64,000 nt of DNA, taken from the NCBI GenBank assembly GCA_945865565.1, contig CAMBEK010000002.1, forward strand, positions 301,644 to 365,643, written 5' to 3'. Each line of letters starts with the position of its first letter. Positions within the stretch are counted from its first letter, which is position 1. Below, one piece after another: positions 1 through 64,000 of this stretch. Made by a program: the position numbers and the translations under genes. The notes beneath the pieces were generated by a model. It saw only the letters and a program-made list of their open reading frames with translations. It made no database searches and was not told the origin of the DNA. Source of the DNA: Pseudobacteriovorax antillogorgiicola (GTDB lineage Bacteria; Bdellovibrionota_B; Oligoflexia; Oligoflexales; RGVZ01).

Positions 1-1356
1 CTGCGAAGTCATATGCGGTGTGCCCGTGAGAGAACCATATGAGGGGGAGGACCCGTAAGTGTACGTTGCAGTGATGGGTGCTGACTTGTTGCCGGCATAA
101 TCGCACGCGATGGCCGCGATTGTGGTCGTGATAGCGGTATTAATAGTGATGGTTCCACCGGAGTCGATGTCTGTGCCGGAAGAACAGTCCTCGGGTGACG
201 AGGCAGTGGTCCCCTGCACCATATTGTAACGAATTTTGAAAAATGTCGGATCCGAGGTGTCGTTTTTGGTCGCTGTAATATCGAAGGGCGTCGCACTGAA
301 CGAAGTGGCTGACGCTGACAAGGTCGGAACGCCCGGGGCTGTGTTGTCATAAGTAAATACCTGCGTCGCTATTGAGGAGGCGTTCCCGGCTAAGTCGCAC
401 GCGATGACTTTGAGCGTCCTGTTGGCTCCGGTTTGAATCTCTGCGGTGCCCGTCTGCGAGGCAATCAAATCTGAACTCACGCAAGTGGGAGCCACGCCGT
501 TCAGGGTATAACGCAGGTCCTTGAAGTTTGTGTCGAGAACTGTGTTGGGCTGGTTGATCGTCGCCGAAATCTGGGCGTTGAAATACCCTGAGTTCGCAGG
601 GCTATTGATCGTGGGGACGTTCGGGACTGTCGTGTCAATGGTCCGCTCGGTCGTGATCGGTGTGAATGCTAATGCGAGGGTGTTGCCTGCCGCGTCACCC
701 ATCGTAGCGTTGTTCACCAGCGCGAGTGTTGAACCCGCAGGAGTCGAAACAGGGCCGGTGTCGCCACTTACCGTCGTGTAACCGAAGACCAGCGACGCAG
801 TTCCCGAACCCCGGCGATAGGTCGCGGTCCTTGAGGTGTCGCCGATCTTGATGCCCATTGTGGGAGTGCCGGTGACCGTGATCGGCTCGGATGTGGTTAC
901 GGTGAACTCAAGAACGGTGTCTGCGCCGGCCGCGCCGGTTCCGGATGGCGCTGTCAGACTGACTCCCGTGATGTTCAGAGCCGTGGAGTCGATATCTTCC
1001 ACCACGAAGGGCCCTTTGGCCGTGATGAAGCAGTTTTGCTGGCCGGCGGCCTGACAGCTCGGGATCACTTCGGAAGTCAATTTTCCGACGCATCCACTGG
1101 TTGAGGTGCCCGTTCCACGCCGGACCTGTCCCGTCAGGGAATCGATGAATTCCACATCAGCGCAAACGAGGCTCGTGTTGGATCCATCCGCCACGACGAT
1201 CGTGGCATTCCGGTCCGGGACGTTGACAAAGAAATTCCCGCGGTTGCCACTTTGGGCGAGGGCAATGGTCGAGAATGCCCAACACGCGATCGCGGCCGCG
1301 GTGGTCGTGATGCCACGGAACTGGGTGATGGGATGATTTTGGAGTGTAGGTCCCAC
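1..1356 (-). CDS. Secreted surface-repeat protein, 3' end cut by window edge
   Basis: An open frame runs off the left edge; 452 codons are visible. I place the start at GTG 1356, because an AGGTGA Shine-Dalgarno sits 3 nt upstream, overlapping the previous gene's stop. The first ~34 residues form a signal peptide ending in ALA before QSGNRG. About residues 110-215 resemble the cell-surface repeat with the 'FTVTTSEPITVTGTP' signature that ends 'GDAAGN'. After that come two modules with the cadence of chitobiase/hexosaminidase C-terminal-like domains (regular Cys, 'ACDLAGN' and 'ACDYAGN' motifs). It is probably an exported adhesin or fibre-like surface protein; the exact role is unknown. It lies in the same reading frame as the upstream lipoprotein gene, separated only by TGA and one codon. 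Confidence 0.7.
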   Translation of the reverse strand, partial: MGPTLQNHPITQFRGITTTAAAIACWAFSTIALAQSGNRGNFFVNVPDRNATIVVADGSNTSLVCADVEFIDSLTGQVRRGTGTSTSGCVGKLTSEVIPSCQAAGQQNCFITAKGPFVVEDIDSTALNITGVSLTAPSGTGAAGADTVLEFTVTTSEPITVTGTPTMGIKIGDTSRTATYRRGSGTASLVFGYTTVSGDTGPVSTPAGSTLALVNNATMGDAAGNTLALAFTPITTERTIDTTVPNVPTINSPANSGYFNAQISATINQPNTVLDTNFKDLRYTLNGVAPTCVSSDLIASQTGTAEIQTGANRTLKVIACDLAGNASSIATQVFTYDNTAPGVPTLSASATSFSATPFDITATKNDTSDPTFFKIRYNMVQGTTASSPEDCSSGTDIDSGGTITINTAITTTIAAIACDYAGNKSAPITATYTYGSSPSYGSLTGTPHMTSQ

Positions 1357-1359
1357 CGG

Positions 1360-2553
1360 TCACCTCGCTTTCGCGCGCTGGTTGGCGCCAAGGCGACAGT
1401 TTTCGACGGTCCCCGATGCGCATGTAGGTTCGGAGATTTTGGCCCCAACGCATGGAGGCATTCCCCCGCCGTTCGCGGGCCTTCCGTCCCAAACGACGAA
1501 GAAGGGCTGGCGCGCGCAGATATTTGCCGGGTTTCCTGAGACCACCAGCGCTCCGGTGACTGGTGACTGGGTCACGAAGATGTTGGTTTCCGTTCCGGGA
1601 GATCCATCCTGGCCAAGGCCGATGACGAACATGCCGCCTCCGCGGCCGGAAGTGGCGGCGGTTTTGGTGATGGCGATCAATTCTTCGGTGGTGGGCAGCT
1701 GAATTTCAACGGACTTGCCGTCGCTGGATTCTTTTAGGGCCAGTTTGCGGTCTTTGATAAAGGCTCTCATGCCAATCAGATTTTCGCCCGTGACAGTGAA
1801 TTTTCCGACAGGCATCACAACAAACGGACTGCGACCAGTGACCAACATTTTGGGCAGGTCCTTGACCTCGTTGTTGCGTCTGGGTGGCGCTTCGGCGGTG
1901 GGTTTGACCACGCGCTCGACGGGCTTCTCGACTTCTTCGCTGATTTGCACCAACCGGTAACTGCCCCAAGTCGACGTCTCGAACGTGGCATTGCCGTCCT
2001 TGAAAGTGATTTCCTTGTTGGGAATCAAACCGACGGAAGTTTCTTTGGTTTTCAGTTTGATGCCAACGTAAGCCACGGCGTAACGCGATGTATCGGCGTC
2101 CAGAAACAGGCTGCTGGAAGAAAACAAGGGCAGGCTCAGGGACATCGGCACAATAAGGTCGGTGGCGTCAGAGGCAGCAACGTAGAGAGACGATCCGACT
2201 CCGCTCACCGCAGAAGAATCCAGCCCAAGTTGTGCCAGGACATCAGCACTCGCGGCGTCAGAGCCTTCCCCCAAAATGATGGACGTACTGAAGGAAAGAG
2301 ATCCTGGGGGGAAGATCACCGATGCGCCGGATACGGCAGAACTAGAGGACGCCAGGATTGTCTGGTAGCGGTTGGATGCCGCGGAATAGCTGCCCGTGAC
2401 GTCGCCGGCTTCTTCGGTGGTTTGAATCAGGCTGGTCAAAGCCTCGGTCTCGCCCTGCTTTAAAAACCCCGGGCCTTTCAGGCAAGACGAAGTCCACGCC
2501 GCGATAAGGATCGCAACGGCGGGGCAGGATCTTGTGGTGAGGTTAAACCGCAT
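1360..2553 (-). CDS. Putative surface lipoprotein
   Basis: A protein of 397 residues. The ATG at 2553 has a GGAG Shine-Dalgarno at 5 nt; a TTG lies one codon earlier. The N-terminus is a lipoprotein-like signal peptide with a possible lipobox ending TSSC near residue 24. The middle is Ser/Ala-rich. Around residues 235-300 there is a beta-rich segment of IPT/TIG flavour ('GKFTVTGENLIGMRAF'). The C-terminus is Gly/Pro-rich with several Cys. It is followed directly by the surface-repeat gene, so the two are co-transcribed and perhaps form one surface complex (inference). No specific function is recognised. Confidence 0.7.
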   Translation of the reverse strand: MRFNLTTRSCPAVAILIAAWTSSCLKGPGFLKQGETEALTSLIQTTEEAGDVTGSYSAASNRYQTILASSSSAVSGASVIFPPGSLSFSTSIILGEGSDAASADVLAQLGLDSSAVSGVGSSLYVAASDATDLIVPMSLSLPLFSSSSLFLDADTSRYAVAYVGIKLKTKETSVGLIPNKEITFKDGNATFETSTWGSYRLVQISEEVEKPVERVVKPTAEAPPRRNNEVKDLPKMLVTGRSPFVVMPVGKFTVTGENLIGMRAFIKDRKLALKESSDGKSVEIQLPTTEELIAITKTAATSGRGGGMFVIGLGQDGSPGTETNIFVTQSPVTGALVVSGNPANICARQPFFVVWDGRPANGGGMPPCVGAKISEPTCASGTVENCRLGANQRAKAR

Positions 2554-2642
2554 CAAATCTCCAGTTCCTTAAGGAGATCGGTTGGATGCGTACAGGCTTT
2601 AGGGGTTCTAAAAAAATATTTTAGGTGGGGTTTTGGATCTGC

Positions 2643-3800
2643 CTAAACCATCGCCGAAACGAATTCTGATGGGTTGAAGGGCCTGAGATCATTAACTTTT
2701 TCTCCGACACCAATAAAGGATATCGGCAGGCGGAACTGGTGGGCGATGCCGACCAGGACGCCGCCTTTGGCGGTGCCATCCAGTTTCGTGGCGACGAGGC
2801 CCGTCAGTTTGACCACTTCGCTGAAGGCGCGGACTTGCTGCACGGCATTTTGGCCCGTTGTGGAATCGATGACGAGCAAGGTTTCATGCGGCGCGCCGGG
2901 AAGTTCTTTTGCGATGCTGCGATTGATTTTGGCCAGTTCCGCCATCAAATCTTCTTTGCTGTGCAGTCGGCCGGCAGTGTCGATGATGATGACATCCGCG
3001 CCGCGAGCCTTGCCAGCCTTTACCGTGTCGAAGGCGACGGCGGCGGGATCGGCCCCCGGTTGTTGCTTGATCAAGTCAACGCCGGTGCGATCGGCCCAAG
3101 CCTGCAGCTGGTCAATGGCTGCGGCGCGAAAGGTATCGCCAGCACCCAAAATGACCTTCTTTCCCTGGGATTGAAACCAGGCGGCCAGTTTGCCGATGGT
3201 TGTGGTTTTTCCGACGCCGTTGACGCCGACGACCAGAATCACGTGGGGCGGGGTTTCAATCATGGCGGTCTGTGGCGCAACGAACAGCGACTGCATTTCG
3301 CCGATAAGAAAGGGGCGGACTTGATCCCACGTTAAATCCTGCTGGCCGGCGAATTTCTGACGCAGGCGTTCGACCAAAAGGTCTGTCGTCTGAACGCCCA
3401 TGTCCGCGCGGTAGAGGGCCTCGTGGATTTTTTCCAGAAGTTCATCGCCAAACTTGGTGCCGGATCCAAAGAGGTTGCCCAAGGTGCTGGCAAAGGCAGA
3501 CCTGGTTCGCGAGAGGCCTGTTTGCAAACGCTCAGACCAGGTTTCGGGTTCAGGTGGTTGTGGAGGCAGTTCTGGGGTTGAGGCGGCGGTCGATTCTGCA
3601 AGGGCTTCGTTCAGCGCTGATTCGTCGCGGCGCTTTTTGACCTGGCGCATGAACAGGCCAGCAACAAGAATCGCACAGAGCAGGAGAAAGACGGCGACCA
3701 TGATGGCAACGAAGGGATCGCCTTGGATCAGGGCTGAGAACGGGTCTTGTAGGGCGTCAGGGTTAGAAACGGACTGGGCTGCGATGTCGTTTGCCTGCAT
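2643..3800 (-). CDS. ftsY: Signal recognition particle receptor FtsY
   Basis: SRP-receptor GTPase that docks ribosome-SRP complexes at the inner membrane. The NG domain is clear: G1 loop 'GVNGVGKTTTIGKLA', 'DTFRAAAIDQLQAWA', G3 'DTAGR' and 'TKLDGTAKGG'. Ahead of it there is one hydrophobic membrane segment (about residues 28-52) and a charged linker, so this FtsY is membrane-anchored at its N-terminus, unlike the acidic A-domain of E. coli. I chose ATG 3800; an in-frame TTG at 3830 would add 10 residues. The gene is divergent from the outer-membrane protein at 3856, leaving a very short shared promoter region. Confidence 0.95.
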   Translation of the reverse strand: MQANDIAAQSVSNPDALQDPFSALIQGDPFVAIMVAVFLLLCAILVAGLFMRQVKKRRDESALNEALAESTAASTPELPPQPPEPETWSERLQTGLSRTRSAFASTLGNLFGSGTKFGDELLEKIHEALYRADMGVQTTDLLVERLRQKFAGQQDLTWDQVRPFLIGEMQSLFVAPQTAMIETPPHVILVVGVNGVGKTTTIGKLAAWFQSQGKKVILGAGDTFRAAAIDQLQAWADRTGVDLIKQQPGADPAAVAFDTVKAGKARGADVIIIDTAGRLHSKEDLMAELAKINRSIAKELPGAPHETLLVIDSTTGQNAVQQVRAFSEVVKLTGLVATKLDGTAKGGVLVGIAHQFRLPISFIGVGEKVNDLRPFNPSEFVSAMV

Positions 3801-3855
3801 GGTGGCCACTTTCCGGCTATACTGGTCCAAAGAGAACTTCTTACGGGTTTACTGA

Positions 3856-4617
3856 ATGCTCTGGACCGGGAAAATTGTCAAAGGCTGTGTGATGGCCATG
3901 ATCTTCGGCAGTGGCACGGCATTGGCCGAGGTTCCGGCGGGGGGGCAGGTGGCTTCAAGTCCGGAGGCTCCTGCGTCTTCAGAGACTTCAGAGGCGATAG
4001 AGCCTTCGATCCGCGAATTTACCCGCTGGGAGCGAGTGGTCCGCGGATTTCGTCGTGAGCATCATTTTGCCGTAACGGGGGGCTACCTGCGCGGCAGTTG
4101 GCAGGTCGGCAGCTTCGGACCTTTGACAAACATGCAGATCGGCGACGACGGGTTTTGGAGCCGAGGCGAATACACCTACCACCTTCAGATATTCGAAGGC
4201 TTGGGCTACATGCTCGGAAGTAGCCTTGGAACCACCTACACGCGAACTGCGGATGCTGCGGCACTCAAGCCGCCAACTTCACTCATCTATCCGGGGGTGG
4301 TCGTAGGCGCTGTCTACAACATATCCCCAAGATTCCGGCTGCTCGGGGTCGGTAGTGTCAATCTGGAGCGCTATGATGGTTTAAGGGCATTGGCCGAGGG
4401 GCAGGATGAAACAAAGATTTCAATCACCATGGAATCTTACGATGCCCAGGCTGCCCTTGATATTTTCGTGGCGATTAATTTGGCCATCCGTATTGAGGGA
4501 CACGATCGCTATCAGCTTTACCGGAAACCGCGTAACGCAGGGGACAAACCGGTCAATGCCGATATAGAACGGTTTGATCGATGGTATGGGGCGGGGATTG
4601 TTTACCACATGCTTTGA
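3856..4617 (+). CDS. Predicted outer-membrane beta-barrel protein
   Basis: 253 residues with an N-terminal signal peptide (cleavage about residue 24, ALA before EVPAG). An acidic Ser/Ala linker follows. The rest has alternating aromatic/hydrophobic strands ending in an aromatic-rich C-terminus ('WYGAGIVYHML'), as in small outer-membrane barrels. It has the same general style as the protein at 59797. It starts a plus-strand cluster with two small downstream genes. Function unknown; assignment rests on composition and signal peptide only. Confidence 0.65.
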   Translation: MLWTGKIVKGCVMAMIFGSGTALAEVPAGGQVASSPEAPASSETSEAIEPSIREFTRWERVVRGFRREHHFAVTGGYLRGSWQVGSFGPLTNMQIGDDGFWSRGEYTYHLQIFEGLGYMLGSSLGTTYTRTADAAALKPPTSLIYPGVVVGAVYNISPRFRLLGVGSVNLERYDGLRALAEGQDETKISITMESYDAQAALDIFVAINLAIRIEGHDRYQLYRKPRNAGDKPVNADIERFDRWYGAGIVYHML

Positions 4618-4632
4618 TGGAGGCGCGTGAAC

Positions 4633-4815
4633 ATGGCAGACGAAAAAGCGAAGAAATCGGCAGCCGCTCCTGGTGGAAAGAAAATTTTGGCGGAAAAACA
4701 GCGCGGAACCGACGATGAGGTCGAGGTCATTAAACTGATCCTTGACGAGAATCCTGCGCTTCGTCAGCGTGTTCTGGACAAGATCAAGGCCATCCGCAAG
4801 GCGAGCAAACTGTGA
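4633..4815 (+). CDS. Small charged hypothetical protein
   Basis: 60 residues, Lys/Glu-rich, with a helical C-terminal half ('EVIKLILDENPALRQRVLDKIKAIRK'-type heptads, split here). ATG 4633 fits the GGAGG at 4619-4623 better than the nearer GTG 4627. The gene is preceded by the outer-membrane protein and overlaps the start region of the next lipoprotein, so it is probably co-transcribed. I do not recognise a family. Confidence 0.6.
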   Translation: MADEKAKKSAAAPGGKKILAEKQRGTDDEVEVIKLILDENPALRQRVLDKIKAIRKASKL

Positions 4816-4829
4816 AGGGGCAAATCCCG

Positions 4830-5450
4830 ATGAATTTCATTTTAGCGCCCATATTGACGACACTTCTGACGTTGACGGCGGGTTGCGCCATAGTCAGTTC
4901 GTTTTATGGGCCAAAGGTTCTGGAAAAGAGCAAGGAACAGACTCCTCCTTGGGTTTCCGTGAAACCATCGCAACTGATGCGGCAAGAAAATGGTTTTCAG
5001 TACCACGCCGTTCAGCTGGACGAAATGGACCTGCCGCTTGGAGTGAAAAAGGCACAACTTGGTGCAACTCAGTTGTGTGAGATGGCGATTGTCGATGCGG
5101 CTCGGACCAGGGCTCGTGAGGTTTGCAAGCTGCCAGAAAAGGCGGAAAAGGCCAGTTCGGTCGACCGCATCGATGGGGCTGTTGCCGATGCGGTGAAAAG
5201 GGAGTTTGGTGGGGCAATGCGCGTGGCGGATATCTACTATGAAAAGGTAGAGGCCCCCGAATCTGGCGATGAAAAGATCGTCCGGGCGGGGCATGTTTTC
5301 AACATCCACGTGCTGGTGACCTTCCCGCGGGAGCAATATGACGCCGCCCTGGCGGCAGCCGGCAAAACCTTGCGCCGTGAATCTGGAGTAGAATCCAGAC
5401 GTTGCGGTGAGGCTCTGACAGCCTTGCCAGGACCGCCTTCAAGCCGTTGA
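4830..5450 (+). CDS. Putative lipoprotein
   Basis: 206 residues. From ATG 4830 the protein begins with a short signal peptide and a clear lipobox (LTAGC, Cys19). An in-frame GTG at 4812 overlaps the upstream stop, but it would put six residues before the natural n-region. The mature part is mixed alpha/beta, with a conserved-looking 'WVSVKPSQLMRQENGFQYHAVQ' stretch, and ends in an Arg/Ser-rich tail. It is likely an outer-membrane-anchored periplasmic protein of unknown role. Confidence 0.65.
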   Translation: MNFILAPILTTLLTLTAGCAIVSSFYGPKVLEKSKEQTPPWVSVKPSQLMRQENGFQYHAVQLDEMDLPLGVKKAQLGATQLCEMAIVDAARTRAREVCKLPEKAEKASSVDRIDGAVADAVKREFGGAMRVADIYYEKVEAPESGDEKIVRAGHVFNIHVLVTFPREQYDAALAAAGKTLRRESGVESRRCGEALTALPGPPSSR

Positions 5451-5483
5451 CCCGACCGCTCCGGTGTGTTTCCCTAGGCCCCC

Positions 5484-6677
5484 ATGATCGACCTTTCTGA
5501 AAACCTTATAGCCCGCCCGGGCAATGTCGTGCTGCCTGCCTGGCTGGCAGGTGCGCTCGTCCAAGCCTGTGGCCGTGGCCCGGCAATGAATTTTAGCCGG
5601 GCCTTTCCTGCATCAGTGCCGGGAGAGTCGATCAAATGTGGAATTCCAGTGGGTTTGTTGCCCGGTGATCTTGATCTGATGCCATACGTTTTGGCGGAAT
5701 GGTCGAATCAAATTGAATCAGGGCTAGGCAAGGGTCCGGGGGCAGATCCGTTTGAAGGAACGAGCCTCTCGATTGATGCCGCGTCTTTGCGCCAGCGCAT
5801 TCCCCCGGAATTTTCGGAACGGGTTGATCCTCTGTGCCAGCGTCTGTATGGATTGCGTTTACTGCCGGGTAATTCTGGTGTCGCGGAGCCATTTTTTGAA
5901 AACGAGACCATTCAAAACATGGAGTCTGGCAGCTACGCGGGAACATTATTTTTGCGCAGCCAGATGCTGTCACAACTGCTCGGGTGCGGTGACAAGGCAT
6001 TGCCCGCGATCGTGATACCGCGCCGCTTGTGGGATGATCTTTCGGCTTTAGAGCGCGGATGGTTGATGGTGGTTGAGGCCGCAGCCCGCTGGAAGTTTTC
6101 GTGGGTTCGCGAAGATGGATGCGTCGAATTAGAAATGATTTTACCTGCCGATGAGGCCCTGGCGAATTCACTGAAGCCTCTTGCAGCCCTGGGCCGGAAG
6201 TTGGTCGACTGCGGATGGCTCGCGCCAGCGCTGGATGATGCTCCTGTTTTGTTTGAACCTCATCAAGGATCCGGCTCATTGCGCTTGATGTGGGTGCTGC
6301 ATCCATTGCGGGCCATTCTGCCTGAAGCTCCTGGTTTAAGCGTTCCGGAGGTGAAACTTCCTGAAGCGCGCATTGTCCCGTTGAAGGCGCCAGAGGCGAA
6401 ACGAGACGCGACCCATGATGCTTGGCAAGCGAAAATGCGCCTTTTGGCGGCTGAAGAACTACAAAAAATCAGAAATGGAAACTTCTCACAATATTTTCAA
6501 CTCAAGCAACGCTACCTGGAATCTCTCGATTTACAGGGTCGCGAGGTTATTCGCGATATCGAGCAAATGCTTGCCCCAGTGCTTTTTGAAGAGCATTTGC
6601 GGCACGGGATTATTCGCTACATGGTCGATCATCCGTCGGCGTGGCAAAGTGCCCGATCAGGAAAACCTGCACATTAA
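5484..6677 (+). CDS. Hypothetical protein, family not recognised
   Basis: 397 residues, no signal peptide and no obvious membrane segment, so probably cytoplasmic. It is rich in Leu/Ala with scattered Trp and Pro; the last ~85 residues (from 'HDAWQAKMRLLAAEELQKIRNGNF') are strongly helical and may form a coiled coil. The Shine-Dalgarno ahead of ATG 5484 is weak. It sits between a lipoprotein gene and an HU-like gene with its own promoter. No motif allows a functional call. Confidence 0.65.
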   Translation: MIDLSENLIARPGNVVLPAWLAGALVQACGRGPAMNFSRAFPASVPGESIKCGIPVGLLPGDLDLMPYVLAEWSNQIESGLGKGPGADPFEGTSLSIDAASLRQRIPPEFSERVDPLCQRLYGLRLLPGNSGVAEPFFENETIQNMESGSYAGTLFLRSQMLSQLLGCGDKALPAIVIPRRLWDDLSALERGWLMVVEAAARWKFSWVREDGCVELEMILPADEALANSLKPLAALGRKLVDCGWLAPALDDAPVLFEPHQGSGSLRLMWVLHPLRAILPEAPGLSVPEVKLPEARIVPLKAPEAKRDATHDAWQAKMRLLAAEELQKIRNGNFSQYFQLKQRYLESLDLQGREVIRDIEQMLAPVLFEEHLRHGIIRYMVDHPSAWQSARSGKPAH

Positions 6678-6689
6678 TCAGTTTCACCC

Positions 6690-6718
6690 TTGATTTTTAG
6701 ATGGTTGCACCCTATCTT
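6690..6718 (+). promoter_or_regulatory. Candidate sigma-70 promoter of the HU-like gene
   Basis: TTGATT at 6690-6695 and TATCTT at 6713-6718 are separated by 17 nt, each matching 4 of 6 consensus bases. It lies 43 nt upstream of the HU-like start. Prediction from sequence only. Confidence 0.4.
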
Positions 6719-6760
6719 TTTTAGATCACGTACATCTGACATCCATGGAGGAGCAAAAAG

Positions 6761-7177
6761 ATGGCGGCTAAAAAGAAGACGACGAAGAAGACGACCAAGA
6801 CAGTGGTGAAGGCGAAAGCCACCAAGACGGTAGCGAAGCCGGTTAAAGTCGGCCCGATCCCTTCCACCTCACGTCCGCGCACCAAGAGCGACATCATGAG
6901 CATCATTTCGGTTCAGACCGGATTGACCCGCAAAGATGTTGGCAACATGTTCAATACCCTCAGCGAAATGATGGGTATGGATATCGGCAAGAAGGGCCCA
7001 GGCGCATTTGTGATCCCAGGGATGATGAAAGTCACCCGCGTTCACAAGCCAGCCACCAAGGCTCGCAAAGGCATCAACCCGTTCACTGGCGAAGAGACCA
7101 CGTTCAAAGCCAAGCCGGCTCGCAACGTTGTTAAAATCCGCCCGTTGAAGAGCCTGAAGGAAAAAGCAAACCACTAG
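6761..7177 (+). CDS. HU-family DNA-binding protein with lysine-rich N-terminal tail
   Basis: 138 residues. The first ~40 are a KKTT/AKA-type basic tail like eukaryotic H1 or the tails of some actinobacterial and deltaproteobacterial HU proteins. The rest is an HU-like fold: a helical dimerisation part ('KSDIMSIISVQTGLTRKDVGNMFNTL') and a beta-arm region carrying 'RKGINPFTGEETTFKAKPARNVVKIRPLKSLKE', close to the canonical 'R.GRNP.TGE...IPA...PKF..GK.LK'. A strong GGAGGAG Shine-Dalgarno lies 8 nt upstream, a promoter ahead and a strong terminator behind, so it is an independent, probably well-expressed nucleoid protein. Confidence 0.85.
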   Translation: MAAKKKTTKKTTKTVVKAKATKTVAKPVKVGPIPSTSRPRTKSDIMSIISVQTGLTRKDVGNMFNTLSEMMGMDIGKKGPGAFVIPGMMKVTRVHKPATKARKGINPFTGEETTFKAKPARNVVKIRPLKSLKEKANH

Positions 7178-7210
7178 TCGTGGTTCGCTAATTTCGTTCA
7201 GATCCGGATT

Positions 7211-7249
7211 AAAAAAAGAAGCCAGGCATCGCTGCCTGGCTTTTTTTTT
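7211..7249. terminator. Strong, probably bidirectional intrinsic terminator
   Basis: Perfect 8-bp stem GCCAGGCA / TGCCTGGC with a TCGC loop (7221-7240), followed by nine T (7241-7249) and preceded by an A-tract (7211-7217). It terminates the HU-like gene on the plus strand and can also serve the minus-strand gene ending at 7278. Confidence 0.92.
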
Positions 7250-7277
7250 ATCAGAGAGCTTAGAGCTAGCTCAACGA

Positions 7278-7871
7278 TCAACGATTTTTACGTTCTTGAT
7301 TGCGGACGTATTCCAGAAAAGCGGCCTTGTCTTCCATCACGTTGAGAGACGTCGCGTGGGCCGCGTGGCGCTTGTTCATTCGACCGCCGCCTCCTCCGCC
7401 GCCGTGCCTGCCGGCGTTATTGCCGCCACCCTGGTACCCACTTGGCTTGTTCGAGTGCCCTTGGCGGACGTTGCCTTGGCGCTGTTGCTGTTGCTGCTGT
7501 TGCTGTGGGCTGCCGCCGCTGCGCATGGCGCTCTTGCGCTCCACAATCTCCCATGCCCGAAGGACCAAACCTTCGGCTAGAAGTTCCGATGCCAGGTCGT
7601 CGACGCTGACACCCTCTTCGCGCGCGCTTTGCTCCAGACGCTTTTTCAGGGTCTTGGATACCAGCAGGTTGATGCTTGAAGTGCCTGCCATGGATTCCGA
7701 TTCAACGTCACCATGTGCCGTTTTTGGCGTTGTTTGACGGCTATCCTGGGCTTGGTTGAAGTCTTCATTGAAGTCTTCGTCGTTCGACATCGAATCCTCA
7801 TCCGTTGAGTGGGAATCATGTGGCTTCTTGGGGAGGGCGCGGTTGCCATCCGGGATCGGCTTGTTGGGCAT
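7278..7871 (-). CDS. Ribbon-helix-helix-like protein with poly-Q and poly-G tracts
   Basis: 197 residues. An acidic N-terminal third is followed by a segment 'SINLLVSKTLKKRLEQSAREEGVSVDDLASELLAEGL' (residues ~66-103) that fits a ribbon-helix-helix DNA-binding fold. After it come eight consecutive Gln, then a Gly/Asn/Arg/His-rich stretch with a run of seven Gly, and a charged helical C-terminus. The low-complexity region looks disordered and possibly nucleic-acid binding. ATG 7871 has AGGA 7 nt upstream. Family not recognised beyond the RHH resemblance. Confidence 0.7.
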   Translation of the reverse strand: MPNKPIPDGNRALPKKPHDSHSTDEDSMSNDEDFNEDFNQAQDSRQTTPKTAHGDVESESMAGTSSINLLVSKTLKKRLEQSAREEGVSVDDLASELLAEGLVLRAWEIVERKSAMRSGGSPQQQQQQQQRQGNVRQGHSNKPSGYQGGGNNAGRHGGGGGGGRMNKRHAAHATSLNVMEDKAAFLEYVRNQERKNR

Positions 7872-7934
7872 GAAAATCCTTAGGTAATCCAGTGTGTTGA
7901 CGCTGTTCGCGCCGCAATCGGTATCGATGCACTT

Positions 7935-9275
7935 CTACTTTTTTTTCTGGGCTGGGCCGACCGTTTGAGTGGGAGCCACCGGCGTCCAGACTGATTCACA
8001 TGATACGAAATCAGTATGGTCTTGGTTTGCCTTACCCCGACTTTCCAAGTCAAGCGAGAAATCATAGCGACCACGACCCATGTGGCTGATATCGACGAAA
8101 AAACCGGTAGTTGCACCATTCTTTCGAAACCAGCGGATTACCTCCCCAGGGATTCCAGCCTTGTCGTCCTGATCTTCGGCCTGCCAGACGTGAGGCAAAG
8201 TTCCGCTTTGCGCGAGATTCCGGTCCAGGGTGGCCGAAAGTACGAGTCCCGCTGGGTGCTCGACGGAAACTCGGGCTGGGCCATCGTCTGTCCTCTCAAC
8301 CTTCGGTGTTACGTTTCCTGAGAGCTGCAGTCCGTAAGCAAAACCGCTGCCGGACCCGAGCAGTTTGTCGGGTGAAAATGGGATGTCAACTACGGAGGGA
8401 ATTTGAAAACGGGTGCGGTAGAAAACGAGTTCGCTGAACAGATGGGCTTTAACGAGGCTCCAGAATGCGCTGTATTTGCTGCCGACGGCAACGATGGTCC
8501 TGACTGGCCCCGATCGCCAGCTCTCAATGGCGCCAGAAAGATCCTTGTTGGATTGGGAAATGACGGGGAAGCCCCACGGCGGTTTGAGCCAAATGGCGAA
8601 GCCGCCTTCCTGGTTGATTGTGATGAAGTCATCTTTTTTTTCGGTCCCTGACGGGATTTCAAGTCGCCCCATCGCTGCGGGGTTTCGCTCATTGAACCGG
8701 TATCGGTACGCTGATGTATGAACGGTCTGAAGGCGAGTATCAAACAAAACGGCATCTGGCAGGTCCGCAACAGGCAATCCGGTCACGAAGAGAACCTGTG
8801 CTTTTTTCGTTCCTGCGGAGAGATCGACGCGCCAGGACCTGAGGCTATTTTCAGCCGGAATATTCCTTCGAGTCGTTTCCTTTTGTAGCTTTTTTAGCCA
8901 TTCCGCAGCTTCCCGGTCGGTGAATGGTTGGGCGTCGGAAAAATTCTCCGGCAGATCAATGACCAGTTCGTCTTTGTGGTTGAAGCGGCTGTCGCCACCG
9001 TCTGCCGTAAAAGGCAGGCCGTGTTCAAGGACGTAGTCACCATTGGCGTCGCGCTCATCGATCTGGATGGCTACACGCCTCCAGACTTTCCCATTTATCA
9101 GGTAGGCTCGCAGCCCTCGAACCGGAACGGTCAATGGTCCTGAAGATTTACCAGAAGGCATCTGGGAAAGCGTCTGGGGGCCCGTCTGGCAAACTGTGGC
9201 AGATGCGGTCCCTGCCAAGGTCAACCATGCAAACGACATGAGCAAGACGAGCCATGCGCTGGGTCGAACCCTCAA
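7935..9275 (-). CDS. Secreted protein of unknown function
   Basis: 446 residues with a typical signal peptide (~residues 1-27, ATA before TVCQT). The TTG start forms a TTGA overlap with the pepP stop and has GAGG 7 nt upstream, pointing to translational coupling. The mature protein is beta-rich with many Trp, Gly and Pro, reminiscent of periplasmic carbohydrate- or envelope-related beta-sandwich proteins, but no catalytic motif is recognisable. Its Lys-rich end ('AQKKK') follows a Pro/Thr linker. Co-transcribed with pepP. Confidence 0.7.
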   Translation of the reverse strand: MRVRPSAWLVLLMSFAWLTLAGTASATVCQTGPQTLSQMPSGKSSGPLTVPVRGLRAYLINGKVWRRVAIQIDERDANGDYVLEHGLPFTADGGDSRFNHKDELVIDLPENFSDAQPFTDREAAEWLKKLQKETTRRNIPAENSLRSWRVDLSAGTKKAQVLFVTGLPVADLPDAVLFDTRLQTVHTSAYRYRFNERNPAAMGRLEIPSGTEKKDDFITINQEGGFAIWLKPPWGFPVISQSNKDLSGAIESWRSGPVRTIVAVGSKYSAFWSLVKAHLFSELVFYRTRFQIPSVVDIPFSPDKLLGSGSGFAYGLQLSGNVTPKVERTDDGPARVSVEHPAGLVLSATLDRNLAQSGTLPHVWQAEDQDDKAGIPGEVIRWFRKNGATTGFFVDISHMGRGRYDFSLDLESRGKANQDHTDFVSCESVWTPVAPTQTVGPAQKKK

Positions 9276-10606
9276 AAGCGATCCTCAAGCTCAGCCACGG
9301 ATTTCGCGATTCCTGCGGTAATAATTTCGTGTCCTGACGGGGTAATCAAGACATCGTCTTCGATCCGGATTCCAATTCCCCGGAATGCTGCCGGTGCAAC
9401 CTCATCAGAGGGATCGACATAAAGTCCAGGTTCGACGCTGAAGTACATCCCTGCTGCCATGGCGATCGGTTTTCCGTTTTCGGTGTAGTCGCCCACGTCA
9501 TGCACATCCATGCCAATCCAATGGCTGGTGTTGTGTGGAAAAAATCTTTTGTAAGTCTGCTTTTCTTTGATTTCGTCGCGCGAGCCTTGGAGGAGTTTGA
9601 TCTCCCGCAGTCCGTCGACCAGAACATTCAGTCCCGCCTCGTGGATCGCCGGCAGGTTGCTGCCAGGCAGTGCGACGGCAATGGCCGCTTCTTGTGCCGA
9701 CAAGACGATTTCGTAAAGGGCTTTTTGTTCGGGCGTAAACTTGCGTCCGACCGGGAAAGTCCGCGTGACATCGGAGGCGTAATAATCACGCTGGGCACCG
9801 GCATCCACGAGCAAAAGATCGCCGTCGCGGAGTTTCATGTTGTTGCTGCGGTAATGAAGGACGCAGGCATTTGCTCCACCGGCAACGATCGACCCGTAGG
9901 CTTCCATTTCTGCGCCGTTTCGCAGGAATTCCCCAAGTATCAGTCCGTGGACATCACGTTCGGATTGGCCCGGGCGAACCGTTTCGTAGATTTTTTTGAA
10001 AGTGGTTCTCGTGACTGCCGCCGCCGCACGCATGCGGTCCACTTCCTCGCTGGACTTGTGCAGGCGCATTTTTCCGGCAATTCCCCAGGCATCCAATACC
10101 GGCAGCTGCCATCCGCGTGTGCGTCCAATCAGGCGCTTGTGGCGTCCAATGGCAGCGATAACCTGTTCGTCGTCGTGCGGGCTCATCCCGAAATGGTAAT
10201 AAAGGGTTTCAGCCTCACCCAGCAGTTGTGGCAGCATCGTCCACAACTGGTCGATCCGGTGGGCCTTGTCGACTCCGATGCGTGACGCAGCAGCTGCCGT
10301 ACCCAGGCGCAGACCTTCCCACAGTTCGAGCACAGGATCTTTCTCGCGGACAAACAGGATCATCCTTTCGCCTTCAGCGGCCTTCGGCAAAAGAAGCAGC
10401 GCCGATTCCGGCTCTTCGCATCCAGTCAGGTAATGCATGACGCTGTCTTGGCGGTAGGCATGTTCGACGTTGCTGTTTCGCAGTGCCACCGGTTGGGCAA
10501 TGACCAGCATGGCTCCACCGTCAAGCAGGCCCAGGCATTTTTCCATCCGGGCGCGATAGTTGATCGGGGCAATTTGATGATTTGCAGTTGATTCGATATT
10601 GGTCAC
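9272..10606 (-). CDS. pepP: Xaa-Pro aminopeptidase (M24B)
   Basis: Removes N-terminal residues before proline in the cytoplasm. The N-terminal aminopeptidase-P domain ('YRQDSVMHYLTGCEEPESALLLLP') is followed by the pita-bread metal site: Asp in 'LLVDAGAQRD' and in 'ASDVTRTFP', His in 'HNTSHWIGMDVHDVG', Glu in 'MYFSVEPGLY' and in 'GIGIRIEDDV'. Alignment by eye to E. coli PepP favours GTG 10606 (444 residues). The frame is open to GTG 10687 (471 residues), which would add a non-conserved leader. A structured leader region lies between orn and this gene. Confidence 0.93.
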   Translation of the reverse strand: MTNIESTANHQIAPINYRARMEKCLGLLDGGAMLVIAQPVALRNSNVEHAYRQDSVMHYLTGCEEPESALLLLPKAAEGERMILFVREKDPVLELWEGLRLGTAAAASRIGVDKAHRIDQLWTMLPQLLGEAETLYYHFGMSPHDDEQVIAAIGRHKRLIGRTRGWQLPVLDAWGIAGKMRLHKSSEEVDRMRAAAAVTRTTFKKIYETVRPGQSERDVHGLILGEFLRNGAEMEAYGSIVAGGANACVLHYRSNNMKLRDGDLLLVDAGAQRDYYASDVTRTFPVGRKFTPEQKALYEIVLSAQEAAIAVALPGSNLPAIHEAGLNVLVDGLREIKLLQGSRDEIKEKQTYKRFFPHNTSHWIGMDVHDVGDYTENGKPIAMAAGMYFSVEPGLYVDPSDEVAPAAFRGIGIRIEDDVLITPSGHEIITAGIAKSVAELEDRF

Positions 10607-10701
10607 GGGAGCCGCCTTTTTTGATCCACCTGTTTTTGCTGTTTTTATCCAATATGGCAAGGGGAAGGCGGGGAAAATCAGGGTCACAAGGTCAGGAATC
10701 T

Positions 10702-10724
10702 GGGGGGGGCGGGGCGGGGTGGGG
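10702..10724 (+). other. G-quadruplex motif (G8-C-G4-C-G4-T-G4)
   Basis: Four G-runs of at least four separated by single bases lie on the plus strand, which is the template for pepP. The motif abuts one arm of the 11-bp inverted repeat. Single-nucleotide loops usually give very stable quadruplexes (general knowledge). Whether it folds in the cell is unknown. Confidence 0.6.
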
Positions 10725-10770
10725 AGACCGGCCCCCGCAAACGATATTGCAGAAAAGGAGGGGCCGGTCT
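10725..10770. repeat. Perfect 11-bp inverted repeat with 24-nt loop
   Basis: AGACCGGCCCC at 10725-10735 pairs with GGGGCCGGTCT at 10760-10770. The same AGACCG core also occurs in the neighbouring 10788-10803 hairpin, so the arms can exchange partners. There is no T-run on either side, so it is not a simple terminator. Confidence 0.75.
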
Positions 10771-10792
10771 TGCAGCCATGGTGGCAGCGGTC

Positions 10793-10840
10793 TTAAAAGA
10801 CCGTCACCTCCGTGCTACTGGTACAACAACCTTGAACCAT
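10793..10840 (-). CDS. Candidate 15-residue leader peptide or small protein
   Basis: The frame starts at ATG 10840 and ends TAA 10793, encoding MVQGCCTSSTEVTVF. It has an exceptionally good Shine-Dalgarno (AGGAGGTG, 5 nt from the ATG). The stop codon falls in the loop of the CGGTCT/AGACCG hairpin. It could be a leader peptide controlling pepP, or a short functional peptide with a Cys-Cys pair. It is too short to judge by codon statistics; support is the ribosome site and the position. Confidence 0.4.
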   Translation of the reverse strand: MVQGCCTSSTEVTVF

Positions 10841-10895
10841 GAGCACCACCTCCTCTCCTGGACCTCGGTCCATGGGGGATTATTCCAGCCCCTTT

Positions 10896-11477
10896 TTACA
10901 TTTTAGCAAATAGATTCTCTTTGTAGAACTTCAACTCTTCGATGCTTTCCCGTATGTCATCGAGAGCGCGGTGATTTCCCTTTTTTTTTGCCTTTTTATC
11001 AAGAATGCCAGGGTGCCACCTTCGGGCGAGTTCCTTGACCGTGCTGACGTCGATCATCCGGTAATGCAGGTATTGATCGATGGGCTTCATGTATTTGGCG
11101 ATGAATCGTCGGTCCTGCCAGATTGAATTCCCGCACAATGGACTTTTGCGGGGCTGGGTGTGCTGCGTGATGAATTCCAGTGTCTGACGTCCGGCCTCAT
11201 CGAGGCTTGTCGTAGAATCAAGAACGGCATTCCAGAGTCCAGATTTCCGGTGATGTTCGCGGTTCCAGTCGTCCATGCCCTCGAGAAGAACCTTGTCTTG
11301 ATGGATCACGAGTTCTGGCCCCTCGGCAAGGATTTCCAAGGATCCGGTGGTGATGATCGTTGCGACTTCAAGGATGACATCCTTGTCAGGATCAAGCCCA
11401 CTCATCTCCATGTCGATCCAGATGAGCGGCGCAGAAGATTCAGCACTTGGAATTTTTTCTTTGTTGGCGTTGTCCAT
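10896..11477 (-). CDS. orn: Oligoribonuclease
   Basis: DEDDh 3'-5' exoribonuclease that degrades 2-5-mer RNA, including pGpG from cyclic-di-GMP turnover. 193 residues. Motif I is 'WIDMEMSGLD' (Asp22, Glu24), motif II includes 'LCGNSIWQDRRF', and the final 'GNHRALDDIRESIEEL' supplies His and Asp. Length fits E. coli Orn (about 180) plus a short N-terminal extension. It is upstream of the pepP leader on the same strand. Confidence 0.96.
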   Translation of the reverse strand: MDNANKEKIPSAESSAPLIWIDMEMSGLDPDKDVILEVATIITTGSLEILAEGPELVIHQDKVLLEGMDDWNREHHRKSGLWNAVLDSTTSLDEAGRQTLEFITQHTQPRKSPLCGNSIWQDRRFIAKYMKPIDQYLHYRMIDVSTVKELARRWHPGILDKKAKKKGNHRALDDIRESIEELKFYKENLFAKM

Positions 11478-11517
11478 CTTTTTCTCCGTCCAGGCTGTTC
11501 GTTACTGACGATGATGT

Positions 11518-12270
11518 TCAATCGATATTGAATTGGAAGACTGGCGCGCGCCAGGCAATCCATTCGAAAATCTCGTTCACTTGCGCGCTAGCGATGTGAA
11601 TCTTTACAGAGGGATCATGCTGAATATTCCAGATCACGGAAAGTTCTGTGAATTCAGTTGTAAAAAAACTCGTCCAACCGCCAGCACTATCGCCCCACCC
11701 GCGGGCTCCTGCTCGCAGGACGGCCTTGTGAAAATCCTCTTCACTGGATTTTGGTGATTTTTTCACCAGAATATTGCCCACCCGGTGGCCAAGATAGTCG
11801 GGATAATCTTTTTGCCCAAGGTTAGCCACCATGGATGAGGTCAGATTTCCGGTTTTCAGATCGATGGGGAGGTTAACCAGAAAATGGTGGTGCGCGGACT
11901 TCACGATTGCGCGAGCCCACGCATCCTGTGGGGATGCCTCAGGAACAGACAGCCAGAACGTGACATCCCCGCCGGCAAAGGCATCTTCGGACAGTCCTAT
12001 GGATCCAGCGTAGGTCCGGACGAGCTGCCTGATCCGGTCGCGGTAGGCTTCTTTTGGAAAACTTGTGGTCGTTTCATTGATACGGAAAATATAAGCCTCG
12101 TCACCCTCGCAAACCAGAATTGCTGGATCCGGGTCGTCGGCCGGAATTCCGGTGCAGTTCACGCCGGCGAATGCCGGTCCCGGAGCTGATACGGCGAATG
12201 CCCCCAACCCCAAGCTGAGCAAGGTGTTCCTTATTCTATTTGAAGCCTTCGAAGCCTTTAAAACCTGCAA
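11518..12270 (-). CDS. Secreted hypothetical protein
   Basis: 250 residues from TTG 12270, chosen because GGGAGGG lies 6 nt upstream and because it gives a natural signal peptide (Lys/Arg n-region, 'TLLSLGLGAFAVSAPGPAFA', cleavage before GVNCT). The frame is open to GTG 12303. The mature protein has an N-terminal Cys pair region ('NCTGIPADDPDPAILVCEGDE') and a mixed alpha/beta body. Not recognised. It precedes orn with a 40-nt gap. Confidence 0.65.
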   Translation of the reverse strand: MQVLKASKASNRIRNTLLSLGLGAFAVSAPGPAFAGVNCTGIPADDPDPAILVCEGDEAYIFRINETTTSFPKEAYRDRIRQLVRTYAGSIGLSEDAFAGGDVTFWLSVPEASPQDAWARAIVKSAHHHFLVNLPIDLKTGNLTSSMVANLGQKDYPDYLGHRVGNILVKKSPKSSEEDFHKAVLRAGARGWGDSAGGWTSFFTTEFTELSVIWNIQHDPSVKIHIASAQVNEIFEWIAWRAPVFQFNID

Positions 12271-12513
12271 TGTAAACCCTCCCTGGGACAACCACGTCGT
12301 CACAGGGAAAGGCTTCGGGGTTTAGATTTTTATATTTAGAAAAAAATAATTGGTAAAAACCAAAACTAATTTGGTTGTGCCTGCGGGATCAGAAACTTAT
12401 CTGGTAGCGTTCGCTAAACTGAAAATTGGTTTTTTGGACTAGATTAGCCAAGAACTCCTGATAAGATGCAGGCTTGTCCCTTAATTTTGACGGATTTTTA
12501 ACAGGAGTGCGCT

Positions 12514-13620
12514 GTGGTGATGACACTGAAGCGATTGATTCAATTCCGTATGGTTCCGGCCGCTGCGGCTGGGTTTTTATTTTTTACGTCTGGCTTTGCT
12601 GCCACTTTGGCTATGGGGTCGGATAACGACGCGGCTTTCAAGGTTGCCGGCAAGGTTGTGACCATGAAAGAGGTCAAGAAGGCCAACGAAGGCGAGTTCT
12701 TTGAACTTGAAAAGCGGCGTTACGGATTGATTGAGCAGGCCGCTCGCGAAAAATACCTCGAGCACTACTGGCAAAAGCTTGCCAAAGATTCAGGCAAGTC
12801 AGTGGCTGCAGCCAAGTCTGATTACATGGAAAAAAACGGGAAGGTCTCTGACGTTGAAGTCAAGGCAACGCTTGATCAGTTCAAGGATCATCCCCAACTG
12901 TCGAAGATGCCAAAGCCCGAGCAAGAAAAGCAAGTAAAGGAATACTTGAAGAGCCGCAAGGGTGAGGAGTCTCTCGAAAAAATCCTCGACGCTGCGCGCA
13001 AGTCGAAGGATCTCGTCATTTTGGCAACAGCTCCAAAAGAGCCTGTTTTCAATATCGCAATCAACAGCACGGATAAGGTCCGTTATGCCGTAATCAAGGA
13101 CGGCACCGATCCAACGGTTGCCGTCGGTTGTTCCGGCAACGACTGTGCGATCACTATTGTCGAGTACTCTGAATTTCAGTGTCCGTTCTGCAAGCGGACT
13201 TTACCCGCGGCCGAGCAAGTGATGGCTGAGTACAAGGGAAAGGTTCGCTGGGTCGTCCGCGATTTCCCTCTTAGCTTCCACGACCGCGCCAAACCTGCAG
13301 CCATTGCTGCCTCCTGCGCTGGTCAACAAAACAAATACTGGCAGATGTATAAGGCCATTTTCGACAACCAGCAAAAGCTGGCTGATGCTGACCTTGAGAG
13401 TCACGCGAAAACGGCAGGGGTGGATTTGAAGCGTTGGAAATCTTGCGTGAAGGAGCCCAAAGGCCTCGAAGAGGAGATTGACGCAAACATGAAATCGGGA
13501 ATGGCTTTTGGTGTCAACGGCACCCCGGCCTTCTTCGTCAATGGCAGAAGATTGTCTGGAGCCGTTGCCTTTAACGAGTTCCGTCGCGTCATTGAAGACG
13601 AATTGAATACGAAGAAATAG
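12514..13620 (+). CDS. Periplasmic SurA-like / DsbA-family thioredoxin fusion
   Basis: 368 residues, signal peptide at the N-terminus. Residues ~40-170 are helical and resemble the SurA/parvulin-associated chaperone region ('KVVTMKEVKKANEGEFFELEKRR', 'YLEHYWQKLAKDSGKSVAAAKSDY'). Residues ~190-365 are a DsbA/DsbG-type thioredoxin domain with active site CPFC (223-226) and a cis-Pro loop 'GVNGTPAFFVNGRRLSG'. It is likely a periplasmic thiol oxidoreductase or disulfide isomerase with a substrate-binding arm. GTG 12514 fits AGGAG; ATG 12520 is an alternative. Single gene. Confidence 0.85.
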   Translation: MVMTLKRLIQFRMVPAAAAGFLFFTSGFAATLAMGSDNDAAFKVAGKVVTMKEVKKANEGEFFELEKRRYGLIEQAAREKYLEHYWQKLAKDSGKSVAAAKSDYMEKNGKVSDVEVKATLDQFKDHPQLSKMPKPEQEKQVKEYLKSRKGEESLEKILDAARKSKDLVILATAPKEPVFNIAINSTDKVRYAVIKDGTDPTVAVGCSGNDCAITIVEYSEFQCPFCKRTLPAAEQVMAEYKGKVRWVVRDFPLSFHDRAKPAAIAASCAGQQNKYWQMYKAIFDNQQKLADADLESHAKTAGVDLKRWKSCVKEPKGLEEEIDANMKSGMAFGVNGTPAFFVNGRRLSGAVAFNEFRRVIEDELNTKK

Positions 13621-13715
13621 ATCTAAGTATTCGTAATTAAAGATAGTTTTTATTTTTGAAATAAACCTCTGCGTCCTGATGCCGATGAGTTCGGGCATGG
13701 GACGTGGGGGTTTTT

Positions 13716-14135
13716 ATGTCTGATCCAAAAGAGAATCGCAGGACCGCCAGGATGCGGCTTAAGGATCCGATGGCGGTTACCATCAATTCGATGGGCGACG
13801 CGGTAGTCTATGAGACAACCACGCGCAATCTGTCGCAAACTGGTTTTTTTCTTGAGTTTGATCGTCCCTCAAGATTTCCTTTTAGTGCGGCCAGCATCCT
13901 TGAAGTCCGACTGGAGTTTCCGGATGAAACGAGTATTTTTTTCAACGGCAAGGTGGCCCGTGTCGTGAATTCTGGTGATCCTGCTGCAAAGGAAACGGGC
14001 ACAGGAATCGGGATCAAGATCGTTCAAATAGACGCCAAGTCTGAAAATGTCCTGCGTGCTTTCCTGGACCGGATTTTTATGGAACAGCAACGGGCCAGCA
14101 AGGCTGAGTCAGGAAATTCCGAGGGAGCTGCCTAG
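13716..14135 (+). CDS. PilZ-domain protein
   Basis: 139 residues, probable cyclic-di-GMP receptor. The N-terminus carries 'ENRRTARMRLKD' (RxxxR) and then 'TRNLSQTGFFLEF' ((D/N)xSxxG), the two halves of the PilZ ligand site. The rest is a PilZ beta-barrel ending in a helix ('NVLRAFLDRIFMEQQ'). ATG 13716 follows a GGGGG Shine-Dalgarno; GTG 13704 is in frame but poorly placed. It could tune motility or surface functions in this flagellar genome, but the target cannot be read from sequence. Confidence 0.85.
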   Translation: MSDPKENRRTARMRLKDPMAVTINSMGDAVVYETTTRNLSQTGFFLEFDRPSRFPFSAASILEVRLEFPDETSIFFNGKVARVVNSGDPAAKETGTGIGIKIVQIDAKSENVLRAFLDRIFMEQQRASKAESGNSEGAA

Positions 14136-14221
14136 TTGACACTCTGCGCGCCAGAATCATGTTAAAGTTCATTTTAGGATTCGTGTTAGAATCAGGACTT
14201 ACCTGAGCGGGAGATTTTGTT

Positions 14222-14461
14222 GTGGAATGGAAAACTGTCAAAGTGCCGTCAGGATCAAAGTTGTTCAAGGCTCATAATTTTACATTTATGAGCAAGGGCC
14301 ATTCATGGCACCTTGAAGTTGACGAGTTCTCGGATGGAACGTTTTCTGGTCATGGTGAACATTCCACGGACCGCAACAGCTTTGTGGAATCCGTGAGCGG
14401 CAAATCCTTGAGTGACTGTCTGACTGCTCTGATCGAGCGGGTCCAGAGTCGTAATCCTTAA
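14222..14461 (+). CDS. Small hypothetical protein
   Basis: 79 residues from GTG 14222, with GGGAG about 9 nt upstream. Composition suggests a compact beta-rich domain ('FTFMSKGHSWHLEVDEFSDGTFSGHGEHS') plus a C-terminal helix. No family recognised. It ends 24 nt before the NamZ-type gene. A TTGACA at 14136 lies upstream but has no convincing -10 partner. Confidence 0.55.
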   Translation: MEWKTVKVPSGSKLFKAHNFTFMSKGHSWHLEVDEFSDGTFSGHGEHSTDRNSFVESVSGKSLSDCLTALIERVQSRNP

Positions 14462-14484
14462 AATAATTTGTAAAGGTGGCACCG

Positions 14485-15708
14485 ATGCCCTCTTTTCGTT
14501 GTGGGCTTGAGGCATGGATGGCCAATCCCCGGATGGCAGATTCATGGGGAAATTGTGCGTTGCTATGCAATCAGGCTTCCGTTAGCCGGGATTTTGAGCC
14601 GGCCTGGAAGGTCGCACACCGCTTGCTTGGCACGAGGTTAAAGTCCTTGTTGGGCCCTCAGCACGGCTTTTATGGCACAGCCCAAGACAACATGATTGAG
14701 ACGCGTCATGTTCGCGATGAAGATCTTAAAATTCCGATCTACAGCCTTTATTCCGAGACCAGACAACCCACCCCCGAAATGCTCGACGGCATTGACACGC
14801 TTATCGTTGATTTACAAATTGTCGGATGCCGTATTTACACCTGGAAGGCTACGATTGCAGCGTGCCTGCGCGCTGCGGCACAGCACGGAATCCGTATCGT
14901 CATTCTTGATCGTCCCAACCCTGTCGGTGGAGAGGTTCTGGAGGGGCGTGTTCTGGATATGGACGCGTCGTCATTTGTCGGGGAATTTCCGATTCCAATG
15001 CGCCACGGACTTACCGCCGGTGAGGCCGCGAGATTTTTCAATCGAACGATCAAGGCAGACCTGCATATTGTCGCGCTCGAGGGGTGGCGCCCCCAGATGT
15101 TATGGGCAGATTTAAATCGCCCGTGGGTTCTCACGTCGCCGAATTTGCCGACCATTGATCCAGTGCACGTATATCCGGGACTCGTTATTTTGGAAGGCAC
15201 CAATATTTCCGAAGGTCGCGGCACGGGTTTGCCTTTTCAGTTTGTCGGCGCACCTTATATAAAGCGTTCTTCTGATCTTCTCGAACGTGTGGTCACATTG
15301 CTTGGATTGAAATCGGGTCAACACCCGCCTGGAATTTTTCTTCGTGAAGCAAGTTTTGAACCGACTTCAGGAAAGTGGATGAAGAAGGTTTGTTACGGCT
15401 TGCAGGTACACGTTGTTGATCCATCGAAAGTCAGAAGTTTTGACTTTGCCCTGGCATTGGTCAGGGCCTGCATTGAGCTTTCAGATGGTGCCTTCGCCTG
15501 GAAGGATCCTCCCTACGAATACGATCTCGTGACATTGCCCATGAAGTTGATCATCGGATCACAGAAGGCAGATCGAAAATTCATTGATCCAAATTTTTCA
15601 ATCCAAGACACTTTCTGGCATGAGGGTCTTTTGGACTTTGCCCGGGAAGCCCAGGAGATTTTGCTTTACCGTCGTGAGCACGGTCTGATGGCCTCACCAG
15701 CCATTTAG
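14485..15708 (+). CDS. namZ: DUF1343 / NamZ-type exo-beta-N-acetylmuramidase
   Basis: 407 residues with the family hallmarks: 'LLCNQASV', 'LLGPQHGFYGTAQDN', 'IYSLYSETRQPTPEMLDGIDTLIVDLQIVGCRIYTW', 'ILDRPNPVGGEVLEG' and 'SPNLPTIDPVHVYPGLVILEGTNISEGRGTGLPFQFVGAP'. NamZ (formerly DUF1343) removes terminal MurNAc from peptidoglycan fragments. No signal peptide is evident here, so a cytoplasmic muropeptide-recycling role is likely (inference). ATG 14485 has AAGGTGG at 5 nt. The stop overlaps the convergent TPR gene by 4 nt. Confidence 0.87.
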   Translation: MPSFRCGLEAWMANPRMADSWGNCALLCNQASVSRDFEPAWKVAHRLLGTRLKSLLGPQHGFYGTAQDNMIETRHVRDEDLKIPIYSLYSETRQPTPEMLDGIDTLIVDLQIVGCRIYTWKATIAACLRAAAQHGIRIVILDRPNPVGGEVLEGRVLDMDASSFVGEFPIPMRHGLTAGEAARFFNRTIKADLHIVALEGWRPQMLWADLNRPWVLTSPNLPTIDPVHVYPGLVILEGTNISEGRGTGLPFQFVGAPYIKRSSDLLERVVTLLGLKSGQHPPGIFLREASFEPTSGKWMKKVCYGLQVHVVDPSKVRSFDFALALVRACIELSDGAFAWKDPPYEYDLVTLPMKLIIGSQKADRKFIDPNFSIQDTFWHEGLLDFAREAQEILLYRREHGLMASPAI

Positions 15709-17189
15709 TCCCTGCTTGCAGTCGTGCCCTCTGATTCATCGGTCGCTTCAGCAGCGATGATCTCCTGAAATCCAATAAGCTTGCTGATCGAACCGAAATC
15801 CTTGTCGACGCGTGCTTGTTCGGATAATCGTGGCTCCAGCTGAACCGCCATGCCCAGAGAGTAAAGGGCCTCGTCCTTCCGGCCTAGGAGCGCCAGGGCA
15901 CAAGCCTCATTATAGCGCGCGGATGCGTCCCCTGGATCGATCTCTGTCGCTCTTGAAAACTCAATCAATGCACCGCTTAAATCTGACTGTCGATAAAGGA
16001 CAAGGCCAAGGCCGTTGTGGTATTCGCTGCGAGTCGGTTCGAGGATGATCGCCCGCCGGTAGGCGTCCACCGCCGCCTCTTGCTTTCCGAGGCGATCGGA
16101 AAAAGCTTCTGCCATATAGGCATGAACGATGCTCTGACCGGGTCCAATTTCACTTATTTCCTGCAAAAGACTGATCAAATGTTTTTCTGCACGTTCCGCC
16201 CTGTATTCATTGAACAAGAATTCGATCATGGTGGTCCGGTCTCCTGCCATGGCGATGGCAGTCACAAATGCATTATGCGCAGCTTGAAAATTTCCCTTCC
16301 GCAAATATGCAGCTCCCAAGTGTGCGTCGATCATCGAGGGAAATTTCTTGTTTGAGGTGCTTAAGAATTGCGGGTCGCTGCGAAGGCGATTGCGTAGCGC
16401 AAGAAGTCCGGCAATTCCCTCCTTTGTTTTTCCCAATTTTCGGTAGCAGATCACTGAATCGCTGAACAAAAGTTCCTTGCGGTCCGTGCTGCCTTTATGC
16501 AGGTCGAGGTAGATTTCATGGGCCTCTGCATAATGGCCGCGTTCTGATTGCCACGCTGCGATCGCCTCTTCAAATCCAGAAGCAGGAAATTGTGAAGCCC
16601 ATTCCTCCATTGCACTTAAAACCATCGACGGCGACGAAAATTGGGACTCAGTGACAATAACCAGATATGGCGCAATGATCCGCCGCAGGCTTCCGTCAAA
16701 TTCCATGGCTGCAGTCAGAGCCTTGATGGTGTCTTGGGCGTTGCTTCGATCCGCCGTTAAACGCGCCATACTGAACTTAAGGCGCCATCCAGTGGTGCGC
16801 GAAAGGCCTTCGCGCAGAATCGCCATTGCCTTGTTGTTTTGGCCCAGGGCCTCTAGTACCTCGGCCATGGCCACATATCCAAATTCTTCGTCGGGTGCCA
16901 ATTCAAGTGATTGTGTCGCCAGTTCACTGGCAGCACGCAGGGATTCCACATCCTGCTGATCATTGGCAAACATACGCAGGTAAGTGTGTGACAGAAGAAA
17001 ATGGTAGTAGGCGGAACCAGGATCGGTTTGGACGAGCCGAACGCCTTCCCGCTCAAGTGAGGGCAACGTTTCGTCGTCTGAGGTCCAAATTCGTTCCTCT
17101 AGGCTTGCGGGAAGCGGGCTGGCCATCGAAATCCCGGCCGACATCCCTACCAAGAGTAGTGCAGCGATATGAGACCTGCGGAGTAAAAT
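15705..17189 (-). CDS. Exported TPR protein with probable ATT start
   Basis: 494 residues if translation starts at ATT 17189. The frame is stopped by TGA just upstream (17193-17195) and has no ATG/GTG/TTG before TTG 17153. Starting at ATT yields a proper signal peptide (two Arg, then 'SHIAALLLVGMSAGISMA'), and an AAAGGA Shine-Dalgarno lies 8 nt upstream. The TTG start would cut the n-region off. The body is a stack of TPR-like repeats (e.g. 'SEYHNGLGLVLYRQSDLSGALIEFSRATEIDPGD'). It is probably periplasmic or outer-membrane associated; partners unknown. Confidence 0.75.
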   Translation of the reverse strand: MLLRRSHIAALLLVGMSAGISMASPLPASLEERIWTSDDETLPSLEREGVRLVQTDPGSAYYHFLLSHTYLRMFANDQQDVESLRAASELATQSLELAPDEEFGYVAMAEVLEALGQNNKAMAILREGLSRTTGWRLKFSMARLTADRSNAQDTIKALTAAMEFDGSLRRIIAPYLVIVTESQFSSPSMVLSAMEEWASQFPASGFEEAIAAWQSERGHYAEAHEIYLDLHKGSTDRKELLFSDSVICYRKLGKTKEGIAGLLALRNRLRSDPQFLSTSNKKFPSMIDAHLGAAYLRKGNFQAAHNAFVTAIAMAGDRTTMIEFLFNEYRAERAEKHLISLLQEISEIGPGQSIVHAYMAEAFSDRLGKQEAAVDAYRRAIILEPTRSEYHNGLGLVLYRQSDLSGALIEFSRATEIDPGDASARYNEACALALLGRKDEALYSLGMAVQLEPRLSEQARVDKDFGSISKLIGFQEIIAAEATDESEGTTASRD

Positions 17190-17287
17190 AAATCACGTCC
17201 TTTAATTATCTTTTATTAGGATCGGGATGTTTTATTAATTCGTTAGAATTTATTAAAAATTAAGTTCTAGTTTTTATTAAAACTCAA

Positions 17288-17293
17288 TATAAT
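17288..17293 (+). promoter_or_regulatory. Candidate -10 element (TATAAT)
   Basis: A consensus TATAAT in an AT-rich stretch about 117 nt upstream of the S41 protease start. The -35 region (17264-17270) is a poor match, so the promoter call is tentative. Confidence 0.3.
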
Positions 17294-17409
17294 TGATGGC
17301 TTAAATAGAGTGCTGAAAACCACCAAAATTGCCCCAGTCCGGCACTTTTGGCTCGTCCCTCACTAGATGTCGTTTTCGGTCGATACCTAGCGCTGATGCG
17401 CGAGGGGCG

Positions 17410-20049
17410 ATGAAAAGCATATTCAGAACAATCCAGGGCCAAATCAAAAGCCGTCGAAGGCTCCTTGTTGCCACGGCCGTGGCTGCCATATGCGGCATTT
17501 TCGTCGGTATTGCCGGCTACCAGATATTTCCAGGCCTTAGGGCACGAATTAGCAGTCCCGATTGGCCGGGTTCAGGAAGCCCCCTTTTAAATGGGGGCGG
17601 TTCGGGGCAGGGACAAAACCGCCTTCGTGACAGGCAGTCACGCAGGTTGGCGTGGAACACTCCAACGGAGTCGACAGAGCGCGCGCGTCAATTGGCGCAG
17701 GCAGTGATGGCAACGATTCGAAATTTCTACGTTGATACAGAACGGGTATCTGAAATCAAACTTGGCGAGATTGTCATCAAGGTGCTCAGAAAAAAATCGT
17801 CAGCGATCGCCGCCACCTTGAGTTCAAACTCAATCATCCTCGGCAGTCAGAAGACATCACTGGCATTTCCGTTGACCACAGTGGGGCTGGTTGATGCAAT
17901 CACTGAGGGTAGTGTGTTGCTGTCTGCGGAAGACACAATCGGTACAGAGGAAAACTCCGATGATCTGGACCGTGGTCCGTTAAAGAAATGCCGCGAAATT
18001 CTTAACCTTGTCGTCGCCGAACTTGATCCGCATTCGTCCGTATTGTCGCCAAGCGCATACAATGAACTCCGGCAAGGCACCGAAGGTAGCTTCGGTGGCC
18101 TGGGAGTCATCGTGGGACTTAGAGATCGTGTCCTTTCGGTGATCAAACCTTTGCCTAACAGTCCGGCGGCCCAAGCTGGCATCCTGGCGGGCGATCGTAT
18201 TGTGCGAATCAATAACCAGCCTACCTTCGGAATGGCCCTTGAGGACCTGATGGAATTTATGCGGGGCAGCCCCGGCACGCATGTCACGATGAGGATTCTG
18301 CGCGAGGGCGGACATTCACCAATGGATGTCGTCATCAAGCGGGAAGTAATTCAGGTTGACTCGGTCACGTCCCACCCAGTTGAATCTGGTGACCTGAAAA
18401 TATTACGGTTAAGCGTCGAGACGTTCTCTGCAAAGACTTCCCGTGAAATTCTATCCGCCATAAAGTCCTTCAAAAAAAATCGCGGTGCCATCGATGGAAT
18501 GATACTCGATTTGCGTTCCAATCCCGGGGGACTTCTCGATCAAGCGGTTCAAGTGACAGACTTGTTTCTCGAGGAGGGCGTGATTGTCTCGACGCGAGGG
18601 CGGCGTGAAGAAATTGAAGTTGCAGGGAAAGGCTATGACGAAGTCGATTTTCCCATGGTCGTCTTGATCGATGAGGAGTCCGCGTCCGCCAGTGAAATCG
18701 TTGCGGGAGCACTGCAGGACCACGGCAGAGCTGTCATCCTGGGTCAGCCGAGCTTTGGCAAGGGTTCTGTACAGACCGTGTTTGAATTGCCGTTCGATAT
18801 TGCCCTCAAGTTAACCATCGCGCGTTATTTCACACCTTTAAACCGCTCCATCCAAAACGTCGGAATACTTCCTGACCTGTGGCTTCAACCACTGTTTGAG
18901 AAAAACGAGAACCTGAATCTTTTTGGTCCATCCAGATACCGCAATGAGGGGTTTTTGCTTCATCACCTGGACGAGAAGTCCGGGGGGCGTCAGTATATCG
19001 TCGAACTTGATCAGCAGTTGTCTGAATCATGCTGTTCGAAGTCATATTTTCTAAAGCCAAACGGTGCCTCTGAAAACTCAGATGACGATGTCGATGCAGC
19101 CAAGAAAGTCCTATCAGCGGCCCATGAGGCAAGGATCGCCAACCGAAATCAACAAGTGTGGGGAGTCGGTAGGACACGCGAATGGATTCGTGATCAGGCT
19201 GTCCGCGGCAGTGTCGGTAAGATGGCTGCTGATGCCGCACTCTGGATTAGATCTCGATTCGGTGTCGAATGGGATCAGCCGAATGAGCGGGGTCGCTTTC
19301 ATTCCCTTGCGATCGATGGTGATGCCGCAGTGGATTTCAAAGTTCAGTCCATTTCCGGGCAAACAGCTATTGCCGGTGATGAGTCCAGATTCCTTTGGAA
19401 CATCACAAACAAAGGCGACCGTGCTGTGCGGAGGCTGTCCGTCTACCTTCGCAGTTCTGGAATCACGGGTGAGACGCAAGAGATTCTCGTTGGTTCAGTT
19501 GAACCGGGGGAGTCAAAGTCTGGGGTTATAAGCTGCAGGGCGCCATTCGTAGAGGTTGAGGAATCGTGGGCTATCGATGTTGGCCTTGCAATGGACGCCT
19601 GGCCATTGATGTCACTTGTCAGGCAGTTTCATGTGAACGTTGAAACGCGCGACAGGCCTGCGTTGAGTTTTGTCACATCAATTGTTGGTGAAAAAGGGGG
19701 AGCCGCGAATGGTATTCTGGATCCAGGCGAGCATGCCAATCTTCGTGTTGTGATCACCAATGAAGGTCGAGTTGGCGTCTCCGACATGTCGCTCAATATT
19801 GTCAATTTAAGTGGTGATCGTGTCGCGATTGCAGAGGGTCAAATTATAAAAAAGCCGATCCCTGCCGGCAGCAGCACAAGCATTGACATCCCGTTGGTGT
19901 TCCATGGGAATCACGCCTCGGAAGAAGTTGATGTGGGAATTTCGATTGAATCCAGGGAGATAGAATCCCCAGTCGTTCGACAGATAACTTTGCCGGTCTC
20001 TTTGATTGCCGGACGTGTTGGCTCAGCGGACATAAATTTTCCGAAATAA
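17410..20049 (+). CDS. S41-family C-terminal processing protease with PDZ and beta-rich C-terminal domains
   Basis: 879 residues. ATG 17410 gives a basic n-region and one membrane segment (~18-40) anchoring a periplasmic enzyme. A helical CtpA-type N-domain leads to a PDZ domain (~225-300, 'GLGVIVGLRDRVLSVIKPLPNSPAAQAGILAGDRI' region). The peptidase core has the serine motif SASASEI (~424-430) and Lys451 in 'FGKGSVQT', the Ser/Lys dyad of this family. After ~620 come two extra beta-sandwich-like regions, the last one CARDB-like ('LRVVITNEGRVGVSDMSLNIVNL'). This is much longer than ordinary Ctp (~400-450). It is followed within 28 nt by a glycosyltransferase-TPR gene. Confidence 0.87.
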   Translation: MKSIFRTIQGQIKSRRRLLVATAVAAICGIFVGIAGYQIFPGLRARISSPDWPGSGSPLLNGGGSGQGQNRLRDRQSRRLAWNTPTESTERARQLAQAVMATIRNFYVDTERVSEIKLGEIVIKVLRKKSSAIAATLSSNSIILGSQKTSLAFPLTTVGLVDAITEGSVLLSAEDTIGTEENSDDLDRGPLKKCREILNLVVAELDPHSSVLSPSAYNELRQGTEGSFGGLGVIVGLRDRVLSVIKPLPNSPAAQAGILAGDRIVRINNQPTFGMALEDLMEFMRGSPGTHVTMRILREGGHSPMDVVIKREVIQVDSVTSHPVESGDLKILRLSVETFSAKTSREILSAIKSFKKNRGAIDGMILDLRSNPGGLLDQAVQVTDLFLEEGVIVSTRGRREEIEVAGKGYDEVDFPMVVLIDEESASASEIVAGALQDHGRAVILGQPSFGKGSVQTVFELPFDIALKLTIARYFTPLNRSIQNVGILPDLWLQPLFEKNENLNLFGPSRYRNEGFLLHHLDEKSGGRQYIVELDQQLSESCCSKSYFLKPNGASENSDDDVDAAKKVLSAAHEARIANRNQQVWGVGRTREWIRDQAVRGSVGKMAADAALWIRSRFGVEWDQPNERGRFHSLAIDGDAAVDFKVQSISGQTAIAGDESRFLWNITNKGDRAVRRLSVYLRSSGITGETQEILVGSVEPGESKSGVISCRAPFVEVEESWAIDVGLAMDAWPLMSLVRQFHVNVETRDRPALSFVTSIVGEKGGAANGILDPGEHANLRVVITNEGRVGVSDMSLNIVNLSGDRVAIAEGQIIKKPIPAGSSTSIDIPLVFHGNHASEEVDVGISIESREIESPVVRQITLPVSLIAGRVGSADINFPK

Positions 20050-20077
20050 ATTTAACAGTGACGCCAGGGAGGCGAGC

Positions 20078-21820
20078 ATGGCCAAGATAGCTTTGATTTC
20101 GGGTAAGTTGGAACAGGTTCCAGTGATGCATGTTTTTTCACGTCTTGCTGCGGTTCACGAGATTCGTATCCACGCTTTTTTGGGGTCGATTCCTGATTCC
20201 ATGCGTGATTGCGGATTCACCTTTAATCTATACGAGCCGGATTCGACCAGGGTTGGTTACATGGCTGGGCTTGAAAATCAGATTGCAGATGTTGATCTGA
20301 TTATCGTAGCAGGCTCTGAAAACCTGTCGTCTTTTCAGGCGCTGCGCTCCGCATTGAAGAATAATATCCCATGCCACACCATTTCATTTGATCTTGCTCC
20401 TCAGCCATTTGATGATTTCGTAAATATCCGGGCCATACGCCATGATGTTTTGAGTCGTAGCCAGATCATCTGGACGACCGGTGAGCGCTCCGTTGAAGCC
20501 CTGACTTTTGAGGGGCTGGAAATAAATCGAATGCATTCCCTGCCCGCCCTGTTTGACGAAAAATCCTTCCCTTTGGATGTTTTGCGCAGCAATAAGTTCA
20601 GAGACCACATCGGTATCAAGCGAGATGATTTTGTGGTCCTTTTTCAAGACGTTCTTGACCATAAAGGGGTGGCCGGAGAAGTGGTTAAGGCGTTGCATGC
20701 CCTGCGGGCTTCCGGGACGAATGGCTTCGAGAGGCTCGTGGTTTTGTTTTCCGGTCAGCGCGAGGGGTCAGAGCCACTGAAATACATGATTTCGGATTGG
20801 CGTCTCTCGAGTCACGTCAGATTTCTGCATCAGAATAGTTCGGAGTTCACACTGGATTTGCTGAATGGAAGCGATCTCGTCATCGGACCCTGCCATGGAC
20901 GTTCGAGCGAAGCTCACGTTCTGGCGGCGATGGCGAGCCTGGTTGGGGCCCGTCCTCTTCTTAATATTTCGCAATCGAGCGCTGGATGGGTGGATATTCC
21001 GTGCTTGAGCGTTTCGGAATACACCAGCCTTCCTCTGGCAAAGGCTCTCAAAAGTGCTTTGGCAGAGGTTGAAACCAGGGTGGAGCGTCGCGATAATTTT
21101 CTCGGTGTGATTGGCTCCAAAGAGCGGCAACTTGACGGTCAACATTTCATGGATTTGATTCAACTTTCAGCTGTGAAAGCAGGTTCAGAAATTGCGGCAG
21201 CCACTGACCAGTTGTTTGAGCAGCAAGTAATGTCGGTTGAGGCGATGGGCGTCGGAACGTCGCTCGATGACCGGCTGCACGCCGTCGAAGACCTTTTATT
21301 GCGCCAACCCCCTGCCCCCTTGGCTGCCAGAATTCACCTGTGCAAGGGATCGGCCCTTTATGCCGCCGGCCAATACGAGGCGGCTACAGAAGCCTACCGT
21401 GCTGCATTGCTTTCCATGCATGGTGTTCTAAATGGTGAAAGTTCCGCTCAGCCGCGTTCATTGATTTCGAGCTGCTACCGCGGCCTGGGGAACGTTGCAG
21501 CCGCAGTTCAATCCCATCAGGAGGCACTCGACCTCTACCGACGGGCTCTTGCCTTGGAGCCACAGGATTCTCTTACGTGTGCTGGGATTGGCAACGTTTA
21601 CCGCCGCCTTCGGCTTTACGATGAGTCACTGCATTGGCTGGCAAAATCGGCATTGTCGATGCCTGATGACGTGTCCGGATTGACTCGCTTTTCTCAAGTC
21701 CTCCTTGAGTGCCCAGAAAAACCTGTGGCCGCCAAAGCCTTGATGGAGGTCCTGCAGGTGGTTGGTGAGCATCCCTCATTGGCGAAAGCAATGGTCAGCC
21801 TTGATGTTCGGCTGGATTGA
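20078..21820 (+). CDS. Glycosyltransferase-like protein with C-terminal TPR repeats
   Basis: 580 residues. The N-terminal ~340 residues look like a GT-B glycosyltransferase: 'KIALISGKLEQVPVMHVF' start, a central 'FVVLFQDVLDHKGVAGEVVKAL' segment reminiscent of the second Rossmann lobe, then 'LLNGSDLVIGPCHGRSSEAHVLAAMAS' resembling the donor-site 'EGFG..ALEAMA' region. The last ~180 residues are TPR repeats ('ALDLYRRALALEPQDSLTCAGIGNVYRRL'). GGGAGG lies 5 nt ahead of the ATG. It may be a protein glycosyltransferase; the acceptor is unknown. Co-transcribed with the S41 protease. Confidence 0.65.
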   Translation: MAKIALISGKLEQVPVMHVFSRLAAVHEIRIHAFLGSIPDSMRDCGFTFNLYEPDSTRVGYMAGLENQIADVDLIIVAGSENLSSFQALRSALKNNIPCHTISFDLAPQPFDDFVNIRAIRHDVLSRSQIIWTTGERSVEALTFEGLEINRMHSLPALFDEKSFPLDVLRSNKFRDHIGIKRDDFVVLFQDVLDHKGVAGEVVKALHALRASGTNGFERLVVLFSGQREGSEPLKYMISDWRLSSHVRFLHQNSSEFTLDLLNGSDLVIGPCHGRSSEAHVLAAMASLVGARPLLNISQSSAGWVDIPCLSVSEYTSLPLAKALKSALAEVETRVERRDNFLGVIGSKERQLDGQHFMDLIQLSAVKAGSEIAAATDQLFEQQVMSVEAMGVGTSLDDRLHAVEDLLLRQPPAPLAARIHLCKGSALYAAGQYEAATEAYRAALLSMHGVLNGESSAQPRSLISSCYRGLGNVAAAVQSHQEALDLYRRALALEPQDSLTCAGIGNVYRRLRLYDESLHWLAKSALSMPDDVSGLTRFSQVLLECPEKPVAAKALMEVLQVVGEHPSLAKAMVSLDVRLD

Positions 21821-21836
21821 AGGTGTCGGCGACCGG

Positions 21837-22277
21837 TTAGAGGCCCGTGGAGCCAAATCCACCCGTGCGTTCTAAGGACGATGCTGTCGCCGGTGGGTCG
21901 ATTTGGAGTCGCCCTACCATGTTGACGACGATTTGAGCGATCCGGTCGCCTGGATTGACAACAAAGGGCTCGCCGCCAAGATTCAGAAGAAGGACGCAAA
22001 TCTCATCCGGATAATCGGCATCGATCGTGCCAACGCCATTGGCGAGTGTGACTTGTTTTTTAAAGGCCAGACCCGAGCGCGCCCGGATTTGCAATTCGGG
22101 AATGAAACCTTCTGGCACCCGGTTCCATTCAACGTGATCAATAAAAACCCCCGTTGGCACGCGTCTGACGCAGCCCGGGGGTATTACGAGATACTCTGTA
22201 GATTTCAAGTCTGCGCCAGCACTGGCTTTGGTCATATAGGCTGGCTCGAAGCCAGTGCTGAAACGCAAACTAAACAT
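21837..22277 (-). CDS. dut: dUTP diphosphatase
   Basis: Trimeric dUTPase, hydrolysing dUTP to dUMP. All five motifs are visible: 'AGADL', 'ARSGLA', 'NGVGTIDADYPDEI', 'GDRIAQIVV' and the C-terminal 'ERTGGFGSTG'. 146 residues, normal length. Its ATG lies 2 nt after the pnp stop (TGATCATG), so it belongs to the rpsO-pnp operon. Confidence 0.97.
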   Translation of the reverse strand: MFSLRFSTGFEPAYMTKASAGADLKSTEYLVIPPGCVRRVPTGVFIDHVEWNRVPEGFIPELQIRARSGLAFKKQVTLANGVGTIDADYPDEICVLLLNLGGEPFVVNPGDRIAQIVVNMVGRLQIDPPATASSLERTGGFGSTGL

Positions 22278-22279
22278 GA

Positions 22280-24376
22280 TCAGTTAGCCGTGGCGTTTGG
22301 TTTCTTGCCGAGTGCATCTTTGCGACTCAGTTTGATTTTGCCCTGGCGATCGATCTCGAGAATCTTAACCAGAACTTCTTCGCCTTCTTTTAAGATATCT
22401 TCGACACGTTCGACCCGATTGTTGGCGAGCTGAGAGATGTGGCAAAGGCCTTCGCTGCCTGGCTTGATTTCGATGAATGCGCCGAAGTCCATGATTTTTT
22501 TCACTGTACCAAGGTAGATGGCGCCAATTTCTGGTTCAGACGTGATCGTCCGGATCATTTGCTTTGCAGCTTCTGCCGAAGTCACATCAGGCGAAACGAT
22601 GTTCACCATGCCGTCATCGTCGATGTCGATCTTGACGCCGGTCTGAGCGACGATCTTCTTGATGACCTTGCCCCCCGGTCCAATCAGTTCACGCACCTTG
22701 TCGGGCTTGATTTTGATCTGGAAGATTCGCGGAGCGTGCTCGGAAAGTTCGGCTGGCTGGTTGATCGTTCCAATCATCTTGCCGAGGATGTGCATTCGAC
22801 CGCGATTTGCCTGGTCGAGTGCTTTCGACATGATCTCGCCGGTCAGTCCACCAATCTTGATGTCCATCTGAAGCGCTGTGATGCCCCTGGCGCCACCGCA
22901 AACCTTGAAGTCCATGTCGCCGAGGTGATCTTCGTCACCAAGGATGTCCGAAAGGATCGCAAAGTCATTGCCTTCCTTGATGAGGCCCATGGCGATACCA
23001 GCAACGGGTTCCGTTAGCGGAACACCGGCGTTAAGCAAGGCCATCGTCCCAGCGCAAACGGTTGCCATGGAGGAGCTGCCGTTTGACTCAAGGACTTCAG
23101 ATACCAGACGGATGGTGTAACCAAATTTGTCTTTGCTTGGAATAACTTGCTGGATGGCGCGTTCGGCAAGATTGCCGTGACCAACTTCGCGACGGCTTGG
23201 AGCACGCTGTGGTTTTACTTCTCCGACAGAGAAAGCGGGGAAATTATAGTGCAGCATGAAAGTCTTCACCGCATCTTGACTGGCGATGGTGTCCAGACGC
23301 TGCTCATCATCGCCGGCACCCAAGGTTACCGTTGCGAGTGCCTGTGTTTCACCGCGCTGGAAAAGCGCTGAACCGTGAGGGCGTTTCAGTATGTCGACTT
23401 CACAGCTGATCGGGCGAATGTCTTCAAGGCCGCGGCCATCGATCCTGGAATGGGATTTCAGGATTTCATGGCGGACCACGTCGTACTGGACTTCTTCACA
23501 GATCTTTTTGATTGCGCGTGTCTTCGCGGCATCTGCTTCAGGGTTCAGTGTTGCGATTGCTTTTTTGGTGGCATCAGAGAGTGCCTTGCGACGCTCCTGT
23601 TTTGTGCGAATCTGGAATGCCTTTGCGACATCTGTTCCCAATGCAGCCTTGACCGGCCCCATTAAAGATTCGTGTAGTTGATTGACTGGAACTTGACGCT
23701 TCTCTTTTCCAATTGCGCGCTGAACTTCAAGCTGGAGCTCAAAAATCGGCTCCATCGTCTTGTGCGCGAAATTGATTGCGTCGAGCATTTGAGCTTCGCT
23801 CAGGAAGTTCGCGCCAGCTTCTACCATCAAAACGGCTCCTGGCTTCGCAGCGATATTGAGGTCAAGATCGCCGATTTCTTCAGGGGTCGGGTCTACGGTG
23901 TATTTGCCGTCTTTCATTCCCAATCGCAGTGCTGCAACTGGACCGTTAAACGGGATGTCGCTGATCATCAGCGCAACACTTGCGCCCATACACGCCAGTG
24001 GTGCCGGCTGATGCTTGGGATCGTACGACATGACCATGCAGATCACTTGGGTTTCGTTGAGGAATGCCTCTGGGAAGCATGGGCGCAGTGGACGATCGAT
24101 CGTTCTCGCCGTCAGGACTTCGCGTTCGGTGGGCCTGCTCTCGCGTTTGAAAAAACCACCCGGGATGCGACCAGCGGCGTAGAAACGCTCGAAGTAGTCG
24201 ACGGTCAGCGGGAAAAAATCCTGACCCTCTTTGGCTTCTTCCGAAGAACAGACGGTGACGAGGACTTGGGTGTCGCCGCAGGACACCATGACGGAGCCGT
24301 TGGCCTGTTTTGCGAACTTGTTGAATTCAAATTTGATTTTCTTGCCGGCAATTTCAACTTCACGGATCAGTGACAT
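22280..24376 (-). CDS. pnp: Polyribonucleotide nucleotidyltransferase (PNPase)
   Basis: 698 residues. Two RNase PH-like cores are seen ('FFKRESRPTEREVLTARTIDRPLRPCFPE'; 'TIRLVSEVLESNGSSSMATVCAGTMALL'), followed by a KH domain ('KPDKVRELIGPGGKVIKKIVAQTG') and an S1 domain ('GAIYLGTVKKIMDFGAFIEIKPGSEGLCHISQL'). It degrades RNA 3' to 5' with phosphate. It starts at ATG 24376 with AGAGG 6 nt upstream, 126 nt after rpsO, in the conserved rpsO-pnp arrangement. Confidence 0.98.
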   Translation of the reverse strand: MSLIREVEIAGKKIKFEFNKFAKQANGSVMVSCGDTQVLVTVCSSEEAKEGQDFFPLTVDYFERFYAAGRIPGGFFKRESRPTEREVLTARTIDRPLRPCFPEAFLNETQVICMVMSYDPKHQPAPLACMGASVALMISDIPFNGPVAALRLGMKDGKYTVDPTPEEIGDLDLNIAAKPGAVLMVEAGANFLSEAQMLDAINFAHKTMEPIFELQLEVQRAIGKEKRQVPVNQLHESLMGPVKAALGTDVAKAFQIRTKQERRKALSDATKKAIATLNPEADAAKTRAIKKICEEVQYDVVRHEILKSHSRIDGRGLEDIRPISCEVDILKRPHGSALFQRGETQALATVTLGAGDDEQRLDTIASQDAVKTFMLHYNFPAFSVGEVKPQRAPSRREVGHGNLAERAIQQVIPSKDKFGYTIRLVSEVLESNGSSSMATVCAGTMALLNAGVPLTEPVAGIAMGLIKEGNDFAILSDILGDEDHLGDMDFKVCGGARGITALQMDIKIGGLTGEIMSKALDQANRGRMHILGKMIGTINQPAELSEHAPRIFQIKIKPDKVRELIGPGGKVIKKIVAQTGVKIDIDDDGMVNIVSPDVTSAEAAKQMIRTITSEPEIGAIYLGTVKKIMDFGAFIEIKPGSEGLCHISQLANNRVERVEDILKEGEEVLVKILEIDRQGKIKLSRKDALGKKPNATAN

Positions 24377-24436
24377 GGGAACCTCTGTCGATAGGATAGC
24401 GGATGGTCGGGATGCGTTGGTCGCAAAGGAAGCTTT

Positions 24437-24489
24437 AAAAAAACGCGGACCCGTTCTGCGACAAAGCCGCCTCGGTGTTCCGGGGCGGC
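24437..24489 (-). promoter_or_regulatory. Hairpin and T-run between rpsO and pnp
   Basis: On the minus strand a GCCGCC...GGCGGC stem (24466-24489, extended internally by CGG/CCG) is followed by a GC-rich segment and seven T (24443-24437). In E. coli the rpsO-pnp interval holds a terminator and an RNase III processing hairpin; this could be the equivalent, but the T-run is separated from the strong stem. Confidence 0.45.
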
Positions 24490-24502
24490 TGTCGTGATTG
24501 TG

Positions 24503-24769
24503 TTACTTGCGGATTTCCAAGTCCTGAATCAGCTTCAGGTAGGAATCGGGATTTTTGCGGTGCAGGTATTTAAGCAGCCGGCGGCGATGACCAACGAGCT
24601 TGAACAGGCCGCGGCGGGAATGATGATCTTTGGTGTGGGTTTTGAAATGCCCGGTCAGCTGGTTCAAACGAGCTGTCATGAGGGCAATTTGAACTTCGGT
24701 TGAGCCGGAGTCACCGGATTGGGAACCGAACTTTTCGATGATGGCTGCTGTGTCAGTGGATTCGAGCAT
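24503..24769 (-). CDS. rpsO: 30S ribosomal protein S15
   Basis: 88 residues from ATG 24769 (AAAGG Shine-Dalgarno); an upstream in-frame start at 24796 would add nine non-conserved residues. The S15 signature is complete: '[51 protein letters not shown]'. It binds 16S rRNA helix h22. First gene of the rpsO-pnp-dut operon. Confidence 0.97.
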
Positions 24770-24814
24770 GAAGGACCTTTCAGACCAAAACTTCAAACTA
24801 AGATAATAAGCTTC

Positions 24815-24841
24815 ATTATAAAACTATCGCAAACTTATCAA
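24815..24841 (-). promoter_or_regulatory. Candidate rpsO promoter
   Basis: On the minus strand TTGATA (24841-24836) and a perfect TATAAT (24820-24815) are separated by 15 nt, a short spacer. Transcription would begin ~40 nt upstream of the rpsO ATG. Confidence 0.4.
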
Positions 24842-25052
24842 TATAATTCAATCTTATCAGCGGCTTGCGCGGAAATGACCAAGCGAGTATCGCCACTTGA
24901 GGCGGCAAACTAACGAATTGGAAGGATATTGGCAATCAATTTGTTGTCATTTTGTCATTCTCATCGATCTCTAATCTGTTCCCCCTTCTAATGGACTTAT
25001 CAGAGATTTTTAGGCCCGACGCAGTTTATTTTTAACGATTTATATTTATAAA

Positions 25053-25081
25053 TTGACTTTATTAAGGGTTTTTAATAAAAA
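25053..25081 (+). promoter_or_regulatory. Candidate carD promoter
   Basis: TTGACT (25053-25058) and TAAAAA (25076-25081), 17-nt spacer, in an AT-rich stretch 56 nt upstream of the carD ATG. The -35 matches 5/6 and the -10 matches 4/6. Confidence 0.4.
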
Positions 25082-25137
25082 GGGTTGGAGTTTTGGGCTT
25101 TTCAAGTAGGCCCCAAAAACACGAAACGAGGTCCCAT

Positions 25138-25623
25138 ATGCAATTCAAAATCGGTGACAAAGCGGTTTACCCGGCTCACGGAGTCGGCGTGATCAGAGGC
25201 ATCGAGTCAAGGGACATCGGTGGAGCCAAGCAGGACTTTTACGTCCTCCAGATCGTCTCATCCGGGGCAACCCTGATGGTTCCGACCACTGGCTGCGAGA
25301 AGGCGGGAATGCGCGAGCTCATTTCTCGCAACGAAGTATCTCGGGTGTACGATATCCTTAAAAGCCCGGGCCGGGTGTCCCAGACGACCTGGAACCGTCG
25401 TTTTCGTGAGTTCAATGATAAACTCAGAACAGGGTCGGTCGTTGACATAGCCGAGGTCCTTCGGGATCTGTGTTCCCTCAAGGGGGACAAGGACTTGTCA
25501 TTTGGCGAAAAGAAAATGCTCGACAAGGCCCTCTGCATGATTGTGACAGAAATCAGTGCGGCAATGGCTAAAGACGAATCGGAAGTCCAGGCCGAGTTGT
25601 CGAGTATGCTCCTTCCCAACTGA
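25138..25623 (+). CDS. carD: CarD-family transcription regulator
   Basis: 161 residues. The N-terminal RNA-polymerase-interacting domain is typical: 'FKIGDKAVYPAHGVGVIRGIESRDIGGAKQDFYVLQI' followed by a 'LMVPTTGCEKAGMRELIS' stretch. A helical C-terminal domain follows ('TWNRRFREFNDKLRTGSVVDIAEVLRDLCSL...LSFGEKKMLDKAL'). CarD/CdnL proteins bind the RNA polymerase beta subunit and stabilise open complexes. ATG 25138 is the natural start; the frame is open further upstream without homology. Confidence 0.93.
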   Translation: MQFKIGDKAVYPAHGVGVIRGIESRDIGGAKQDFYVLQIVSSGATLMVPTTGCEKAGMRELISRNEVSRVYDILKSPGRVSQTTWNRRFREFNDKLRTGSVVDIAEVLRDLCSLKGDKDLSFGEKKMLDKALCMIVTEISAAMAKDESEVQAELSSMLLPN

Positions 25624-25661
25624 ACCTGGAATGTAGCCTGAGCGAGAGAGGCGGACCGGAC

Positions 25662-26309
25662 TTGCGCATCATCAATGTCATGGCTGCCAGCCTCGACGGC
25701 AAGATAGCGGGTCACCACCTTGAGAGTGACCGGGAACGCCGGGACTACGGATTTACCAACAAAGCGGATCAAGACTTCGTAAGGCACCAGTTGACCATGG
25801 CAGACGCCGTTGTGACTGGTGCCGACTCACTTCGTGCCAGTCAGGGCGCGTGGCAGATTTTAAATCATAAAGGTCGTTTTGCCACATGGGTTGTCCTGAC
25901 TCGTGCCGGTCTGGATCCAAGTCTGCGGTTTTGGGCTCAGGGGGAGGTGGACAAGTGGATTGTCACACCGAATCCTGATTTGACTATTCCCGTTGCTCCA
26001 AAAAACCGCCTGATCGTAGCGCCACAATCGGATAATCCCGCAATATTAGTCGCAAAACACTTGGAAGATGCTGGATTCGAAAGGGTCTTGTTATTTGGTG
26101 GAGGCCACGTTAACCGCATGTTTTACGACGCTGGTCTCGTTGATGAACTCTGCTTGACCTTGTGCCCCTTGATGTTGGGGTCTTCCGATGCCTCATCTCT
26201 TGTGACTCCAACGCTTTCACGCCCGGTCTTCTTCAGGCTGGAATCTTCCAACAAGAATGGTGATCTGCTATTCTTAAATTATTCAGTTCATAAAGTGCCA
26301 AGAACTTAG
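25662..26309 (+). CDS. RibD C-terminal-domain (dihydrofolate-reductase-fold) reductase
   Basis: 215 residues, standalone RibD_C domain: 'INVMAASLDGKIA', 'DFVRHQLTMADAVVTGADSLRAS', 'LIVAP', 'RVLLFGGGHVNRMFYDAGLVDELCLTLCPLMLG'. Members reduce pyrimidine intermediates of riboflavin synthesis with NADPH, or related substrates; no deaminase domain is attached, so a general RibD-like reductase is the safest call. The TTG 25662 start is needed to include the conserved first strand. Confidence 0.85.
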   Translation: MRIINVMAASLDGKIAGHHLESDRERRDYGFTNKADQDFVRHQLTMADAVVTGADSLRASQGAWQILNHKGRFATWVVLTRAGLDPSLRFWAQGEVDKWIVTPNPDLTIPVAPKNRLIVAPQSDNPAILVAKHLEDAGFERVLLFGGGHVNRMFYDAGLVDELCLTLCPLMLGSSDASSLVTPTLSRPVFFRLESSNKNGDLLFLNYSVHKVPRT

Positions 26310-26326
26310 TCGTCTCTGGAACCGGT

Positions 26327-26344
26327 GCATCGCTGAAGCGATGC
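26327..26344 (+). promoter_or_regulatory. Hairpin in the flagellin 5' leader
   Basis: Perfect 7-bp stem GCATCGC / GCGATGC with a TGAA loop, ending 22 nt before the flagellin ATG and just upstream of the GAGG ribosome site. No T-run follows, so it is not a terminator. It may stabilise the mRNA or modulate translation (inference). Confidence 0.5.
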
Positions 26345-26366
26345 CAGCAACAGGCGAGGTAGTCCC

Positions 26367-27290
26367 ATGGGTCTGCGAATAAGAACCAACGTCCAGTCAT
26401 TGGTGGCTCAAAGGCATTTTGGTGCGTCTACCAAAGGTGTAGCTGCCCAGACGGAAAAACTTTCTTCCGGATTCAGGATCAACAAGGGTGCTGATGACGC
26501 TGCTGGTTTTGCCATGGCGGAAGGTTTAAAGGGCGACATTCGTGCTCTTGGCCAGGCGCGCCGCAATGCCAATGATGCAGTGTCTCTGGTGGAAGTCGCT
26601 GAAGGCGGCCTCGACGAGATCAATAACATTATGATCCGTTTGCGCGAACTTTCGGTTCAGGCGGCATCTGATACTATCGGAGCTCGCGAGCGTGGGTACT
26701 TGAATGAAGAGTTCATGGCGCTTAAGGACGAGATTGACCGGATTGCGGTCTCAACTGAATTCAACGGCACGCGTTTATTGACTGGACAGAAGGAACTCGA
26801 CCCGTCGCTGCTCTCCGAGCACAACTATTCTCCCCTCGAGGTTCAGGTCGGCAAGGATTACTTTCCTGGGCCTGACGCATTGTCTGCCCCTAATCCGGTC
26901 AACATCATCCGCATGAACCTGGGAAATTTCAATGCGTCCACGGAAGGCGAAGATTCCCTTGGCCTCGGCAGTGCGCAGAACTCTGAAGGCTCCCGGGTCA
27001 ATGACAAAGTCGCGGCACAAAATGCCATGATGGTCATCGACAATGCCATGAATAAGGTTGCCTCTTACCGCGGTACTCTGGGTGCGACCCAGAATCGCTT
27101 CCAGAGTACGGACCGCAACCTTGGTATCCAGATTGAAGCATTGACGGCCGCCCGTTCACGGATCAAAGACGCCGACTTTGCGATGGAATCAGCGGAACTT
27201 GCGCAGCAGAGTATTCTGCAGCAGGCTGGCGTGTCGGTGTTGTCGCAGGCCAATCAGTTGCCAAATATTGCACTAAAGCTACTTCAGTAA
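26367..27290 (+). CDS. fliC: Flagellin
   Basis: 307 residues. The N-terminal D0/D1 region is canonical ('RIRTNVQSLVAQRHFGASTKGVAAQTEKLSSGFRINKGADDAAG' start) and so is the C-terminal D1/D0 ('IKDADFAMESAELAQQSILQQAGVSVLSQANQLPNIALKLL'-type end). The central variable domain is short, giving a small flagellin. It is a single gene, apart from the flagellar operon at 35-45 kb. A leader hairpin lies just upstream. No convincing sigma-28 or sigma-54 promoter was found. It converges with the LuxC-fusion gene, leaving 1 nt between stops. Confidence 0.96.
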   Translation: MGLRIRTNVQSLVAQRHFGASTKGVAAQTEKLSSGFRINKGADDAAGFAMAEGLKGDIRALGQARRNANDAVSLVEVAEGGLDEINNIMIRLRELSVQAASDTIGARERGYLNEEFMALKDEIDRIAVSTEFNGTRLLTGQKELDPSLLSEHNYSPLEVQVGKDYFPGPDALSAPNPVNIIRMNLGNFNASTEGEDSLGLGSAQNSEGSRVNDKVAAQNAMMVIDNAMNKVASYRGTLGATQNRFQSTDRNLGIQIEALTAARSRIKDADFAMESAELAQQSILQQAGVSVLSQANQLPNIALKLLQ

Positions 27291-27291
27291 T

Positions 27292-29829
27292 TTAACGAAG
27301 GTCGACCAAGGCTTTTATCTTGCCGGTGCGGCTCACCCGTGTGATGCCGCCGCTGGCGTGCGCCACGACTAGAAGTCGTGGAGACACCCACGTCCGAGGG
27401 TGCTGTGCCTGCAAATCTTTTGAGTGGCTGTAAACCTGGTCGACAATAAACCCCTGCTCCAATTGCTCAGCATTCTCATGCTCAATATGGAATTCGATGG
27501 TTTCCAGCGCTGCCTGATCCTGCTTGAGGACAATTTGGAATAAAGCCCCGTCCAAATTGCAGTCTGCCAAAGCCTTTTCGAAGTCATTTATAAAAAGGCG
27601 ACATGCCCAGATATTAAACTGGCTGTCTGATCTTCCGAGCAGGCGGAATCTGACGTCGCGGCTTCCGCATTGGCAAGCGGCATCCTCCTCCGAAATCCAC
27701 TCAAGAAGATCTCCGGTGCAAAGGCGAATGACAGGCATTTTCCTTTTGATCCGTGAGGTAACAACGCCTTCCCCGTTTATGATTTCAAGATGGACGTCTT
27801 CTGCAAACAAATGATGAATTCCGCCGTCGCTAAATCTGCACTGATAACCGATTGGGCCGGCATCGACCGACGCGTATCCTGCAGAGCCAAAATGGGTTGT
27901 TCCTGCGACAGCTTCAAGAAATTTTCGTGCTACCACACTGAGGTGTTCTCCCGCATATAAAACTGCAGGCATCGAAATTGTGCGTCCCGTGTCCTTGGCG
28001 TGACGTGCAAGCTCCACAAGTTGCGTGGGCAAGCCGACCACATACTTCGGTTTGAAACGCTCAAGGTACGTCAAAGTCTGATCCTTATCGGCGAGACCGC
28101 CGATAGGCAGCACGATTGCGCCAATCTTTGCCATGGCATGATCCACTGCCATAAACGAAGACCATAAGTTTCCAGCTACAAAAAGATTTGCGACCACGGT
28201 CCCGGGGGCTATGCCCTGGGAACGGAATCCCACTGCCAGCAGGTCTGCCACCTGGCTGAATTCGCGGTGTGTATAAACTGTGTATTTCGGTGATCCTGAC
28301 GTGCCACCAGATGAAAATATATAGCCACCGCTAACCGGTTCATGCATTCCCTCATGCGTAAACCGGGCCAGCCTCTCGTCGTTTGCTGTGTCGAGATCTG
28401 ATCCCCTGATCAGAGGCATTTCAGTGATTTTGGTGACAAGGCAGCCTTCCCGGAGTTGGCGATAGAATGGAACGTTTGCAATGGCATCGTTCGCAAGGCC
28501 TTCAAGTGAACCATCGATTTCTTCGGGAACAATTCTCGTCAACTCGACGAGGGTCATTTTTCCGTCGTGTGGTGCTCCGATCGGGGCTTGCATGACTTGG
28601 CCGAGGTGGGCAAAGCGCATGACGCCGAGGGCGCCCAGGGCGGCGATCATCGACTGCTTTTCTGCGCCCGTGGCCAGAAGTGAACATGATTGCAGGTAAC
28701 GGGCGAACGGGGAGAGTTGTTTCTTCAAGTCTTCGAGTGAGTCGTAAGTTTTACAGATCAAACTCCGGTTGAGAGGGGATGTCCGGAGTCCTGGGCTTGG
28801 GTCGTAGTGCAGGAGGTAGTCTTTGCCATTGCGAAAATCGCCACCCTTCTCGATTTTGTTGTATTCCGCTCTTGCGAATTCCTTACGTATCTCGACGTGC
28901 TCATCGTCGGAGAGGCGCCCACGGGCGTACTGAAAATTCTGTAGGGCAAGTTCCACATGGTCCATCAGCCCGGAGACGTCGCTCCCGTTCTCGACGAATA
29001 GATTTTGTGGCGAGGCGCACGCAGCCTGATCCCACATCGCGATATCCTGTGCGACCCAGGTGCCGGCTTGAGCCAGGCCGTGTCGCTTAAGCGCCTCACG
29101 CGTGATGGTCTGAAAAGAAATTTTTGGCCCGTACTCAATGAATTTGACGCCGAGAGGAAGTCCTTTTTTATAGGAGTGAATCATTTCCTCTCCTCCCCAT
29201 GCGATGATTCCGTTGGATTCCCTTTTGATCAAGGACTCCAAAGCCGGTATGCCGCTGCGAAAGTGAATCAGGGAGAACTTGTCACGCAAAATCCCCTCGT
29301 GATCAATATCTCTGATGGACTCAGCAAACAGCATGGGAAAAGACAGGTTTCGTGAACTAAGTTTTACGATGGACACATTTTTTGTGAGGAATCCCATCAG
29401 GAGCGAATCGATGGCTCCAAGGAATACGTTTCCAGCAGACACATGAAATAAAATCCCGAGAGGGAAGGCGCGCTCCATCCCGCCAAATGCATGGCTTGGG
29501 ACAAAGCGATCAAGTTTATCCGGTCCGCCAAAATCTGCCTTTATTCGGGCGCTTATGTTACGTGCATGGAGAAGTTCAGGAATTACGTCCAATGAATGAG
29601 CGATCATGTCGTCGCTGAACGGGACTTCGATTCTGGTCAAATCAAAGGCGCGGGACCAATAGTCGGAGCCATGTACCCATGCCTTGCTCAGGCGGTCCAG
29701 CACATCCACGACTCTCTGAACCGGTTGGGAAACCATCGCAGGGCAGCGTAGCCGGGCATCACGAAATGCCTGTGTCAGAAACGCCTCATCACAAACAGCG
29801 TCGGATGTTTCTTTTCCGTAGAGATACAT
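27292..29829 (-). CDS. LuxC-type acyl reductase fused to a PaaK/CapK-type adenylating domain
   Basis: 845 residues. Residues 1-~430 resemble LuxC fatty acyl-CoA/acyl-protein reductase (aldehyde dehydrogenase superfamily): 'FPLGILFHVSAGNVFLGAIDSLLMGFLTKN', 'GIIAWGGEEMI', and the probable catalytic Cys271 in 'WDQAACASPQNLFVE'. Residues ~440-845 resemble phenylacetate-CoA-ligase/CapK-like enzymes: nucleotide-binding 'SSGGTSGSPK' (506-515), 'AVLYAGEHL', 'MPVIRLCTGDLLEW'. LuxC reduces activated fatty acids to aldehydes with NADPH. The fused ligase half may load or transfer the acyl group. Last gene of the GNAT-LuxE-LuxC operon (3-nt gap). Natural product unknown. Confidence 0.82.
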   Translation of the reverse strand: MYLYGKETSDAVCDEAFLTQAFRDARLRCPAMVSQPVQRVVDVLDRLSKAWVHGSDYWSRAFDLTRIEVPFSDDMIAHSLDVIPELLHARNISARIKADFGGPDKLDRFVPSHAFGGMERAFPLGILFHVSAGNVFLGAIDSLLMGFLTKNVSIVKLSSRNLSFPMLFAESIRDIDHEGILRDKFSLIHFRSGIPALESLIKRESNGIIAWGGEEMIHSYKKGLPLGVKFIEYGPKISFQTITREALKRHGLAQAGTWVAQDIAMWDQAACASPQNLFVENGSDVSGLMDHVELALQNFQYARGRLSDDEHVEIRKEFARAEYNKIEKGGDFRNGKDYLLHYDPSPGLRTSPLNRSLICKTYDSLEDLKKQLSPFARYLQSCSLLATGAEKQSMIAALGALGVMRFAHLGQVMQAPIGAPHDGKMTLVELTRIVPEEIDGSLEGLANDAIANVPFYRQLREGCLVTKITEMPLIRGSDLDTANDERLARFTHEGMHEPVSGGYIFSSGGTSGSPKYTVYTHREFSQVADLLAVGFRSQGIAPGTVVANLFVAGNLWSSFMAVDHAMAKIGAIVLPIGGLADKDQTLTYLERFKPKYVVGLPTQLVELARHAKDTGRTISMPAVLYAGEHLSVVARKFLEAVAGTTHFGSAGYASVDAGPIGYQCRFSDGGIHHLFAEDVHLEIINGEGVVTSRIKRKMPVIRLCTGDLLEWISEEDAACQCGSRDVRFRLLGRSDSQFNIWACRLFINDFEKALADCNLDGALFQIVLKQDQAALETIEFHIEHENAEQLEQGFIVDQVYSHSKDLQAQHPRTWVSPRLLVVAHASGGITRVSRTGKIKALVDLR

Positions 29830-29832
29830 GGC

Positions 29833-30981
29833 TCACGTCCTTGTGGAAGATTCGTCAAGCAGCTTGGAAGCGGTTAAGGCGCAACCTTTGTGTTTGTGAA
29901 CACCGGCACGTCCAAGAATTTCGAGTGTCGCTCCCCCAATGCCGCAGTCACATTTTCCGATGCGCCCATAATCCGTCGTCAGAAGGCTGATGCTTGGATA
30001 GCTGGTTACATAGGAGCAAAGGAAATGGATCAGACCAGTCTCGCCGTTTGAAACGATGCTTAAATCCTTTGGCGAGCGAATATAAACCCTGGCATAATTC
30101 GGTATATGAAGTTGCCCTCGGGGGCAGTCACAATATGGAATTCCATGTTCAACCATTCCGAACATGTCCCGGTTGTTGGATGCTGGAATCCCAAGCCTGT
30201 CAGCCATGAAATTTCGAAATTCTGATTTTGGGATCTCCTCGCTGGCGAAGCCCTTCCATCCTCCCCCAGTTTGAATCCAGCTATTGATGGGGAGTCGCAA
30301 CTTGATGTTGTGATCGAGCACAATTTTGTAAAGGTGTGCAGGAAAACCCAATATGCGGACCGGTTTTGGTGAGGCCGCATAGCGCTGTAGGGTTTTGATG
30401 ACCCCGTCTACGTTTAAAGAGAAATCTCCCTTGGCATGGTCCCATTGGATCGCGTAGTAGACCTCGTTTTTATTTGTGAAACTTGTGAGCAGTTCATCCG
30501 TGAAGGCTGTACCAAGGTTGGTGGCAACCTTTGGGTCATAAGTAAAACAAAGATAATTGACGGCGTCCTGGGAAGTCATACCCAGAGCGTCATGGATCAT
30601 CCATGCAAGTTTTTTTACGCGAACCAGCGACTGGTGATCGAGCAGTATCTGGCTTTTCTGTCCGCTTGTTCCTGAACTTGTAAGGTTCAGGACGACATCG
30701 TCAGGGGAGCCTGTGATGAGTTCGTGTTCTTTAAAGAGATTTACCATGACGGGTGGTACGCGAGTCAGGTCATGTTCCGATTTGATGTCGCCTGGCTTGA
30801 GGCCTGCATGGTCCCATAAGCCTCGAAAGTATGAGTTTCCTTTGTAGTGAACTCCGGCACACGTTGCAAAACTTTCGTGAAAAAGTGCCTGGGCTTCTTC
30901 AGTGTTGTCGAATGGATCGCTTGAAAATAATCGATCGATACCAGCCTGGGTCTGGGCTGATGGTTGCTGTGCCGGTGGCAT
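29833..30981 (-). CDS. LuxE-type acyl-protein synthetase
   Basis: 382 residues. LuxE family hallmarks: an adenylate-binding loop 'NLTSSGTSGQKS' (~99-110), 'ILGFPAHLYKIV', 'QTGGGWKG' (ca. 252) and 'NNRDMFGMVEHGIPYCDCPRGQLHIPNYARVYIR'. In luminous bacteria LuxE activates fatty acid as acyl-AMP and hands the acyl group to LuxC; here its partner would be the fused LuxC gene immediately downstream. The ATG is 1 nt after the GNAT gene's stop. Substrate not inferable. Confidence 0.87.
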   Translation of the reverse strand: MPPAQQPSAQTQAGIDRLFSSDPFDNTEEAQALFHESFATCAGVHYKGNSYFRGLWDHAGLKPGDIKSEHDLTRVPPVMVNLFKEHELITGSPDDVVLNLTSSGTSGQKSQILLDHQSLVRVKKLAWMIHDALGMTSQDAVNYLCFTYDPKVATNLGTAFTDELLTSFTNKNEVYYAIQWDHAKGDFSLNVDGVIKTLQRYAASPKPVRILGFPAHLYKIVLDHNIKLRLPINSWIQTGGGWKGFASEEIPKSEFRNFMADRLGIPASNNRDMFGMVEHGIPYCDCPRGQLHIPNYARVYIRSPKDLSIVSNGETGLIHFLCSYVTSYPSISLLTTDYGRIGKCDCGIGGATLEILGRAGVHKHKGCALTASKLLDESSTRT

Positions 30982-30982
30982 G

Positions 30983-32143
30983 CTAGGACTCCATGGTCTG
31001 ATGCGGCTTCAGGAATTGTTCTTGAATGTTTCGGATATATTCTTCGAGGTAGATTCGATTCTTGCCGGCCAGTTTTAAATGACGAAAGTCGAGTATTTCA
31101 AATGTCCTGCTGAGAACAACAAAATCATACCGGTGATTGTTGTTGAGTTGAAACGCGGGGAAGTATGCGCAGGGCAAAAATCGGGCGCGGAGGACGCGTT
31201 CAATTGTTTTTGCCTTGTCGGCCCTGACGAGGATTTCGAGATACCTGACCCCGATGGTGTTTAAAAGTTTTACGGACTGCTCAAGGATGTTGGTAAAATC
31301 GTATTCACGCGGTTTCTTTACGCCCATGATCACACAGTGATCATCAACTTCAGACTTGTAGACAAAAATTTCCACAGTCTGACACGGTGAACTGATCACG
31401 ATGTTTGGGGAATGAAAAGGATAGAAGTGTGCGTGGAGAAGGTCTTTGTCCCGCTGACCTTCAAACCGGCATCGTGCGAATCTTTCTGCTTGGATCAGTT
31501 CCAGCTGTATGGAGTCTGGATAATCATTCAACGTTAGATCACCGTCATTTGCCGGCGTGAGCCGGGCCAATGTGCACTCTGTGCGTACAATCTCATAAAG
31601 ATTCATGATGGCTGGATGCAGTCTGAAATCCTGGAAGCGCGCCCAAAGGGCTTCGGTCGTAAAAAATGCAGTGAGGCAGTGTGTTTCATATACGTCTGTC
31701 TTATGGACGTTCGGAAAAATGCCAAGCTTTTTGTAGCCAAGGTGCTCTGTTACGATTTGGGGAGCTGGGGTTGACGTCCTCGTGGTTGCATAAATGACGT
31801 CTACGAGACCAAGCGTATTGGTTAAGTGTTCTTGGGCATAAACCATGGCGCGCTCCAGGATCCGGCAGCCCCGGTACGTTGCCATTACCGCCCCCCCGAA
31901 GGCCCGGGCTAGACGATGCAACTTGTCGCTTTCATAGACAACAGACCCGACAATCTGGCCTTGGTCTTCTGCGATCACCCAGACATTGGCCGCGTCTTCG
32001 AGGAATTTTGTCAGTAGAACTGTATCTCGCATCAGACGGTTGGTATAATTCCCGCCATAGACCAATTGGTATAAAACAGTAATGCCGGTGGCATCCTGCG
32101 GAGTTGCGAGACGAAGGTTTGGTGTCATCAACTTGGTCGTCAT
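30983..32143 (-). CDS. GNAT-like acyltransferase, probably two lobes
   Basis: 386 residues. The N-terminal ~160 residues look like a GNAT domain ('LRLATPQDATGITVLYQLVYGG', 'VWVIAEDQGQIVGSVVYES', 'GGAVMATYRGCRILERAMVYAQEHL'; the glycine-rich CoA loop is divergent). The C-terminal ~150 residues ('VEIFVYKSEVDDHCVIMGVKKPREYDF...VRYLEILVRADKAKTIERVLRARFLPCAYFPAFQ') resemble a second, degenerate GNAT lobe. First gene of the LuxE/LuxC operon, divergent from the MFS gene with 64 nt between. It may acylate the substrate or accept the acyl group (inference). Confidence 0.65.
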   Translation of the reverse strand: MTTKLMTPNLRLATPQDATGITVLYQLVYGGNYTNRLMRDTVLLTKFLEDAANVWVIAEDQGQIVGSVVYESDKLHRLARAFGGAVMATYRGCRILERAMVYAQEHLTNTLGLVDVIYATTRTSTPAPQIVTEHLGYKKLGIFPNVHKTDVYETHCLTAFFTTEALWARFQDFRLHPAIMNLYEIVRTECTLARLTPANDGDLTLNDYPDSIQLELIQAERFARCRFEGQRDKDLLHAHFYPFHSPNIVISSPCQTVEIFVYKSEVDDHCVIMGVKKPREYDFTNILEQSVKLLNTIGVRYLEILVRADKAKTIERVLRARFLPCAYFPAFQLNNNHRYDFVVLSRTFEILDFRHLKLAGKNRIYLEEYIRNIQEQFLKPHQTMES

Positions 32144-32207
32144 TCGATGGCGTTCTCCGTGCTCGCGTTGTGACGGTCAATTATCCAATATTCTCGTGGA
32201 GCCTGCA

Positions 32208-33473
32208 ATGTCGCCAAAAAGTAACTTACTGCTTCGCAATCGCGACTTCCGCCTCGTCTGGATTGGTCAGGTTTTAAGTCAGGCAGGCAGCCGTGCTTTT
32301 TTTATCAACCTGCTCTGGTGGATCATTAGTTCTGCGCCAGAAGTTCCCGGTGAACGCCACGGCACCGCTTGGGCCAGCGGCATACTTCTGATTTTGATGG
32401 GATTACCGTCGGTCTTACTCGTTCGGTGGATAGGCGAAATTCTTGAACGTTATGCGAGTCAGAAAATTCTGGTTTTCTGCGAGGCTACAGGTGCTTTGCT
32501 GTCACTGTTGGTCTTTGGCCTTTCCGTCACGGGGAATCTTTCCCTCGGATGGGTATACACCCTTTCGGGGTTGATTGCCCTGTGCCAGGCTTTCGTTGAT
32601 CCCACCCTCGTCAAGGCTGTTCCTGAGCTTGTCGATGAATCGGATATCGAGGCGGCGGTTGGACTTGAGTCGACGACGCAGGCTCTCGCTTTTTTCTCTG
32701 GAGCCGCAATTGGAGCGATTGCAAGTGGCTTGTTTGGGTTTTCGGTGACCACGGCGATGAACGCAGCCAGTTACGGTGTATCAGCGTTTATGACCTCGAG
32801 GGCGCGATTCCGTTCCAGTTCAATTTCCAGGAATAAGGAAGAAGCTAATAGTTCGACGATAAATAGCGCAAAGCCTCAGGATGGATTTGCGGTAGATGTT
32901 GGGCCACTGCTCAAGGCTTTTGGCATTGCCAATGTCTTCATGTTTCCTTTATTTCTTATTTTGCCTCTTTTTGTGAAAGAGTCTCTGCAGGGCAGCGTCA
33001 TTATGCTGGGGCTTCTCGAGGCCTGTTTTTGGTTTGGACTGGTCGCGGGAGCAAATCAGGCTTGGCGCCTTGATGCCAAGGGCAGGTTCATGAAATTGTC
33101 AGGGATTCTATTCTTCCTGTTTGGCGCGATGATATGCAGCATTGCCATCAATCCATCAGTGATCTGGGTTGCGGTTGTGCTGGTGTGCGGCGGGATCAGT
33201 GCTGGGCTTGTGAATGTCAAGGTCATCACGTATTTTCAAATTTCCGTGCCAGAATCCGCCAGGGCAAGCTTTTTCGCACGACTTCAGGCCTATGTTGCCG
33301 GCGCTCAACCTCTGAGTTATTTGCTGTTTACAGGCGTTCTTCTTTTTCTTTCGCCGGTGAATTCATTTGCGGTCAGCGGATTTGGTTTAGTGCTCGTGGG
33401 AGCGTTTTGTTGGTGGTACGACAGGCGCGTAAATCGCCTTACAGCTAAGAAGTCAGGGAGGACCATCCAATGA
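32208..33473 (+). CDS. MFS transporter
   Basis: 421 residues from ATG 32208 (GGAG at 7 nt). About 10-12 hydrophobic segments are seen; the N-terminus 'LLLRNRDFRLVWIGQVLSQAGSRAF' and the loop 'RYASQKILVFCEATGALLSL' are typical of MFS efflux/permease proteins of the MFS_3 (enterobactin exporter-like) type. It is divergent from the LuxC/LuxE operon and overlaps the next gene by 4 nt (ATGA). Substrate unknown; export of a product of the divergent operon is possible. Confidence 0.85.
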   Translation: MSPKSNLLLRNRDFRLVWIGQVLSQAGSRAFFINLLWWIISSAPEVPGERHGTAWASGILLILMGLPSVLLVRWIGEILERYASQKILVFCEATGALLSLLVFGLSVTGNLSLGWVYTLSGLIALCQAFVDPTLVKAVPELVDESDIEAAVGLESTTQALAFFSGAAIGAIASGLFGFSVTTAMNAASYGVSAFMTSRARFRSSSISRNKEEANSSTINSAKPQDGFAVDVGPLLKAFGIANVFMFPLFLILPLFVKESLQGSVIMLGLLEACFWFGLVAGANQAWRLDAKGRFMKLSGILFFLFGAMICSIAINPSVIWVAVVLVCGGISAGLVNVKVITYFQISVPESARASFFARLQAYVAGAQPLSYLLFTGVLLFLSPVNSFAVSGFGLVLVGAFCWWYDRRVNRLTAKKSGRTIQ

Positions 33474-34678
33474 CTCGATTCGGCATACTTTTTCTTATTT
33501 GTTTTTCCGTTCTAATTGTTTCCTGCGAGAGTCTCAGGCGGGGAGCTGTTCGCCTGTTGTCACTAGAGAAATATTCTCCCGGTCCAGTGCCTTCAGAGGC
33601 TAGTGGAGTCTCGGCAATCGAAGTGCCTGACGACAAGACCCAGGCTCTGAAACTTGAAAGGGTGGCTGGGGGATTCGATGGCATCACTGATGTTCAGTTT
33701 CTTCCGGGCGAAAATTTCCGGGCAGTTGTTCTTCAAAAAAACGGAGATGCCTTCATAATTAATTTGAAGGATGGTGTCCGTAGAAAATTATTTAGCGTTT
33801 CTGTGGCGACAACGTCTGAACTTGGACTCCTGGGTTTTGCCTTTCATCCAAGATTTTCTGAGTCAAAGAAATTTTATGTTCATTACAACCCGAAAAGCGA
33901 TTTGTCCCGGGTATCAGAATGGGAATGGGTGGAGAGCAGTGATCGTTTGGCAATTGAGTGCCGTGAGAAACGGGTGATCTTCGAGGTTGAACAACCATAC
34001 CAAAATCACAATGGTGGCAGCGTTGTTTTTGGTCCAGACCAGAAGCTCTACGTTGGCTTGGGCGATGGAGGGTGGAGAGGAGACCCAGAGAACCGCGCCC
34101 AGGACATGGGGTCATTCCTTGGAAAAATGCTCAGGATTGACGTCGAACAAAGTGTAGATGGCAAGTATAAGCCTGAGATCTTCGCGTCAGGACTTCGCAA
34201 CCCGTGGAAATATTCGTTTGACTCAAGGGGGCGGCTGGTCGCCGGGGATGTTGGGCAAGACAAATGGGAAGAAGTGACTTTTGTGGAACAGGGCGCAAAT
34301 TTGGGTTGGCGCCTTTTCGAGGGATCTCACTGTTACGATCCACCGGAAGAATGCGGGAAACGGGCTCCCGATCTTGTCGGGCCAGTTGCTGAGTACGATC
34401 ATTCATTAGGGGTAAGCGTAACTGGTGGGTTTGAATATATGGGCGCCGCAATTTCAGCCTTGAGGGGTAGATACTTGTTTGGTGATTTTGCGACTGGAAG
34501 AATTTGGAGCATTGTTTTGCCGGAAAAAACTCCAGTTCGTCCAATGAGCGGCAAGGACTTCCGTTTCCACGGTAGATGGCCGATTTTGATCTCCACGTTC
34601 GCCAGGGATGTAGCCGGTGAAATATATGTCGCGGATTACTCTGGCGGGAACATCTACAGGATTTCGTCCGGCAATTGA
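33470..34678 (+). CDS. Lipoprotein, PQQ-dependent sugar dehydrogenase / sorbosone dehydrogenase-like
   Basis: 402 residues. A lipobox at residues ~16-19 (LIVSC) gives a lipoprotein. The body is a soluble glucose/sorbosone dehydrogenase beta-propeller: 'GGFDGITDVQFLPGE', 'GLLGFAFHPRFSESKKFYVHYNPKS', 'QNHNGGSVVFGPDQKLYVGLGDGG', 'GKMLRIDV', 'GLRNPWKYSFDSRGRLVAGDVGQDKWEEV'. Such proteins bind PQQ and oxidise sugars in the periplasm, though some members lack PQQ activity; related folds (HHIP-like) exist. Translationally coupled to the MFS gene. Confidence 0.83.
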   Translation: MTRFGILFLICFSVLIVSCESLRRGAVRLLSLEKYSPGPVPSEASGVSAIEVPDDKTQALKLERVAGGFDGITDVQFLPGENFRAVVLQKNGDAFIINLKDGVRRKLFSVSVATTSELGLLGFAFHPRFSESKKFYVHYNPKSDLSRVSEWEWVESSDRLAIECREKRVIFEVEQPYQNHNGGSVVFGPDQKLYVGLGDGGWRGDPENRAQDMGSFLGKMLRIDVEQSVDGKYKPEIFASGLRNPWKYSFDSRGRLVAGDVGQDKWEEVTFVEQGANLGWRLFEGSHCYDPPEECGKRAPDLVGPVAEYDHSLGVSVTGGFEYMGAAISALRGRYLFGDFATGRIWSIVLPEKTPVRPMSGKDFRFHGRWPILISTFARDVAGEIYVADYSGGNIYRISSGN

Positions 34679-34953
34679 CCCAGGCAATGCAGGTGATTCG
34701 TCAAAAAACCACCGCTCACATTTTGACACCGGGCTAAAATTGCCCAATTCGTAATCTGACAGGCCCTGCCAAGATTCTGGCAGTCTGGTTGGTAGATAAA
34801 TAATTTTTATTAAATTGAACCGTGGTTTGGGCAGTATCGCTGGGGCTCGTTCCCTCGGTACGTCCGTGGGCATGAACTTGGCCTGGACTTTGCTTTAACA
34901 GGGTGAACGTTAAAACCTGAAAGTCAAAGTACGTCACTCATAGAGGTTAATCG
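34679..34953 (+). other. Intergenic region upstream of the flgF operon
   Basis: 275 nt without a gene. It contains a GGGC...GCCC hairpin (34732-34746) soon after the dehydrogenase stop, without a T-run, and a sigma-54-type promoter at 34879-34894. No RNA gene was recognised. Confidence 0.6.
34879..34894 (+). promoter_or_regulatory. Sigma-54 (RpoN) promoter of the flgF-flgJ operon
   Basis: TGGCCTGGACTTTGCT fits the TGGCACG-N4-TTGCW consensus at all positions except the fifth and sixth, with the essential GG and GC dinucleotides at the correct 10-nt spacing. It lies 60 nt upstream of the flgF ATG. RpoN control of rod and ring genes is common in polar-flagellated bacteria. Confidence 0.75.
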
Positions 34954-35742
34954 ATGCTTCACGGGATTTACACGCCACTTTCCGGTGCTCTTGCGCAGGA
35001 GCGTGTGCTTGAAGTCATCGCCAACAATCTGGCGAACGTGAATACCAATGCCTTTAAGGGTGATAACATTTCCTTCAAGCTTTTGGAGAGCGAGCCGGAA
35101 AGAAATTACGCAAGCCCTCTTCCGCCCGCAAACTTCAAGGTTGATTTGCAGGAATACAAGCCATTTAGAGGCAATGAGATAGCTTTCGTTGGTATTGCTG
35201 ATATTGACCGGGATGTCAGTCAAGGACCCGCAGTTGAGACGAAAGATCCAACAGATTTCATGATTGACGGTGAGGGACTCTTCGCGGTTCAGACTGAAGA
35301 CGGGGTTCGATACACCCGCAGTGGCGATTTCAAAATAAGCACAGATGGTGTGCTGATGACTTCTTCGGGTCACCCCGTCATGGGTGAGCGAGGGAACATA
35401 TTCGTCCGGTCAAATTCTTTTGAAGTGAATCCGCGCGGGGAAATTTACCAGGATGGTGAACTCGTTGACCGCGTAAAGGTGTTCGAATTTGCTGATCAAA
35501 AGCAGCTTGAGCGTACGGGTGACAACTACTTCTTTTTTGGTGGACCAGATTCCGAGCGAACCGTCGCGGAAAACTCCACGGTCCGCCAAGGTTATCTGGA
35601 AGGGTCAAACGTAAATGCAATGAAGAATCTGGCTGCCATGATTATTGCGCATCGCTCTTACGAGGCATATCAGAAGGCAATCTCGAATTACGACAAGATG
35701 CTGGAAAAAGGTTCAAATTCAATTGGTGAAGTCAGGGCGTGA
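34954..35742 (+). CDS. flgF: Flagellar proximal rod protein FlgF
   Basis: 262 residues with rod-protein termini: 'TPLSGALAQERVLEVIANNLANVNTNAFKGDN' at the start and 'NAMKNLAAMIIAHRSYEAYQKAI' at the end; 'MIDGEGLFAVQTEDGVRYTRSGDF' in the middle. It is shorter and less canonical than the following FlgG, which is why I call it FlgF. First gene of the operon, behind a sigma-54-type promoter. Confidence 0.88.
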   Translation: MLHGIYTPLSGALAQERVLEVIANNLANVNTNAFKGDNISFKLLESEPERNYASPLPPANFKVDLQEYKPFRGNEIAFVGIADIDRDVSQGPAVETKDPTDFMIDGEGLFAVQTEDGVRYTRSGDFKISTDGVLMTSSGHPVMGERGNIFVRSNSFEVNPRGEIYQDGELVDRVKVFEFADQKQLERTGDNYFFFGGPDSERTVAENSTVRQGYLEGSNVNAMKNLAAMIIAHRSYEAYQKAISNYDKMLEKGSNSIGEVRA

Positions 35743-35809
35743 TTTTCGGTTTGTTTTGGACTCATTGAATGTGTGATGGCCCCGCGACGGGGTAATGGAG
35801 GTATCGACT

Positions 35810-36589
35810 ATGATGCGCTCACTGTTGACTGCTGCAACCGGTATGGAATCGCAGCAAACAAACATTGACACGATCGCCAACAACTTGGCCAACGTCAACA
35901 CCAACGCTTTTAAGCGGTCTCGGGCAAACTTCCACGATTTGCTATATCAGACCGTGCGCGCCGCCGGTCAAAGTGCGACCACAGGTACGGTAGTGCCAAG
36001 CGGAATTCAGATTGGTGCTGGTTCACGGCTTGCCTCAGTGGACAAGCTCTTTACAGAGGGTGGAATTAAGGTAACGGAACGCAACCTTGACTTTATGATT
36101 GAGGGTCAGGGCTTTTTCCGTATTCAAAAAGACGACGGGACGATTGGCTATACCCGTGACGGACATCTGGACAAAGACAACACTGGACGGCTTGTCACTT
36201 CAGATGGATTTCCCCTTGTTCCAGAAATCACGATTCCGCAGAACGCGACGGATCTCAACGTCGGAATGGATGGAATCGTCTCGGTAAAGGTTGATGGAGA
36301 GACGCAAGAGCTTGGTCAAGTACAGGTCGCGACCTTTATAAATCCAGCAGGCCTTCAATCAGCAGGGCGTAACTTGTACAGCCCAACTCGAGCCAGCGGG
36401 GAGCCCGTTGTGGGTAATCCCAACCAAGGCGGCGTTGGACGGATTGCGCAGTATCAATTGGAAAACTCGAACGTCAATATTGTGGAAGAAATGGTGAACA
36501 TGATTACTGGGCAGCGGGCCTACGAAATCAATTCCAAGGTCATATCGACCAGTGATCAGATGTTGCAGACAACCAATAACGTCCGGTGA
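35810..36589 (+). CDS. flgG: Flagellar distal rod protein FlgG
   Basis: 259 residues, the classic size. 'MMRSLLTAATGMESQQTNIDTIANNLANVNTNAFKRSRANF' start, 'MIEGQGFFRIQKDDGTIGYTRDGHL', and 'NVNIVEEMVNMITGQRAYEINSKVI' end. ATG 35810 has GGAGGT 7 nt upstream; an upstream in-frame ATG at 35795 overlaps that site. Distal rod subunit spanning to the rings. Confidence 0.97.
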   Translation: MMRSLLTAATGMESQQTNIDTIANNLANVNTNAFKRSRANFHDLLYQTVRAAGQSATTGTVVPSGIQIGAGSRLASVDKLFTEGGIKVTERNLDFMIEGQGFFRIQKDDGTIGYTRDGHLDKDNTGRLVTSDGFPLVPEITIPQNATDLNVGMDGIVSVKVDGETQELGQVQVATFINPAGLQSAGRNLYSPTRASGEPVVGNPNQGGVGRIAQYQLENSNVNIVEEMVNMITGQRAYEINSKVISTSDQMLQTTNNVR

Positions 36590-36623
36590 TGAAGCCTGAC
36601 TTTTAATCGGCAGGGCATCGTTC

Positions 36624-37793
36624 ATGAGATGCACGGATAGAATAAAACGAATGATGCGGGCTGTGATCTTGATCACGGCCGGCAGTTTTCTTTATGAATT
36701 TGGGGCGGCGCATGCTGGTGTCGTCAGGCCAGCGCCATTGCGCCCCGCATCTCCGCGCGCTGAACTCGTGAAAAGTTCCTTATCACCGACCGACGAGGCC
36801 CCTGTTTCTGATGAAAAGTCGATTGGAATAGAATTCCGTCCCCGAGCCGAAATTGAGACCTCCAGGGTGATGCTTGATCAGATCGCGTTCTGTGTCCCGG
36901 CAAGAACAAGGCAGCACGATTGTGCTGAGATTCTTGCTGTTGATGCTGGCATTTCGCCTGCACCCGGCAAGACGGGAAGAATCAGCCGGGCCGCGATTAT
37001 GGAAATCCTGAACAATGAATTTCCTGGAACGAGGATTGAGGTCCTTGGGCCAGAGAGTTCATTTGTCACTTCGCGCGGCATACCCCTTTCGGATGAAGCG
37101 CTTGCAGTGCCATTTCGTGATCAGATGGATGAGGCGTTTTCTGGTGCTATGGACTTTCGTGTGCAAGTCTCTGGAATTCGAATTGAATCGCGCCCGCCAG
37201 TCCGGCCAGGAGCGATTAGTTGCCGGTTTGCCCAGTTGGAGCTTTTAAAGCAACGGATGGCAGAGCCGTCGGGCGCATCAATTGAATCAAATTTGGAGAG
37301 TCTTGTGACACGAATTCACAATGGCGCTCAGTTCAATGCACAGTGCACCCAGGCCGGTGCCGAGGATGGTGATGCTGCGTTATTTGTCCAGTTCCTGCCT
37401 AGGATTATTGTCGAGCGACAGATGCCGGTTGCGCGCAGGGATTTGCCGGCCAAGACAATTTTTGTGGCGGAGGATGCTGTCCTGGCCTGGATTCCTTGGA
37501 CCCGCAGCGCTGCACGTGCGCTTCGTGAGGCAAGTTCATTGGCTGGAATGTCACTGATCCGTCAGGTGCAGGCTGGTCAGATGCTGAATTTGAACGACTT
37601 TGAGCGACCACTTGCCGTTCGCCGTGGCGATAACGTGCAGTTGATGCAGAAGTCTGGTGAACTGACCATATCAGGTAATGCTGTGGTCATAACGCAGGGT
37701 GCCGTTGGTGAACGCATCGAGGTTCAATCGACGGCAACGAAAAAACGCCTCCGGGCGGTTGTTCGCTCGAACAGCACAGTGGAGGCAATGTAA
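36624..37793 (+). CDS. flgA: Flagellar basal-body P-ring formation protein FlgA
   Basis: 389 residues, longer than E. coli FlgA (219). Signal peptide ('AVILITAGSFLYEFGAAHA'). The N-terminal half is specific to this lineage; the C-terminal ~140 residues hold the SAF-like FlgA region: 'VARRDLPAKTIFVAEDAVLAW', 'MSLIRQVQAGQMLNLNDFERPLAVRRGDNVQL' and 'VGERIEVQSTATKKRLRAVV'. FlgA is the periplasmic chaperone for FlgI. Position before flgH-flgI supports it. The stop overlaps the flgH ATG by 1 nt. Confidence 0.9.
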   Translation: MRCTDRIKRMMRAVILITAGSFLYEFGAAHAGVVRPAPLRPASPRAELVKSSLSPTDEAPVSDEKSIGIEFRPRAEIETSRVMLDQIAFCVPARTRQHDCAEILAVDAGISPAPGKTGRISRAAIMEILNNEFPGTRIEVLGPESSFVTSRGIPLSDEALAVPFRDQMDEAFSGAMDFRVQVSGIRIESRPPVRPGAISCRFAQLELLKQRMAEPSGASIESNLESLVTRIHNGAQFNAQCTQAGAEDGDAALFVQFLPRIIVERQMPVARRDLPAKTIFVAEDAVLAWIPWTRSAARALREASSLAGMSLIRQVQAGQMLNLNDFERPLAVRRGDNVQLMQKSGELTISGNAVVITQGAVGERIEVQSTATKKRLRAVVRSNSTVEAM

Positions 37794-38824
37794 TGTTTTG
37801 CGCTATGAGAACGCGTCATGTTTTTGTGCTGTTCACCGTTGTCACCGTCTCTGGCTGTCAGACGTCCCGTACTCTTTCTGAACGTCCGGTTGATCCTGTC
37901 ATTGCTGGGTCTCCGGATCAAATGGCAGTTTCCCCCGGACCGGGTGCTCCGGCTCCGCAGAGGCAGGATGTCTTCGTCAGGGAACACCGTACCGTGATCT
38001 CTGATGTCCCGCGCGATCCTGATGCAACCGGGTCACTTTTTTCCCTGGATGACTCCCGGAGCAACCTCATTGTTCACAATCCTTTGCGTGCAGGAATGTT
38101 GCTCGAGATTAAAGTGCTAACGTCACGTTTGCCAGCGATCGGGGACCAAGCAAAGTCGCAGAAGGGTTCCAGTAAGTCCGGAGATGTTGGGGCAGGTTCA
38201 GAAGGTTTAACGGCCGCATTGCCAAAACTTGAGCCGACGGTCGCTGGTACGGGTCCCCTAAAGTCTTTCAAAGTGCGGCTTGACTCAATTCTTCCAAATG
38301 GGGACGGCATCGTGTCTGTGACCCGGCGCTCCAGTCGCACCGGGGACTTTCATGAGGTCTATGCCAAGGCGCGGATTCCCGCGGAAAAAATGATTCCCGG
38401 GGCAGAGCTGAGTACCTCAGACCTGTTTGATGTCGCGTGGGTGGATTTTGACGGGGTGCAAACCACGGAAAGGAATTCCACTGCTTGGGAGGATGAATAT
38501 TCTTTGCGCCTTAGTGGTTTTGAAGAATTACGTTCCAAAGAGGCACTTGCTGTAGAGGAAGGCCGTCGTCAGATTCAAATTGAGAAAGAGAAAGTAGGAG
38601 AGGAAACACGACGGATGGCTGAGGAGCGAGGCCGGTCCGCAAAGCAACGCGATGAGCTTCAGCAGAAACTTCGGGAAGCTGAAGCCAAAATCGCAGAGCT
38701 CCAAAAGGGAGCGACGTCATCTCTGACGAAGGATCAATCTGCTGCGCCACCAACATCACCAATGCCTCCGGCATCGCCATCGGGAACTCAAGCAGCAAAC
38801 GGAGGTCCTAATGCAAAGAAGTAG
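37793..38824 (+). CDS. flgH: Flagellar L-ring protein FlgH with C-terminal coiled-coil extension
   Basis: 343 residues. A lipobox (VSGC) near residue 22 marks a lipoprotein. 'DATGSLFSLDDSRSNLIVHNPLRAGMLLEIKV' matches the FlgH N-terminal 'GSL(W/F)...DxR...' pattern, and the middle has the L-ring beta core ('SFKVRLDSILPNGDGIVSVTRRSS'). From ~240 a charged heptad-like stretch ('EEGRRQIQIEKEKVGEETRRMAEE...') and a Pro/Ser/Gln-rich tail extend well beyond E. coli FlgH (~230). It sits between flgA and flgI, which supports the call despite the divergence. Confidence 0.78.
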   Translation: MFCAMRTRHVFVLFTVVTVSGCQTSRTLSERPVDPVIAGSPDQMAVSPGPGAPAPQRQDVFVREHRTVISDVPRDPDATGSLFSLDDSRSNLIVHNPLRAGMLLEIKVLTSRLPAIGDQAKSQKGSSKSGDVGAGSEGLTAALPKLEPTVAGTGPLKSFKVRLDSILPNGDGIVSVTRRSSRTGDFHEVYAKARIPAEKMIPGAELSTSDLFDVAWVDFDGVQTTERNSTAWEDEYSLRLSGFEELRSKEALAVEEGRRQIQIEKEKVGEETRRMAEERGRSAKQRDELQQKLREAEAKIAELQKGATSSLTKDQSAAPPTSPMPPASPSGTQAANGGPNAKK

Positions 38825-39848
38825 TAATTTATTTTTTGGATGTTTTGGTGCTTTGTTCCTTAACATCATGTTCGGGAGTCAGGCGCTTGGCCAAGAAGTC
38901 CGCCTGAAAGACTTGATCCAGATCCGCGGGGTTCGCAGCAATCAGATTTATGGGCTCGGGCTCGTTGTTGGGCTTGGTGGAAGTGGTGATTCTAAAAAAT
39001 CACTCGCGACCAATCGTGCTGCAGCAAATATGCTCTCGCGCCTCGGGATGCAGATGAAAGAGGATGAGATTGTTCCAGGGACAATGGCGATTGTGATGGT
39101 GACTGCGGAACTCCCACCTTTTTCCCGCAACGGGACTAAAATCAACGTGAAGGTGTCGACGGTGGGTGACGCGAAGTCACTGGCCGGCGGCAATTTAATG
39201 GTTGCTCCATTGCGCGCAGCGGATAGTCAAATCTATGCTGTGGCTCAGGGTGGCATCGTGATTGGGAAGGCGGCGGGGACCGGCGTTCAGGTTCAGACGG
39301 CAGCTATCATTCCTGATGGTGGAGTTGTAGAGCGGGAAACCACGACAGATTTCGCCCGTGGCAGCAGTTTGGTTCTTGTTCTGAAGGAGCCGGACTTCAC
39401 CACAAGCCAGCGGATCTGTGACGTCATAAATTCTCATTTTCGCGGGTTCTATGCAGACGCAGGCGACTTGTCCGCGATCAAACTCAAGATTCCCCCGACA
39501 TACGATGGAAAAGTCGTTGAATTTATTTCCGAGCTGGAGGCCCTTAAAGTTGTTGCCGATCGTCCTTCCGTGGTTGTTCTGAACGAGCGGACCGGAACCG
39601 TGGTGATGGGGGGAGATGTTTTGGTCAGCCCGGTTTCCATCTCCCACGGGGATCTTGCGATTCAAGTCGGGGGAAGTAATGCAAAAGATCCGGGAACCAG
39701 GCAGGGAATTGTGGAAATGCCCGGGACAACGGTTGCGTCATTGATAAAGTCGTTGAATGCCATGGGTGTGAAACCCGAGGACCTCGTCAGCATTCTGCAA
39801 TCACTGAAGGTTGCTGGGGCGCTCAAGGCAGATTTGAGGGTGATGTGA
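38811..39848 (+). CDS. flgI: Flagellar P-ring protein FlgI
   Basis: 345 residues with a signal peptide. Canonical 'VRLKDLIQIRGVRSNQIYGLGLVVGLGGSGDS', 'RLGMQMKEDEIVPGTMAIVMVTAELPPFSRNGTKINV', 'VVVLNERTGTVVMGGDV' and 'VKPEDLVSILQSLKVAGALKADL'. Assembles into the periplasmic P ring with the aid of FlgA. It overlaps the flgH end by 14 nt. Confidence 0.97.
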   Translation: MQRSSNLFFGCFGALFLNIMFGSQALGQEVRLKDLIQIRGVRSNQIYGLGLVVGLGGSGDSKKSLATNRAAANMLSRLGMQMKEDEIVPGTMAIVMVTAELPPFSRNGTKINVKVSTVGDAKSLAGGNLMVAPLRAADSQIYAVAQGGIVIGKAAGTGVQVQTAAIIPDGGVVERETTTDFARGSSLVLVLKEPDFTTSQRICDVINSHFRGFYADAGDLSAIKLKIPPTYDGKVVEFISELEALKVVADRPSVVVLNERTGTVVMGGDVLVSPVSISHGDLAIQVGGSNAKDPGTRQGIVEMPGTTVASLIKSLNAMGVKPEDLVSILQSLKVAGALKADLRVM

Positions 39849-40225
39849 TGGAAAAAATTGGTTTGGCAGGTGCGCAACCAAGTCCAGTGGATAATGGGCC
39901 GGGCAAAAAAGAACTTGCGAAGATTCGTGAATCTGCGCAGGAATTCGAGGCGATTTTTCTAGAAACAATGCTCAAGTCGATGCGGGACAGCGTTCAAAAG
40001 AGTGGGTTGATCGATGGTGGTAATGCCGAGAAGATGTATGAGTCGATGCTTGATTCTGAATACGCAAAGCAGATGTCCGCCCAGAGCATGACCGGAATTG
40101 CTGAAAACATTGAGAAGCAATTGTTGGTTTCTGCTGGTTACAAGTCAGATCCGGCTGCTCTGCGCGCGGCAAAGCTGCAAGGGTTGGCTGGCTATCAGTC
40201 CGTTTCAAAAGGAAAAATCCCTTGA
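39848..40225 (+). CDS. flgJ: Rod-binding protein FlgJ (N-terminal type only)
   Basis: 125 residues. The rod-binding motif 'ESAQEFEAIFLETMLKSMRDSVQKSGLIDGGNAEKMYESMLDSEYAKQMS' is complete. The C-terminal muramidase/glucosaminidase domain of enteric FlgJ is absent, as in many non-enteric bacteria, so peptidoglycan opening for the rod must be done by another enzyme. ATG 39848 overlaps the flgI TGA (TGATG). Confidence 0.92.
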   Translation: MEKIGLAGAQPSPVDNGPGKKELAKIRESAQEFEAIFLETMLKSMRDSVQKSGLIDGGNAEKMYESMLDSEYAKQMSAQSMTGIAENIEKQLLVSAGYKSDPAALRAAKLQGLAGYQSVSKGKIP

Positions 40226-40327
40226 ATTGGGTTCATTTGATACTGCCTTGATCCAGGGCATGTTCCCTGTCTGATTGTTTCAAGTGTCAAAACAGGTGAC
40301 AATAAAACTGAAAGAGAGGTGGACATC

Positions 40328-40702
40328 ATGGATACGCGCAAAATATCAGGCAGCCATACGCCGTCAGATGTCGCAGGAGCCAGGGGGGCCGGGCATGCTT
40401 CGCAATCTGCTAAAGTTGCGTCGGCATCGGCGGGAGCTTCGACATCAGTTAACGGTGGGGACGCAAAGTCCGGAATCAATGTTGCCGTGTCTCCAAAAGC
40501 ACGTGAACTCGTGGATGCGCGCAAGCGGGCGTTCGATATTGCGAAGGGTACTCCTGATATCAGGGAAAATCGTGTGGCGGACATCAAGCGTCAGATCCAG
40601 GCTGGAACTTATCAGGTCGATCCAGGAAAGATTGCTGATGGCATCGCACGAGAGGCTCTTCTCGAATACATGGCCGAAGCTGACGGCAAGGCCGGGCTTT
40701 AA
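40328..40702 (+). CDS. flgM: Anti-sigma-28 factor FlgM family
   Basis: 124 residues. The C-terminal third is the FlgM signature: 'VSPKARELVDARKRAFDIAKGTPDIRENRVADIKRQIQAGTYQVDPGKIADGIAREALLEYM' (split here). The N-terminus is a Ser/Ala/Gly-rich, probably disordered leader longer than in E. coli FlgM. FlgM holds sigma-28 inactive until export. ATG 40328 has AGAGAGG upstream. A CAGGG/CCCTG hairpin (40254-40270) lies in the 102-nt gap after flgJ. Confidence 0.9.
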   Translation: MDTRKISGSHTPSDVAGARGAGHASQSAKVASASAGASTSVNGGDAKSGINVAVSPKARELVDARKRAFDIAKGTPDIRENRVADIKRQIQAGTYQVDPGKIADGIAREALLEYMAEADGKAGL

Positions 40703-40746
40703 TTTTTCCAGTTTTTTTCTGGATTAACGCATGAGGTTTATTCGTC

Positions 40747-41382
40747 ATGAGCCAGTCTGTGAACCAATTCTCAAAAAATTCTAGGGCTGTTGAGAGCCTG
40801 GTCGAGTTTATTACCGGCTTCCGCCACGAACTTGGTGTGCTGGCCGCCCTCTATGGGCAGTTGCCTGACTTGATTGCAGCAGAGCACGAAGCGGTTATTT
40901 CGGGAAACTTCAATTTGATCCGTGAAGCATCTGGCGCAAAAATGCATGCCTGTGATCAGATCACTGCCTCGCATGAGGCTCTCGTAGAACAGTCCAAGCG
41001 AATACCTGGCATTTCGGAGACTGTGACAGGACAGTTTTGTTCGCCACCGGTTACACTGTCTGAATGCCTGAGCCGCCTGGTTGATTTGGCTGAGTCTGTC
41101 ACCGTGGAAAATAGCGGCGTAACCGTCCAGTCGATGACCCGTGACATGTTGCAGAGGCTGTTGGCCGGTAGCACCTCCAGTTTGGAGTTTTTTCTTGATG
41201 TCGCCGCGGCAGTGAAGCCGCGCATTGAGGCGAACCGGATCCTCCTGCAGAAAATGGCAAAAAGTTATCAGGATAGTTATCGGTTTTGGGTTGAAATGGC
41301 TGCTGAAACTCAAGCTCCCTATGATGCTCGAGGTGTGCAGCGGTTTTCGTCTGTTGCATCCGGAATCCAGATCAAGGCTTAG
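40747..41382 (+). CDS. flgN: FlgN-like export chaperone
   Basis: 211 residues, nearly all helical, with a FlgN-type pattern ('LVEFITGFRHELGVLAALYGQLPDLIAAEHEAVISGNFNLIREASGAK', split here). FlgN binds FlgK and FlgL before export. Its place between flgM and flgK is the main support; the sequence is divergent and longer than E. coli FlgN (138). Confidence 0.75.
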   Translation: MSQSVNQFSKNSRAVESLVEFITGFRHELGVLAALYGQLPDLIAAEHEAVISGNFNLIREASGAKMHACDQITASHEALVEQSKRIPGISETVTGQFCSPPVTLSECLSRLVDLAESVTVENSGVTVQSMTRDMLQRLLAGSTSSLEFFLDVAAAVKPRIEANRILLQKMAKSYQDSYRFWVEMAAETQAPYDARGVQRFSSVASGIQIKA

Positions 41383-41396
41383 TAACCTGTTTCTTG

Positions 41397-42830
41397 ATGA
41401 GTGCCCTTATGTCTGGTCTTTTTCGTACATTGAATATCGGCAGTGAGTCTTTGTCCGTCACCCGTATGGGTGTCGACACGGCCGGACATAATATTGCCAA
41501 CGCCCAAGTCGAAGGATATTCGCGGCAGCGAGTTAACGTTAAAGCTCGTGAGCCTCATCAAAAAGGTGGTGTTCTTCTTGGCGCCGGTGCCTACGCAGAC
41601 AGCATTGACCGCGCGCATGACCAGTGGAATGAAAAACAACTGAATCGCGCAAATCAGTCTGCGGGCGCAAGTTCGGCGCGGCTTTCGGCCTTGAAGTCGA
41701 TTGAGGGTTTGTTCAGTCCAGATTTGCAAGCAGGGGTCGATGTCGAAATCACAAATTTTTTTAATGCTGCGCAGAATCTGTCGAATTTTCCCGACGATGT
41801 TACGGTCCGGACTTCCTTTCGAGAATCGGCTAGGGGACTTGCTCATTCGTTTCAGCGGGTCGACGGTGGTCTTGAACGTGAGCGTCTCGATTTGAACCAG
41901 AAAATCGGGTTTGAGGTTGCTGCTATCGATGACTCAATGCAGCAAATCGCGCGTCTCAACGCCCAAATTCGCGAGCAGGAATCTTCTCCGGGCTCGCATG
42001 CGAATGATTTGCGAGACCAGCGTGATCGTCTCCTCAGTGACATGACCAGAAAGATTGACATACATTATTACGAAAATCAGAACGGGATGCTGTGCGTGCG
42101 TGGTCCCGGGGACAGCATGCTTGTTGACGGCGTGATGGCCACCCACCTTTATGTGCAGCCTAATCCGGAAAATGTTGGCCTTCATGATGTCATGATTGAG
42201 GGCGCTGAAGGCGGGATGGATTTTAACCTTACCCGCCATCTGGATAACGGCGAAATCAGCGCAATGATGGAAGTGCGCGACAAAGTGATTCCTGGTTTGA
42301 CTCAAAAAAATAATCAGCTCGCGGCATCCATGGGACAAAGCATCAACGAAGTTCACCGTCAGGGTTTTGGCCTCAAGGGTTTTCAGGAAGTTGCCGGGCG
42401 AAATCTCTTTAAGGAACCGGCCGATCTGAGTCGCGCTGCTGCTGAGATGGGGCTAGAGGATGCGATTGAGGCGTCTACCGATGCGATCTCCTTTGCCAGT
42501 ACCCCTATGGCAGCTGGCGACAATGTGGTTGGAAATCGGCTTGTGGGCCTCAAGGAAAGTAAAATCCTGGATGGCCGCGCCAGTTTCACGCAGTTTTATG
42601 CGGACATGGTTGGGGGATTTGGCTCTCAGGTCGTTCGAGCCGAACACGTCAACGAGGCAGAAGAGATCCTGGTAAAAGACCTGCAAGACCGGCGTGAGGC
42701 TGTGAGCGGTGTGTCTTTGGATGAGGAAGCGACCAATCTAATGCGCTGGCAGGCGAACTTCGCAGCGTCGTCCAAGTTAATTACGACAGTTGATGAGATG
42801 CTGGATACCGTCTTAAGCATGAAGCGTTGA
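41397..42830 (+). CDS. flgK: Flagellar hook-associated protein 1 (FlgK)
   Basis: 477 residues. 'SGLFRTLNIGSESLSVTRMGVDTAGHNIANAQVEGYSRQRVNV' start and 'VSLDEEATNLMRWQANFAASSKLITTVDEMLDTVLSMKR'-type end are the FlgK terminal signatures. First hook-filament junction protein. ATG 41397 is chosen; ATG 41409 is an alternative. The Shine-Dalgarno is weak, so translation may be coupled to flgN, 15 nt upstream. Confidence 0.95.
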   Translation: MSALMSGLFRTLNIGSESLSVTRMGVDTAGHNIANAQVEGYSRQRVNVKAREPHQKGGVLLGAGAYADSIDRAHDQWNEKQLNRANQSAGASSARLSALKSIEGLFSPDLQAGVDVEITNFFNAAQNLSNFPDDVTVRTSFRESARGLAHSFQRVDGGLERERLDLNQKIGFEVAAIDDSMQQIARLNAQIREQESSPGSHANDLRDQRDRLLSDMTRKIDIHYYENQNGMLCVRGPGDSMLVDGVMATHLYVQPNPENVGLHDVMIEGAEGGMDFNLTRHLDNGEISAMMEVRDKVIPGLTQKNNQLAASMGQSINEVHRQGFGLKGFQEVAGRNLFKEPADLSRAAAEMGLEDAIEASTDAISFASTPMAAGDNVVGNRLVGLKESKILDGRASFTQFYADMVGGFGSQVVRAEHVNEAEEILVKDLQDRREAVSGVSLDEEATNLMRWQANFAASSKLITTVDEMLDTVLSMKR

Positions 42831-42838
42831 GGTGAACG

Positions 42839-43738
42839 GTGAGGGTTACCGATAGACACCGCTATGACATTGTGGGTACCCGCGTGGAAGGCTCTAAGGC
42901 GCAGAATGCCAAAGACCTGGAAACCCTTTCAACATTGCGGCGGATTAACAAGGTTTCAGACGACCCGACCGGTGTGGCTGCCGGAATCGGCATCAAGGAC
43001 AGGATTGCGTCAAATCTTCAATTTCAGAAAAATGTTGAATTTTCGAAGGGTATGCTCGAGCGCAGTGAAACTGCCCTTGGGGGTATGCAAGAAAACTTAA
43101 TGCGCCTGAAAGAGCTGGCAATCGGAATGGCCAACGATACCTATGACCATTCGAGTCGCCTTGCTGCCTCGGCTGAAGTGAAGGAGATTATGAAGGAGCT
43201 CGTTCAACTTGGGAACACGACCTTCAACAACCGTTACGTATTCTCCGGCTTCCGCAGTAACACCCCTGCCATCAGCATGGATGGCAAATTTTTAGGGGAC
43301 GACGGAGCGGTGATGTTGCAGGTGGGGGAAAGTCAGTTTCAGCAGATCACCATTCAGTCCAGAGAGCTCTTTGAATCTAGTGCTGATGAGCGCGCTGCCG
43401 GCCATTCCAACATGATTGACACGGTGGAAGAGCTCCTCTCCGGTTTGGAAAACAATTCGAAAGACAGCATCCGGTTTGCGATCGGGGAATTGGACTTTCA
43501 ATTGGACAAGGCGGCGTCGTTTCAGGCCAGGGTGGGAAGTGTCGTAACTGGCTTGAATGGGGCTACGGAGCGAGCGTCGCGTAATGTCGACATGGACAAG
43601 ACGACACTGTCGTCGGTGTTCGATGCGGATATTTTTGAGGCATCATCTGATTTTCGACGGAGTGAGGCCGTTCTGCAGAGTACGCTTCTGGCCTCAACAA
43701 AGCTCCTGCAGCCTTCGCTCTTGAATTTTCTCCAGTAG
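42839..43738 (+). CDS. flgL: Flagellar hook-associated protein 3 (FlgL)
   Basis: 299 residues. 'LETLSTLRRINKVSDDPTGVAAGIGIKDRI', 'ETALGGMQENLMRLKELAIGMANDTYD' and the flagellin-like C-terminus ('LSSVFDADIFEASSDFRRSEAVLQSTLLASTKLLQPSLLNFL'-type) identify FlgL. Second junction protein. GTG 42839 follows GAGGTGAAC, 8 nt after the flgK stop. Confidence 0.94.
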   Translation: MRVTDRHRYDIVGTRVEGSKAQNAKDLETLSTLRRINKVSDDPTGVAAGIGIKDRIASNLQFQKNVEFSKGMLERSETALGGMQENLMRLKELAIGMANDTYDHSSRLAASAEVKEIMKELVQLGNTTFNNRYVFSGFRSNTPAISMDGKFLGDDGAVMLQVGESQFQQITIQSRELFESSADERAAGHSNMIDTVEELLSGLENNSKDSIRFAIGELDFQLDKAASFQARVGSVVTGLNGATERASRNVDMDKTTLSSVFDADIFEASSDFRRSEAVLQSTLLASTKLLQPSLLNFLQ

Positions 43739-43868
43739 GCAGTGACGGCGGCCATTGCTGGACCTTTGGTTCCAGGGCTGCGATGAAGTAGAATAATGGA
43801 AGACATAGCGCCTTTCTGAACACTCCAGGGATTGACCTGGGGTATCAGGAAAACCAGGGAGGGTGGGC

Positions 43869-44162
43869 GTGCTGGTACTTACCAGAAAAGTTGGCGAAGG
43901 AATCGCCATTGGCGACGATGTCAAAATCGTAGTCATGCAGATTAAAGGCAAGCAGGTCCGTCTTGGTATCAAGGCCGGGGCCTCGACTATCGTCCATCGA
44001 GAAGAGATCTATCAGCGGATCCAGGATGAGAATCGAAGGGCGTCGACTTCGGATGAAAGCGCTGTCAGTCAGGCTTCTCAGCTGATTGGAACACCTGATC
44101 AGGGTGTCGTCAGAAGTCCGCTGCGACGCCATGTTCGGCCACCAAAGGCATCAGACGAGTGA
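43869..44162 (+). CDS. csrA: Carbon storage regulator CsrA
   Basis: 97 residues. '[54 protein letters not shown]' is the full CsrA fold. A further ~35 residues form a Ser/Arg-rich tail, longer than the usual ~60-residue CsrA. GTG 43869 is preceded by GGGAGGG; that ribosome site and an upstream hairpin (CCAGG/CCTGG, 43826-43841) contain GGA motifs, so autoregulation is possible. CsrA with FliW controls flagellin translation in other bacteria. Confidence 0.95.
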
Positions 44163-44190
44163 GAAGTCAGATGCTTTTTAGGATAAAAGC

Positions 44191-44220
44191 TTGAACTTTT
44201 ACAGTGGCGTGCGTTACTAT
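44191..44220 (+). promoter_or_regulatory. Possible fliW promoter
   Basis: TTGAAC (44191-44196) and TACTAT (44215-44220), 18-nt spacer, each 4/6 to consensus, between csrA and fliW. Weak. Confidence 0.25.
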
Positions 44221-44288
44221 GTTCAATAGGCAATAAGATAAATTTGTTTCAGACTTTGGGCTGTCGCTCGACGCGAGAGGAGCTTGCC

Positions 44289-44855
44289 TTGATTCAGGTC
44301 AAAACAACTCGGTTTGGCGATATTGAGGTTCGGGATTCCGACGTTATTGAGCTTCCTAGTGGCTTGATTGGATTTCCCGAGTTAACAAATTACGTTCTTC
44401 TTGATCATGACAAGGAGTCACCATTCAAGTGGCTTCAGTCGTTACAAGATGGTGGGATCGCTTTCGTCTTGATCAACCCTCTGCTTTTTAATCCTGATTA
44501 CACGGTAGAAGTCTCTGAAGCCGAAGTCTCTGATCTTCAACTTGGATCCGAAGACGACGCGGTTATCTCTGTGATTGTGACCATGCCGTCCAATCCGCAA
44601 AACATGACCGCTAATCTCAAGGCTCCTCTGGTTTTCAATTTAAAGAACCGTTTGGGCAAGCAGCTGATTCTGAATAATCCAGCTTATTCAACCCGTCATA
44701 ATGTGATGGAAGAATTGAAGAAGCGGGCTGCGGAAATTGATTCAGGCCAAGCGCAGCAAGTCATCGACAGTGCAAAAGTCGAAGCAGCGAACACCATGAA
44801 GGAAGCTTCTGGTGGTTCAACCACGACCAAGAGCAAGTCCACCAAAAAGCGCTAA
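44289..44855 (+). CDS. fliW: Flagellar assembly factor FliW
   Basis: 188 residues from TTG 44289, chosen because GAGAGGAG lies 6 nt upstream; the frame is open to 44244. Core 'VKTTRFGDIEVRDSDVIELPSGLIGFPELTNYVLL', 'FKWLQSLQDGGIAFVLINP' and 'NLKAPLVFNLKNRLGKQLIL' define FliW. FliW binds CsrA and flagellin, freeing flagellin mRNA. A Lys/Ser/Thr-rich tail of ~40 residues is extra. It is paired with csrA, as usual. Confidence 0.95.
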   Translation: MIQVKTTRFGDIEVRDSDVIELPSGLIGFPELTNYVLLDHDKESPFKWLQSLQDGGIAFVLINPLLFNPDYTVEVSEAEVSDLQLGSEDDAVISVIVTMPSNPQNMTANLKAPLVFNLKNRLGKQLILNNPAYSTRHNVMEELKKRAAEIDSGQAQQVIDSAKVEAANTMKEASGGSTTTKSKSTKKR

Positions 44856-44883
44856 ATATTATCGCCCGATTCGGCCTCGCACA

Positions 44884-45828
44884 CTACGCGCCCGTATTCC
44901 AATCAACTTGGGATCCGACGCTTCGTGTTGTCCCCGCATGAAATAGCCGTTCAAATTCTCGGAAGAAACTGCCACTCCTGCTTGTTTGTAACTTTTGGCG
45001 TCCAATCCTGTTGACGGGCGTTATGCCGCGCAGGCTGGAAGTTATAAAAGCCTCATCGAATCTTGGCAGCTCGTCGATCTGCACGGTTGAAATTTCAGTG
45101 CGAATTCCCGTCGCAGTCAAAAGCTCTATCATCCAGCCCCGCATGATCCCTTCGAGTCCTCCACTTTTTCCTGATGGGGTAGTGACCTCCAGATGGTCAC
45201 CCTGGCGCCCTATGAAAAAGATGTTTGCCGCCGAGGTCTCGACCACCTCCCGGTCGTGATTGATCCATAAAATGTCGTCGAATCCATTGCTCCGCGCCCT
45301 TTGAAGTGGTAGCGCTGCGTTGGCATATGCGGCAAGTTTCGGGGGTGGGTCACGACGGGTGTAGCCCAAGTCGGTCGGTTGAAGGGCAATACCGATCTGG
45401 CTAGCGCGCGTTTGAGTCTCGTGCCATCCCGCCGGGGGCGGTGTCACAAAGGCGTACCAGATGGGTTTGTTTTCTGGGGCATTTGGCATTCCCCAACCAT
45501 TGCCTGTTGTGATGTAAATGCGGACGAACGATCTGGTCAGGCCAGCGGCTGCAACCAGCGAACGGGTGGCAATGCCAATACGTTCCAGAGTCCAAGGCAG
45601 GTCAATGCCCAGGTATGAGCAGGAAAATTCCAGTCGTGACAGGTGTTTATCAAGATTGACGATGCAATCTCCAAAAGCGCTCATCGATTCGAAAGCACAT
45701 TCGCCGTACAAAAAACCGCGGTCTAAGGCGGAAATGGTCCATGGACCTTCTACTGGTTGTCCATTAACTGAGAAAAATTCAGTTTTTTTAGTGTCGGACG
45801 TGTGCTCAGAATGTTGATTTTGTTTCAT
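44884..45828 (-). CDS. PLP class IV aminotransferase (PabC/IlvE-like)
   Basis: 314 residues. 'VEGPWTISALDRGFLYGECAFESM', PLP Lys164 in 'RRDPPPKLAAYANAALPLQRARSNGFDDILWI', 'VVETSAANIFFI' and 'FITSSLRGITPVNRI' are class IV hallmarks. Members include aminodeoxychorismate lyase, branched-chain and D-amino-acid aminotransferases; this cannot be decided by reading. It is divergent from rimO and convergent with fliW. Confidence 0.88.
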   Translation of the reverse strand: MKQNQHSEHTSDTKKTEFFSVNGQPVEGPWTISALDRGFLYGECAFESMSAFGDCIVNLDKHLSRLEFSCSYLGIDLPWTLERIGIATRSLVAAAGLTRSFVRIYITTGNGWGMPNAPENKPIWYAFVTPPPAGWHETQTRASQIGIALQPTDLGYTRRDPPPKLAAYANAALPLQRARSNGFDDILWINHDREVVETSAANIFFIGRQGDHLEVTTPSGKSGGLEGIMRGWMIELLTATGIRTEISTVQIDELPRFDEAFITSSLRGITPVNRIGRQKLQTSRSGSFFREFERLFHAGTTRSVGSQVDWNTGA

Positions 45829-45872
45829 TGAAATGTTAGAAATCCGCGTTATTTCTATTAATATTATCTGGA

Positions 45873-47306
45873 ATGATCATGCCGCAAAATTCAGCCCAGC
45901 AATCTCCAAAAGTTCATATGATTTCGCTTGGTTGTGCTCGCAACCGTGTCGATTCGGAGGTCATGCTTGGTTCCCTCCTCAAGACCGGTTGGCAAATTTC
46001 ACAAGAATCCGAAGGCTCTGATGCCATTATCATCAATACCTGCGGTTTCATCCAGTCTGCCAAAGAAGAAAGTATCGATCAGATCCTTTCCGCTGCGGCC
46101 CTCAAAAAAGATCGTCCTGGATTAAAGGTGGTTGTCGCTGGTTGCCTGACCCAGCGCTATAAATCGCAGCTTGCCAAGGGTCTTCCTGAAGTCGACTTGT
46201 TCATTGGGACTGACGAATTTCCACGATTGCCTGAACTTCTCGCGGCAGAGCTGCCCTCTGGGTCCGTTTTCGCCCGTCGGACACACTATCTTTACAATGA
46301 AGCTATGCCTCGTGTTAACACACTGGCGCGCCATTCGGCCTACGTGAAGGTTGCCGAAGGTTGCCAGCACAATTGTGCCTTTTGCATCATTCCAGCCATC
46401 CGCGGGCGACTTCGTTCCCGTCCACTCACCAGCGTCGTATCTGAAGTTGAGCAGCTAGCCCGAGACGGCGTGAAGGAAATCAATCTGATTGCGCAAGACC
46501 TTGCTGCCTACGGACGTGAACGCGGTGAAGATAGTCTATTGCCTCTCCTGCGTGCCCTTGCCGTAATCGACGGTATCGAATGGATCCGATGCTTATACAT
46601 GTACCCTGAAAATATCAGCGAGGAATTTCTGGAGCTTCTGGCAACGGAGCCCAAACTGGTCAAGTATCTTGACGTTCCCGTACAACACGGCAGTGACAGA
46701 ATTTTAGCTGCGATGAACCGCGGGGTGACGCGAGCAGGGCTTTCCGCGGCCTTCGCGAAGTTGCGTGAACGGGTTCCTGGAATCGCGATCCGCACGTCAG
46801 TGATGGTGGGCTTCCCTGGAGAGACCGAAGAGGACTTTCAGGAACTGAAACAATTCGTTCGCGATCAAAAATTTGATCACCTGGGGTGTTTTTCCTACTC
46901 TCAGGAAGATGGCACCGTCGCGGGGCGTATGAAGGATCAAATCGACGAGGAAACCAAAGCCCGCCGATTGGACGAAATCATGCGCCTGCAAAAAGAAATT
47001 TCCCGGGCGAATCTGCTGAAATATGTGGGTCTGGAAGTCGAAGTTCTGGTTGAAGGGCCAAGCGATGAGTCCGACTTGCTCTGGCAGGGGCGGATGTCTG
47101 TGCAGGCGCCGGAAGTTGACGGTGTTGTCCTGATTAACGATGGGGCGGTAAGGAAGGGCGAAATTCAGCGGGTTCGCATTTCGGATGCTTTCGAATACGA
47201 CCTCGTTGGTGAGGTGGTTGACGGTGGTACCGCTGCTTCTCACCCTCATTCCCACCCTCATCAGGCTCGTGGGTCAGAATTGGGCGAGTGTCCAATCCAG
47301 GCGTAG
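45873..47306 (+). CDS. rimO: Ribosomal protein S12 methylthiotransferase RimO
   Basis: 477 residues. The N-terminal UPF0004 domain has three [4Fe-4S] cysteines (Cys21, 57, 91) and the RimO-type 'INTCGFIQSAKEESID'. The radical-SAM motif is 'GCQHNCAFCIIP' (Cys164, 168, 171). A TRAM-like domain follows near the C-terminus, then a His-rich tail. It methylthiolates an Asp of S12. The stop overlaps the convergent gene at 47274 by 33 nt. Confidence 0.95.
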   Translation: MIMPQNSAQQSPKVHMISLGCARNRVDSEVMLGSLLKTGWQISQESEGSDAIIINTCGFIQSAKEESIDQILSAAALKKDRPGLKVVVAGCLTQRYKSQLAKGLPEVDLFIGTDEFPRLPELLAAELPSGSVFARRTHYLYNEAMPRVNTLARHSAYVKVAEGCQHNCAFCIIPAIRGRLRSRPLTSVVSEVEQLARDGVKEINLIAQDLAAYGRERGEDSLLPLLRALAVIDGIEWIRCLYMYPENISEEFLELLATEPKLVKYLDVPVQHGSDRILAAMNRGVTRAGLSAAFAKLRERVPGIAIRTSVMVGFPGETEEDFQELKQFVRDQKFDHLGCFSYSQEDGTVAGRMKDQIDEETKARRLDEIMRLQKEISRANLLKYVGLEVEVLVEGPSDESDLLWQGRMSVQAPEVDGVVLINDGAVRKGEIQRVRISDAFEYDLVGEVVDGGTAASHPHSHPHQARGSELGECPIQA

Positions 47307-47669
47307 TCCATTTCGGCCGTGCGGAGTAAGTTCGACGGCTTTTTGTCGGGGGTCTAGGCGTTCACGCCCGCGCCCTGAATCGACCACCAGGACGAGGTAT
47401 CCGCCGAGGGCTGTTCCCCCCAGAAAGCCGACCGAAGCGCCCGTGGTGATGTAATGGAATTTTTCCTTCGGATTTGCCGTGAAAGCAAGCAGCGCAGCCC
47501 CGACTCCGGCACCGAGTGCCGTTGAGTATCCGGCGCTTGTGAATACCGTTTCAAATCTTTCATCGGTGTCGACGCCGGCGTAAGCGGTCCCGGCAAACTC
47601 GAGCCAGCCGAAACTTGCGAGGAAACAAAAAGTGATTTTGCGGGAGTTCAGAGTTGAAAATCGAAACAT
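47274..47669 (-). CDS. Small secreted or membrane hypothetical protein
   Basis: 131 residues. A signal peptide ('ITFCFLASFGWLEFAGTAYA') is followed by an Ala/Gly-rich hydrophobic middle ('SAGYSTALGAGVGAALLAFTAN', 'ASVGFLGGTALGGYLVLVV') that may form a glycine-zipper membrane hairpin, and a charged tail. Family not recognised. Confidence 0.6.
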   Translation of the reverse strand: MFRFSTLNSRKITFCFLASFGWLEFAGTAYAGVDTDERFETVFTSAGYSTALGAGVGAALLAFTANPKEKFHYITTGASVGFLGGTALGGYLVLVVDSGRGRERLDPRQKAVELTPHGRNGLRLDWTLAQF

Positions 47670-47871
47670 TTCTGAAGGCCTCCGTGATAAATTTATTGTA
47701 TATGCTCCTTGGTTTTGTTACAAATTGACCCCGGTTCGGAGTCGGACCAAACCTCAGAACTCATCTGAAACCATCAATTCTTTGCCAGACTGAAATCTTA
47801 AAACTCCTTTTTCAATCCGTGAATCGAGTTTTGCCAATAGAGGCTACAAGAAAGGCTATAAGAGAGGCGAA

Positions 47872-49350
47872 ATGTCTACAGACACTCCTATAAAAAAACG
47901 CACGAGCAGGCCCTCCAATCAGCAGGCAAATGTGAACCCTGCCAACGATGTCACTCCCCCCCAAGGGATCGACGAAGGACAGGCCCCAGCTCAGCAGGCC
48001 CCAGCTCAGGCACCGGTCACGCCCGAGCCAAGCCGAAGTTCAGCTCCGGCCGCCACCGATCATCCGGCGCACGGGCAGCAGGGCGTCCAGGAAGTTCCTG
48101 AAATCAACCTTAAGGAACTGAAAGAACGCAAGATTGCAGACCTGAGTCGTTTGGCAAAAGACCTCGGTGTCGAGGGTGCCAATAGCATGCGGAAGCAGGA
48201 GCTGATTTTCGCCCTGCTTCAGGCGCAATCGGAGCGCGGTGGTGTTGTGTACGGTGAAGGTGTTCTGGAAACCCTCCCGGACGGTTTTGGCTTTTTAAGG
48301 GCCCCGGACTACAACTACCTTCCCGGCCCAGATGATATTTATGTTTCCCCGTCCCAAATTCGCCGGTTCAACCTGCGGACCGGTGACACCATTTCCGGTC
48401 AAATCCGCCCCCCCAAAGACAGTGAGCGCTATTTCGCTCTGCTTAAGGTTGAGCGGGTCAATGGCGCCGGCCCTGAACTCGAGTTCGAAAAGATTATTTT
48501 CGACAACTTGACCCCGCTTTATCCGATGCAAAAGTTCAAGATGGAGTACGCGACGGACAATTATGCAACCCGCGTGATTGATCTGATGTGTCCGATTGGC
48601 AAAGGTCAGCGGTCTTTGATTGTTGCTCCGCCGCGGACTGGTAAAACGGTTCTAATGCAGAATATTGCAACGGCCCTCGCCAAGAATCATCCGGAAGCCA
48701 TATTGATCGTCCTCTTGATCGACGAGCGTCCAGAGGAAGTGACGGACATGCAGCGTTCGGTCAAGGGTGAGGTCATCAGCTCGACTTTTGATGAGCCGGC
48801 CCAGCGCCACGTCCAAGTTGCTGAAATGGTTATTGAAAAAGCCAAACGCCTGGTCGAACACAAGCACGATGTGATCATTCTTCTGGACTCTATCACTCGT
48901 CTGGCACGGGCCTACAACTCAGTGGTTCCGCCTTCTGGGAAGATTCTTTCTGGTGGTGTCGACTCAAACGCCCTTCACAAGCCGAAGCGTTTCTTCGGTG
49001 CCGCCCGTAACATCGAGGAAGGTGGCTCTTTGACGATCATCGCGACAGCCCTGATCGACACGGGCTCGCGGATGGATGAGGTGATTTTCGAGGAATTCAA
49101 GGGTACCGGTAATATGGAACTCCATCTGGACCGCAAGTTGTCAGATAAACGGGTTTTCCCGGCTATCGATATCAACAAGTCCGGGACGCGCAAGGAAGAC
49201 TTGCTGCTGCCGAAGGAAGTTCTTAACCGGATGTGGATTCTCCGGAAGTTGCTGGCGCCGCTGAACACGGTAGATGGAATGGAATTTCTGTTGGATAAGA
49301 TCGAAAAGACCAAAACCAATCAGGATTTCATCCAATCGATGAACGGGTAG
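47872..49350 (+). CDS. rho: Transcription termination factor Rho
   Basis: 492 residues. A Gln/Pro/Ala-rich N-terminal extension (~75 residues) precedes the Rho-N helical domain ('[37 protein letters not shown]'), the cold-shock RNA-binding domain and the RecA-like ATPase with Walker A 'APPRTGKT' (252-259). '[35 protein letters not shown]' matches the Q/R-loop region. Such low-complexity inserts are known to alter Rho behaviour in some bacteria. It is followed by its own intrinsic terminator. Confidence 0.97.
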
Positions 49351-49411
49351 TTGACGAGTTGTGCTGGGGCATTGTAATACGCAGGGTCCCTGCATTGCAG
49401 GTAATTAGTAG

Positions 49412-49435
49412 TCGACCATTTGTGGTCGAATTTTT
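49412..49435 (+). terminator. Intrinsic terminator after rho
   Basis: Stem TCGACCA / TGGTCGA (7 bp), loop TTTG, followed by A and five T. It lies 62 nt after the rho stop and 39 nt before rpmE. A smaller GCAGG/CCTGC hairpin precedes it at 49381-49393. Confidence 0.75.
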
Positions 49436-49473
49436 GATCGATTTTGATCAATCTTGATCGAAGGATATGGGCC

Positions 49474-49674
49474 ATGAGAGAAGGAATTCACCCGGAATAC
49501 CACCAGGTTGAAGTCAAGTGTGCGTGTGGCGCGAAGTTTATGACTGGCTCCGCTCGCAAGGAAATCGAAGTTGAAATCTGCAGTGCCTGCCACCCGTTTT
49601 TTACTGGTAAGCAGAGGCTGATGGATACGGCTGGCCGCATCGAGAAATTCAAGAAAAAGTACGGCAAGAACTGA
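49474..49674 (+). CDS. rpmE: 50S ribosomal protein L31
   Basis: 66 residues from ATG 49474. '[19 protein letters not shown]' and '[31 protein letters not shown]' are canonical. CxC and CxxC pairs mark the zinc-binding (C+) form. Located between rho and prfA, a common arrangement. Confidence 0.97.
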
Positions 49675-49708
49675 TTCGTCTGTTCGATATGCCGAACGTT
49701 AGTGACCT

Positions 49709-50791
49709 ATGCTCAGCTCGATGGTTGAAAAACTCGAAGCCGTGGAGCGTCGATACGACGAGCTCGAGCATTCGCTATCACGAGAAGGCCTTGACGGCCG
49801 TGAATTGACCCGCCTTTCTAAGGAGCGGGCCAATATTGCGGAGATCGTTGAGGCCTTTCGTCGTTTCAAGGGTTTGGATAGGCGCGAACTGGATGCCAGG
49901 GAGCTTTTGAACGAATCCGATCCAGAACTTCGAGTTATGGCAAAGTCCGAGCTCGATGAGCTTCGTCCGATGCTCGAAGCCGCGGAGCGAGATCTAGTCT
50001 TATTGACCCTTCCAAGTGATCCCAACGATTCTAAAAACTGCATTGTTGAAATTCGCGCTGGCACGGGAGGCGAAGAAGCGGCTCTTTTTGTCGCAGACAT
50101 GCTTCGTATGTATACCCGTTATGCGGACATCCGTGGCTGGCGTGTGGAAGTCCTCAGCTCAACCGCTGCATCGGCGGGTGGGCTTAGAGAAGTCATTGTG
50201 ATGATCGAGGGGCAAAAGGTTTTCAGCCGACTCAAGTTCGAGAGTGGTGTGCACCGGGTTCAGCGGGTCCCCGCAACCGAAGCCCAAGGTAGAATTCATA
50301 CCAGTGCTGTTACCGTGGCGGTGTTGCCGGAAGCCGACGAAGTCGAAGTTACGGTGAATCCTGGAGATCTCGACATATCGGTGTTCCGTTCGTCTGGAGC
50401 CGGCGGACAGAGTGTCAATACGGCAGACTCCGCGGTTCGCATTGTCCATCGTCCGACGGGCATCGTGGTGGAATGCCAGGATGAACGTTCGCAGTTGAAG
50501 AACAAAGATCGCGCCCTCAAGATCCTTAAAGCCCGCATTCTCGAGAAGGCTCAGGCAGAGCAGCATGCTCAGATCAGCGCGACTCGCAAAAGTCTGGTTG
50601 GCAGCGGTGATCGCAGCGAACGGATTCGTACATACAATTATCCTCAGGGTCGGGTCACGGATCACCGGATTAACCTGACGCTATATGCCCTTCCTGAATT
50701 CGTGAACGGCAAGATGGATGAAGTTCTGGACGCGCTTGGGACTCATCATCAGACCGAACTTCTCAAGCAGGAGCTTGAGCCGTCGCTATGA
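49709..50791 (+). CDS. prfA: Peptide chain release factor 1
   Basis: 360 residues, standard size. The anticodon-like PxT motif is PAT (188-190), which reads UAG/UAA, and the catalytic GGQ is at 232-234 ('[20 protein letters not shown]'). The PAT motif and length distinguish it from RF2. It overlaps prmC by 4 nt. Confidence 0.97.
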
Positions 50792-51708
50792 TCTGGACCT
50801 TAATGAGTGCCCTTCAGTGGTCGGCTGATTTTTTAAAAATCAAGGGTTCTGAAACTCCGCGTGTTGACGCTGAATGGTTGCTTTCTTCTGTTCTTGGGTT
50901 CCAGAGGGTCGAACTTTACACAAACTTCGACCGTCCATTGAATGATGTGGAGCGGGAAAAATATCGTAATTTTATTCGCCGCCGTGCATTGGGCGAACCA
51001 GTGGCTTATATTCTTGGTGAAAAAGCTTTCGCTGGGCTTGATTTTCAGGTTTCTCCGTCAGTTTTGATTCCTCGTCCAGAGACGGAACTACTTGTTGAGC
51101 ATGTGACCAGGGCCATTCAAAGCGCTTTGAGTGAAGATCCAAACCGAAAAATTCGTATCTTGGATGCCGGAACGGGCAGTGGCTGTGTCGCCATATCTGT
51201 CGCGAAGTGGTGGCTGGAAAAAGTTGTACCCACTGGCCAGGCCTCATCGGGAGCCAGTCTTTTAGTTGATGCTTGGGACGTCAGCGATGACGCATTGGCG
51301 GTGGCTGCGACTAATTCAAGGCGTCACGGTACGGGGGATCTTGTGCGGTTTATCAAATCCGACATGCTTGATCCGGACTCATACTCAAAAGAGGATTCCT
51401 GGGATTTTATTGTTTCCAACCCACCCTATATAGGCGACGAGGAATTTTCCCAACTAAGCCCGGGAGTGAAAGATTTTGAGCCCCGCTTGGCATTGTGGGG
51501 CTATCCTGATGGTTTGTATTTTTACCAGCAGCTGGCACAATTTGCCCGGCGTTCCATGGCGGAACAAGGCAAGTTATTCCTGGAGATCGGATTCCAGCAG
51601 GGAGATTCAGTCAAAAGGCTTCTGGAGTCTAACGGATGGGCGTCAGTTCGCGTAGAATTGGATTATGCGCGCCATCCGCGAAATGTGATTGCAGTCAATC
51701 CACGCTGA
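50788..51708 (+). CDS. prmC: Release factor glutamine methyltransferase PrmC
   Basis: 306 residues. N-terminal helical domain, SAM loop '[18 protein letters not shown]', and the catalytic NPPY in '[15 protein letters not shown]'. It methylates the Gln of the GGQ motif in release factors. The prfA-prmC pair (ATGA overlap) is typical. Confidence 0.96.
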
Positions 51709-51737
51709 TTGTGCCCGAACAATCTGGTTTCTTCCTG

Positions 51738-52901
51738 ATGACAAAGAACAAAAAAATTGGACTTGCTACTTTGGCCCTGATTTCGGTCGGTGCTATCTTT
51801 GTAATTCTTTTTCGGCCCCTCCTTGTTTCGATAGCTATTGCCGCAATGCTTGGCCTTTTGATTGCGCCGGGCGTGGACCTTATGGAGCAGAAACGCATTC
51901 CGCGTGCGCTGGCGACCTTTCTCTGTTTGTCTTTTGCTGGTCTCATTGCCATGTCGCTGATTGGCGGCTTCGTGCCTTCCGCCGTTGATCAGGTTTCATA
52001 CATGCTTTCTCGTGGTCCTGATGTTTTCTCGTCCCTGTACGCATCGGTTACGACTCAATTGAATTCGTTTTTGCGCTCATTGGGATTCTCCTCGAGGGAA
52101 GTTTCCACGATGGCCGGGAGTAAGGCTCAAATACTTTCCAATTTGCTTGGCAGGGTTGAGGCTGGCTTGGTGGGAATTTGGACAACCAGTGCGTTCGTTC
52201 TAAGCGGGTTTGTGGATGCCGCCCTCGTGCCGTTTTTTGCTTTTTTTCTGGTCAAGGATCGCGATCTTCTTCACCGGTTGTTCCTCAAAGTTTTACCGGA
52301 GGATGTCGCTGATGTTTTTGACGGGGTGCTCTTGTCAACAGCAGATGCGCTCCGTGCAGTTCTGAGGGGGCAGTTGATTTTAATAGCCGTGGACAGCTGT
52401 CTTTATGTGGCATTGATGACGTCGCTCTCTGTTGATGGCGGGGTTGTTCTTGGGGTTGCTGCTGGCCTGTGTCGTCTCGTGCCTTATCTTGATGCTATTA
52501 CGGCCTTGTTGCTGGGATCCATATCCGTTTTGACGCATGACGGTGGCCTATCCGTGGTGGCCGGTCTAGGGATTGGTGTCCTTGGTATTCAGGTGTTGGA
52601 TGGTTTGTTTCTGACACCACGCCTGGTGGGCGGCCGCGCGGGGCTGCACCCGGCGGTGGTCATCGGGACGGTTTTGGCGTTTGGAAAAGTTTTTGGAATC
52701 TGGGGGGTAATTTTTGCGATTCCGGTTGCAGCCATATTTAAAGCCCTGTTGGGTGAGCTTCTTCCGTATTACCTGTCGTCCGGAATTTACTCGAGGTACG
52801 GCCGGCAATCATCTGCGGCGCCATTTTCCTGGAGAACGCGCCGTCGGCTTTTGAGTCGCATGAACCCTATTGGTCGCCGCTGGCCGACCAAGGGGCAATG
52901 A
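51738..52901 (+). CDS. AI-2E family permease
   Basis: 387 residues from ATG 51738, with ~7-8 hydrophobic segments. Family features: 'ALVPFFAFFLVKDRDLLHRLFLKVLPED', 'LRGQLILIAVDSCLYVALM', 'LCRLVPYLDAITALLLGSISVL' and 'GGRAGLHPAVVIGTVLAFGKVFGIWGVIFAIPVAAIFK'. The substrate of these permeases is often unknown (AI-2, Na+/H+ or others). The C-terminal basic tail overlaps the convergent rsmI-like gene by 93 nt. Confidence 0.87.
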   Translation: MTKNKKIGLATLALISVGAIFVILFRPLLVSIAIAAMLGLLIAPGVDLMEQKRIPRALATFLCLSFAGLIAMSLIGGFVPSAVDQVSYMLSRGPDVFSSLYASVTTQLNSFLRSLGFSSREVSTMAGSKAQILSNLLGRVEAGLVGIWTTSAFVLSGFVDAALVPFFAFFLVKDRDLLHRLFLKVLPEDVADVFDGVLLSTADALRAVLRGQLILIAVDSCLYVALMTSLSVDGGVVLGVAAGLCRLVPYLDAITALLLGSISVLTHDGGLSVVAGLGIGVLGIQVLDGLFLTPRLVGGRAGLHPAVVIGTVLAFGKVFGIWGVIFAIPVAAIFKALLGELLPYYLSSGIYSRYGRQSSAAPFSWRTRRRLLSRMNPIGRRWPTKGQ

Positions 52902-53591
52902 CCGTCGGCCTGTTCCTGCGTCAAGAATCAGTACAAAATTTAGTTTCCCCAAGTCCTTGGTTCCGTTCTGAATGGCTCGGAGTGAATCGTTCCAGATTGT
53001 CTCCTCTGGACCACTAAGATCCAAGGCCAGTGTAGCCATGTGATTCTCACCGAATACCTTTTGGCATGATTCAAGAAGTGCCGCCAAACGATAGGGAGTG
53101 TCCATTAGAGCTAGCGGGACACCGAGGGCATCCCATTCCATCAGTTTTTTTTCACGGGCTTCATTTTCTCTTGGGGCGAACCCGCAGAAATGGAATTCCG
53201 CCATGTCAAATGGGCATGCGGCAATGGCTGCGGTTAAAGAGCTGGGGCCTGGCACTACCCGGATCTCGGCCTTTTCCCTGACGGCAACCCGGACGATTTC
53301 CCGTCCTGGGTCAGCCAGACCTGGACACCCTTGGTCACTCATGTAAACCGCCGTCTTTCCCGCCCTGAGGGATTCCGTGAGGATTTCCAGGCTCTGTTTC
53401 TGATCATGCTCGCTGTAGCGGAGGTAGTCTCGATGAATTCCGGCCGATTTCAGGGCAGAGCGAGCCCCGCGGTCCTCCTCGAAAATGAGAAGATCTGCCG
53501 TTCTCAAGGCTTCCAAGCTTCTGAGAGGAATGTCTTGAGCCTCACCGATGGAGTGGCTCGCCATAATAAGGCGTCCCTGGACCTTTTTCAT
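52809..53591 (-). CDS. RsmI-like SAM methyltransferase (tetrapyrrole-methylase fold)
   Basis: 260 residues. 'LLIFEEDRGARSALKSAGI', 'AVYMSDQGCPGLADPGREIVRVAV', 'VVPGPSSLTAAIAACPFDMAEFHFCGFAPRENEAREKKL' and 'ALMDTPYRLAALL' match RsmI, which 2'-O-methylates C1402 of 16S rRNA. The N-terminal strand is short and the C-terminal helix-turn-helix of RsmI is missing; a basic low-complexity tail replaces it. Possibly a RsmI paralogue. Confidence 0.8.
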   Translation of the reverse strand: MKKVQGRLIMASHSIGEAQDIPLRSLEALRTADLLIFEEDRGARSALKSAGIHRDYLRYSEHDQKQSLEILTESLRAGKTAVYMSDQGCPGLADPGREIVRVAVREKAEIRVVPGPSSLTAAIAACPFDMAEFHFCGFAPRENEAREKKLMEWDALGVPLALMDTPYRLAALLESCQKVFGENHMATLALDLSGPEETIWNDSLRAIQNGTKDLGKLNFVLILDAGTGRRSLPLGRPAATNRVHATQKPTARSPGKWRRR

Positions 53592-53703
53592 TCGCCTGAT
53601 CTCCCGCGTTAGTCTTGCGAATTCTGGTAGTTACATCCTTTTTACGCTTCCGCAAAGGGGATAGACGCGTCAGGTGGGCGTGTGTTAATCAGAAAGACTC
53701 TAG

Positions 53704-54561
53704 GTGGAATTGAAAAACGCTCATAACCAGCTGCGCTGGTTGGAAAATTTTAACAAGGTCTTGCATTTGACGTCTTTGCTGCAGGGACCAGATCAGGCGA
53801 GTCGCGTCACACCGCGCCATGTTGGAATCATCATGGATGGCAACGGTCGCTGGGCGCGGAGCCGCTTTATGCCCAGAATCTGGGGACATAAACGTGGTGC
53901 GGACAGTGTTCGTGAGGTGGTCAAGGCCGCCGCATCGTCTGGTGTGCAGGTCCTAAGCTTGTTTGCCTTCAGCGACGAAAACTGGGGTCGACCAGTTGAC
54001 GAAGTGAGTGCGTTGATGGGCCTGTTCGATCACTACCTTAGCCATGAAATCAATGAACTGATGCGACAAAACATCAAATTGCGCGTCATGGGGAATCTCG
54101 ACCGTTTGCCCGTCAAGACCAAAGACTTGTTGATTCGGGGCTGCGAGGAACTTTCATCCTGTACGGGCATGGTGCTGAACCTTGCGGTGAGTTACGGTGC
54201 TCGAGCCGAGATCACTGAGGCGGTTCGGGATATAGCCCAACGGATCCGCGAGGGTCTCATCGATCCGGAACACATTGATGAAAGCCTGTTTGCGTCACAT
54301 CTGGCTACAGCGGGCCTGCCAGATCTTGATCTCGTCATTCGAACGAGTGGCGAGCAAAGGCTTTCGAATTTCATGCTGTGGCAGTGTTCCTATGCCGAAC
54401 TTTACTTTACCAATGTGCAATGGCCAGACTTTAGAGCTTCAGATTTTGACGAAGCGGTCCATGAATTCAGTTCAAGGCAGCGGCGCTTCGGTCTTGTGGC
54501 TCCAGCGATTAATGATGTGACTGTTACATCGGATTCTTATGCGGGAGAAGCCTCATGCTGA
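53704..54561 (+). CDS. uppS: Undecaprenyl diphosphate synthase (cis-prenyltransferase)
   Basis: 285 residues from GTG 53704. 'HVGIIMDGNGRWARSRFMPRIWGHKRGADS' with catalytic Asp45, 'LSLFAFSDENWGRP' and 'DLVIRTSGEQRLSNFMLWQCSYAELYF' are diagnostic. Makes the C55 lipid carrier for peptidoglycan. A ~35-residue N-terminal extension is present. First gene of the envelope operon; overlaps cdsA by 7 nt. Confidence 0.96.
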   Translation: MELKNAHNQLRWLENFNKVLHLTSLLQGPDQASRVTPRHVGIIMDGNGRWARSRFMPRIWGHKRGADSVREVVKAAASSGVQVLSLFAFSDENWGRPVDEVSALMGLFDHYLSHEINELMRQNIKLRVMGNLDRLPVKTKDLLIRGCEELSSCTGMVLNLAVSYGARAEITEAVRDIAQRIREGLIDPEHIDESLFASHLATAGLPDLDLVIRTSGEQRLSNFMLWQCSYAELYFTNVQWPDFRASDFDEAVHEFSSRQRRFGLVAPAINDVTVTSDSYAGEASC

Positions 54562-55478
54562 TCTTGCGTGTGTTCACCGCCGTTGTTGGTTTGCCGATTT
54601 TGATGGCACTTTTGTCTCGCGGTTCACACACCTTGGTGCTTTGTTTTTTTTGTTTCTGCAGTGCGGTTGCTGTCTATGAAGCTGCGCTTATGGTGTTGCC
54701 TGAGTTCGATCGTTTGTTTGCCCTGCACCCTGTGATGATCCAGGCGAAGGACGATTCAAGGGAGCGCAGCGTTAAACTTCAAGGAGAATTCTCCAAGTCT
54801 TCTTACCGGCGTGCTGCCTTGCTTTGCGGATTAGGCATGTTGGCGCTGTGCTTCGCCGTGGCAGGCGTTCAGCCTCAGGCTGGACTTGGGATTGTCATTT
54901 CAGCCCTCGCCATCGTCATCCTTTTCAGCATTTTTTTGACCAGGGGTATCGACGCCGAAGTTTCGCGCATGTCTGGCGTCCTGGTTACCGTCGTCTATGC
55001 CGGCTTGCCCTGGGTTTTGATTTGGAATCTCTATGAGTTGAGATCAGATGCCGCCTTGGTGTTCATGCTTCTTTCGATAGTGTGGGGTGGCGATACGGGT
55101 GCCTATTTTGGTGGACGATTTTTCGGCCGGCACAAATTATCTCCCCAGAAATCACCAAAGAAGACTTGGGAAGGTGCCATTGCGGGTATGGTGGTCAGTA
55201 TTGCCGCAGCCGTATTTGTGGAAATTTACTTTAGTTACCCCTTGGGTGGTATATCTCAGGCTGTCGCTGCAGGGGCTCTGTGCGGTAGTCTAGGGCAACT
55301 CGGGGACCTCGTTGAGTCCGTAATCAAGCGTTTTGCCAGGGTGAAGGATTCCGGTGCCCTGTTTCCAGGCCATGGCGGTTTTCTTGATCGCGTGGACGGT
55401 CTGCTGGTTGCAGCACCTGGCCTGTGGTTATTGTTCGCTCTTTTGCAGAATGTGCAATTGTTAGCGAGGGCCCAATAA
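54555..55478 (+). CDS. cdsA: Phosphatidate cytidylyltransferase
   Basis: 307 residues, ~7-8 membrane segments. The signature 'SPKKTWEGAIAGMVVSI' and 'LGDLVESVIKRFARVKDSGALFPGHGGFLDRVDGL' are complete. Makes CDP-diacylglycerol, the substrate for PssA encoded further along the same operon. Confidence 0.95.
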   Translation: MLILRVFTAVVGLPILMALLSRGSHTLVLCFFCFCSAVAVYEAALMVLPEFDRLFALHPVMIQAKDDSRERSVKLQGEFSKSSYRRAALLCGLGMLALCFAVAGVQPQAGLGIVISALAIVILFSIFLTRGIDAEVSRMSGVLVTVVYAGLPWVLIWNLYELRSDAALVFMLLSIVWGGDTGAYFGGRFFGRHKLSPQKSPKKTWEGAIAGMVVSIAAAVFVEIYFSYPLGGISQAVAAGALCGSLGQLGDLVESVIKRFARVKDSGALFPGHGGFLDRVDGLLVAAPGLWLLFALLQNVQLLARAQ

Positions 55479-55508
55479 GTCAGCCTGCTGAACCGGAGCG
55501 AAATAACC

Positions 55509-57212
55509 TTGGAATCTTTTTTTTCCCATCCTCTGATTGCGGTTGTTGCGCTTCTTGGTGCGCTCGTTTTTGTTCATGAGTTTGGGCATTTTCTAGTTGG
55601 GCGCGCATGCGGTATCGCCGTGGAGATTTTCTCGATCGGTTTCGGGGCAAAGCTGTTTAGTTTCCGGCACGGACACACCGAGTACCGGCTAAGTGCTGTC
55701 CCCCTCGGTGGATACGTAAAATTTTACGGCGCTTCGCCAGCCGAACCTGTTCCCGCCGGGGTCGAGGGGCAGGAATTCTTTCGCGCAAATTATTGGCGCC
55801 GCATGGCCACCATCGCGGCTGGTCCAGGAGCAAATTTTCTGCTTGCTGCCATCGCGTTTGCTATCCTCGGTCTGTCTGGAATTTCCCATCCGCCGGCAAT
55901 TGTCGGTGACGTACTCCCTGGCGCGCCAGCTGAACTGGCAGGTGTTTTTCCAGGCGACAAGCTGATCGCAATTGACGGTTTTCCTGTGGTTCGCTGGCGC
56001 CAACTGGAAGCGTCAGTAAGCCAGTCCGCGGACCGGGTCTTGAAATGGACCTTGGAACGCAACGGACAGGTGATCCATATTGATTTAAAGCCCGCCGCAG
56101 TAGAGGTTGAAAACGCTCTGGGTCGGAAAATCCGGATTGGACGTGCGGGTGTTTCGCTAGGGATTGTTCCAGCCTATTTATACATGTCAAAGAAGGATGG
56201 ATGGGCGTACCGCTCCGGGATCCGGACTGGCGACCTTGTAAAGGGAGTTTCTTGCCCAAGACTGAGTATCGAACGAAACCCCAAGGGATTCGGTGAATTT
56301 GCTGTCGTACTTTGGGAAATGATTTCGATCTGCGATTCGACAATCAATATTGAGATTATCCGTGACGGGGTTCCAAGCAAGATTGTTGCGGCCAAAGTTG
56401 ATCAGGGTCTTTTAAATATTGCGAACAAGGGTCCGCTTGTATTTTCAGAGGTCCGTGAATTTGTAGCACTCGCTGGAATTGAAGATGCCCAGCTTCTGGT
56501 CTGGCCGGACCAAAAGGATTCTAGTGTTTTCCTCCGTGGCGACCGGTTAGTCCGTTTTGCGGGAAAGAAATTCGATGGAGTTTTTGGACTACGTGATCTT
56601 GTCATTGAGAACCAGAGTCCTGTTGTTAAAATTGGATTGATTCGAGATTTTCGCGAAATCGAGCTCGATTTACCTCTGAAAGCTGTCGATTCGCAGCAAG
56701 CGAAAGGCCGAGTGACTGTTTATACTCTGCCGGTTTCCTTGCTTGGGCAGCCTGAAGAGCCTGCTCCCGTAATTGAAAAATATAGCGGATTTTTTTCTGC
56801 GCTGACCTACGGTTTTGAAGAGTGTGGCAGGCAGATTGTGGTGATTGCCGGGGCCCTGGCCCACCTTGTTTCAGGAGAAATTCCGATCAAGGCCCTTGGT
56901 GGGCCAATCATGATTGCGAAGGTTGCTGGCGACTCCGCGAAATTGGGCTGGCAATCATTTTTGACGTCACTTGCATTGATCAGCGTGAATCTTGGTCTGG
57001 TCAATCTTTTTCCAATTCCAGTTCTTGATGGTGGCCAGATGGTGCTCTTTTCAATCGAAGGGATCTTGCGCCGACCTCTAAACGACCGCGCGATGGAGTT
57101 TTTTCATAAAATTGGTTTCATCTTTGTCGCGGCTCTAGTTTTGCTTGCGACTTATAATGATCTGAGTCGATTCTGGAAATCTATGTTGATCGCTCTTGTT
57201 GGTGATCAATGA
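55509..57212 (+). CDS. rseP: RseP-type site-2 (intramembrane) zinc metalloprotease
   Basis: 567 residues, longer than E. coli RseP (450). Zinc motif HEFGH (23-27) in the first membrane segment; 'PLGGYVKFYG' follows; the LDG motif is in 'VNLFPIPVLDGGQMVLFSIEG' near the C-terminus. The enlarged periplasmic region holds at least one clear PDZ ('VLPGAPAELAGVFPGDKLIAIDG') and a second, more degenerate one. It cleaves membrane-spanning substrates such as anti-sigma factors. TTG 55509 start; ends ATGA into tsaB. Confidence 0.93.
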   Translation: MESFFSHPLIAVVALLGALVFVHEFGHFLVGRACGIAVEIFSIGFGAKLFSFRHGHTEYRLSAVPLGGYVKFYGASPAEPVPAGVEGQEFFRANYWRRMATIAAGPGANFLLAAIAFAILGLSGISHPPAIVGDVLPGAPAELAGVFPGDKLIAIDGFPVVRWRQLEASVSQSADRVLKWTLERNGQVIHIDLKPAAVEVENALGRKIRIGRAGVSLGIVPAYLYMSKKDGWAYRSGIRTGDLVKGVSCPRLSIERNPKGFGEFAVVLWEMISICDSTINIEIIRDGVPSKIVAAKVDQGLLNIANKGPLVFSEVREFVALAGIEDAQLLVWPDQKDSSVFLRGDRLVRFAGKKFDGVFGLRDLVIENQSPVVKIGLIRDFREIELDLPLKAVDSQQAKGRVTVYTLPVSLLGQPEEPAPVIEKYSGFFSALTYGFEECGRQIVVIAGALAHLVSGEIPIKALGGPIMIAKVAGDSAKLGWQSFLTSLALISVNLGLVNLFPIPVLDGGQMVLFSIEGILRRPLNDRAMEFFHKIGFIFVAALVLLATYNDLSRFWKSMLIALVGDQ

Positions 57213-57919
57213 AACCGTCGAAAAGCGATGGGTTGACCCTTGTTATTGACACTTCTATTTGTGGGCTACGCCTTGCGCTTGTTTCGTCATCCAGTGAGGT
57301 GCCGGCGTGGCGGGGTGGACTGGATGAAGTTCAGGGATCTGCGTCCCGTCTTACAGGAATCCTGACCGGTGGCCTGAAAGCGATATCACGCGAGATTTGT
57401 GAAATCAGTCGGGTTCTTGTTTCATGTGGTCCCGGTTCATTTACTGGAATTCGTGTCGGAATTGCATTTGCACGCGGCTTGTTCGCTGGCAGGGAATTAG
57501 AACCTGAAGGGTGCACATCGCTGGGCTTGTATGCTGCTTTTGAGTTCGTTCGCATTGGGGGGCCTGTTGCTGTTTATTTGCCGGCAACGCGCACTGCTGG
57601 TTACGTTGCGATAGCTAATTCTGCCGATGATGTGAAGCTCCTCCCGTTTCTGCTTGGTGATTTCTCTGCAAAATCACTTCTGATTGATAATAATACCGCC
57701 GCGTTGATTGTCGGAACATGGTCTGAGCTTTGCGAAGAATTTGATCGTGTTGGAAAACCATACCGGGTTGAGATTGCATCGGGTGTTGCCGATGCATCTT
57801 GCTTGGCAATGTGTCGCCTGGCTGCGAGTGGCCGAAGGTTGGATGATAGGATTGGATTGCAGCCTATTTACTTACGCCGCAGTTCCGTCGAAGAAAAAGG
57901 GGGAATCGGTGCAAACTAA
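57209..57919 (+). CDS. tsaB: tRNA threonylcarbamoyladenosine biosynthesis protein TsaB
   Basis: 236 residues. 'LVIDTSICGLRLALVS' ATPase-like phosphate loop and 'VLVSCGPGSFTGIRVGIAFARGLFAG' identify TsaB, the dimerisation partner of TsaD in t6A37 synthesis. The C-terminal half is divergent. It overlaps rseP by 4 nt and pssA by 11 nt. Confidence 0.93.
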   Translation: MKPSKSDGLTLVIDTSICGLRLALVSSSSEVPAWRGGLDEVQGSASRLTGILTGGLKAISREICEISRVLVSCGPGSFTGIRVGIAFARGLFAGRELEPEGCTSLGLYAAFEFVRIGGPVAVYLPATRTAGYVAIANSADDVKLLPFLLGDFSAKSLLIDNNTAALIVGTWSELCEEFDRVGKPYRVEIASGVADASCLAMCRLAASGRRLDDRIGLQPIYLRRSSVEEKGGIGAN

Positions 57920-58781
57920 ATCAGGTAAGTCGATGTTGGGTGGCGCAGTCTATGTTCTCCCCAATTTGTTGACGTCAGGTAATTTGTTCTTCGGCTTTTT
58001 ATGTATGATCCGCTCTTTGGACGGCCAGTTCGCTTGGGCGGCAGTTGCGATCTTTATTGCTGCTCTTTTCGATATGCTCGATGGGCGCGTGGCGCGGATC
58101 ACCAAAGGAACGAGTGAATTCGGTGTGCAGTACGATTCGCTGTGCGACGCAGTGTCTTTCGGTGTCGCTCCGGCTTTCATGATGTATCAATTTGGTTTGT
58201 TCGATGTCGGCCGCCTTGGGTGGGCTGCTTGTTTCATGTATCTCGCCTGCGGTACCCTTCGGCTTGCACGGTTCAACGTGCAGTCTTCGATTGGGAAAGC
58301 CGGTGGGGATTTTACGGGTCTCCCGATCCCGATGGCTGCTGCTGCGGTTGCTTCATGGATTCTTTTGATGGACGCGATTGATTCCCCAACAGGCGGGTAT
58401 GACTGGCTACCAGCAGGAGTTCTTGAACTTTTGAGCGATCAGGGTTTGCGCAATGTATTTATGTTGTTTTTGGCGCCTGCTCTCGGGATAGCCATGGTCA
58501 GCAATTTTGCCTATCGCTCGCACAAATCGCTGAAGATCAAGGGCATCAGGCCATTTCGATTGCTCGTGTTGATCACAGGCTTGATCGGCTGCTTGGCCTA
58601 TCAGACTGAGCTTGTGGTTTTTGTTTTGTCGTTTGGCTATGCGTTGAGCGGTTTGATCGAGGGAGTTGCTGGGTGGCGCAAGCCAATTGAAGATGATGAG
58701 ATTTTTCAGTCGTCCCATGAGGATCATACCTACGATGGCCACGAGGATGACTCAAGACCGTCGGGGGGGGATCGCCATTGA
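57909..58781 (+). CDS. pssA: CDP-diacylglycerol-serine O-phosphatidyltransferase
   Basis: 290 residues from GTG 57909 (AGGGGG upstream). The CDP-alcohol phosphotransferase motif D-G-x2-A-R-x8-G-x3-D-x3-D fits exactly (Asp58 to Asp80, within 'FDMLDGRVARITKG' and 'FGVQYDSLCD'). Multiple membrane segments and an acidic C-terminal tail. Makes phosphatidylserine, the precursor of phosphatidylethanolamine. Confidence 0.94.
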   Translation: MQTKSGKSMLGGAVYVLPNLLTSGNLFFGFLCMIRSLDGQFAWAAVAIFIAALFDMLDGRVARITKGTSEFGVQYDSLCDAVSFGVAPAFMMYQFGLFDVGRLGWAACFMYLACGTLRLARFNVQSSIGKAGGDFTGLPIPMAAAAVASWILLMDAIDSPTGGYDWLPAGVLELLSDQGLRNVFMLFLAPALGIAMVSNFAYRSHKSLKIKGIRPFRLLVLITGLIGCLAYQTELVVFVLSFGYALSGLIEGVAGWRKPIEDDEIFQSSHEDHTYDGHEDDSRPSGGDRH

Positions 58782-59791
58782 AAATCGCCGTCATTGGAGC
58801 AACAGGTGCTGTTGGGCGCGAGATGATTGGCGACCTGAGTGATTCCAGCCTAGAAATTGAATTGGTGCCTTTGGCGAGCCCACGGTCAGATGGTGCTGTG
58901 GTTGATTTTCGCGGCAAATCCGTCAAAGTTCACGCCTTCTCGCTGAATCTGGTCAAAGGATGCAGGTTTGCATTGATGAGTGCGGGAAGTGACTTTTCGC
59001 GCGCGGAGTCCGTAAAAATCGTTCAAACGGGTTCCACGGTAATCGACAACAGTAGCGCATGGCGAATGGACTTATCAGTGCCATTGGTTGTTCCAGAGGT
59101 GAATCCCTCAGCCCTTGCGCCGGCACTGATGACCAAGGGTATTGTTGCAAATCCAAACTGTTCAACGATTCAGTTGGTCGTGCCACTGGCTGCACTTCGG
59201 GATGCCTTCGGCCTCCAGCAGGTTCAGGTTGCTACCTATCAGTCGGTTTCTGGTACTGGGCAAAAAGGAATCTCCGAGCTAGCAGGGCAAGTTCAGGGGC
59301 ATTTTTCTTTCAGAGAGCCTGAGCCTCAGGTTTACCGGCAACCCATCGCTTTTAATCTTCTTCCGGCAATCGACAAGATTGATGCCTTCGGGCACTGCTT
59401 TGAAGAAGAGAAAATCATCCGCGAGACTCGCAGAATTTTGGAAATGCCAGACTTGCAATTACTTGCCACTACTGTCCGTACGCCGACTTTCCATTGCCAC
59501 GGCGAGGCGGTGTCCGTGCGTCTCGATCGCAAGGTGAGCCTTGAACAGGTCAAGACAGTTTTTCGCGGGACCAAGGGCATTACATTTATTGATTCAATGG
59601 ATATTGCGGATTTACCGACGCCGCGGACGGTCGCTGGTGATCGTGGAATATGGGTGTCGCGCGTCCGTCAGCCGTTGGATGCAAGCGAGTCGGAATGGCT
59701 GCAATTCTGGGTGATTGCTGATAATCTGAAAAAAGGCGCGGCCACCAACGCTGTCCAAATTCTAAACCTTATGGCTGCCGGAGGCAGGTGA
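58778..59791 (+). CDS. asd: Aspartate-semialdehyde dehydrogenase
   Basis: 337 residues. 'IAVIGATGAVGREMI' NADP loop, catalytic Cys128 in 'IVANPNCSTIQLVVPL', and 'YQSVSGTGQKGISELAGQ'. Supplies the branch point for lysine/diaminopimelate, threonine and methionine. The TTG start overlaps the pssA stop (TTGA). Confidence 0.96.
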   Translation: MKIAVIGATGAVGREMIGDLSDSSLEIELVPLASPRSDGAVVDFRGKSVKVHAFSLNLVKGCRFALMSAGSDFSRAESVKIVQTGSTVIDNSSAWRMDLSVPLVVPEVNPSALAPALMTKGIVANPNCSTIQLVVPLAALRDAFGLQQVQVATYQSVSGTGQKGISELAGQVQGHFSFREPEPQVYRQPIAFNLLPAIDKIDAFGHCFEEEKIIRETRRILEMPDLQLLATTVRTPTFHCHGEAVSVRLDRKVSLEQVKTVFRGTKGITFIDSMDIADLPTPRTVAGDRGIWVSRVRQPLDASESEWLQFWVIADNLKKGAATNAVQILNLMAAGGR

Positions 59792-59796
59792 AGATC

Positions 59797-60696
59797 ATGG
59801 CGATTCGTATTCTTGCCTCGTTGATGCTTTTCGTGTGTTTTGCTTCGTCGACAGCAATGGCCACGGACCAACCTCCAATCCTGACTTCCGATGAGGCGGC
59901 TGTGGACGAATCGACTGACGACTCCGCAGTCGCTCCCGTCAGGGTCGAAGAGGGAGTCGTTTCGTCACAGGCGGAGTTGAAGAAAGAATTCAAAGTTGAG
60001 ACCGAAGTTGAGAAACATTCTTGGGCGGACCCCGTTTTTGGGGGTTACCATATCCAGCTCAATTTTCACAATTATCCAGAATTTGATGATGGTCTGAAAT
60101 ACTACGAGGACCTCTACGGAAAGACGCCCCGTTACGGTATGTTCGGGACGGATTACACTCCATGGGGGTGGTTCGTGAATTTTGGGTTTGGATTTCGTAC
60201 CGGCATGTTTTCAGATCATGGAAACGCCGCTTCAGAGATATCGTCTGCCACAGGCGAAGTTACGTTGGATGATAACGGGAAGACAACATTGACACTCATC
60301 CCATTCCAGTTTCTTGCCGTCGCAAGGTTCACGCCATTTCCAAAAAAATGGTTGGTCCTTGAAGGATACGCTGGGCGGGAACGTATGTACTTCCAGGAAA
60401 TTCGAAATGTAAGTTCCAGCACATCAATGATTGGTGGGAGTCCAAATTCCGGGATCATTGGCGATAACGTCCTGACCAATAAGGGATGGGTTTCAGGAAA
60501 TGTTGTTGGTGCTGCAGTCAGCATCCTGTTGAATCCTCTTGATGAACAGACAGTACAGTCAATGAGGCATAGCCTCGGACTTGGGTTTGTTTATCTCACC
60601 TTGTTTCAGGAAAAAGTCACTTATCTTGACAAGGACCGCGTGTCCTTCGGTCGTAGTTCCAGTGGAATCGGTTTTACCTTTGAAACCGTCAACTGA
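59797..60696 (+). CDS. Predicted outer-membrane beta-barrel protein
   Basis: 299 residues from ATG 59797 (AGGTG at 6 nt; GTG 59788 is too close to the ribosome site). Signal peptide with 'STAMA' cleavage. An acidic linker is followed by amphipathic beta strands rich in Phe, Tyr and Gly ('WFVNFGFGFRTGMF', 'LGLGFVYLTLFQ', 'GIGFTFETVN' end). Similar in style to the protein at 3856. Function unknown. Confidence 0.65.
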   Translation: MAIRILASLMLFVCFASSTAMATDQPPILTSDEAAVDESTDDSAVAPVRVEEGVVSSQAELKKEFKVETEVEKHSWADPVFGGYHIQLNFHNYPEFDDGLKYYEDLYGKTPRYGMFGTDYTPWGWFVNFGFGFRTGMFSDHGNAASEISSATGEVTLDDNGKTTLTLIPFQFLAVARFTPFPKKWLVLEGYAGRERMYFQEIRNVSSSTSMIGGSPNSGIIGDNVLTNKGWVSGNVVGAAVSILLNPLDEQTVQSMRHSLGLGFVYLTLFQEKVTYLDKDRVSFGRSSSGIGFTFETVN

Positions 60697-60708
60697 TCGG
60701 ATGTTCAT

Positions 60709-61515
60709 GTGCCCCGTTTGAGGTTTGAGATCGCATACATTGGGGCTGGATTCAGCGGCTGGCAGTCCCAGCCGGATGGGTCTGCGATCCAGGACCACTT
60801 CCGGAAGGCATTGGAAACTGCCCTTAGGGTCAGTGACCCATGGTTGGTGGCGGCTTCTCGCACGGACGCGGGTGTTCATGCGGAAATGCAGGTCGTGGCT
60901 GTCGAGATTTCTGATCCAATCCCTGATCTATTGAAATTGCAACGCAGCTTGAACGCCCTGCTTCCAAAAAATGTTGGGATTCGTTCTATCGCCATTGCGG
61001 CTCCAGATTTTCATCCAGTCTACCAGTCTGTGGCGAAGGTCTATCGTTACCGCCTATGGACAGGCGACTGGTCCAACCCATTCCTTGCTGATTATGTGTG
61101 GAAAATCCGGAAGCTCCGCGATCCTGATGCTTTTTTGCAAAATCTCCTCGCGCTGCGTGGCACCCATGATTTTTCCAGTTTTTGCGCTGCGGATTCTTCT
61201 GCAAAGACAAGAGAAAGAACGATTATGGACGCTCAGCTGGCAGTGTCTGACGACTTGATAGATGTCTGGATTCAAGGGTCTGGTTTTTTAAAACAAATGG
61301 TACGCAATATCGTTGGAACCCTTGTTGATCTGGATCTGGGAAAGTTGACTTCGGCCTCTGATATGGCTGGGGTGCTTTCTCTGCAGGATCGGACTCAAGC
61401 TGGGCGAACTGCGCCTGCCCAGGGGCTTGCATTGGTTCATATCGATTTTTCTCAAATTACCCCCATCAACAACGTCATGCAGCGGGCGGGCAAGGGCTTC
61501 AAGGTGGCATTGTAA
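60709..61515 (+). CDS. truA: tRNA pseudouridine(38-40) synthase
   Basis: 268 residues. 'LRFEIAYIGAGFSGWQSQP', catalytic Asp53 in 'ASRTDAGVHAEMQVVA', 'PVYQSVAKVYRYRLWTG', and 'GSGFLKQMVRNIVGTLVDLDLGKL'. GTG 60709 start, 13 nt after the outer-membrane gene. It modifies the anticodon arm of several tRNAs. Confidence 0.96.
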   Translation: MPRLRFEIAYIGAGFSGWQSQPDGSAIQDHFRKALETALRVSDPWLVAASRTDAGVHAEMQVVAVEISDPIPDLLKLQRSLNALLPKNVGIRSIAIAAPDFHPVYQSVAKVYRYRLWTGDWSNPFLADYVWKIRKLRDPDAFLQNLLALRGTHDFSSFCAADSSAKTRERTIMDAQLAVSDDLIDVWIQGSGFLKQMVRNIVGTLVDLDLGKLTSASDMAGVLSLQDRTQAGRTAPAQGLALVHIDFSQITPINNVMQRAGKGFKVAL

Positions 61516-61575
61516 CCACATTATAGGTCATACTTTATCCAATGGGTCCCGCCACGTTCCAATTGGAGTCTTTTT

Positions 61576-63372
61576 TTGAGCAAGATGGTCAGAAGCATTT
61601 TTATTTCAACTCTGGCTTTTTTCGTTTCGTCCTGTCGCATTGGCGCCCCAGGAAAAGCTCAGGAAGCCGTGTCTCCCAAGAGAGAAAAGCTTAATTCTGA
61701 GCCGGCGATGCCAGTTTCGAAATCTGAGCCAGAGGCGCAGGCTGAGCCCAATATTCAGTGGTCGCCCGATCAAAGACAGTCCCAGAGTGGCTACCATTAC
61801 CTGCTTGGCGAAATGTTATTCCAGCGTGGAAATATGCGGGATGCATCGACCATGATTTCTTCCGCCTACGCTCTCGACGCGACTCCGTTTCTTGGAGCGC
61901 GTGCCATCATCGCAAAGGCCGAAGCCGATTCTTTGGAAGAAGCGACGAAAGAAGCCGAGCGGTTGGTGTTGCTGTACCCGCGTGACAAGGACGCGAAGGT
62001 TCTATATGCCCAATTGCTTGTGCGAAAAGGCAAGTTTTCGGAAGCCTCCATTCAGCTCGAATCCGTGATCAAGAGCCAGCCAAAGGAGGAGCTGCCTTAT
62101 GTGATGCTTATTGAGCTATATGCCAGGGCAGGAAGCCGCAGCAAAGCTCGGGATTGTGCCCGAAAGCTCACTAAGATTCGGCCACAATCGCCGGTTGGTT
62201 GGTCGATGATGGCGCGTCTGAATCTGCTCGATGGTGATAAGAAGGGAATGCTTGCATCTGCGAGTCGTGCTTACAAACTTCAGCCGTCTCCCGATAATGC
62301 AATTCTTTATGCCCTTGCGCTTGAGTTGAGTGGCAAAGCCAAAGAGGCACTTGTAGTCTATGAAGTTGCGTACAAATCAGCCGATTCCTCGGAAAAAATA
62401 ACTAGTAAACTGGTCGACCTGTACCGGCAGGTTGGTGACCTTGAGGAAGCCCTTCGTGTGCTCTCTGACTTGCAGCGCTCATCGGGAGTTAGTCCTTCGG
62501 TTGGAATTGAAATTCAGAGGGTGGCAATCCTCTGGGAATTAAAGCGGGACGACGAGGCTCTTGGGATCTTGGAGCGTCTTTCCAAAGGGGATCAACGACT
62601 CGAATTGGTCGCAACTCTCTTGGGTTATGCTTACGAGCGGGTTAAGCGGCCGGATGATGCTTTCAGCTCATATTCAAAGGTCCCCAAGGAATTTCCATTA
62701 TACAAGGAGGTTGGCGTTCGGCGCTGTTTAATCCTGAAAGAGCAAGGCAAACTCGATGAAGCCGATGCCCTTATCAAAAATTATCTCAGTCAATCTGACC
62801 CTGGCTGGGAGTTTTTTGTACTTGCTGCGGAAGTTGCGTCGGCCTCTGGTCGCAGCGACCAGGCCATCGAACAGGCTCGGGCAGGAAGTGTGCGATATCC
62901 CGAACAGACGAGGTTTCTTTTTCTTGTGGCTGCATATCAGGAAAAGGCCGGAAAATTCCAAGAAGCAATGAGTACCATCCGGGAACTTCTGAAGATTGAA
63001 CCAGACAACAGTACGGCTCTCAATTTTCTTGGATTTCTGATGGTGGAACAGGGAGAAGCTCTTTCAGAAGCAAAAAAACTGATTGAAAGAGCTCTTGAAA
63101 TCCGACCGGAAGACGGAGCCTATTTGGATTCGCTCGGCTGGTGGTATTTCAAGGCCGGGGACATCGTCAAGGCTGAAGAGCTGCTCCTTCGGGCGATCAA
63201 GGTCTCGCCAGATGAAGGCGTCATCATGGAGCATTTGGGGGAGGTGGCTATTAAACGAGGAGATGGAGCTGCTGCGGTGAGTTGGTTTGAAAAAGCCATC
63301 CAACAAAAGCTTGAACCGCGCGATCGTGAACGAATCCAAGGCCGTCTAGAGGGGGCGAGGCGAAAGAAATGA
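61576..63372 (+). CDS. TPR-repeat lipoprotein
   Basis: 598 residues. TTG 61576 (GGAG 8 nt upstream) starts a lipoprotein signal peptide with lipobox FVSSC (Cys20). After a Pro/Glu-rich linker the protein is a long stack of TPR-like repeats, best at the C-terminus ('GAYLDSLGWWYFKAGDIVKAEELLLRAIKVSPDEGVIMEHLGEVAIKRGD', split here). This resembles a scaffold in the outer membrane or periplasm. It overlaps the next gene by 4 nt (ATGA). Confidence 0.82.
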   Translation: MSKMVRSIFISTLAFFVSSCRIGAPGKAQEAVSPKREKLNSEPAMPVSKSEPEAQAEPNIQWSPDQRQSQSGYHYLLGEMLFQRGNMRDASTMISSAYALDATPFLGARAIIAKAEADSLEEATKEAERLVLLYPRDKDAKVLYAQLLVRKGKFSEASIQLESVIKSQPKEELPYVMLIELYARAGSRSKARDCARKLTKIRPQSPVGWSMMARLNLLDGDKKGMLASASRAYKLQPSPDNAILYALALELSGKAKEALVVYEVAYKSADSSEKITSKLVDLYRQVGDLEEALRVLSDLQRSSGVSPSVGIEIQRVAILWELKRDDEALGILERLSKGDQRLELVATLLGYAYERVKRPDDAFSSYSKVPKEFPLYKEVGVRRCLILKEQGKLDEADALIKNYLSQSDPGWEFFVLAAEVASASGRSDQAIEQARAGSVRYPEQTRFLFLVAAYQEKAGKFQEAMSTIRELLKIEPDNSTALNFLGFLMVEQGEALSEAKKLIERALEIRPEDGAYLDSLGWWYFKAGDIVKAEELLLRAIKVSPDEGVIMEHLGEVAIKRGDGAAAVSWFEKAIQQKLEPRDRERIQGRLEGARRKK

Positions 63373-64000
63373 AATTGGCTTTTAGCGCTGTTTTCATTTT
63401 TGCTTTCCTGTTCACTTCGTGTGTCACAACATCCACTCCGGGCCCACAGCAGGAATTACAGTTCAGTTCATTCCAAAATATTTCCTGTGCTCAAGAGCAT
63501 GACAAGATTTTCAGGGTAGCGGTGTTTCGGGACACTGAGTTTTTGGGTAGCTTTGATCTCGAAGAGGGAGTTCGGGGCACGGGCGACCGTTCCTTGATTG
63601 TGCGAAGCGAGGACATGCAAGAGCTGCTTGCCTGGAACTTCAAAAAGACCACGAATCCGCCGGGAGTGCTGGAGGCCGTTTTTGGCCGATACCGCGTGCG
63701 AGGTTTTGACGAAAGTCTATCGATTGACGGGCATTCAATCGGTGTGGGGCCAGGCGAAATAGCATGCCTTGCCGGGGGCCTTTTTCCCTCAACTTGGCTT
63801 GATTTTAGTCAAGTCCTCTGGGATCCCTCAATCCGGAGATTTGTCCTATCCACCAAGAACAGGACGGTGCGTTTTAATACCCTTCCAGGCGGTGTGGTTG
63901 ACGTTGAGGTGAGTTGGTCATCCTCTTGGTTTTCCACAGAATCAATCCATGTAATAATAACTGGGAATTCTTCTGGCGGAGCCCTGCAAGGCAGGTTGAT
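63369..64000 (+). CDS. Lipoprotein, 3' end cut by window edge
   Basis: Open frame of 210 complete codons to the right edge. ATG 63369 overlaps the TPR gene's stop. Signal peptide with lipobox FTSC (Cys18) followed by 'VTTSTPGPQQELQFSSFQNI'. The rest is beta-rich ('VFGRYRVRGFDESLSIDGHSIGVGPGEIACLAGGLF') and compatible with a LolB/outer-membrane-associated lipoprotein fold, though this is not certain. Absent from the usual start-to-stop list because it is incomplete here. Confidence 0.7.
   Translation, partial: MKLAFSAVFIFAFLFTSCVTTSTPGPQQELQFSSFQNISCAQEHDKIFRVAVFRDTEFLGSFDLEEGVRGTGDRSLIVRSEDMQELLAWNFKKTTNPPGVLEAVFGRYRVRGFDESLSIDGHSIGVGPGEIACLAGGLFPSTWLDFSQVLWDPSIRRFVLSTKNRTVRFNTLPGGVVDVEVSWSSSWFSTESIHVIITGNSSGGALQGRL

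Follow-up and report, generated by a model that had tools for sequence, protein, structure and literature searches.

What does an operon for LuxC- and LuxE-type enzymes make in a bacterium without luciferase, and does its position against a flagellin gene bear on the product? The operon lies in the window (the whole stretch analyzed, 64,000 nucleotides of Pseudobacteriovorax antillogorgiicola), where an earlier note had described a GNAT-like protein, a LuxE and a LuxC carrying a second adenylating domain, encoded at 1- and 3-nt gaps. The reading frames and domains were as claimed, with three ORFs on one strand separated by 3 and 1 nt (Table 1). A divergent MFS gene, overlooked in that note, is part of the same cassette set.

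Table 1. Features of the cassette and of its insertion site in the window
Feature	Position	Strand	Basis
LuxC acyl-thioester reductase (residues 34-432)::PaaK-type AMP ligase (residues ~445-845)	27292-29829	-	Pfam/NCBIfam profiles, catalytic residues
LuxE acyl-protein synthetase, acyl-transfer Cys367	29833-30981	-	PF04443, 165 bits; alignment with 7xc6 LuxE
GNAT acyltransferase with a second, C-terminal alpha/beta domain	30983-32143	-	Model fold, family HMM
MFS exporter, divergent cassette member	32208-33473	+	PF07690, 60 bits; TIGR00900, 98 bits
GSDH-type protein, within the insert, no part of other cassettes	33470-34678	+	PF07995, 124 bits
Insert of ~7.4 kb between fliC and flgF	27291-34697 (right edge approximate, 34697-34700)		Absent from G040/G041, present in G042
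Flagellin fliC of the host, beside which the insert lies; outside the cassette	26367-27290	+	

Profile searches yielded clear matches for the two lux-type domains (236.6 bits for LuxC, across its whole assigned domain, and 165 bits for LuxE), and the poor matches that the earlier note had named as counting against it did not occur. The PaaK-type domain scored 63-84 bits with NCBIfam PaaK-type models, under their cut-offs, and 29.7 bits with Pfam AMP-binding (cut-off, 29.9). The GNAT assignment was weak from sequence alone (18.7 bits, under the cut-off), but an AlphaFold2 model built from 40 relatives (pLDDT 92) revealed a GNAT fold at residues 6-172 (Z 13), and the protein scored 386 bits with a family HMM that excluded the window and its sister species. 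The EntS/Mef-like MFS protein likewise scored 283 bits with a cassette MFS HMM from which both were left out. The catalytic cysteines of LuxE and LuxC aligned with those of the LuxC-LuxE complex structure 7xc6, and we take Cys271 of LuxC and Cys367 of LuxE to act as in the established lux enzymes. Among the family members checked, Cys367 was invariant in 55 of 55 and Cys271 in 54 of 54, and a catalytic-type Lys in the C-terminal part of the ligase domain was conserved in 54 of 54. Every gene of the insert was under purifying selection relative to the sister species G042, Ka lying well below Ks (0.067 versus 0.86 for LuxC::PaaK and 0.030 versus 1.00 for GNAT). Thus, given the invariant cysteines and the low Ka, the operon is not a chance find. 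The genome contains one LuxE gene, and its second LuxC-profile match (24 bits) spans just 68 profile positions. No separate PaaK-type ligase was found in the insert or in the rest of the genome, which is 90% complete.

As the earlier note had claimed for the window, the cassette is luciferase-free, and this held genome-wide: no luxAB pair was found, the sole match to the bacterial luciferase family (PF00296) being a weak lone gene (48 bits). A bioluminescence operon was rejected since no luxA and luxB pair was found in the genome. The cassette resembles the lux fatty acid reductase (LuxC-LuxE, 7xc6) in both catalytic cysteines and in overall LuxE and LuxC sequence. Unlike lux operons, it has no luxA, luxB or luxD, its LuxC bears a ligase domain, and its proteins scored far under the cut-offs of the NCBIfam LuxC/LuxE equivalogs (88 versus 750 and 100 versus 550 bits).

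The stop codons of the flagellin gene (27288-27290) and of LuxC::PaaK (27292-27294, opposite strand) are 1 nt apart, and the two genes converge. In G040 and G041, which belong to the same genus, fliC is 90% identical and flgF follows after ~0.3 kb with no cassette there; the fliC-flgF gap is ~1 kb in G036, G037 and G039, without a cassette at the site, and consists of 3.6 kb of other sequence in G034. The 7.4-kb insert occurs in the window and in G042, and the GSDH-type gene is found at this site in these two genomes only. Base composition gave no signal of recent foreign DNA (GC 50.6% in the insert versus 52% in its flanks). G040 (from a scan) and G041 (read by eye) have a likely terminator 3′ of fliC, made up of an inverted repeat and a T-run. 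The insert took the place of this terminator-like stretch, and a terminator scan found no plus-strand site just 3′ of fliC in the window; fliC transcripts may therefore run antisense into LuxC::PaaK.

LuxC and LuxE are thought to serve in acyl modification of the flagellin glycan in flagellin glycosylation islands, a role made conceivable here by the adjoining fliC and by the LuxE/LuxC genes that accompany pse genes in the flagellin islands of Aeromonas and Enterobacteriaceae (PMC7874193, PMC4875605). For the window we consider it very improbable. The known islands hold a separate ACP, FabG and ligase besides the pse genes, whereas no NeuB was found in the window genome and no ACP or FabG ORF within the insert. 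Moreover, cassette-free relatives retain the same flagellin region, and the cassettes of G034 and G036 lie elsewhere in their genomes, away from flagellin. The flagellin link proposed in the earlier note was thus rejected, and the adjacency is best read as the insertion site only. Elsewhere in the window, a protein encoded at 20078-21820 has a weak group-1 glycosyltransferase domain and TPR repeats; it lies near fliC and also occurs beside pnp in the cassette-free G040, and is a candidate flagellin glycosyltransferase not tied to the cassette. Flagellin-type sequence gave nine matches on several contigs of the genome, counting fragments and FlgL.

A genome search with the LuxE profile yielded 80 loci; after addition of loci from the phylum and removal of duplicates, 82 were analyzed. 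Since these were picked by LuxE alone, the neighbors that recur are an independent result, in a sample leaning toward LuxE proteins that resemble the window's. LuxC lay beside LuxE in 80 of the 82 loci, and the LuxC::PaaK fusion was present in 77, GNAT in 74, a separate PaaK in 64 and an MFS or MATE exporter in 47, some of the missing neighbors being due to contig ends. The cassette was spread over about ten phyla, archaea included. A LuxE tree (quick method, with a long-branch warning) also covered about ten phyla, with at least six changes of the Bdellovibrionota label on well-supported branches. The window LuxE and its sister form a long branch in this tree, so the substrate of the window enzyme may differ.

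The recurring neighbors bear on the product. According to the lux pathway, the cassette would supply a fatty aldehyde for a lipid of the envelope or a secreted one, as the intact catalytic residues of LuxE and LuxC and a family name referring to fatty acids would allow. We regard this as quite unlikely, because no ACP, ketosynthase, wax or lipid gene family recurred next to the cassette among the neighbors of the LuxE loci, and the extra PaaK ligase(s), the GNAT and a drug/siderophore-type exporter better suit a small amide. Nothing was found in favor of the envelope lipid suggested in the earlier note.

A carboxylic acid reductase of the GriC/GriD type appeared rather unlikely. The PaaK domain would adenylate an aryl or other acid for reduction by LuxC, with LuxE feeding in a second acid, to give a GNAT-modified nonpeptide aldehyde or alcohol; the AMP-binding GriC together with GriD converts 3-amino-4-hydroxybenzoate to its aldehyde in grixazone synthesis (PMC10179220). 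Such a pairing of an AMP-forming enzyme with a reductase is seen in the window as well, and its PaaK domain matched PaaK, BagE/FevW and FlxY models. However, GriC and GriD are two proteins with precursor genes alongside, while no precursor genes recurred beside the cassette in the neighbor survey of LuxE loci. In these LuxE-selected loci, LuxC::PaaK nearly always occurs with LuxE, which a two-part system would not need, and we know of no LuxE that accompanies GriC/GriD. The leupeptin operon (leup) is the better fit to the gene set.

Classical leupeptin enzymology comprises a leucine acyltransferase, an ATP-dependent synthetase and an ATP/NADPH reductase, and a set of GNAT, PaaK ligases, LuxE, LuxC and exporter fits this chemistry. 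In Xenorhabdus bovienii, according to a summary in PMC11212599 (citing Li et al. 2020), separate AMP-dependent ligases form the amide bonds of leupeptin and a reductase forms the aldehyde. The leupABCD genes adjoin a transporter and are an insert in some strains that is missing from others (PMC8283571). Counted from where the leupA primer begins, at 315403 of Klebsiella michiganensis CAV1374 (CP011636.1), to 321183, the published cluster measures 5,781 bp; the leupB primer lies 1,217 nt into it, at a site encoding EQLKDH (PMC8283571). In a search of Enterobacterales, LuxE, LuxC::PaaK, PaaK and GNAT were found over 5,778 and 5,763 bp in two genomes (G711 and G602) called Xenorhabdus-like by their flanking genes only. 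The LuxC::PaaK N terminus at locus L192 reads SEQLERQ around nt 1,198, a short stretch similar to the primer-encoded residues. No near-exact match to the leup primers was found in the Xenorhabdus-like or Salmonella loci (6-7 mismatches), so the comparison is limited to encoded residues and positions. Each of these agreements in span and primer site is indirect, yet together they seem unlikely to have arisen by chance. We infer the identity with leup from them and from a one-sentence description in the literature. E. coli gave no match when searched for leupABCD.

The window operon and leup (Klebsiella michiganensis/oxytoca, Photorhabdus and Xenorhabdus) would thus have in common LuxE next to LuxC::PaaK, a GNAT and an exporter alongside, and both occur as inserts in some genomes, with close relatives lacking them. 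Identity of the window LuxE to the Xenorhabdus-like one is only ~35%, and matches were seen for LuxC and PaaK too. The window differs in having no second, separate PaaK-type ligase, in its MFS gene on the opposite strand and in its GNAT, which belongs to the other of the two cassette families, that found in Streptomyces. The earlier note had counted a known O-antigen or lipid pathway using these genes against itself; a known pathway probably does use them, but it is that of leupeptin, not one for O-antigen or lipid.

We therefore read the operon of the window, with a probability of roughly 0.6, as a divergent one of the leup type that would make an N-acyl peptidyl aldehyde for secretion, a leupeptin-like protease inhibitor. 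The GNAT would N-acylate an amino acid, and the PaaK-type ligase domain would adenylate this acyl-amino acid and join a second amino acid through an amide bond. LuxE would then adenylate the C-terminal carboxylate and hold it as a thioester on Cys367, and LuxC Cys271 would receive the acyl group, which NAD(P)H-dependent reduction would turn into the aldehyde, with the MFS protein as the putative exporter. Two suggestions of the earlier note gain support here, that activation and reduction of an acid yield an aldehyde serving a purpose other than light and that two activating domains plus an acyltransferase go beyond aldehyde supply. On the assumption of one amide bond per PaaK domain, the two bonds of leupeptin would take two domains, and the single domain of the window, instead of the usual two, would make one; the predicted product is an N-acyl dipeptide aldehyde rather than the tripeptide leupeptin.

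The two GNAT families divide the wider cassettes. The window's kind pairs with an MFS exporter (37 of 38 MFS loci), while the other usually has an N-terminal RsbW-like HATPase domain and pairs with a HATPase-fused MATE exporter (9 of 9). STAS and SpoIIE genes adjoin the HATPase-GNAT/MATE cassettes in nine to ten loci. Cassettes flanked by STAS, RsbW-like HATPase and SpoIIE genes were seen at L036:6322-8942, L077:5290-14309, L039:8673-13882 and L043:2896-5422, and such cassettes come from Clostridia, Desulfobulbaceae, Sulfurimonas and Methanomassiliicoccales. Besides its fusion to GNAT, the HATPase domain is joined to a MATE exporter in clostridia and archaea. Of 393 genomes sampled from the genus that includes Streptomyces virginiae, 45 (~11%) gave a strong LuxC::PaaK match, one of them over the LuxC part only. 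The Streptomyces cassette PaaK-MFS-GNAT-LuxE-LuxC::PaaK (e.g., NZ_CP108162) shares its GNAT family, MFS, LuxE, LuxC::PaaK and the order LuxE to LuxC::PaaK with the window and differs by its separate PaaK. Among 369 gammaproteobacterial genomes drawn evenly, the full fusion was found only in Algicola; a 16S pattern found no enterobacterial genomes in part of this draw.

Several single loci deserve mention. In an Elusimicrobia locus (L069:6572-7729), the GNAT is ~50% identical to the window's and LuxE only 37%, suggesting that cassette genes are exchanged separately. Conjugative IncF plasmids of Salmonella enterica, CP053580.1 (L151) and CP054717.1 (L189), carry LuxE, LuxC::PaaK, PaaK and GNAT with an apparent MFS fragment upstream, the GNAT frame being split in CP053580; the Salmonella plasmids NC_019126 and CP053407 hold a short LuxE-like stretch. 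On a Streptomyces europaeiscabiei plasmid (L154:2992-11450), LuxE and an unfused LuxC adjoin YcaO and DUF692 genes and perhaps tailor a ribosomal peptide to a C-terminal aldehyde. A Priestia megaterium plasmid (L152:5736-11664) has a distant LuxE with phosphopantetheine-binding and AMP-binding proteins, an oxidoreductase and a cysteine desulfurase, which is a different kind of LuxE context.

As far as the literature searched tells, leupeptin genes were not assigned until 2020, in gammaproteobacteria, and no family member with a known product was found there outside that class. Searches for LuxC/LuxE with PaaK, SpoIIE or RsbW returned no report of the cassette gene set, and the breadth of the family and its attached SpoIIE/STAS/HATPase modules seem unreported in that literature. 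We tentatively suggest, as a possibility that is itself doubtful, that the Bdellovibrionota lineage is a single-ligase leup branch whose N-acyl dipeptide aldehydes form a new class, and that the wider family is a cross-domain pathway for protease inhibitors or signals, wired in anaerobes and methanogens to SpoIIE/STAS/anti-sigma partner switching, with HATPase domains fused to GNAT and MATE.

Leupeptin is a standard laboratory protease inhibitor. If the leup-type reading is right, bacteria of about ten phyla, as well as methanogenic archaea, would carry the genes for leupeptin-type chemistry free of NRPS, a range that takes in ruminant gut lineages and ~11% of the sampled genomes of the Streptomyces genus. 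Annotation scatters the genes concerned under the names "acyl-protein synthase," "acyl-CoA reductase" and "phenylacetate-CoA ligase," and the number of PaaK domains would be a direct, testable predictor of peptide length.
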